This document shows positions 1 through 24,760 of a stretch of DNA of 24,760 nucleotides, one piece after another. A model generated the notes under the pieces. It made no database searches. It was not told the DNA's origin and worked only from the letters and a program-made list of their open reading frames with translations. The DNA lies in IMG/VR virus record IMGVR_UViG_3300037102_000002, positions 1-24,760 of that record; one strand, given 5' to 3'. The DNA is from a virus. Numbering within the stretch: the stretch's first letter is position 1; every line of letters starts with the position of its first letter. Made by a program: the position numbers and the translations under genes.

Positions 1-1
1 G

Positions 2-13
2 TTAGGCTGCTAG
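2..13 (-). repeat. Copy 1 of a 12-bp direct repeat
   Basis: TTAGGCTGCTAG on the + strand (CTAGCAGCCTAA on the - strand) occurs identically at 2-13, 98-109 and 357-368. On the - strand, which is the coding strand here, it carries a TAG and lies at or just after gene ends. This copy would close a short leftward reading frame that has no recognisable start codon. Confidence 0.75.
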
Positions 14-97
14 AACGAATTGCCGTGGCTTAGGGGTTTGTAGGTTTTCGAGCGCCCTCGATGCGTAACCCATGCCCAGCCACCACCACGGCAAACT
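14..97. other. Gene-free spacer with nested inverted repeats
   Basis: I see no supportable gene here. The spacer between two repeat copies holds an outer 9-bp inverted repeat (TTGCCGTGG at 20-28, CCACGGCAA at 86-94) and an inner hairpin, TCGAG-CGCC-CTCGA, at 48-61. No T-tract follows the hairpin on either strand, so it is not a convincing terminator. A 23-codon leftward ORF (2-73) is possible, but has only a weak GGTGG upstream and no recognisable product. Confidence 0.4.
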
Positions 98-109
98 TTA
101 GGCTGCTAG
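98..109 (-). repeat. Copy 2 of the 12-bp direct repeat
   Basis: This copy is identical to those at 2-13 and 357-368. It abuts the TAA stop of the leftward gene ending at 110, so the - strand reads TAA followed directly by CTAGCAGCCTAA. Confidence 0.75.
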
Positions 110-331
110 TTACCACTCTCCGAACGTGCAAACTGGCCCACAACCGCCTGATAGATGCCGAGCCGATGCGAAGTGTGCTGCGACCTCACGGCAAGCCTGG
201 GCATCGCGTTGTGCGAAGCTGGGTGCCCACTTGATCGGCGCTGCACCTGCAATCAACTCCTGGCAACGCGGGCAGCTTGCATCCTTGCGCCCGAAGACCA
301 TCTTGCAATCCGTGCTGTGCTTGGTTGTCAT
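110..331 (-). CDS. Small Cys-containing phage protein, unknown function
   Basis: This leftward gene encodes 73 residues. A strong GAGGTG ribosome binding site lies 5-6 bases before the ATG. The N-terminal half has a compact motif, HSTDC followed by MVFGRKDASCPRCQEL, with three cysteines in a C...CxxC arrangement. Short proteins of this kind, with a histidine and cysteines near a FGRKD segment, recur in phage accessory regions without a known function; that statement is from memory of such proteins. A small metal-binding protein is a reasonable inference. It is probably the last confident gene of the operon driven from the promoter at 812-840. A repeat copy follows its stop directly. The overlapping rightward frames look like shadows and lack ribosome binding sites. 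Confidence 0.7.
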   Translation of the reverse strand: MTTKHSTDCKMVFGRKDASCPRCQELIAGAAPIKWAPSFAQRDAQACREVAAHFASARHLSGGCGPVCTFGEW

Positions 332-356
332 CTCTTCACCTCATGCAACAAAACCG

Positions 357-368
357 TTAGGCTGCTAG
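357..368 (-). repeat. Copy 3 of the 12-bp direct repeat
   Basis: This copy is identical to those at 2-13 and 98-109. Here the repeat supplies the TAG stop of the leftward gene at 365-565 and fills part of the gap before the ribosome binding site of the next gene (start at 331). Confidence 0.75.
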
Positions 369-565
369 CTCCAAAGTTTCATTGCTTCAACTGCCATACG
401 GACGGTCTGCGCGGCCCCATTTGTTAGGGGTTTCCATGCTGGCTGCCAGCCGCAGGACCCGCCGTTCATCCAAGCGATATAGGACGACGCATACCGGCGT
501 TCACACGCTGACGGCAGGGTGTTTGCATATCGGTATGCTTGAGCCAACTTTACGGGCTGAATCAC
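365..565 (-). CDS. Small phage protein, unknown function (GTG start)
   Basis: This leftward gene encodes 66 residues. I chose the GTG at 563-565 because AAGGGAGA lies 5-6 bases upstream on the - strand and no ATG is better placed. The product is compact and rich in tryptophan, tyrosine and alanine, with a core reading YRYANTLPSACERRYASSYI and then AWMNGGSCGWQP. This is not a low-complexity shadow composition. I recognise no catalytic motif. It lies 21 bases from the stop of the preceding leftward gene (587), so it is probably co-transcribed. Its stop codon lies inside a copy of the 12-bp repeat. Confidence 0.65.
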   Translation of the reverse strand: MIQPVKLAQAYRYANTLPSACERRYASSYIAWMNGGSCGWQPAWKPLTNGAAQTVRMAVEAMKLWS

Positions 566-586
566 GGCGGAATCTCCCTTACTACG

Positions 587-751
587 CTAGGCGCGTGCGT
601 CAAGCCAGGTTGAATAGGTTGTGCGCGTGTGGCGATTGTCGATGCGCTCGGCGCGGAGTTCAAGCGCGTTCGCCTCAGCGGTGCGCCCCTGAGACCGGAG
701 CGTGTTGGCGCGGGCATACATCTCATCGGCGGAAGACATCTCGCGCCGCAT
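587..751 (-). CDS. Small helical phage protein, start uncertain
   Basis: This leftward frame encodes 54 residues from the ATG at 749-751, or 50 from the ATG at 737-739. The product is helical and charged (MSSADEMYARANTL, then AEANALELRAERID) and ends WLDARA. Neither ATG has a clear ribosome binding site. The frame stays open and protein-like upstream (residues SNFGTFRNQ) to an amber codon at 779-781. Two codons before that lies an ATG (785-787) with an excellent AGAGGA site. Either the original gene began at 787 and acquired a nonsense codon at codon 3, or the upstream Met-Lys-stop is a separate element and translation restarts inside. It is the first gene of the leftward operon. Confidence 0.55.
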   Translation of the reverse strand: MRREMSSADEMYARANTLRSQGRTAEANALELRAERIDNRHTRTTYSTWLDARA

Positions 752-778
752 CTGATTGCGAAACGTACCGAAGTTGCT

Positions 779-800
779 CTATTTCATCTATGTGTCCTCT
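779..800 (-). other. Ribosome binding site with ATG-AAA-TAG mini-ORF
   Basis: On the - strand, AGAGGA (795-800) is followed after 7 bases by ATG-AAA-TAG (787 down to 779). This lies about 20 bases downstream of the predicted transcription start. It is the best initiation signal in the operon, yet it encodes only Met-Lys before an amber stop that is in frame with the small gene ending at 587. It is either a nonsense mutation or a deliberate minigene or leader peptide, comparable in form to lambda bar minigenes. Confidence 0.5.
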
Positions 801-811
801 GCAACAAAACC

Positions 812-840
812 AGATTAGTTGCAACCTTGCGCAATGTCAA
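812..840 (-). promoter_or_regulatory. Leftward sigma70-type promoter
   Basis: The - strand reads TTGACA (835-840), a 17-base spacer, then TAATCT (812-817). The -35 is perfect, the spacing ideal and the -10 near-consensus. The expected start is near 804-806, giving a leader of about 17 bases up to the ATG at 787. It would drive the leftward small-gene operon (751 to 110). Confidence 0.7.
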
Positions 841-848
841 GCTATATT
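819..848 (+). promoter_or_regulatory. Candidate rightward promoter, divergent
   Basis: The + strand has TTGCAA (819-824), an 18-base spacer and TATATT (843-848), in an AT-rich stretch (841-890) that also offers TATGAT (848-853). It overlaps the leftward promoter and would supply the ParB-like gene at 945. Several alternative -10 matches exist, so the exact start is unclear. Confidence 0.4.
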
Positions 849-944
849 ATGATATATACAAGTAGTATACAGTTACCAAAGAGTAAACAGTGCGCTATGC
901 CGTTGATACTGTGTCCAGACCTGGACTACTATGGGGGGATGGAC

Positions 945-1451
945 ATGAAGCATATCGGCGACCTCACGCCAGACCCACGGAATGCCCGGAAGCATGGCGA
1001 GCGCAACATTGGGCAGATAGAGCGCAGCCTGGAGGCTTACGGCGCGGCGCGGTCTATCGTGGTGGATGAGACGGGGCGCATCCTTGCCGGGAACGGGCTG
1101 GTCGAGGCCGCTGCGAACGTGGGGATCGAGGCTGTCAGAACGGTGGAGTCGAACGGGAACGAAATCATCGCGGTTGTGCGCCGTGGATTGACGGAAGAAC
1201 AGAAACTGGGCCTAGCCATAGCAGACAACAGAACAGCGGAACTTGCTGATTGGAATGCGGATGTACTGAAAGAGTTGGGCGATGAAATCGACCTCACGAA
1301 GTTCTGGTCGGCGGATGAGCTTGTGGGGCTATTGAGTTTGCAGCCTGAAGAATCCAGCGCAAAAGAGATTGATTCAGATTCATTCATCATGCAATGCAAG
1401 TGTCCGAAGTGCGGCTTCGAGTTCGACCCTCCAAAGCGTGAGATTCTATGA
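945..1451 (+). CDS. ParB-like nuclease-domain protein with a C-terminal cysteine motif
   Basis: The protein has 168 residues. The N-terminus (residues 1-110) has the ParB/Spo0J-like layout: IGDLTPDPRNARKH, then QIERSLEAYGAARSIVVDE, then GRILAGNGLVEAA. This matches the ParB-nuclease fold of phage proteins often encoded next to DNA methyltransferases and terminases. A LTEEQKLGLAIADNRTAEL helix follows. The C-terminus ends in CKCPKCGFEFD (Cys151, Cys153, Cys156), a half zinc ribbon. I chose the ATG at 945 because the purine-rich GGGGGATGG lies just upstream; an in-frame ATG at 939 is too close to that G-run. Longer versions starting at 819 run through the promoter region and are unlikely. The role is DNA binding, possibly in methylation or packaging; the exact function is unknown. 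The stop overlaps the next ATG (ATGA). Confidence 0.85.
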   Translation: MKHIGDLTPDPRNARKHGERNIGQIERSLEAYGAARSIVVDETGRILAGNGLVEAAANVGIEAVRTVESNGNEIIAVVRRGLTEEQKLGLAIADNRTAELADWNADVLKELGDEIDLTKFWSADELVGLLSLQPEESSAKEIDSDSFIMQCKCPKCGFEFDPPKREIL

Positions 1452-1510
1452 ATCCGTGCGCTTGGCATCTTGCAGATATTGAGAGCGTTCCGAGCAACCT
1501 CAGAGGCTGA
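1448..1510 (+). pseudogene. Probable N-terminal relic of a DNA methyltransferase
   Basis: This 20-codon frame starts at an ATG that overlaps the ParB-like stop (ATGA) and reads MNPCAWHLADIESVPSN before LRG and a stop. Phage cytosine methyltransferases commonly begin with a segment of the form NPCxWxLxDLxxVxxN, followed directly by a KVFSCFSCGGGS-type cofactor motif. That next motif is absent. Together with its position directly behind a ParB-like gene, where such methylases are often found, this suggests the enzyme was deleted and only its start remains. The relic identity comes from memory of the family and is not a database result. It could instead be a genuine small peptide. Confidence 0.45.
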
Positions 1511-1528
1511 AGGTATAGAATCGTACGC

Positions 1529-1927
1529 ATGGCAGACGAAGCCCAATCCGAGACGGCTGAAGTTCCTGAGAGCACGAATGGGAACAAGACTCGGACGCTG
1601 CCAGAGGAAGCCAAGCCGTTCATGTGGAAACCGGGGGAGAGCGGGAACCCCGGAGGCCGTCCAAAGAAAAAGCCGCTAACTGATGCATACGCAGCACTTC
1701 TAGCCAAACCCATACCGAATGACAAGGAAGGCCGCACATTCGCCGAGGCTATCGCCCAGGCCATGATAAAAGAGGCCGTCAAAGGTAAGGTCAATGCAGC
1801 GAGCGAGATTGCCGACCGCATCGAGGGTAAGTCATTGCAGCGCGTGGCTGTATCGGATGGCGACCCGCTAACTGAGTTGCTGGCGGAGTTCCGCAAAGAG
1901 CATGAGGCGTTGCCGGACGCAGAGTAA
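1529..1927 (+). CDS. DUF5681-like protein, probable small-terminase equivalent
   Basis: The protein has 132 residues. Its hallmark is FMWKPGESGNPGGRPKKKPL (about residues 31-50), the DUF5681 signature (FKPGQSGNPGGRP) found in phage proteins encoded just upstream of large terminases. The remainder is helical and charged, with FAEAIAQAMIKEAVKGKVNA and ASEIADRIEGKSLQRVAVSD, a pattern shared with DNA-binding small packaging subunits. Its position two genes ahead of the large terminase fits that role, but a recognised small-terminase fold is not evident from sequence alone. There is no Shine-Dalgarno before the ATG. Instead TAGAAT (1516-1521) lies 7 bases upstream, which may be a promoter -10 for a leaderless or very short-leader transcript. 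Confidence 0.75.
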   Translation: MADEAQSETAEVPESTNGNKTRTLPEEAKPFMWKPGESGNPGGRPKKKPLTDAYAALLAKPIPNDKEGRTFAEAIAQAMIKEAVKGKVNAASEIADRIEGKSLQRVAVSDGDPLTELLAEFRKEHEALPDAE

Positions 1928-1935
1928 CTGGTACA

Positions 1936-2202
1936 ATGTACCGTATGGTTAGGCACGATGTACCAATCTGCGAGTGTGACGATTGTGGGCACCGATGGAT
2001 TGCAGAGGGCGGCTTACCCAAGCGTTGCCCATCGCGGAAGTGCCGATCAGTGAAATGGAATAGCGGGGTAGCTCAGTTGGCAGAGCGCATCCCTTATAAG
2101 GGTGAGGCCGCTGGTTCGATCCCAGCACCCGCTACCAAACCTGCGTACTATGTCCCTGCAAGATTTCGCCAGAGCAAGGGTAAGCCGGGTGAGCGGACAT
2201 GA
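1936..2202 (+). CDS. Small zinc-ribbon protein; ORF runs through a tRNA gene
   Basis: The first 42 residues look like a genuine zinc ribbon: VPICECDDCGHRWIAEG then KRCPSRKCRSVKWN, with cysteine pairs at about 14/17 and 31/36. The same frame has no stop where such a protein would normally end. It reads through the whole tRNA-Ile gene (2062-2137; the GVAQLAERIPYKG part is translated tRNA) and stops at TGA 2200-2202, overlapping the large-terminase start as ATGA. The full length is 88 residues. Either the zinc-ribbon gene lost its stop when a tRNA integrated, or the tail is tolerated and keeps translational coupling to the terminase. The ribosome binding site is poor. The ATG sits at the centre of a perfect GGTACA-A-TGTACC palindrome, and an in-frame ATG at 1945 is an alternative start. 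Confidence 0.55.
   Translation: MYRMVRHDVPICECDDCGHRWIAEGGLPKRCPSRKCRSVKWNSGVAQLAERIPYKGEAAGSIPAPATKPAYYVPARFRQSKGKPGERT
2062..2137 (+). tRNA. tRNA-Ile (anticodon UAU) with encoded CCA
   Basis: The 76-base cloverleaf is complete. Acceptor: AGCGGGG with ACCCGCU (six pairs, G-A mismatch at the seventh). D-arm: GCUC/GAGC. Anticodon arm: CAUCC-CUUAUAA-GGGUG. Variable loop: AGGCC. T-arm: GCUGG-UUCGAUC-CCAGC. It ends with discriminator A and an encoded CCA (2135-2137). The anticodon is UAU at 2095-2097, reading AUA. Most bacteria read AUA with a lysidine-modified CAU anticodon, so a dedicated UAU tRNA is a phage-style supplement for a rare codon. It lies entirely inside the zinc-ribbon ORF and just upstream of the large terminase. 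Confidence 0.93.
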
Positions 2203-3428
2203 TCCTAAATTATAGCCCGCGTCTCAAACGCTTCGCCTATCGTCCGATGGAGCAAGACCGTCGCATCAACATCCTCGAGGGGTCAGTCCGTTCGGGGAAG
2301 ACGTGGGCACTGCACCCAAAGATACTGCAAGCCTGCCGGTACAACGTGAGCGGTTGGCGTGTTCTTACCGGCGTCACGAAGCAGACCATCTTCAACAACG
2401 TCCTAAACGACCTCTTCAACCTAATAGGCCCATCGAACTACAACTACAACCATCAATCGGGGATGCTGCGTCTGTTCGATTCGTCGTGGCTCGTGATGGG
2501 CGCGAAGGATGAGGGCAGCGAGAAATATGTGCGCGGATTGACCGTGGGCGTGGCTGTGGGGGACGAGGTTACGCTTATGCCGCAAGAGTTCTTCCAGATG
2601 CTCCTCACCCGCATGTCGCCCGATGGTGCGCGGTTCTACGGCACAACGAATGCTGGCGTTCCGATGCACTGGCTCAAGACTGAGTACCTGGACAATCAGG
2701 CACTGCGCACGGCTGGGCTGCTGTGGTCTGCGCACTATACGATGGAGGACAACCCAAACCTGAGCCAAGAGTATATCGAAGCGCAGAAGCAGCTCTACAC
2801 CGGCGTTTTCTATCAGCGGTACATTCTGGGATTGTGGGTGGTTGCTGAGTCTTCCATCTACCGCGACGTGCTGGGGCCGCAGTGCAAGTACGACGATACC
2901 AGCCGACCGGAGGGGCTTGAGAACCAGCGGGTGCAAAGGTACATCTTCGTTGACTACGGAACGATCAACCCGTGCGTATTTCTGGAGGCGTTCGACGATA
3001 GCAAGACGGTTTGGCAGGACCGGGAATACTATTGGGATTCAGCGAAGGAGATGCGCCAAAAGACGGACGCGGAGTATGCGGACGACTTCGATGCGTTCGT
3101 GGGGTCAGAGAAGCGCGGCCTGATCGTTATTGTTGACCCGTCAGCGGCCTCATTCAAGCTCGAACTGGTACGGCGGGGGTATCAGGTCAAGAACGGCGAG
3201 AATGAGGTGCTAGAGGGCATCCGGCGCGTCTCGGCTGCGCTCAACATCGGTCTGTACCGCATCCATGCCAAGAACTGCCCCATGACAATCAAAGAGCTTG
3301 AGCAATACGCATGGGATAAAAAGGCGGCGAAGCGTGGGGAAGAGCAACCAATCAAAGACCATGACCACACCCCAGATGCGCTCCGCATGGGGGTTATGAA
3401 GGTGATTCCGAAGTACCGGCTGGGCTGA
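2199..3428 (+). CDS. Terminase large subunit (PBSX/Terminase_3-like)
   Basis: The protein has 409 residues, a normal length for the family. It is the ATP-driven motor and nuclease that packages phage DNA through the portal. The N-terminal ATPase domain shows Walker A GSVRSGKT (28-35) and a Walker B-like VGVAVGDEV ending in Asp122-Glu123. The C-terminal RNase H-like nuclease domain shows acidic positions at Asp252 (FVDYGTINPCVF), Asp313 (VIVDPSAAS) and Asp393 (HTPDALRMG, the usual HxPDALRY ending). The ATG overlaps the stop of the zinc-ribbon ORF (ATGA), and a GGTGAG stretch precedes it. The portal gene follows closely. The function is very secure. Confidence 0.97.
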   Translation: MILNYSPRLKRFAYRPMEQDRRINILEGSVRSGKTWALHPKILQACRYNVSGWRVLTGVTKQTIFNNVLNDLFNLIGPSNYNYNHQSGMLRLFDSSWLVMGAKDEGSEKYVRGLTVGVAVGDEVTLMPQEFFQMLLTRMSPDGARFYGTTNAGVPMHWLKTEYLDNQALRTAGLLWSAHYTMEDNPNLSQEYIEAQKQLYTGVFYQRYILGLWVVAESSIYRDVLGPQCKYDDTSRPEGLENQRVQRYIFVDYGTINPCVFLEAFDDSKTVWQDREYYWDSAKEMRQKTDAEYADDFDAFVGSEKRGLIVIVDPSAASFKLELVRRGYQVKNGENEVLEGIRRVSAALNIGLYRIHAKNCPMTIKELEQYAWDKKAAKRGEEQPIKDHDHTPDALRMGVMKVIPKYRLG

Positions 3429-3453
3429 ATGCTTGCGTGTTATATTCGTAAAC

Positions 3454-5016
3454 ATGGCGAATGCGAGCAATGGCGGGGTAGCTAGGGCGAAATCGTTGAG
3501 CAAGCAGGCGCGATCTGCAATCGCAAGCAAGGCAGCATCGGCGCGGTGGGCAAAGAATGACGCGGCTGCGGTGAAGGATATGTATGCGAACCAAGCGGCG
3601 AACATCGGATTCGGCACGTCATCCGCCGTCAACGCTGGTCGGCACATCCCGTTCCGACTCTCGCTCGATTACCAGAAGCTCGTGTTTATGTATCGCGGAA
3701 GTTGGGTCATCCGCGCCGTGGTGGACACGAAGCCGCAAGATCAAAATAAGGCGTTCCCCACTCTTCTGACGCAGGTCACGCCAGAGGATATATCAGATTT
3801 CAATAGGGTTATTGCTGAGACTTGCACATTGCAGAAGTTCATCGAAGGGCGCAAGTGGGGGCGTCTATTCGGTGGTGCGCTGGGCGTCATCATCATCGAC
3901 GGCGACAATGATCTATCGAAGCCACTCATCCTCGAAAACGTGCAGCCGGACAGCTATAAGGGCATGATCGTGGTTGATAGATGGAGTGGCATGTCGCCCT
4001 CGTCTGACCTCATCACCGACCGCAATAGACCGTCAGAGTACGGACTTCCTGTTTCCTATCAGATTTACACGGAAGCATCCGAATCGCTGAAAGTGCATCA
4101 TTCCCGATGCTTGCGATTCGTTGGGCGTGACCTACCTTTGTTCGAGCGCCAGATCGAGCAATACTGGGGGATGAGTGAAATCGAGTGCATCCTCGATGAA
4201 CTGCAACGCTACGACTTCGGCATGGCCGGGGTTGCCGATCTCATATCCCGCGCGAACGTCATGGTGTTCCAGAACGATATGCTGAATCAGATGCTATCGG
4301 GATTGAACCTGACGCAGCAGCAGATGGCCGATTACGCAGCGCGGATGCAGGCAGTGTCGGAGACGATCTCGACCAACGGACTGCTTGCGCTCGGCGAGAA
4401 TGAACAACTTTTCACACACCAGTACGCATTTGGTGGGCTGTCCGATGTGATGAAGATGCAGATGACGGCCCTGTGCGGCGCGGCGGGGTATCCATTCTCT
4501 CGACTATTCGGCGATACGCAGACCGGGCTTGGGCAGTCGAACGAAGGCGACCTGCAAAACTACTACGACACATGCGACCAGGAGAGACGACAGAAGGATC
4601 GCCCGCTATTCGACAAACTCATCCCGATCATCTGCATGTCAACATGGGGTGAGGTTCCCGACGATCTGGACTATGCGTTTGCCCCGATTCGCACGATGAA
4701 CTCGAAAGAGAAGGCAGACTTGGCGCAGGTGCAAAGCGAGTCCATCACCGGCTACTACAACGCTGGGCTGCTTGGCCGTAAGACGAGTCTCCGCGAAATC
4801 AAGACGACCTCGCAAGAGACGGGGCTGGGTACGAATGTCACAGATGAGATGATCGAGTCGGCGGACGATGAGGTTCAAGTGCCGCTAGAGATTGAGCAGG
4901 AAGAGGCCCGCGCCGGGACTGAGGAGTTTGGGGAAGGAAAGAACGGCGTAGAGGTTGAGAAGAAGATGCCGGACAAAGGTGGCACGAAGGATTCATGGTG
5001 GAAGCGAGGCAAGTAG
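3454..5016 (+). CDS. Phage portal protein (DUF1073 family)
   Basis: The protein has 520 residues. It forms the dodecameric ring at one capsid vertex that terminase docks to. Features include HIPFRLSLDYQKLVFMYRGS near the start of the core, then SWVIRAVVDTKPQD, a GRLFGGALGVIIIDGD strand, and the Q-rich region QQQMADYAARMQ typical of the clip or stem. It ends in an acidic, lysine-rich tail closing with SWWKRGK. The first 40 residues are basic and contain a SKAASARWAK motif, seen elsewhere in small DNA-associated proteins. I prefer the ATG at 3454; a TTG at 3433 would add seven residues. No Shine-Dalgarno is visible, but TATATT sits 7 bases before the ATG. The minor head gene starts directly after its stop. 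Confidence 0.9.
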   Translation: MANASNGGVARAKSLSKQARSAIASKAASARWAKNDAAAVKDMYANQAANIGFGTSSAVNAGRHIPFRLSLDYQKLVFMYRGSWVIRAVVDTKPQDQNKAFPTLLTQVTPEDISDFNRVIAETCTLQKFIEGRKWGRLFGGALGVIIIDGDNDLSKPLILENVQPDSYKGMIVVDRWSGMSPSSDLITDRNRPSEYGLPVSYQIYTEASESLKVHHSRCLRFVGRDLPLFERQIEQYWGMSEIECILDELQRYDFGMAGVADLISRANVMVFQNDMLNQMLSGLNLTQQQMADYAARMQAVSETISTNGLLALGENEQLFTHQYAFGGLSDVMKMQMTALCGAAGYPFSRLFGDTQTGLGQSNEGDLQNYYDTCDQERRQKDRPLFDKLIPIICMSTWGEVPDDLDYAFAPIRTMNSKEKADLAQVQSESITGYYNAGLLGRKTSLREIKTTSQETGLGTNVTDEMIESADDEVQVPLEIEQEEARAGTEEFGEGKNGVEVEKKMPDKGGTKDSWWKRGK

Positions 5017-5841
5017 ATGCCTGACTTCCATCGTCCCCGCCGCATCGAAGACCAATACCGCTATGCCCTCGACAACCTCATGCGGTCATGGCTGCATCTC
5101 CCGCGAACGCCTGATCTCGATTCCATCCTTGCTTATCTCAACAATGGGGGCGGTGTAGCGGTCACAGAGGCCGCACAGCGCGTCGCAAGGGGCATGGTGA
5201 CGGCATTGGCCGTTCAGAACGCGCAAAGCTGGCGTGAGGCCGCTGGGAAGTCAACGCAGGGCAAACGCATCTTCGACCTGCTACGCACGGAGATGGATGG
5301 GCCGGTGGGGATTGTTATGCGCGGGATGGTGGCGCGTCACGCCTTGCTCATCCGCACTATGCCCCAGAACATCGCTCAGGACATTGCTTCCCAGATTGCA
5401 ACGCGCCAGATGCGGGGTGAGCGGGCGGAGACGATAGCGGCGAGCATCTATGAGCGCATCCCTGAGATCACGGCAAGCAGGATAGCGATGCTGGCGCGGA
5501 CAGAGGTGGGCAGCACTGCGACGGCTATATCGCGGGCGCGGTCTGAGAATCTAGGGTTGCCCTGCTATGAGTGGCTATCGTCTGAGGATGTGCGCGTTCG
5601 ACCTTCACATCGCAAGATGGATCATGTTCTTGTGCTGTGGAGCGATCCGCCCGCGCCGGAGATGCTGGCACACGTCAAGTCTCGGCTGGGGCATTATCAC
5701 GCTGGGCAAGCCCCTGGATGCAGGTGCGACGCCAATGTTATCGTTGACCTCGATCAGGTTGATTGGCCGCACAAGGTGTACTCACGCGGCTCGATCACAC
5801 GCATGGGACGCGCACGGTTTCTGAAGCTAATCCATCCATGA
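5017..5841 (+). CDS. Minor head protein (SPP1 gp7 / Mu F-like)
   Basis: The protein has 274 residues. The C-terminal half contains the Mu F/SPP1 gp7 signature: ITASRIAMLARTEVGSTAT, then YEWLSSEDVRVRPSHRKMD, and the closing GHYHAGQAPGCRCDANVIVD with conserved His and Cys residues. Such proteins sit inside the prohead near the portal and are needed for head morphogenesis or DNA delivery. The gene starts directly after the portal stop with no spacer, the standard arrangement for this pair. An in-line terminator follows about 30 bases after its stop. The N-terminal part is helical and less conserved in appearance. Confidence 0.9.
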   Translation: MPDFHRPRRIEDQYRYALDNLMRSWLHLPRTPDLDSILAYLNNGGGVAVTEAAQRVARGMVTALAVQNAQSWREAAGKSTQGKRIFDLLRTEMDGPVGIVMRGMVARHALLIRTMPQNIAQDIASQIATRQMRGERAETIAASIYERIPEITASRIAMLARTEVGSTATAISRARSENLGLPCYEWLSSEDVRVRPSHRKMDHVLVLWSDPPAPEMLAHVKSRLGHYHAGQAPGCRCDANVIVDLDQVDWPHKVYSRGSITRMGRARFLKLIHP

Positions 5842-5873
5842 AAGGAGTGCGGGCATAGACCCAGAGCAAGGAT

Positions 5874-5901
5874 ACGGCCTCTTCGGGGGCCGTTTTCTTT
5901 T
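5874..5901 (+). terminator. Rho-independent terminator with UUCG tetraloop
   Basis: ACGGCCTC (5874-5881), loop TTCG (5882-5885) and GGGGCCGT (5886-5893) form an 8-bp stem with one G-U pair. TTTTCTTTT follows, to 5901. It would close the terminase-portal-minor head transcript before a new promoter begins. Confidence 0.9.
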
Positions 5902-5905
5902 GCGC

Positions 5906-5934
5906 TTGACAGAGAGTACGGGATGGGGTACGGT
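5906..5934 (+). promoter_or_regulatory. Sigma70-type promoter of the accessory islet
   Basis: TTGACA (5906-5911), a 17-base spacer and TACGGT (5929-5934) follow the terminator directly. The predicted start is near 5941-5943, exactly where the structured leader begins. It would express the islet at 6027-6996 and could read on into the protease and scaffold genes. Confidence 0.7.
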
Positions 5935-5942
5935 AACTGCAT

Positions 5943-6008
5943 GGGGCCGTGGGAGACAGTCGGGGCTAGGCCAACCTCGGCAGCCGTTCGACTCGGTAGG
6001 CTCCACCA
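5943..6008 (+). ncRNA. Structured leader RNA with tRNA-like 3' half
   Basis: This 66-base element starts at the predicted transcription start and ends in CCACCA. Its ends pair as an acceptor-like stem (GGGGCC with GGCTCC, one G-U). Near the 3' end, GCCG-TTCGACT-CGGT is a T-arm with a canonical 7-base TTCRANY loop. CGGGG/CCTCG can form an anticodon-like stem with a 9-base loop. There is no room for a D-arm, so this is not a standard tRNA. An alternative fold pairs AGTCGGG with TTCGACT plus an inner GGCT/AGCC stem, under the same closing stem. It ends 5 bases before the AAAGGAG site of the next gene. It may be a decayed tRNA, a regulatory leader, or a novel tRNA-like RNA. Confidence 0.4.
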
Positions 6009-6026
6009 ATTTCAAAGGAGACTCAC

Positions 6027-6122
6027 ATGCTCTACGTCCTCATGGCACCAACCGCAATCGCATTTATCCTTGCAGGCACAATCGAAATGATCGCTGCTCT
6101 CTGGCCGGAGACGAACCTCTAA
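6027..6122 (+). CDS. 31-residue single-pass membrane peptide
   Basis: The gene encodes 31 residues. A strong AAAGGAG (6014-6020) sits 6 bases before the ATG. The peptide is almost entirely one hydrophobic segment (MLYVLMAPTAIAFILAG, then IEMIAALW) with a short PETNL tail. Its size resembles small phage membrane peptides, including holin-like or superinfection-exclusion peptides, but nothing specifies which. The stop overlaps the next start (TAATG), so it is translationally coupled to the ribbon-helix-helix gene. It is the first gene of the promoter-driven islet. Confidence 0.65.
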   Translation: MLYVLMAPTAIAFILAGTIEMIAALWPETNL

Positions 6123-6361
6123 TGCGTAAAGTCGGCATCCCCGTCACAATCCGCATCGACGAATCCTGTCTCGCTATTGCGACCAAGCTGGCGAAAAAAC
6201 AGGGAACGACGATACGCGGGTATCTGCGCGGAACGCTTGAGACTGCCCTGCGGGGAAACGCAATCTTTGTTCACAATGTAACACCGCAACAGGCCGCAGA
6301 GTTGACGGCGGAGTTTGAGCGCATCTTCGGTGGCGCGGGAAGGATCACGGAGGCGAAGTGA
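6122..6361 (+). CDS. Ribbon-helix-helix (Arc/MetJ-like) DNA-binding protein
   Basis: The protein has 79 residues. VGIPVTIRIDESCLAIA followed by TKLAKKQGTTIRGYLRGTLE has the strand-helix-helix pattern of Arc/MetJ-type regulators: a short basic beta strand, then two helices. The C-terminal 35 residues (VTPQQAAELTAEFERIFGG) are an extra helix of unknown purpose. The start overlaps the stop of the membrane peptide (TAATG), and its stop overlaps the next ATG (TGATG). Longer versions of this frame that run back through the leader are unlikely. It may regulate its own promoter at 5906-5934; that is inference. Confidence 0.7.
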   Translation: MRKVGIPVTIRIDESCLAIATKLAKKQGTTIRGYLRGTLETALRGNAIFVHNVTPQQAAELTAEFERIFGGAGRITEAK

Positions 6362-6633
6362 TGACAATGCCGATCAATAGCGACACCTCTATCGCTGACG
6401 AATTTGCCGAAGTATACAAGTCAAGACTGCTATTTTCCCTAATACCTGGGAGAAAATTCAAAGGCGATTGGTACTGGAAAAATGAAGATGGACGCTGGAT
6501 AATAGACAATCCACGCATGAGGATGGAACTAAAAGAATTTATCGGCAATAGGCAGTCTCCGCACATGCACATTGCGGGCATTGAGTTCCTTATAAAAACC
6601 AACCAGGAAATCCACGTCAAGAGAATCCAATAA
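6361..6633 (+). CDS. Hypothetical protein, AT-richer than its neighbours
   Basis: The protein has 90 residues and I do not recognise it. The N-terminal third is acidic (DTSIADEFAEVYKS). A FKGDWYWKNEDGRWIIDN stretch in the middle looks like a small beta fold, and the C-terminus ends IHVKRIQ. The gene is visibly AT-richer and uses more ATA, AAA and AAT codons than the flanking structural genes, which suggests separate acquisition. It is coupled on both sides (TGATG before, TAATG after). It has no link to virion structure, so I treat it as islet cargo. Confidence 0.6.
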   Translation: MTMPINSDTSIADEFAEVYKSRLLFSLIPGRKFKGDWYWKNEDGRWIIDNPRMRMELKEFIGNRQSPHMHIAGIEFLIKTNQEIHVKRIQ

Positions 6634-6926
6634 TGCCGATTCCCCTTCTCATCCTTAGTGATTCTGTAACCTCAACCTCTGGCCTCGGTCGCATCACGCG
6701 CGACCTTGCCCTGCGTCTAGCATCTTGCGGCATTCGTGGCGTTCAACTCGATATGCAGTATTACCACTACGGGAGCGCATCACACCGGCTTGCTCCGCCA
6801 GAATCAGGGGCAGCGCAACGGCACCAGGCTGACGCCGACCGCGCTTACTTTGAGAAAAAGTGGGGATTCCGCGTTGACTCTCTCGAATATGGACATCGAC
6901 CAGCAGACCCAAACTTTCGAGGATAG
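6633..6926 (+). pseudogene. Collapsed glycosyltransferase relic (N- and C-terminal pieces joined)
   Basis: The frame encodes 97 residues. The first 28 read LLILSDSVTSTSGLGRITRD followed by LALRLA. This is the start of phage glycosyltransferases that bind a nucleotide-sugar (SDSPTSTSGLGRITRDLA-type N-terminus), which are normally several hundred residues long. From about residue 39 the sequence changes to QYYHYGSASHRLAP and then ADADRAYFEKKWGFRVD, resembling the C-terminal end of GT2-type enzymes (H.GS...., then NR.YF..KWG). The catalytic middle is missing. The simplest reading is an internal deletion that fused the head of one glycosyltransferase to the tail of the same or an adjacent one. 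The family resemblance is from memory. The product is unlikely to be active. Confidence 0.5.
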
Positions 6927-6996
6927 AGTAACTATCTTGATTCATGCTCGCGATATCCCTGTTGCGTTGAAAATCGAAGACTCACGCGGTCGCTGA
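6889..6996 (+). CDS. Possible 35-residue peptide
   Basis: An ATG at 6889 opens 35 codons, overlapping the end of the glycosyltransferase relic in another frame. The product has an alternating strand-like segment (RVTILIHARDIPVALKIEDS). No ribosome binding site is visible. It may be the tail of a deleted gene instead of an expressed peptide. Confidence 0.25.
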   Translation: MDIDQQTQTFEDRVTILIHARDIPVALKIEDSRGR

Positions 6997-7022
6997 AAAA
7001 GTCAGTGTGCTAATCTTTTCTT

Positions 7023-8516
7023 GTGCCACTGACTTCCAAAGGCCGTGTTATCGCCGCCGCAATGTCCCGCGAGTACGGGGATAAGCGCGGAAAGTCAGTC
7101 TTCTACGCCAGTCGCAACGCGCACAAGATCAGCGGCGTTGACCCCGAATCAAGCAAAGACGCATCTCCCCCGCAACGCCTGAGCTACTACGCCAGCCTGC
7201 TCCCCGGCAAGGAAAACCAGTTTGAGACTCCCGGCGAGGGCTATCGGATATACAAAAACGTGCCGATTGCGCGTACCGGATCGCAGCAGTATCTTGGCCG
7301 TGAAATTAAGAAAAACCCCGGATACAAGCCCGAATGGGGCATCGAAGATGATGAGATGGTCACGGTCTACCGCCCCATCGAAGAGGTCACTGAACCGGAA
7401 ACACTCGCATCGTTTGAGGGCAAGTCTGTTCTTGACGAACATCCTGCCGATCCGCAAATTCTGGTTGATGCGCTTGATGAATATGAAGGCGTGAGTAAGG
7501 GGCATGGGCAGAATGTCCGTATCGGAGAAAAGATTACCGAGGGCGAGTTCGCAGGCGAGACTCCGCTGCTCGCCGATCTTCACGTCAAGCATCCCGATCT
7601 GAATGTCAAGGTCGATAACGGAGTGCGCGATGTGTCGTGCGCCTATACGTTCCGACTCGGCAAAGATGAAGCAGGCCGCTACATTATGACGCAGATTCGG
7701 GGCAATCACATTGCCATCGTTCCGAAAGGACGGGCGGGGTCTGACGTTGGAATCAAGGACGCAAAACCGGAGTCTGATACTATTCTCGTAATAAGGAGAA
7801 CCACCATGTCGAACCGAATTCTCGTTGCACTCGGACTTCAGGCAGCTATCAAGGACGCAAGTCCAGAGGATGCAGCCAAGATGGTTGACGCTCTCAAGGA
7901 CGCGGACGAAGAGAGTAAGAAGGAAGAGCGCGAAGCCAAGGAAGCTAAAGACAAGGCTGCGCGGGATGCTGCGGCGCGTGACGCCGAAGACGAGCAAGAG
8001 ACGGCGGAAGAGAAGAAAGAGCGTCTCGAAAAGCGCAAGGCTGCGAAGGACAAAGCGGCCAAGGACAAGGCAAAGGACGAGTTCGGTGACGACGAGATGA
8101 CGGATGCCGAGAAGGAAGAGGAAGAGGAGCGCGAGAAGAAAGAGGCCAAAGACAAGGCCGCTCGTGACGCTGAGGGCGCGATTGTTCTTCCGCCCGACGA
8201 ACACTCCAAGTCCGACTTCTCCACCGGCGACGCCGCCGACCTGCTCAAGATGCTCAAGCCCGTTGTGGCTCGCTCTGGCAATAAGGGAGCGAAGGATGCC
8301 TACGTCAAGCTCAACAAGCAGATTGGCGACCTTGCATCCGGCGTGAAGGATGGTGCGCCCGATCCGTTCGTCATGTTGACCCGCATTGCTCCCGAAGGCG
8401 GCATCGGAGACAGCGATCCAGAGCCTGCAATGTTCACGTTCTTCAACGGCAAGTCCTACGCCGATGGACTGAAGGCGTATAACGATTATCGGGTCGCTCG
8501 CGCGGCCCGTAAGTAA
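7023..8516 (+). CDS. Prohead protease (DUF2213) fused to scaffold
   Basis: The protein has 497 residues from a GTG start. Residues 1-40 (YGDKRGKSVFYASRNAHKIS) form a small motif common in front of phage prohead proteins, which is why I kept the GTG and not a later ATG. Residues 80-240 match DUF2213: PIARTGSQQYLGREI, YRPIEEVTEPETLASFEGKS, DEHPAD with candidate catalytic His140, and VRDVSCAYTF with candidate Ser205, as in other His/Ser prohead proteases. From about residue 262 the protein becomes a very charged Lys/Glu/Ala/Asp helix (to about 385), then a compact C-terminal domain, typical of scaffolds. No ribosome binding site precedes the GTG, but TAATCT lies 6 bases upstream. A nested start at 7806 gives scaffold alone. 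Confidence 0.88.
   Translation: MPLTSKGRVIAAAMSREYGDKRGKSVFYASRNAHKISGVDPESSKDASPPQRLSYYASLLPGKENQFETPGEGYRIYKNVPIARTGSQQYLGREIKKNPGYKPEWGIEDDEMVTVYRPIEEVTEPETLASFEGKSVLDEHPADPQILVDALDEYEGVSKGHGQNVRIGEKITEGEFAGETPLLADLHVKHPDLNVKVDNGVRDVSCAYTFRLGKDEAGRYIMTQIRGNHIAIVPKGRAGSDVGIKDAKPESDTILVIRRTTMSNRILVALGLQAAIKDASPEDAAKMVDALKDADEESKKEEREAKEAKDKAARDAAARDAEDEQETAEEKKERLEKRKAAKDKAAKDKAKDEFGDDEMTDAEKEEEEEREKKEAKDKAARDAEGAIVLPPDEHSKSDFSTGDAADLLKMLKPVVARSGNKGAKDAYVKLNKQIGDLASGVKDGAPDPFVMLTRIAPEGGIGDSDPEPAMFTFFNGKSYADGLKAYNDYRVARAARK
7806..8516 (+). CDS. Nested in-frame scaffold protein
   Basis: An internal ATG at 7806, codon 262 of the protease ORF, has a strong AAGGAG about 7 bases upstream. The same ribosome binding site block (AAGGAGAACCA) precedes the cement gene at 8534. 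The 236-residue product starts MSNRILVALGLQAAI and contains the charged helical region and C-terminal domain without the protease. This is the lambda C/Nu3 arrangement: full-length protease-scaffold plus more abundant free scaffold around which the capsid assembles. Abundance is inferred from the better ribosome binding site. A DUF2213 domain that ends naturally before this point supports the separation. Confidence 0.8.
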   Translation: MSNRILVALGLQAAIKDASPEDAAKMVDALKDADEESKKEEREAKEAKDKAARDAAARDAEDEQETAEEKKERLEKRKAAKDKAAKDKAKDEFGDDEMTDAEKEEEEEREKKEAKDKAARDAEGAIVLPPDEHSKSDFSTGDAADLLKMLKPVVARSGNKGAKDAYVKLNKQIGDLASGVKDGAPDPFVMLTRIAPEGGIGDSDPEPAMFTFFNGKSYADGLKAYNDYRVARAARK

Positions 8517-8533
8517 GCACAAGGAGAACCATC

Positions 8534-9118
8534 ATGCCTGCAAGCATCATTCCGGTAACTGGACTTATCCTCGGCCCCATCGGGTCGATCTCGCAGACCG
8601 ACTTCCCGATCACTACGCCCCGCCTCATCAATCCGACGGATACGCTGGTGCCGAACTTCGGCGATGCGCTTGTGTTGAACTCGAACAATACCTATTCGTC
8701 CGTGGCGCAGTACATCTCGGTCGATTCGAGTTCTGTGACCGAGACAACGCCCATTGCATTCGCCCAGGCCAACGTCAAGACGAACACCTACTACCCGACG
8801 AATGGCAGCGGCACGGGAACTATTGCCAACAGCGGCAACTATCCCGCCGGTTCCGAAGCGGACGCTCTGACGCGCGGCACAATTAACGTGGCAGTTCCCT
8901 ACGGAACTCCCGCCGGTGCCGGTGCTGGAGTGTACATCCGCACGGCGACCAGTGAAAGCTATCCGAATAGCTGGATTGGCGCTATCGAGGGTTCGCCCCT
9001 GACCGGGAATGTGCTGATGACGAACGGGGTTGTCTTCAAGACCGGAATCCTTTCGACCGATTCAGCGACCGGGCAGATTACCGCGCAGGTCACAATTCTC
9101 AACCGCCTGATCCCGTAA
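8534..9118 (+). CDS. Structural cement / capsid decoration protein
   Basis: The protein has 194 residues. It is beta-rich, with low charge and high Thr, Ser, Asn and Gly, and lies directly between the scaffold and the major capsid protein. Segments such as DALVLNSNNTYSSVAQYI, FKTGILSTDSATGQITAQ and INVAVPYGTPAGAGAGVYI fit the DUF2190/gp24-type cement proteins that stabilise expanded capsids. It has a strong AAGGAG ribosome binding site. Position and composition carry most of the assignment, since there is no catalytic motif to check. Confidence 0.75.
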   Translation: MPASIIPVTGLILGPIGSISQTDFPITTPRLINPTDTLVPNFGDALVLNSNNTYSSVAQYISVDSSSVTETTPIAFAQANVKTNTYYPTNGSGTGTIANSGNYPAGSEADALTRGTINVAVPYGTPAGAGAGVYIRTATSESYPNSWIGAIEGSPLTGNVLMTNGVVFKTGILSTDSATGQITAQVTILNRLIP

Positions 9119-9133
9119 CACTGGAGCCAAACG

Positions 9134-10234
9134 ATGAACTCGAACGAACTGTACCTCTCGACACCACGCCGCGCCATTATCGACCCTGAGACGGAAGCAC
9201 TTGCCAAGTCTCCAACGTATTTGCGGAACCTCTACAAACTCCGCATGAATGGGGCGCAGTCGCTGGGCGTCAAGGACGCATCATCGACCGGGCAAATCTT
9301 CCTCCAATCGCAACTCAACAAGCCCGATCCTCGGCTGCACATGCCGCTGGAAGGGCATACCTGGTTCCGTGACGTTCCGCTGATGAATGGCGGCGGGTGG
9401 GTTGACACCGAGACGGCTGAGTTCGTCGATGTGTTCTCGCCGAACACGGACGGCACGGGAGCAGCGTCGAATGACATCGGCGTTGTGAATTTCAACCGTT
9501 CGCAGGATGTCTACCCGACCTACGCATGGCAGCGTTCGATCCGCATTCCGCTGGTCGAATCGCTCCGTTTGGCGCAGGCCAACAAGTCGCCGAATGACAT
9601 CCTGGACAAGGCCGTGCGAACGGACTGGAACAAGACCCTCGACCGGCGCGTCTATCTTGGACGTGAAGCGAATCAGGGGCTGCTCAACAGTGTTTTACCT
9701 GGAGTTAGCAATACGGCCTCTGGCACGGTGTCAACGGGCGGATGGCTAGGAACGAATACTACTCCCCTTGCCATCGTGCAAGATTTTCAGACCACGGCGA
9801 AAATTGCATGGGCTGCATCTGGCAATGCTCTCGATTCCATCCCGGATCGTTTCCTTGTTCCCGGTTCTCGCTGGGATGCATTGCTTCAGCCGATGGTTCT
9901 TCCTCTCGGTTCCAATCTAGGCACAGTACCAGCATTCACGACAATCCTCGATTGGATCAAGGCTCGTTACTTCGGTATCAGCATCAACGGGAAGACTCCA
10001 GAGATTGTTCCTCTCCCGTCTTGGGCTGAGACTATAGGAACTGGAAACACCGCGCAGTTGACGGCCTACGTCTTCAACGATGACTTCCTGAACTTCGGCA
10101 TCTTGCAGGACATACAGCGCATGGGCGGCCCATTGAGCTTGCAGGACGGCGCGTTCGTCGCCACCTACATCGCCAACACCGGCATTGTCCGCGTATACCG
10201 GCCCACGACACTCGTTTACCGATACGGAATTTAA
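9134..10234 (+). CDS. Major capsid protein (DUF2184 family)
   Basis: The protein has 366 residues. It shows the DUF2184 pattern: GHTWFRDVPLMNGGGW, VYPTYAWQRSIRIPLVESLR with LAQANKSPNDILDKAVR, the capsid-like RVYLGREANQGLLN, and a late VYRPTTLVYRYGI ending. The HK97-type fold in this family builds the icosahedral shell. A TGGAG ribosome binding site precedes the ATG. A strong terminator follows its stop, the usual way to isolate high capsid expression. It is preceded by the cement and scaffold genes. Confidence 0.92.
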   Translation: MNSNELYLSTPRRAIIDPETEALAKSPTYLRNLYKLRMNGAQSLGVKDASSTGQIFLQSQLNKPDPRLHMPLEGHTWFRDVPLMNGGGWVDTETAEFVDVFSPNTDGTGAASNDIGVVNFNRSQDVYPTYAWQRSIRIPLVESLRLAQANKSPNDILDKAVRTDWNKTLDRRVYLGREANQGLLNSVLPGVSNTASGTVSTGGWLGTNTTPLAIVQDFQTTAKIAWAASGNALDSIPDRFLVPGSRWDALLQPMVLPLGSNLGTVPAFTTILDWIKARYFGISINGKTPEIVPLPSWAETIGTGNTAQLTAYVFNDDFLNFGILQDIQRMGGPLSLQDGAFVATYIANTGIVRVYRPTTLVYRYGI

Positions 10235-10255
10235 CCGCGTACCACCTTTCCTTCG

Positions 10256-10285
10256 GGGCAGGGGCCAATGCCTCTGCCCTCTTTT
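10256..10285 (+). terminator. Terminator after the capsid gene
   Basis: GGGCAGGGGC (10256-10265), loop CAAT and GCCTCTGCCC (10270-10279) form a 10-bp stem with one G-U pair. TCTTTT follows. It lies between the major capsid gene and the first neck gene, so it should reduce read-through into the neck and tail genes. Confidence 0.85.
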
Positions 10286-10298
10286 CTAGGAGTCATCA

Positions 10299-11066
10299 AT
10301 GCCATCCTTCCCCACACAGAACATCGACCAGTTCTACATGACGATCTATGGGGGATATGGCTACGATGGGTGCGACGTTGGAGGGTTTGGCATACCGGGA
10401 TGGTGCCAGTGCAACGCCTTTCTGGGGTTGGCATCTGGTGTCCCTACAGGTACGAATCCCCCCTACACGGTAAATGACTTTCTGGGCATCTATCCCAAAT
10501 TCTTCGGTGCGCCCGCGCTTATCTCTGCCACTCTCACATCGGGATCGCCGATTATCACTGTGGACTCGACCGCAACGGGACTCTCCGTCGGTCAGTTGGT
10601 GACGTGTCAAGGGCTGAATGATGGGACGGTAATCAAGTCAGTAACTATGCCGGAAATCACAGTATCATCGAACGCTACGGCATCTAGAGCAACCACGATT
10701 GCGGTGTACGAGGCGCAACTGGTTCCACTTGCAGTGATGCAGCTCTATCTCAATATCGCCATTGTTTCCATCATGCAATCGCGCTGGCGTGAGCAGTGGG
10801 AACTTGGCATGGCTCTCTACATCGCGCATTATCTGACGCTCTATTGCCAGACTGAAGGCAATCAGCAGAGTACGGCGAATCAGATTGTGGCGAATAGCTT
10901 GCAGGCCGGTATCACCATCTCGCAGGGCGCTGACGGGGTTTCTCAAGGATTGCAGGTGCTTACGAAGCTGGAGAACTGGGCGGCATGGACGCTGACTCAA
11001 TACGGTGTGCAACTTGCGACAATAGCGCGTGTTGTGGGCGCCGGCCCCGCGTATTTCAGACGATAG
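10299..11066 (+). CDS. Head-tail connector (DUF4054-like) with inserted beta domain
   Basis: The protein has 255 residues. PYTVNDFLGIYPKFFG (55-70) and LVPLAVMQLYLNIAIVSIMQ (141-160), followed by WELGMALYIAHYLTLYCQ, match the helical DUF4054-like connector family that binds the portal. Between them, residues 75-130 form a separate beta domain: SGSPIITVDSTATGLSVGQL, then GLNDGTVIKSV, then ITVSSNATAS. This pattern is seen as a small repeated surface domain in secreted and phage proteins. The first 50 residues are Gly/Tyr/Cys-rich. A TAGGAG site precedes the ATG. The connector role is inferred from family and place. Confidence 0.75.
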   Translation: MPSFPTQNIDQFYMTIYGGYGYDGCDVGGFGIPGWCQCNAFLGLASGVPTGTNPPYTVNDFLGIYPKFFGAPALISATLTSGSPIITVDSTATGLSVGQLVTCQGLNDGTVIKSVTMPEITVSSNATASRATTIAVYEAQLVPLAVMQLYLNIAIVSIMQSRWREQWELGMALYIAHYLTLYCQTEGNQQSTANQIVANSLQAGITISQGADGVSQGLQVLTKLENWAAWTLTQYGVQLATIARVVGAGPAYFRR

Positions 11067-11075
11067 GAGGGCGTG

Positions 11076-11276
11076 ATGGCAAACGTAAGCACAATCGAAG
11101 TTCACGTCAATGGAGTTTTGGAAACTCAAAGGAATGACGCGCTTTATGCTTTGCAGTCGCTTGTCGAATACGTGAATACAGTTCACCTTCTACCGCCAGA
11201 GTTGAGAAAGACAGACTGGACGTTGGAAGAGTGTCTCAAGGGCGCACGTGAGATGCGCGAATATAAGGCGGCATGA
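11076..11276 (+). CDS. Small neck-region protein, unknown
   Basis: The protein has 66 residues. AGGAGG (11065-11070) is 5 bases before the ATG at 11076; the GTG at 11073 is too close to it. The product is short and acidic-helical (VLETQRNDALYALQSLVEYV, then WTLEECLKGAREMREYK). I do not recognise a family. It lies between two neck genes, and its stop overlaps the next start (ATGA). A small chaperone or an accessory neck protein is possible, but unproven. Confidence 0.6.
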   Translation: MANVSTIEVHVNGVLETQRNDALYALQSLVEYVNTVHLLPPELRKTDWTLEECLKGAREMREYKAA

Positions 11277-12016
11277 TGCAGGTTTCCTACAGCAGCGACG
11301 GTCCCGGCATGAAAGAGATTCATGCGGGCATCGCTGCGCTGAATGGTGCGGATGCGCTGGTCGGCATCCCAGAGGGAGATGATCGGCAGGACGCGTTGAA
11401 GCTACGCGCAATGGCAATGGCATTGTCGAAGAAAGGGACTCTGACGAAGAAGGCCCGCAAGTTCCTCCGCGCCGCGCAGAATCCCATCTCGAACGCAGAA
11501 CTGCTATTCATCTTCTCCAATGGAAGTCCGTTGCGCGGGCAACCGCCGCGCGTTGTTATCGAGGCTGCAATCGAGGCCGATCCGACGAAGGATTTGATTG
11601 CAAAGGAACTTGCGGCGGCTTCAGTCTGCGCGTTGAATGGCGACGAATCGGGCATGATGGAGCATCTTGACCGCGCTGGTCAGATTGGCGAGAGCGCATC
11701 GAAGGCTTGGTTTACCAACTCTCGCAATGGATGGTTGCCGAACATGCCATCGACTATCAGCGCAAAGGGCAGCGAAACACCCGGCATCGACACGGGTCAG
11801 ATGCGGCGAGCGATCACACATATTACCGAGACTGGCGGCGGAGTACATGAGGGGAACCTTGCCGAACAGGAACGCGACGGCGGAGTAGAGGAATCTTCCG
11901 CTCAGGTTGCAGAGGGGGCCGAGGCCGGAAATGAGACTGTAGGCGAGGGAGTAGAAGCCGGAGCCGAAACCGCTGGGGAAACTCTTGAAGGTATCGCGGA
12001 GGTCGCTGCACTCTAA
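11273..12016 (+). CDS. Neck/tail-completion protein (HK97 gp10-like)
   Basis: The protein has 247 residues. VGIPEGDDRQDALKLRAMAM, NAELLFIFSNGSPLRGQP-type, NGWLPNMPSTISAKGSETPG and IDTGQMRRAITHI follow the gp10-like neck pattern: a short substrate-like N-terminus, an NxELxxxxxxGS motif, and a late PGIDTGQMRRAI. The last 50 residues are a Glu/Gly/Ala-rich low-complexity tail (VEAGAETAGETLEGIAEV) that is not part of the usual fold. Start and stop are both coupled to neighbours (ATGA, TAATG). It probably completes the head-to-tail joint. Confidence 0.7.
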   Translation: MMQVSYSSDGPGMKEIHAGIAALNGADALVGIPEGDDRQDALKLRAMAMALSKKGTLTKKARKFLRAAQNPISNAELLFIFSNGSPLRGQPPRVVIEAAIEADPTKDLIAKELAAASVCALNGDESGMMEHLDRAGQIGESASKAWFTNSRNGWLPNMPSTISAKGSETPGIDTGQMRRAITHITETGGGVHEGNLAEQERDGGVEESSAQVAEGAEAGNETVGEGVEAGAETAGETLEGIAEVAAL

Positions 12017-12384
12017 TGCCTACCCTCTCACTCACGCGCGTGGCAAATAGCCCAGCATTCGCGCAGGCGTACACGGTCAATCGCTCAACAGGTAGCTTCC
12101 AGCAGGGCGGCTATGTTTCGGTCACGACTGCGATTCCATTCTGGGGCATCATTCAACCGGCCACAGAAGAGGACTTGCTACAGGTTCCTGAAGGCGACCG
12201 AGCAACCGGCATGATGGGATTTATTTCTGAGTTTCCGATGTACAAGACTCGTGCAGAAGGAACCACATCGGGTATTGGCGACACGATTACATGGGATGGG
12301 CAGTTGTACCGCGTCGTGGCAGTCACGAAATGGAAGGACTTTGGGTTCAACAAGGCCATAGCAGCGAGGTTGAGCGGTGAGTAG
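12016..12384 (+). CDS. Head closure / neck adaptor protein
   Basis: The protein has 122 residues. The C-terminal DTITWDGQLYRVVAVTKWKD followed by FGFNKAIAARL matches the usual end of small beta-barrel head-closure adaptors (G..Y.V..V.dw..yGf). The N-terminal half has an IPFWGIIQPATEEDLLQVPE strand. It starts on a TAATG overlap, and its stop lies 8 bases past the next GTG start. The position between the gp10-like protein and the tail-terminator-like protein is standard. Confidence 0.7.
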   Translation: MPTLSLTRVANSPAFAQAYTVNRSTGSFQQGGYVSVTTAIPFWGIIQPATEEDLLQVPEGDRATGMMGFISEFPMYKTRAEGTTSGIGDTITWDGQLYRVVAVTKWKDFGFNKAIAARLSGE

Positions 12385-12997
12385 TTTCTCGGTTCCCGGC
12401 GTAGGTACGATGACCAGCACTGGACTGACTACGGCCCAGATGCAGGTTCTATGGCAGAGCATCGTTCTACAGTGCCTCGGAATCACGCCCAGCGGCCCCA
12501 CAGACGCATCGGCCTACTCTCAGGCACGGATAGACTGGCCCACGCCCGGACAGCCCGCCTGGGCAACTACAGACGACATTGCCTTCGTTCGAGCGGTCGA
12601 GGTTCCCGATCCCTACAATACGGCGCACGAGATTCAGCCGAACGCGACGCAAGGACTGACGTTCCTCGAAGCGACAATTTACACGCGGGTTTGGGAAATA
12701 GGCTTCGTCTTCTACGGCCCAAACAGTTTTGACCGCGCTCGACAGGTCAAGGCGTGTCTGTATCAGGATTTCGTGCATGATACCCTTGAGGCATCGAATC
12801 TGTATCTCGATACGGTCATTGGCACGGTACGACGGACGCCAGAGTTGTTTCAGAATCAGTGGTGGGAACGCTCCGGTTTCTCGGCAAGAATGAATGAGCA
12901 GGTTACGGATACATTGACGAAACAGACCATCCAAAGCTCCGAGATCATTCTCGAAGATGAGGCGGGTATAATCACAGATGTAACGGTCGAACTGTAG
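12377..12997 (+). CDS. Neck/tail terminator protein (LIC_12616-like)
   Basis: The protein has 206 residues from a GTG start, with GAGG about 8 bases upstream and an 8-base overlap with the previous gene. Key segments are ARIDWPTPGQPAWATTDDIA, YTRVWEIGFVFYGPNSFDRA and LFQNQWWERSGFSARMNEQV, the pattern of the phage neck-terminator/LIC_12616 family that caps the tail tube and contacts the neck. A perfect TATAAT occurs near its 3' end (12967-12972), a possible promoter -10 for the sheath gene, without a clear -35. Confidence 0.75.
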   Translation: MSSFSVPGVGTMTSTGLTTAQMQVLWQSIVLQCLGITPSGPTDASAYSQARIDWPTPGQPAWATTDDIAFVRAVEVPDPYNTAHEIQPNATQGLTFLEATIYTRVWEIGFVFYGPNSFDRARQVKACLYQDFVHDTLEASNLYLDTVIGTVRRTPELFQNQWWERSGFSARMNEQVTDTLTKQTIQSSEIILEDEAGIITDVTVEL

Positions 12998-13008
12998 GAG
13001 AAAACAGC

Positions 13009-14454
13009 ATGGCGACTCAACCTCTACCGCTCTCAATCCTCTGCGATGTCAGCGTTTCAGTGACTCCCGGCGGAGTGTCCGTCCCGCAGTTCAATCAGGG
13101 ATTGATTGTTGGCAACAGCGGGCGCATCCCCTCGCAGGGAACAAATGGACGCTGTGTGCAGTTTGCCAGCGTCGCCGCGATGACATCCTACGGATTTCAG
13201 CCGACCGATCCTGAGTTGATTTCCGCTGGACTGTACTTTGGACAGTCTGCACCGCCCGTAACTCCGCCTGAATATCTCTGGGTTGGATGCCAAGACGCGA
13301 CGGCCATCGCAGCGATCACAGTTGACTCTGATTCGGCAGGTACGGGATGGGCACTGCACGATACCTTCCTCATCACGCAATTGAACGCCTCATTTGGCTA
13401 TGGGCAGGTCACGGGCGTCAGCGGAGGGGCTGTAACCTCTGTGGCGTTCATTTCGGGGCGTCAGGGCACCGGGTACAGCATCGCAAGCGCACTTCCCACT
13501 GTCCCGCAAGCACCTAGCACCGGAGCCGCTCTTGAGGTCAATATCACGGCCATCGGTGAGACTCCGTTACAGGCAATCACCGCTTGCCGCGTGGCGCAAC
13601 CGGCATGGTACGCCGCAATGAGTACGACGGCGACGGATGAAGACGACGTTGCAATCGCTCTGTATGCACAATCGGCAACTCCGGCCATGCAGTACATCTA
13701 CGGGACGCAGAGCGCAACAGCGTTGGTTGGTTCGGTTGGCAACGTCTTCTCGCTCATCAAAGCCGCAAACTACAGCCGCGCCCACGGTGCTTACTCAACC
13801 GTGCAAGGCGGACTCGCTCCAAACAATCAATACATCGCCGCCGCCATTGCAGGCGTTGGCATGGGTCTGAATACCGGCGCACCTAACAGCGCATTCTCTC
13901 TCGCCGCGAAGACTCTAACCGGAATCACGGTTGAGCCTCTGAACCAGGAGCAGATTGCCGTCTTCGCCGGTACGCCTGGACTTGGCTTTGGCAACAACGG
14001 CAACAGCTACAACAACTACGCCAACAGCTACGACTTCTACTATCAGGGAGTCAACGGCAACGGCATGAACTTCGCTACCGTTCTCGGCCTCGATATGCTG
14101 GCGGCGGATGCGCAGATTTCCGTTCTCAATGTCCTGCAATCCCTTGCCTCCATTCCGCAGACCGATGGTGGGCAGGCTCTCATCCTCAATGCCGTTCGCG
14201 GAGCTTGCAGCCGTGCCGCAAATCGTGGATTCATCGCAGCGGGGACGTGGAATGGTATCGCAATTCCACTTCTACCCTCTGGTGGGCTGACTCCGGGTAC
14301 ATCGCTCCCCTCTGGATTCTGGGTTGGATCGTCTTCCTTCTCAACTCAGGCGAGCGGCGACCGCGCCCTCTTCAAGTCCATGCCAGTCTATGTCGCCGTA
14401 ACTCTGGCCGGAACGCAGCAGAGTTTCACTATCGCTGTAAACGTGCAACAGTGA
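13009..14454 (+). CDS. Tail sheath protein (DUF3383)
   Basis: The protein has 481 residues. It is the contractile sheath subunit; its presence defines the phage as a myovirus. The family resemblance rests on the N-terminal LSILCDVSVSVTPGGVSVPQ strand, the ACRVAQPAWYAAMSTTATDE core, AAIAGVGMGLNTGAPN, and the late RGFIAAGTWNG and RALFKSMPVYVAVTLAG handle strands. A Tyr/Asn/Gly-rich loop (NSYNNYANSYDFYYQGVNG, about 328-346) lies in the exposed middle. GTAGGAG precedes the ATG. The tube gene follows after 17 bases, so sheath and tube should be made together. Confidence 0.88.
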   Translation: MATQPLPLSILCDVSVSVTPGGVSVPQFNQGLIVGNSGRIPSQGTNGRCVQFASVAAMTSYGFQPTDPELISAGLYFGQSAPPVTPPEYLWVGCQDATAIAAITVDSDSAGTGWALHDTFLITQLNASFGYGQVTGVSGGAVTSVAFISGRQGTGYSIASALPTVPQAPSTGAALEVNITAIGETPLQAITACRVAQPAWYAAMSTTATDEDDVAIALYAQSATPAMQYIYGTQSATALVGSVGNVFSLIKAANYSRAHGAYSTVQGGLAPNNQYIAAAIAGVGMGLNTGAPNSAFSLAAKTLTGITVEPLNQEQIAVFAGTPGLGFGNNGNSYNNYANSYDFYYQGVNGNGMNFATVLGLDMLAADAQISVLNVLQSLASIPQTDGGQALILNAVRGACSRAANRGFIAAGTWNGIAIPLLPSGGLTPGTSLPSGFWVGSSSFSTQASGDRALFKSMPVYVAVTLAGTQQSFTIAVNVQQ

Positions 14455-14471
14455 AGTAACAGGAGATCGCA

Positions 14472-14927
14472 ATGGCAAACGGAACCACGACATACTCATT
14501 CAAAGATCTCACGGGCGCAATTGCCTCTCCCCTTGCCGGTGCGTTTATCCTTGCCGGTGGTTCGCTCGGCTCTGGCAAGATCACTGTCGAGATGACGCAC
14601 GAATGGACGGAGCAGGACGTGGCCGCTGATTCCGCCGTCATGGTTTCGACCAGCCCTGGGTTCAATGGGACAGTCAAAGTCTCTTGCCAGCAGACCAGCG
14701 CAATCAACTCCTATCTGAAGTTGGCGCAGAACCTTCACCAGACCGCCGTAGCGAACGGAACTTCGGCGGACTGGGCTGCTATCGCCCTCGACCTCCAGAA
14801 CCTCGTTACGGGCGACCAGAACGTCTGTACTGGGGTTTCCTTCACGAAGAAGCCGCCACAGCCCTACGGGTCAAAGGGAGAGTATCTGGAATGGACTCTC
14901 ATGGCCGCAAACATCTCGAACCAGTAG
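14472..14927 (+). CDS. Tail tube protein (DUF3277-like)
   Basis: The protein has 151 residues. It forms the inner tail tube. YSFKDLTGAIASPLAGAFIL at the start, GSGKITVEMTHEWTEQDVAA, and DSAVMVSTSPGFNGTVKVSC then QQTSAINSYLKLAQN follow the tube family pattern, with the QQTS turn particularly diagnostic. A CAGGAG ribosome binding site precedes the ATG, and the sheath gene is immediately upstream. The length is normal. The frameshifted chaperone gene follows after 12 bases. Confidence 0.85.
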   Translation: MANGTTTYSFKDLTGAIASPLAGAFILAGGSLGSGKITVEMTHEWTEQDVAADSAVMVSTSPGFNGTVKVSCQQTSAINSYLKLAQNLHQTAVANGTSADWAAIALDLQNLVTGDQNVCTGVSFTKKPPQPYGSKGEYLEWTLMAANISNQ

Positions 14928-14939
14928 CACGGAGACATT

Positions 14940-15419
14940 ATGGATCACAAGGACATCACCATCGGCGATCAGCAGTACCGCATCGGCCAGATGACGGCGG
15001 CGGACGGTAGCTGGATTCGGCTTACCTTCGTCAAGCGGTATCGAGCCTATCTTGCCACGATCACGCCGACCGATCAAGAGGCCGCATCTGAGGCTCCCGC
15101 GATCACGCCAGAGCAAGGGTTCGCAATGACGGCAAACTTCCTACTTGAGCAGTTGACGCGCGAGGAGTTAGCCGAAGTCCAGAGAATGTCTCTTGCGGTA
15201 TGTGGTCGCTACAGCGTCAAGACGGGAACTCCGATTGCCATGCCGATCTTTATGTCGGATGGCCGATACGCGATTCCCGATCTTGAGTTCGATGGACCAA
15301 CGGTTTTGCAGTTGACGCAGGAGACGGTTGCATTCAACATCGCCCCTTTTTTTACCGCAGCCGGGTCGAACCAGATACCGGCGACGGCGGATTCGAGCCA
15401 ACCGAGTACCCAAACCTAG
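14940..15419 (+). CDS. Tail assembly chaperone, short (0-frame) isoform
   Basis: The protein has 159 residues in the 0 frame and ends at TAG 15417-15419. It starts ITIGDQQYRIGQMTAADGSW and contains ANFLLEQLTREELAEVQRMS, typical of the gpG-like chaperones encoded between tube and tape measure. The last 21 residues after FF (TAAGSNQIPATADSSQPSTQ) look like unconstrained tail. A T-run slippery site at 15347-15353 lets some ribosomes shift -1 and make a 214-residue long isoform. The chaperones coat the tape measure during tube assembly and are absent from virions (family knowledge). Confidence 0.85.
   Translation: MDHKDITIGDQQYRIGQMTAADGSWIRLTFVKRYRAYLATITPTDQEAASEAPAITPEQGFAMTANFLLEQLTREELAEVQRMSLAVCGRYSVKTGTPIAMPIFMSDGRYAIPDLEFDGPTVLQLTQETVAFNIAPFFTAAGSNQIPATADSSQPSTQT
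15344..15382 (+). promoter_or_regulatory. Programmed -1 ribosomal frameshift signal
   Basis: In the 0 frame the sequence reads C-CCT-TTT-TTT-ACC. Two overlapping X-XXY-YYZ heptamers fit: CCCTTTT (15344-15350) and T-TTT-TTT (15347-15353), the latter allowing perfect re-pairing of both tRNA-Phe. Six bases downstream GCCGG (15360-15364) can pair with CCGGC (15378-15382), a plausible stimulatory stem-loop at the canonical spacing. The signal lies at the expected place in a tail chaperone gene. Confidence 0.8.
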
Positions 15420-15583
15420 ACCCGTTTCTATGGAGGCCGGTACAGGCTGGACTTTGGAAGCATCGGGATATTGTCGAAGGTGTTTTCACGTTTCAGGATT
15501 TGTGCAATGCGCATGAGTACCTAGACGTGAGCGAGAAAAACGAGGCCGACTTCCGCGCGTATCGAGAGCGGCACGGAGGATAA
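15353..15583 (+). CDS. Tail assembly chaperone, -1 frame extension (gpGT-like)
   Basis: This is the 76-codon -1 frame reached from the slippery site at 15347-15353, and it ends at TAA 15581-15583. It reads YRSRVEPDTGDGGFEPTEYP, then LDPFLWRPVQAGLWKHRDIV, then DLCNAHEYLDVSEKNEAD. The LWRPVQAGLWKHRD and D...AHE.LD segments are typical of the T-domain that contacts the tape measure. It has no start codon or ribosome binding site of its own near the beginning, so expression by frameshift is the natural explanation. The fusion product would be 138 + 76 = 214 residues. Its stop is 3 bases before the tape measure ATG. Confidence 0.85.
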   Translation, partial: YRSRVEPDTGDGGFEPTEYPNLDPFLWRPVQAGLWKHRDIVEGVFTFQDLCNAHEYLDVSEKNEADFRAYRERHGG

Positions 15584-15586
15584 GAG

Positions 15587-17161
15587 ATGGCCGACGTTAT
15601 CAAATCTTATCTTGTATCTCTCTCCGCTGGCGTCGATAAGGCATCCTTCGATAAGTTCGCGTCTGCAATGCAGGGAGCGGAGAAGACCGTCGCCGGTTCT
15701 GTTGGCGGCATCGTTGGCAACTTCCTCAAGTTCCAAGTGGCAGGAACCACGGCCTTCGCATCCGTTGGCTTTGGCCTCATCGCGTACATCGACAAGCTCG
15801 CCCAGGCCGACCTAAAGACAACTCTTCTAGCGCAACAGAACATGATGAGCGTTCAGCAGTATCGCGCCGTTTCTACGGCCCTCGATACGCTTGGAGTAAC
15901 GCTTGACGATGTGTTCTTTGGCACGAAGGAAGTGCAAGAGCGTTTCCACACCCTCATCGAAGACCAGAAGCAACTTGCCGCTGTGTTGGGGCCGGGATAT
16001 GAGAAGCAGCAGCAGATGGTGCGCGATGTAACTTTTCAGCTCCAACGCCTCGAAGTGAAGGGCGAATACTTCGGCATGGCGTTCGTCTCTCAACTTCTCG
16101 AAAAGCTCGGATTCGGCAAGGGCGGAATAGTTATTGAGCTTGAGCATCTGAATGATTATGTTCTGAATAACCTACCAAAGTGGGCAGACGTTTTCTCGAC
16201 AGATGTAATCCCTTACTTATCTCAACTATGGGACTTGCTGAAAGTTCTCGGTAACGATGCTATAGGACTCGAACATAATTTTATTCACATGATCGGAGCT
16301 ATTTCAGGCAATACCGATCTGGAAAACTCGACTGGGTCGTTCAAAGACTTCGCAGAGTCCATAGGAATTGCAGCGCATGAGTTTGGGGTATTGTTGCAAC
16401 TTATGGCGAAGGTTGAAACAATCATCCCTCCGCTGATTGACATGATACTGCACATGGTAGTGGGAGCAGCGGAACTTAGCAGTGGTCATCCGATAAAGGC
16501 GAAATCGGAGTTTGACCAGGCTCATGATATAGGCGAAGGATCGCTCGCCGATGCCGCTAAGGGAGTCAAGGACTTCATGGCATCGAACCCCTGGGCTTAT
16601 AATCAGCCGGAACAAATTGCAGACTTGAAACGTGCTGTATCCGGTTATTCGATGCCGCTTGGTTCTGGGATGCCCACTGACCCTAACTTTATGAGGTTGG
16701 TCTACGGAATCGCGCTGACGGAATCAAGAGATAGGCAGACCGATGCCAGCGGCAAGACGATCATGGGGCCTCCGAATCCAAGTGGGGAGTTGGCGGTTGG
16801 CCGTATGCAGTTGCTACCATCGACCGCCAAGATGCTCGGAGTAGACCCTTACGATGCCGGACAAAACCTTCTAGGCGGGGAGAAGTATCTCGCGCAGCTT
16901 CTCTATAGGCACGGCGGAAACGTTGGGGATGCGCTTGCGGACTATGGTGGAGCATCGGGAGGCCAGTATTCAGCGAAAGGGCAGGACTATATTCGGAAGG
17001 TAGAGAGCGCGGGCGGAATCTCTATTGGAACAATCGTGGTGAACTCGTCTCCCAGCCTAACTCCTGAGCAACACACGGCGGCGATCAAGAAGGGCGTACG
17101 TGAGGGACTCGACCAGCATGTACAGCAACAGATGGCAGAATTGAACGGAGCATATCAGTAG
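15587..17161 (+). CDS. Tail tape measure protein with lytic transglycosylase domain
   Basis: The protein has 524 residues, short for a tape measure. The N-terminal 170 residues are helical (SYLVSLSAGVDKASFDKFAS, FQLQRLEVKG) with a hydrophobic segment around 50-70. The middle is helical with a second hydrophobic stretch near IPPLIDMILHMVVGAAEL. The C-terminal third carries an SLT lytic transglycosylase domain: IALTESR with candidate catalytic Glu379, GRMQLLPSTAKMLGV (405-419), LLGGEKYLAQLLYRHGG and ALADYGG. It sets tail length and probably opens peptidoglycan during injection. GGAGGA lies 7 bases before the ATG. The gene directly follows the frameshifted chaperone, as expected. Confidence 0.88.
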   Translation: MADVIKSYLVSLSAGVDKASFDKFASAMQGAEKTVAGSVGGIVGNFLKFQVAGTTAFASVGFGLIAYIDKLAQADLKTTLLAQQNMMSVQQYRAVSTALDTLGVTLDDVFFGTKEVQERFHTLIEDQKQLAAVLGPGYEKQQQMVRDVTFQLQRLEVKGEYFGMAFVSQLLEKLGFGKGGIVIELEHLNDYVLNNLPKWADVFSTDVIPYLSQLWDLLKVLGNDAIGLEHNFIHMIGAISGNTDLENSTGSFKDFAESIGIAAHEFGVLLQLMAKVETIIPPLIDMILHMVVGAAELSSGHPIKAKSEFDQAHDIGEGSLADAAKGVKDFMASNPWAYNQPEQIADLKRAVSGYSMPLGSGMPTDPNFMRLVYGIALTESRDRQTDASGKTIMGPPNPSGELAVGRMQLLPSTAKMLGVDPYDAGQNLLGGEKYLAQLLYRHGGNVGDALADYGGASGGQYSAKGQDYIRKVESAGGISIGTIVVNSSPSLTPEQHTAAIKKGVREGLDQHVQQQMAELNGAYQ

Positions 17162-17162
17162 A

Positions 17163-18182
17163 ATGGGCGGTATCGCAATCCCGCAGGTCGCATCCACCGC
17201 AATGCTTGGCGCGGGGGAGATCATTGTCTACGCCTACTCGAAGTCGCTGCAAGCGAAGCAGGCGGCTGGCAATCAGGCGTTGCTCGGCACGGTCGCCGGA
17301 TTTGATACTCAGTTCCGTCCGCCGCAGTGGAGCGCACCCGCTCTGACGATGCTCACGGTTCCAGCAAACTACATCACCAACACGCAACAGGTTAGCTCGC
17401 AGATTGTCGATAACGCGGGGAATCAGGTAGCGGCTCCCGTTGTGCGAACGTCTCCAGCAGCACAGCCGCAGTACCTTGTCTTCGACGGGGTGATGCGTCT
17501 CTCGCACTCACAGAAGTTGCGGATGACTTCACACCCGATTCAAGATGGAGCGAACGTCACCGATCACGCCTATCTTGATCCCGCACACCTCATCATGGAT
17601 GTAAAGATGACGGACGTGCTGCCTGACTTCTCACCCAACGGAACGCCTTGCTGGGTCGGCAATCAGTCGAAGTCTATCTCATGTTTTCAGATGCTATCGA
17701 ATCTCCGCGCCGCTCGCGTTCCTCTCACTGTGACGACGCGGTTGATGACCTATACCAATATGTTCATCATTGACGTGCAGCCGCTCGATACTGTGAAGAC
17801 GCGCTACGGGCTTGAGGCGACGGTAGAGTTTCAGCAGATATTTCTCTTCAGCGTGGCAAGCCAAGCGGTGAGCGCACGACAGCAGACGACGGACACGACG
17901 ACGCTAGGGCAGACCAATCCTACGCCAGTTCCCGCAGGAGTGACGGCGCAACAGGGGATGCCGTCAAGTTCTACGGGAGCACCTTCGCCAGCGGCAATTC
18001 AGCAGTCTACGGGAAAGGTTATCGGAGCGAGTGTTCCCGCCGCCGCTGCAACTCCAGCCGTAAACAATGGCATCGCGGGGCCGGAAAGCAGTTGGGGATG
18101 GCAGAATGTATCGGGCAACCTGAAAGACGCATGGAACTCGCTGTGGTCAAAGGGAGACCAAAGTATCTGGCACATAAATTAA
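17163..18182 (+). CDS. Dit-like distal tail / baseplate protein
   Basis: The protein has 339 residues. The central part (about 110-235) reads FDGVMRLSHSQKLRMTSHPI, TDHAYLDPAHLIMDVKMTDV, FQMLSNLRAARVPLTVTTRL and YTNMFIIDVQPLDTVKTRYG, a good match to the Dit-like N-terminal domain of phage baseplate hubs. The C-terminal 100 residues are Thr/Pro/Gln/Ala-rich and look like a flexible linker ending in SWGWQNVSGNLKDAWNSLW. It starts two bases after the tape measure stop. It probably joins the end of the tube to the plug and hub encoded next. Confidence 0.8.
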   Translation: MGGIAIPQVASTAMLGAGEIIVYAYSKSLQAKQAAGNQALLGTVAGFDTQFRPPQWSAPALTMLTVPANYITNTQQVSSQIVDNAGNQVAAPVVRTSPAAQPQYLVFDGVMRLSHSQKLRMTSHPIQDGANVTDHAYLDPAHLIMDVKMTDVLPDFSPNGTPCWVGNQSKSISCFQMLSNLRAARVPLTVTTRLMTYTNMFIIDVQPLDTVKTRYGLEATVEFQQIFLFSVASQAVSARQQTTDTTTLGQTNPTPVPAGVTAQQGMPSSSTGAPSPAAIQQSTGKVIGASVPAAAATPAVNNGIAGPESSWGWQNVSGNLKDAWNSLWSKGDQSIWHIN

Positions 18183-18183
18183 T

Positions 18184-18522
18184 ATGGCGCAAATCATCCC
18201 CATTACGAACGCTCCAAACCAGACGCTCAACGTGTCCCTGAGTGTCGATGGGAACGTGCTGCGTCTCACGCTATTCATCACCTACAGCGAGATGGCGCAA
18301 TACTGGGTGATGTCGGTATCGGACTCAGCGGGCAATCTTCTTCTCTCATCTATCCCGCTCATAACCGGCGCGTGGCCTGCGTCAAACATTCTCGCTCAAT
18401 TTGGGTATCTCAAGATCGGGAGCGCATACGTTTTGAGTCTCGGCAACGTGCCGGATGACTACCCGAATGCAGACGAACTTGGAGGATCGTTCGTCCTTCT
18501 ATGGGACAACACTGCGATATGA
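18184..18522 (+). CDS. Baseplate plug protein (Pam3 gp18-like)
   Basis: The protein has 112 residues. IIPITNAPNQTLNVSLSVDG, LRLTLFITYSEMAQYWVMSV then SDSAGNLLLSSIPLITG, and the late NADELGGSFVLLWDNTAI match the small baseplate-plug family described for cyanophage Pam3. It is a compact beta protein that seals the central channel of the baseplate. It starts two bases after the Dit-like gene and its stop overlaps the hub start (ATGA), so hub and plug are coupled. Confidence 0.8.
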   Translation: MAQIIPITNAPNQTLNVSLSVDGNVLRLTLFITYSEMAQYWVMSVSDSAGNLLLSSIPLITGAWPASNILAQFGYLKIGSAYVLSLGNVPDDYPNADELGGSFVLLWDNTAI

Positions 18523-19598
18523 GCGCGAACCCATACAATCCGGTGTCGCAGATTCCCATGATGGGGCGCAAGTGGAGTCTGATGATTCAACCGCCGCCGA
18601 ACGTGGGCGGAACGGAGTATGTGTTTAGCGGTCTAGGAAACATCCCTGAGCCGATGCGGATTGTCTTCGAGGTCAGCTTGAGCGGATACCTGGACAACAG
18701 TTCGGGAATCTGGACTGCGCGAATCGACCTCTTCAATCTGAAGACCGATGATGCCGTGGCGATTCTCGCTTATGGGCAGGGAGCGTTGGTCACGCTTGCC
18801 GCCGGGTATCAAGAGCAAAGCAGTCCATTCGGGATTATTTTCGAGGGTGAAATCTATGAGGTTATTTATGAACGTCCCGACGTGTACGACTCGAAAGTCT
18901 CTCTCATGTGCTTCACTGGCATAGGAGAGATACTGCAAAACTACTGCGTACTGCGTGGCGATCCGCAGATGACGCAAGCTGGGCTGATTGCGAAGATGGC
19001 AGCGGGGGCACAGAACCCCATCACTCTCGACCCGAATCTTTCCTCTACGATGTCATCCGTGGTTCATAAAAATAACATTCCCGGCCTGAATACTCAGATG
19101 CCTCGCGCTCGCGCTGTGTTCGGCGATCCGATGAAGGTTGTATCTCGGATGGTGACGGCAAGCAGCTTGCTATCGTGGTACTCGCCCTCTGGTCTGGGGA
19201 TCTCGACTCTCTCGCAAGACCCAAACAATCAGGTGACAATCACCTATACATCAACCACTGGTATCTTTGGAGTCCCGCAACAGACTCAGAACGGGGTAAA
19301 CTTCGTAGTCGCGCTCGATCCCCGGCTGCGCGTATCGGTCAATCCGCCGATGCTGGTCAATATCTCCAGTTCGATCATCCGTCGTTTGCAGCAAGACCCG
19401 CAAGGATACAGGGCAATTCTCGATTCAGCGGGAACATATCAGGTAAATGGACTACAGTTTCGCGGAGACAGTCGGGGTAATCAGTGGGAGACTGAGATAA
19501 CCGGATTGACCAGCATCGGCGGAAAGGTTGCGATGATTGACGAGGCACTTACCCCAGACGTTACATACGACCCGCGCAGCACGACGATAGGACAATGA
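18519..19598 (+). CDS. Baseplate hub protein
   Basis: The protein has 359 residues from the ATG at 18519, which overlaps the plug stop (ATGA); the extra six codons back to 18501 are an unlikely start. PMMGRKWSLMIQPPP at the start, IVFEVSLSGYLDNSSGIWTA, GYQEQSSPFGIIFEGEIYEV and VYDSKVSLMCFTGIGEIL fit the beta-rich gp27/gpD-type hub fold that links tube and spike. There are no enzymatic motifs. The neighbouring plug and spike genes confirm the placement. Confidence 0.8.
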   Translation: MSANPYNPVSQIPMMGRKWSLMIQPPPNVGGTEYVFSGLGNIPEPMRIVFEVSLSGYLDNSSGIWTARIDLFNLKTDDAVAILAYGQGALVTLAAGYQEQSSPFGIIFEGEIYEVIYERPDVYDSKVSLMCFTGIGEILQNYCVLRGDPQMTQAGLIAKMAAGAQNPITLDPNLSSTMSSVVHKNNIPGLNTQMPRARAVFGDPMKVVSRMVTASSLLSWYSPSGLGISTLSQDPNNQVTITYTSTTGIFGVPQQTQNGVNFVVALDPRLRVSVNPPMLVNISSSIIRRLQQDPQGYRAILDSAGTYQVNGLQFRGDSRGNQWETEITGLTSIGGKVAMIDEALTPDVTYDPRSTTIGQ

Positions 19599-19599
19599 G

Positions 19600-20301
19600 A
19601 TGAGTTTTCCTAGCACTCCAATCCAGCATCGCCTCAAGGTTCGCAGCGCACCGATCATGCTTGCGCTGCATCAATTCGAGTGCGAGTTGCGGTGTCACAT
19701 GCCCGCGATTGTTGTAGCTAATCCGCAAGGGTTGGCGTTCGACCCCGTCAAGTTGACCGTATCCGTACAGCCCGCAATTCAGGAAGTGATGCGCGTCAAA
19801 GGTGCCGCTACTCCGGTTACACTTCCGATCTTGGATGACGTGCCAATCAAGATTCCAAACGGCGGCGGATTCTGTTTGACGTTCCCTATTGCCATTGGGG
19901 ATGAGTGCGAGCTTTCGTTTCAAGATATGGCGTTCGATATGTGGTGGCAGAATGGCGGAGTGAATCAGCAGCCAGGAGGCCCGATCTTCCGCCATGCCAT
20001 CGGGGACGCGATGGCAGAGTTTGGGCCGCGCAGCCAACCGAATCCAATCCCAAATTACTCGACCACATCGGCGCAACTTCGCTCGGTTGACGGAGCGGTT
20101 GTGGTCGATCTTGCAGAGACGGGAATCACCCTGATAGCTCCGGTGGTCACGCTGGGCGATAGCGGTACAGCGCAGCCTCTGGTCAACGGAGCATGGTTGA
20201 CTTGGTACACGACCAACGTGCAGCCCTTCCTTGTGTCTAAGGGGTACGCTGGCCCAACGATGCCCACTGTATCATCTACTCAGATAGTAAAGGGACAATA
20301 A
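19600..20301 (+). CDS. Membrane-puncturing spike (Gp138 N-terminal domain)
   Basis: The protein has 233 residues. CHMPAIVVANPQGLAFDPVK, LTVSVQPAIQEVM, LPILDDVPIKIPNGGGFCLT then FPIAIGDECELSFQDMAFDM, and WWQNGGVNQQPGGPIFR follow the Gp138_N OB-fold pattern closely. The C-terminal part (about 160-233) is repetitive beta (GAVVVDLAETGITLIAPVVT), consistent with the triangular spike prism. It acts at the tip of the baseplate and pierces the outer membrane on sheath contraction. It starts one base after the hub stop and ends in a TAATG overlap with the wedge gene. Confidence 0.85.
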   Translation: MSFPSTPIQHRLKVRSAPIMLALHQFECELRCHMPAIVVANPQGLAFDPVKLTVSVQPAIQEVMRVKGAATPVTLPILDDVPIKIPNGGGFCLTFPIAIGDECELSFQDMAFDMWWQNGGVNQQPGGPIFRHAIGDAMAEFGPRSQPNPIPNYSTTSAQLRSVDGAVVVDLAETGITLIAPVVTLGDSGTAQPLVNGAWLTWYTTNVQPFLVSKGYAGPTMPTVSSTQIVKGQ

Positions 20302-20705
20302 TGGGATCTCCGGCAATACTCGTGCAGCAGAACTCGCAGCCTAACAATGATCCCATTGAATCGGGAACGGGGCCGGTGTTTCTGACTGACTTGGATGCCG
20401 TCGCGCAGATAATCTACACGACGCTTCGATTGCTGGCTGGAGAGTGGTGGGAGAATCTGACCATAGGGTTCCCGCTCTTCCAATCGCTCATCGGCTCAAC
20501 CGGCTCACCGAACAGTCAGCAGGGAGTGATGTTGCTGATTCAGCAGACCATTCTCGGATGCCCCTATGTGACAAACATCGTCGATTTCAGCTATGTCTTC
20601 AACTCGGCAACGATGGCCTCGACCTTTACGGCGATTGTCTCAACTGCGTTTGGTAGCATTGTAATTACAAACGCGCCCGGATCGAGCGCACAGGTGACTC
20701 AATGA
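20301..20705 (+). CDS. Baseplate wedge protein (gp25-like)
   Basis: The protein has 134 residues. LDAVAQIIYTTLRLLAGEWW, then GFPLFQSLIGS, GVMLLIQQTILGCPYVTNIV and DFSYVFNSATM match the gp25/gpW-like lysozyme-fold wedge that anchors the first sheath ring. The start overlaps the spike stop (TAATG) and its own stop overlaps the J-like gene (ATGA). No catalytic lysozyme residues are obvious, as expected for structural gp25-like proteins. Confidence 0.8.
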   Translation: MGSPAILVQQNSQPNNDPIESGTGPVFLTDLDAVAQIIYTTLRLLAGEWWENLTIGFPLFQSLIGSTGSPNSQQGVMLLIQQTILGCPYVTNIVDFSYVFNSATMASTFTAIVSTAFGSIVITNAPGSSAQVTQ

Positions 20706-21967
20706 GTACAGTTCCGGCCTACGTTGCCCCTTTTATTGACCCTGTTGCGGGGATGGCGATTCCGTCTTACGCCTCGATCCTTGCATGGCGCATCTCGCAG
20801 TATCGGGCAATCTACCCCTCTGTTGTCTATCTTGGTACAGATACGGCGAAGTATCAGGAACTCTCGATTGACGCTCTTGCGGCCTACGACTGCAATCTTG
20901 GATCGCAGCTTGCCTACAACGCCCGTTCCCCAGTCACCGCCGTTGGAGCCGACCTGGACAGCATCGTCAAGATGAACGGACTGGCACGGCTCTCGGCAAC
21001 CTATTCGACCGCCCCGGAGACGATTACAGGGGTTTCGGGAACCGTTATCACGAACGGACTTGTCACAGACACGCAAGGCAACGTCTGGGCACTCCCCTAC
21101 ACTGTCACAATCCCCACAGGCGGCTCCGTAGTCGTTTCTGTGACCTGCCAGACGGCGGGAGCCATCCAAGCCGCTGTAGGGGCCATATCGTCTATTTCTG
21201 GGGGTGCTACGGCGGGGTGGACTGGAGCAAGCAACCCATCGGCGGCTCTGCCCGGAACCCCAACCGAGGCAGATTCCCAGCTACGCGCCCGCCAAGCCCT
21301 CTCTGTGGCCGCGCCGTCGATGACGCGCCTAGCCTCTACCATCGCAGCCATCGCAGCCGTGCCGGGGGTGCTACGCTACGCCACGGGCACTCCTACACCG
21401 GGAGGGCCGGGAAGTTCCATCGAAAATCCGACCGGAGCAACAGACAGCCCGTGGGGGAACCCTCCGCACTCAATTTCGATGGTTGTGGAGGTCGATTCCA
21501 CGGCGGGCAGCGCGGGACTTCTCAATGTCGCCACAGCCATCTATCAGGAACGCGGCTTGGGCGTTCTGACCAACCCCGGCTCAAGTGCCGGTTCGCAGAG
21601 CGTTCCCGTAACCGATCCATTTACCGGAACAATCACCACGATGGGTTTCCAGACTTCAACCTATGTACCGATCTATGCGACGATGGTGGTTCACGGACTG
21701 ACTGGGTATACCGGCGCAGTTCTGACGGCCATCCAATCGGCCATTGTTTCGTATCTCAACAGCCTGCAAATCGGCGAGACGGTCACGTTCTCCTCGCTAT
21801 ATTCCGTCGCGCAGTCGGTGATGCCAAGCCTCGTCAATCCGCAATTCTCGATCACGTCGCTATTCACTGGGATAACCTCGTCTCCATCGGGAACGGCGAA
21901 CATCACGCTCGACTACTATCAGGTTGCATCTGGCGCGTCGGCAAACATTCTCATAACGGAGAGCTAA
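20702..21967 (+). CDS. Baseplate J-like protein
   Basis: The protein has 421 residues. The core reads KYQELSIDALAAYDCNLGSQ, SPVTAVGADLDSIVKMNGLA, SGTVITNGLVTDTQGNVWAL and GTPTEADSQLRARQALSVAA, the gpJ/gp6-like wedge pattern (G..LD....GI.R, then G...D. and TEtD..lR.R). The C-terminal part holds YVPIYATMVVHGLTGYTGAV and LNSLQIGETVTFSSLYSVAQ. It is coupled to the preceding wedge gene (ATGA). It builds the baseplate wedges with the gp25-like and DUF2612 proteins. Confidence 0.9.
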   Translation: MSTVPAYVAPFIDPVAGMAIPSYASILAWRISQYRAIYPSVVYLGTDTAKYQELSIDALAAYDCNLGSQLAYNARSPVTAVGADLDSIVKMNGLARLSATYSTAPETITGVSGTVITNGLVTDTQGNVWALPYTVTIPTGGSVVVSVTCQTAGAIQAAVGAISSISGGATAGWTGASNPSAALPGTPTEADSQLRARQALSVAAPSMTRLASTIAAIAAVPGVLRYATGTPTPGGPGSSIENPTGATDSPWGNPPHSISMVVEVDSTAGSAGLLNVATAIYQERGLGVLTNPGSSAGSQSVPVTDPFTGTITTMGFQTSTYVPIYATMVVHGLTGYTGAVLTAIQSAIVSYLNSLQIGETVTFSSLYSVAQSVMPSLVNPQFSITSLFTGITSSPSGTANITLDYYQVASGASANILITES

Positions 21968-21970
21968 CCG

Positions 21971-22603
21971 ATGCCTCTCTATGGACAAAGCGGGTACGGA
22001 TCGGGCAAGTATGGCGTTGCTGACGGTGGGCCGATCTATAGCCTTTCGCTGTACTACTACCTCGCGCTCGTCACGTCCGAGTACCGCATGGCGACGAACT
22101 TCCTTGCGAATCTCACATCTTCAATCCAGCTATTCGAGGACGTGATGACATGCAATGGATTGATGACTGAGGCATTCGATCTTGGCAGCGCGGCGGGTGT
22201 GCAGCTTGACGTTCTAGGGCAGATTGCAGGCGTCTCGCGTACTGTCAACTTCCAGCCTTCCGATAGCGTCAGTCCAGTTCTGGACGACACGACGTATCGC
22301 ATTCTCATCCAAGCGACGATTGCGGCGAACCAGTGGAAGGGAACGCAGAGCGAACTTTACCCGATCTGGCAAACACTCTTCCCCGGCGGTCGCATCGTCA
22401 TTCAGGATGAGCAAAACATGAGTTGCGTCATCATTCTGTCTGGCGTTTTCACGTCGATTGTGCAAGACCTCATCACAAATGGCTACATCGTTCCGAGACC
22501 AGAGGGGGTGAATTATTCCTACGCGTTCTCCACGCTTCCCGTCTTCGGGACTGACGAATCGAATGCGTTTATTGCGGGTGTGGATGTTGGCCATCTGACA
22601 TAG
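21971..22603 (+). CDS. Baseplate wedge/fibre attachment protein (DUF2612, gpI-like)
   Basis: The protein has 210 residues. A short GQSGYGSGKYG leader is followed by FDLGSAAGVQLDVLGQIAGV, LDDTTYRILIQATIAANQWK and GTQSELYPIWQTLFPGGRIV, which is the DUF2612 pattern. These proteins sit at the outer edge of the baseplate and usually connect to the tail fibres encoded next. GGAGAG lies about 8-9 bases before the ATG. The next gene begins 18 bases after its stop. Confidence 0.85.
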   Translation: MPLYGQSGYGSGKYGVADGGPIYSLSLYYYLALVTSEYRMATNFLANLTSSIQLFEDVMTCNGLMTEAFDLGSAAGVQLDVLGQIAGVSRTVNFQPSDSVSPVLDDTTYRILIQATIAANQWKGTQSELYPIWQTLFPGGRIVIQDEQNMSCVIILSGVFTSIVQDLITNGYIVPRPEGVNYSYAFSTLPVFGTDESNAFIAGVDVGHLT

Positions 22604-22620
22604 TTTAGAATCGAGGTATT

Positions 22621-23655
22621 ATGGCAACGACTGATTTCATCCAATTCAACCCGGCGGCGATCAATCAGGAGAGCGATGCGCAGTATCTTGCTGACTCGCA
22701 GCGGGCCGGTGGATATGGCGTAAACAACCCTGTGCCATCTCCGTTGCTAAACAAGTTCAGCTATCAGGCCTCCACGTTTTGCGCCGCTTTCTGTCAGATG
22801 ATGGCCGCGAAGGGGTACTCGACCAGTGATGCCGACGTGAATGTTCTTGCGGCTGTCCTTGCTAACGTCATCACGGACGCCGACCTTGAGCCGAACGTGA
22901 TGGTTGTCGGGTACTCTCCGACTCCTGCATTCAACGCGGCGGACGCCAACGGTTTCCAGATGACGCTTGCGGGGAACATCACGGCATCATCGATTTCTGG
23001 CGTGTCACCGGGGCAACTCATCGCATTCTACTTCGCGCAGGATGCAACGGGTGGCCGAACGGTTAGCTGGCCATCTGGATTTGTCGGAGCATTGCAACCC
23101 GACCCGGCTGCGAATGCGGTCAGTGTCCAGATGTTCCGCGCCGATCTTTCGAGTGTGCCTCGTGCAGTGACCGATATGGTGAGCAACAATGGAATCTTTA
23201 CTGGGGCGATGAATGCCACATCGCTGACGACGACTGGGCTTGTGAATGCGGACTCGCTCGCAGTAGCAGGTGCGGCCCCATCCGGGATGGTGCTAACAGG
23301 AAACGGCACATCCTATGTACCGGCTTCTCCTGTGGTTTACAACCCAACAATGAATATCGTCACAGGACTTCGCAGTTTCGGAACGATCTATCAGAATACA
23401 ACGCCGTGGCCGATGACGGTTTCAGTGAGTGGATATATTACCTATGGGGTGGGAAACCAAGCTACAATTCAAGCCTCTGTAGGGGCATATCCTCCGACGA
23501 GTTCAGTTGCCACGGGTTCAATAACCAACTCTTCGGGGGCTACAAACATAACATTTATAGTGCCGAGTGGATCGTACTATGTGGTCAGAACAGCTATAAG
23601 TTTTCCCGGACAAAATCAGAACGCATTACTTTACAGTTGGACGGAGTGGGCTTAG
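22621..23655 (+). CDS. Tail fibre protein 1
   Basis: The protein has 344 residues. The N-terminal 80 residues are helical (NPAAINQESDAQYLADSQRA) and probably attach to the baseplate. A module at about 97-180 contains YSPTPAFNAADANGFQMTLA and QDATGGRTVSWPS, which recurs in the next gene. The C-terminal part is Ser/Thr/Tyr-rich beta and may be the receptor-facing end. GAGGT lies 5 bases before the ATG and TAGAAT lies 9 bases before it. It is a secure phage tail protein, but its receptor is unknown. Confidence 0.75.
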   Translation: MATTDFIQFNPAAINQESDAQYLADSQRAGGYGVNNPVPSPLLNKFSYQASTFCAAFCQMMAAKGYSTSDADVNVLAAVLANVITDADLEPNVMVVGYSPTPAFNAADANGFQMTLAGNITASSISGVSPGQLIAFYFAQDATGGRTVSWPSGFVGALQPDPAANAVSVQMFRADLSSVPRAVTDMVSNNGIFTGAMNATSLTTTGLVNADSLAVAGAAPSGMVLTGNGTSYVPASPVVYNPTMNIVTGLRSFGTIYQNTTPWPMTVSVSGYITYGVGNQATIQASVGAYPPTSSVATGSITNSSGATNITFIVPSGSYYVVRTAISFPGQNQNALLYSWTEWA

Positions 23656-23665
23656 GGAGATAGTG

Positions 23666-24250
23666 ATGCCGAACACGAGTCTAGGATTCCCGCAGCCTAT
23701 CATCGGATCAAACAACTGGGGTCTGCCCACGAACGGAGGCTGGTCGCTGCTCAACCAGTTCCTTTCCGGGATACGGGCTTTCACTGGACTTTCTGTTATC
23801 GGAAACGTGACGGTGATCGGGTCTATCAGCGCAACCAATTTCATCGGCCTAGACGGAACATTCCTCACGTCCGCGATGTTTGATGTAGCGAACGGAATCC
23901 CGCAACTCAACGAAGCGGGGCTGATTGCAGCATCGCTCATCTCGAATCAGGGAATCCAGAATGTCACCTATTCCGCAACTCCGATCTTCAACGCTACCTA
24001 TGGCGGGGCTTTCAATATCACGCTTACTGGCAACGTGACATCTTCGACCTTTGCCAACGGACTCTCTGGCCCAACGCTTGTCAGTTTCCGAATCATTCAG
24101 GACGGGACAGGCGGGCGCACCTTTGTATGGCCATCGAATGTGCGCAATGCGGGAGAGATAAGCCCCGCCGCAAACGCTCGCTCAACTCAGGTATTTATGC
24201 TGCAAACCGATGGCTCGCTCGATTCGGCAACACCGATGATGTACTCGTAG
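23666..24250 (+). CDS. Tail fibre protein 2, paralogous to fibre 1
   Basis: The protein has 194 residues from the ATG at 23666, chosen because AGGGAGA ends about 6 bases upstream; a GTG at 23663 is less well spaced. The N-terminal 80 residues (LPTNGGWSLLNQFLSGI, LDGTFLTSAMFDVANGIPQL) are fibre-like. Residues about 100-180 (YSATPIFNATYGGAFNITLT, then QDGTGGRTFVWPSN and PAANARSTQVFML) repeat the module of the preceding protein. It ends shortly after this module, so it is probably an accessory fibre or an adaptor. Confidence 0.75.
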   Translation: MPNTSLGFPQPIIGSNNWGLPTNGGWSLLNQFLSGIRAFTGLSVIGNVTVIGSISATNFIGLDGTFLTSAMFDVANGIPQLNEAGLIAASLISNQGIQNVTYSATPIFNATYGGAFNITLTGNVTSSTFANGLSGPTLVSFRIIQDGTGGRTFVWPSNVRNAGEISPAANARSTQVFMLQTDGSLDSATPMMYS

Positions 24251-24258
24251 GAGACACG

Positions 24259-24760
24259 ATGAGAAAGATTATTCCGCTTCTGTTTGCTCTGCTGATTCCG
24301 TGCTGCTACGCGCAGACGAACATGGGGCCAATAAACACGCCGCAAGTGAACTCAACGCTCTATGTTGGATCACTGAGCGGATCGCAGTTCTACCCGACGA
24401 TTCAGAGTGCGGTGACATCGGCTTGCGCGAGCGGAGCAAAGCGAGTTGTGGACATTCCTCCTGCGTATACTGGGATTGATCCTATCAGCGGAGTTACGGG
24501 CGGATGCACCAATACGACACTCCGTGATGAACATGCGGGGTTGCCGGTGGCTTGCTATACATGGCAAACTTCAGTCTATAGCTCATCGGGCGTAAGCTGT
24601 GCAAATAGTACGGGCGGCACGCTCACGGCGGTCACGGGCACGGCCCCGGTGGTGGCTACGCCGAGCGGATCGACGGTGAACGTGTCGATGCAGGACTCGA
24701 CTGTGACGCCGGGAACCTACCTCAACGTAGCTTTTACGGTGAGCGCAAAGGGACTGATTA
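24259..24760 (+). CDS. Tail-fibre-like protein with signal peptide, partial at the right edge
   Basis: The ORF is open from the ATG at 24259 to the window end, 167 codons so far, with TAGGAG about 5 bases before the start. The N-terminus is a classic secretory signal: MRKIIPLLFALLIPCCYAQT, with Lys/Arg, a hydrophobic core and a likely cleavage after CYA. It then reads LYVGSLSGSQFYPTIQSAVT, and near the edge VTPGTYLNVAFTVSAKGLI, a tail-fibre type sequence (compare GxYxNxxxTVxAKGxIT). Export signals are unusual for a virion protein. The reading frame continues beyond the window, so full length and domains are unknown. Confidence 0.65.
   Translation, partial: MRKIIPLLFALLIPCCYAQTNMGPINTPQVNSTLYVGSLSGSQFYPTIQSAVTSACASGAKRVVDIPPAYTGIDPISGVTGGCTNTTLRDEHAGLPVACYTWQTSVYSSSGVSCANSTGGTLTAVTGTAPVVATPSGSTVNVSMQDSTVTPGTYLNVAFTVSAKGLI

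Follow-up and report, generated by a model that had tools for sequence, protein, structure and literature searches.

A promoter-linked tRNA-like element with kinship to tRNA-Ala in a contractile-tailed phage, possibly a tRNA mimic

We found a 66-nt tRNA-like element with kinship to tRNA-Ala(GGC) in a contractile-tailed phage, in the gap that separates the head-morphogenesis gene from a small operon of accessory genes. The DNA analysed (G000, here called the window) is a virus record of 24,760 bases coding for terminase, portal, head morphogenesis, protease, major head protein and tail sheath. As far as sequence can tell, the element's anatomy, its kinship with tRNA-Ala and its modular presence or absence among relatives are clear; taken as a whole, it is read here, tentatively and with slightly less than even confidence, as an RNA derived from tRNA-Ala(GGC) that is carried as a promoter-linked cassette and acts as a tRNA mimic. 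The features of the region are as follows.

2062-2137: intact tRNA-Ile(UAU) gene of the window, upstream of the terminase gene
5874-5901, + strand: intrinsic terminator closing the upstream head-gene operon (8-bp stem, loop of 4, T-run), kept in relatives
5906-5934, + strand: promoter TTGACA-17-TACGGT, read from the sequence, with the same hexamers in 8 aligned sequences
5916-5933, + strand: direct repeat GTACGG inside the promoter (copies at 5916-5921 and 5928-5933, 12 bp apart)
5943-6008, + strand: tRNA-like element, 66 nt, derived from tRNA-Ala with the D-arm lost
5943-5948, + strand: 5' strand of the acceptor stem, GGGGCC, holding G3 of G3-U70; pairs with 5999-6004
5950-5956, + strand: TGGGAGA, which aligns with the D-loop of E. 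coli tRNA-Ala(GGC); the D-stem lacks its 5' half
5961-5979, + strand: anticodon-like arm with the 9-nt loop CTAGGCCAA at 5966-5974 and GGC at 5969-5971
5983-5997, + strand: T-arm GCCG-TTCGACT-CGGT
5999-6004, + strand: 3' strand of the acceptor stem, GGCTCC, with U70 at 6002
6005-6008, + strand: discriminator A and encoded CCA
6014-6020, + strand: Shine-Dalgarno sequence AAAGGAG of the peptide, read from the sequence
6027-6122, + strand: 31-aa hydrophobic peptide MLYVLMAPTAIAFILAGTIEMIAALWPETNL, read from the sequence, starting with the ATG at 6027
6122-6361, + strand: 79-aa repressor-like protein with a strand-helix-helix N-terminus

Anatomy of the element

The paired ends, the T-arm and the CCA end described in the original prediction were all read in the sequence. 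The acceptor stem has 6 bp (not 7), every one of which is kept in both known versions of the element, and the CCA is encoded, as in tRNA; the T-arm combines a 4-bp stem with a TTCGACT loop that fits the TTCRANN loop of tRNA (RF00005). Compared with the same family, the D-arm is reduced to at most a 2-bp remnant, and the anticodon arm carries, in its 5-bp stem reading, a 9-nt loop with GGC at its centre where tRNA has a 7-nt loop with U33. The 9-base loop of the original description stood, and the statement that there is no D-arm needs the amendment that a 2-bp hairpin (GT-GGGAG-AC) can form in the predicted fold; the anticodon-like stem can also grow to 7 bp around the same 9-nt loop. At the element, ARAGORN reported neither a tRNA nor a tmRNA and Rfam no tRNA at gathering score, and for the version in relative L009 Rfam matched nothing even at E values up to 5, in line with the earlier view that this is no ordinary tRNA. 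Since it has the acceptor stem, T-arm, CCA and alanine identity of a tRNA and falls outside the family in its D-arm, anticodon loop and fit to curated models, the element should be named tRNA-like, not tRNA.

A descriptor requiring a 6-7 bp acceptor, a 4-5 bp T-stem, a TTCRANN loop and NCCA within 55-95 nt matched two sites in the window, the element and the genuine tRNA-Ile gene, compared with 0.01 matches per window strand in shuffled sequence (about one per ~2.5 Mb). The anatomy first noticed is thus confirmed and is not a chance pattern. Overall folding energy was unremarkable (z -0.33; L009 version, z -1.50). The tRNA-Ile(UAU) gene was retained in most relatives covering that region.

Kinship with tRNA-Ala

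In alignments to the phage tRNA-Ile and to 25 tRNAs of E. coli, the element scored best with tRNA-Ala(GGC) (score 28; 200 shuffles peaked at 25.5), the gap in this alignment being the 5' half of the D-arm, with TGGGAGA of the D-loop remaining. When 44 E. coli tRNA genes were searched with a covariance model (R1) built from the two known element versions, the three tRNA-Ala copies were matched weakly (15.8-15.9 bits, E about 0.9), and the other 41 genes gave no match. Besides the elements, these copies and one truncated chance match (16.0 bits) were the only matches at E < 1, and two further loci scored lower than the tRNA-Ala copies. The R1 signal for tRNA-Ala kinship is thus weak for each match and consistent overall. 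The pairs G1-C72, G2-C71 and G3-U70 and the discriminator A73 were all present and invariant in both versions; this is the set conserved in prokaryotic tRNA-Ala, with G3-U70 as the main determinant (PMC9976931). Judged by these comparisons, the ancestor of the element was a tRNA-Ala(GGC), from whose D-arm the 5' half has been lost.

Structure-preserving change in a second version

Only two distinct element sequences were present in the collections searched, and covariation rests on this single comparison. The L009 copy differs from that of the window at seven positions, all by transitions, and six of the seven fall at positions that pair in the cloverleaf. Full compensation is seen at two pairs, 5-58 in the acceptor (C-G to U-A) and 22-34 in the anticodon stem (G-C to A-U); in the T-stem, 41-55 changes from G-U to G-C, pair 23-33 is lost, and 24-32 gains the ability to pair. 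If seven transitions are placed at random, the probability of at least two compensations in the cloverleaf is about 0.003 (one two-sequence comparison); the long hairpin shows one compensation in L009 (P = 0.12). A column-shuffle control on the two-sequence covariation gave an uninformative 123/500. The letters of the D-loop, T-loop and CCA are the same in both versions, bar one loop-edge site. A search for compensatory changes among relatives, proposed with the original prediction, therefore yielded two such pairs and one lost pair, and the structure of the element seems to be kept by selection, with statistical backing for structure-preserving change from two sequences.

These data bear on the reading of the element as a decaying phage tRNA-Ala pseudogene, without its D-arm and on the way to disappearing. 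Kinship with tRNA-Ala with half an arm missing, absence from several relatives, the pair broken in L009 and the carriage of tRNA genes by these phages, such as the intact tRNA-Ile elsewhere, would all suit decay; however, the changes that followed the shared deletion lie in paired columns in six of seven cases and include the two compensations, the loop and CCA letters are almost entirely fixed, and promoter and element appear to travel together (see below). We regard such a pseudogene as unlikely, while giving it more weight than the other alternatives. Of the earlier term 'decayed tRNA', the origin from tRNA-Ala by loss of the D-arm is retained, but the later changes look constrained.

Competing folds

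The minimum free energy (MFE) fold was a long hairpin in the window and in L009, with the T-arm fold lying 2.5 kcal/mol (window) and 1.5 kcal/mol (L009) above it, a gap similar to that in the genuine tRNAs Ala-UGC, Val and Ile. A four-way cloverleaf of the window sequence, with the anticodon arm at 7 bp and the 2-bp D remnant formed, reached -24.3 kcal/mol, compared with -26.8 kcal/mol for the other fold. This closeness in energy would suit a switch between the tRNA-like fold and the long hairpin, as had been suggested, but the inner rival helix GGCT/AGCC lost two of its four pairs in L009 without compensation and the element is absent in relatives. There is also no sign of a switch that occludes the Shine-Dalgarno sequence, because AAAGGAG is unpaired with the element in the predicted fold, and this mechanism was ruled out. 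A fold switch is accordingly rated very improbable; what survives of the proposed rival hairpin is that some long hairpin is slightly lower in energy in both sequences, not its inner helix.

Promoter and downstream genes

As predicted, a terminator closes the upstream operon at 5901 (stem proper 5874-5893, then the T-run), the promoter lies ahead of the element (TTGACA 5906-5911, 17-nt spacer, TACGGT 5929-5934), and a strong ribosome binding site follows just past it. Both hexamers were identical in 8/8 aligned sequences irrespective of downstream content; the site was unlisted in a consensus promoter scan because its -10 matches only 3/6 positions. The first GTACGG copy was found in all aligned sequences, as was the second in the form TACGG, and the repeat is a possible operator for the downstream 79-aa protein. 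This protein (92-99% identity across 7 relatives) had no match in a Pfam search, and its N-terminus is putatively ribbon-helix-helix-like in a structure model with a mean pLDDT of 67. An ORF running through the element (5900-6361) was set aside as coding because the changes follow the pairing and L003 has a ~165-nt insert there. Further downstream, a 97-aa ORF (6633-6926) starts similarly to a full-length glycosyltransferase at the same place in relatives (L007, PF00534), of which it is apparently a truncated version.

The element in an exchangeable slot

The promoter is followed by the element and then the 31-aa peptide in the window, L002 and L009, and by the element, ~165 nt of extra RNA and then the peptide in L003. 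The element is missing from five close relatives that still have the promoter and the repressor-like gene: the peptide follows directly in L010 and L011, a different peptide in L007, a related extra RNA in L031, and the repressor-like gene itself in L012. The 31-aa peptide is thus retained with and without the element, and the element is dispensable for the downstream genes, which removes an obligatory role as leader of the membrane peptide. Absence from relatives that retain these genes had been named as evidence against the original prediction, and the comparison speaks against any obligatory role in cis.

Another explanation is that the element acts in cis at the 5' end of the accessory mRNA, where a stable stem would shield the transcript or flag a site of processing, the tRNA look being heritage. 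This explanation would accommodate four observations: the predicted transcription start falls at the element, both folds pair the terminal 5' G, a long hairpin has the lowest energy in both sequences, and the hammerhead-like core that lies between element and peptide in L003 would separate the two. Against it stand the relatives with the same promoter and genes, the unpaired Shine-Dalgarno sequence, and the conserved CCA, T-loop and G3-U70, for which such a structure has no need; we consider it improbable, somewhat more so than a pseudogene.

The element is letter-identical in the window and L003 despite ~7% divergence of the flanking sequence on either side. L009 has flanks more similar to those of the window than L003's are, and yet its element is divergent. 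This pattern fits an exchange of promoter and element as one unit. Seen across the relatives, the site is a cassette slot that takes the tRNA-like RNA, other peptides or hammerhead-bearing RNA, with a methylase cassette adjoining: in L012, a DNA methylase gene (2330-3222, PF01555) is inserted just upstream of the same promoter between the arms of a 17-bp inverted repeat, which suggests a mobile cassette.

The exact element core was found in IMG/VR in L002 and L003 only, and a T-arm-to-CCA pattern retrieved L009, L002 and L003. Nine more loci came up with a relaxed D-loop/T-loop pattern, and on inspection each of them was put down to chance. The core pattern had no match in genome contigs, and blastn in phages returned a 23-nt terminator-region match and no copy of the element. 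A portal-profile search of genome contigs found no host.

Other structured RNAs in relatives

A complete hammerhead-ribozyme core was found inside the ~165-nt structured RNA at L003:4110-4160, between the tRNA-like element and the peptide, and at L041:2260-2310, beside a terminase gene on the opposite strand. Its parts are CTGANGA, GGC-GCGA-GCC, GAA and ACTG-GAAA-CAGT, with cleavage predicted after L003:4151; the sole difference between the two cores is position 7, the variable one, and the descriptor had 0 matches in 1.96 Mb of shuffles. Rfam gave no hammerhead match on this RNA in L003 or L041, and its cobalamin match in L003 (11.8 bits, cut-off 31.5) was dismissed as chance. Hammerheads in phage intergenic regions are already known (PMC3088659). 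Adjoining the hammerhead-bearing RNA of L041 on its upstream side is another structured RNA (2074-2208, z -4.4); it has an 11-bp helix at its ends and the canonical T-arm sequence CAGGG-TTCAAGT-CCCTG, and was not called as a tRNA. A hairpin, AGCTGRCAGCCGGGAAAGACCGGC, occurs at L003:4195-4220, at L031:1389-1414 and in L042-L050, is usually intergenic, and recurs in the unrelated phages mEp390, Pokken, pAEv1818 and BUCT709.

Proposed role and comparison with known systems

In the preferred reading, that of a tRNA mimic, the element would be carried as a promoter-linked cassette in the accessory-gene slot; transcription would produce it as the 5'-terminal part of the RNA, from which host tRNA-processing enzymes would probably free it. 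Charging with alanine by host alanyl-tRNA synthetase (AlaRS), which reads chiefly the acceptor stem, is also probable; normal decoding is unlikely for an RNA that lacks a D-stem and has nine nucleotides in its anticodon loop. The likeliest use would be in trans, as a tRNA-Ala mimic or decoy directed, for example, at host factors involved in tRNA binding, cleavage or surveillance. The further proposal of a new class, a phage-borne D-arm-less, alanine-chargeable tRNA mimic in an exchangeable promoter-linked cassette, within a slot that also takes other structured RNAs, such as the hammerhead-bearing one (a second T-arm RNA lies elsewhere in a relative), and directed in trans at tRNA-based defences or regulation of the host, is speculative, and we rate it as improbable in this full form. 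If the element is a conserved, mobile, alanine-type mimic, it offers a defined 66-nt molecule for asking whether phage tRNA look-alikes mislead tRNA-sensing defences, AlaRS or translation, and it would mean that standard tRNA finders miss elements of this kind.

A search of mainly openly available journal papers found no direct precedent for a phage tRNA that is truncated or lacks the D-arm. D-armless tRNAs occur in animal mitochondria, and the loss of the D-arm is common to them and the element; to our knowledge, such tRNAs have been described from mitochondria and none from phages or bacteria. Unlike them, the element lies in a phage DNA genome, has an alanine-type acceptor and a 9-nt loop, and is of different origin. 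The tRNA-like domain of tmRNA (ssrA) likewise has no canonical D-stem, and it shares with the element an acceptor with G3-U70, a T-arm and an end in ..GCTCCACCA (E. coli sequence); the element differs in being 66 nt in one piece, too short for the tag reading frame and pseudoknots of tmRNA, which it lacks, and in having an anticodon-like arm. Phage pseudo-ToxI sets a precedent for non-coding phage RNAs that pose as a host RNA and so overcome a defence system (PMC3475682); it imitates a toxin-antitoxin RNA, whereas the element resembles a tRNA, so that the parallel is an analogy, not evidence. Compared with bacterial tRNA-Ala(GGC), the element is not called by ARAGORN or Rfam, has no D-stem and, at 66 nt, combines a 6-bp acceptor, a 4-bp T-stem and a 9-nt anticodon loop, and it shares with that tRNA the GGGGC../..CTCC acceptor with G3-U70, A73-CCA, the TTCGA T-loop, the D-loop TGGGAGA and the loop triplet GGC.
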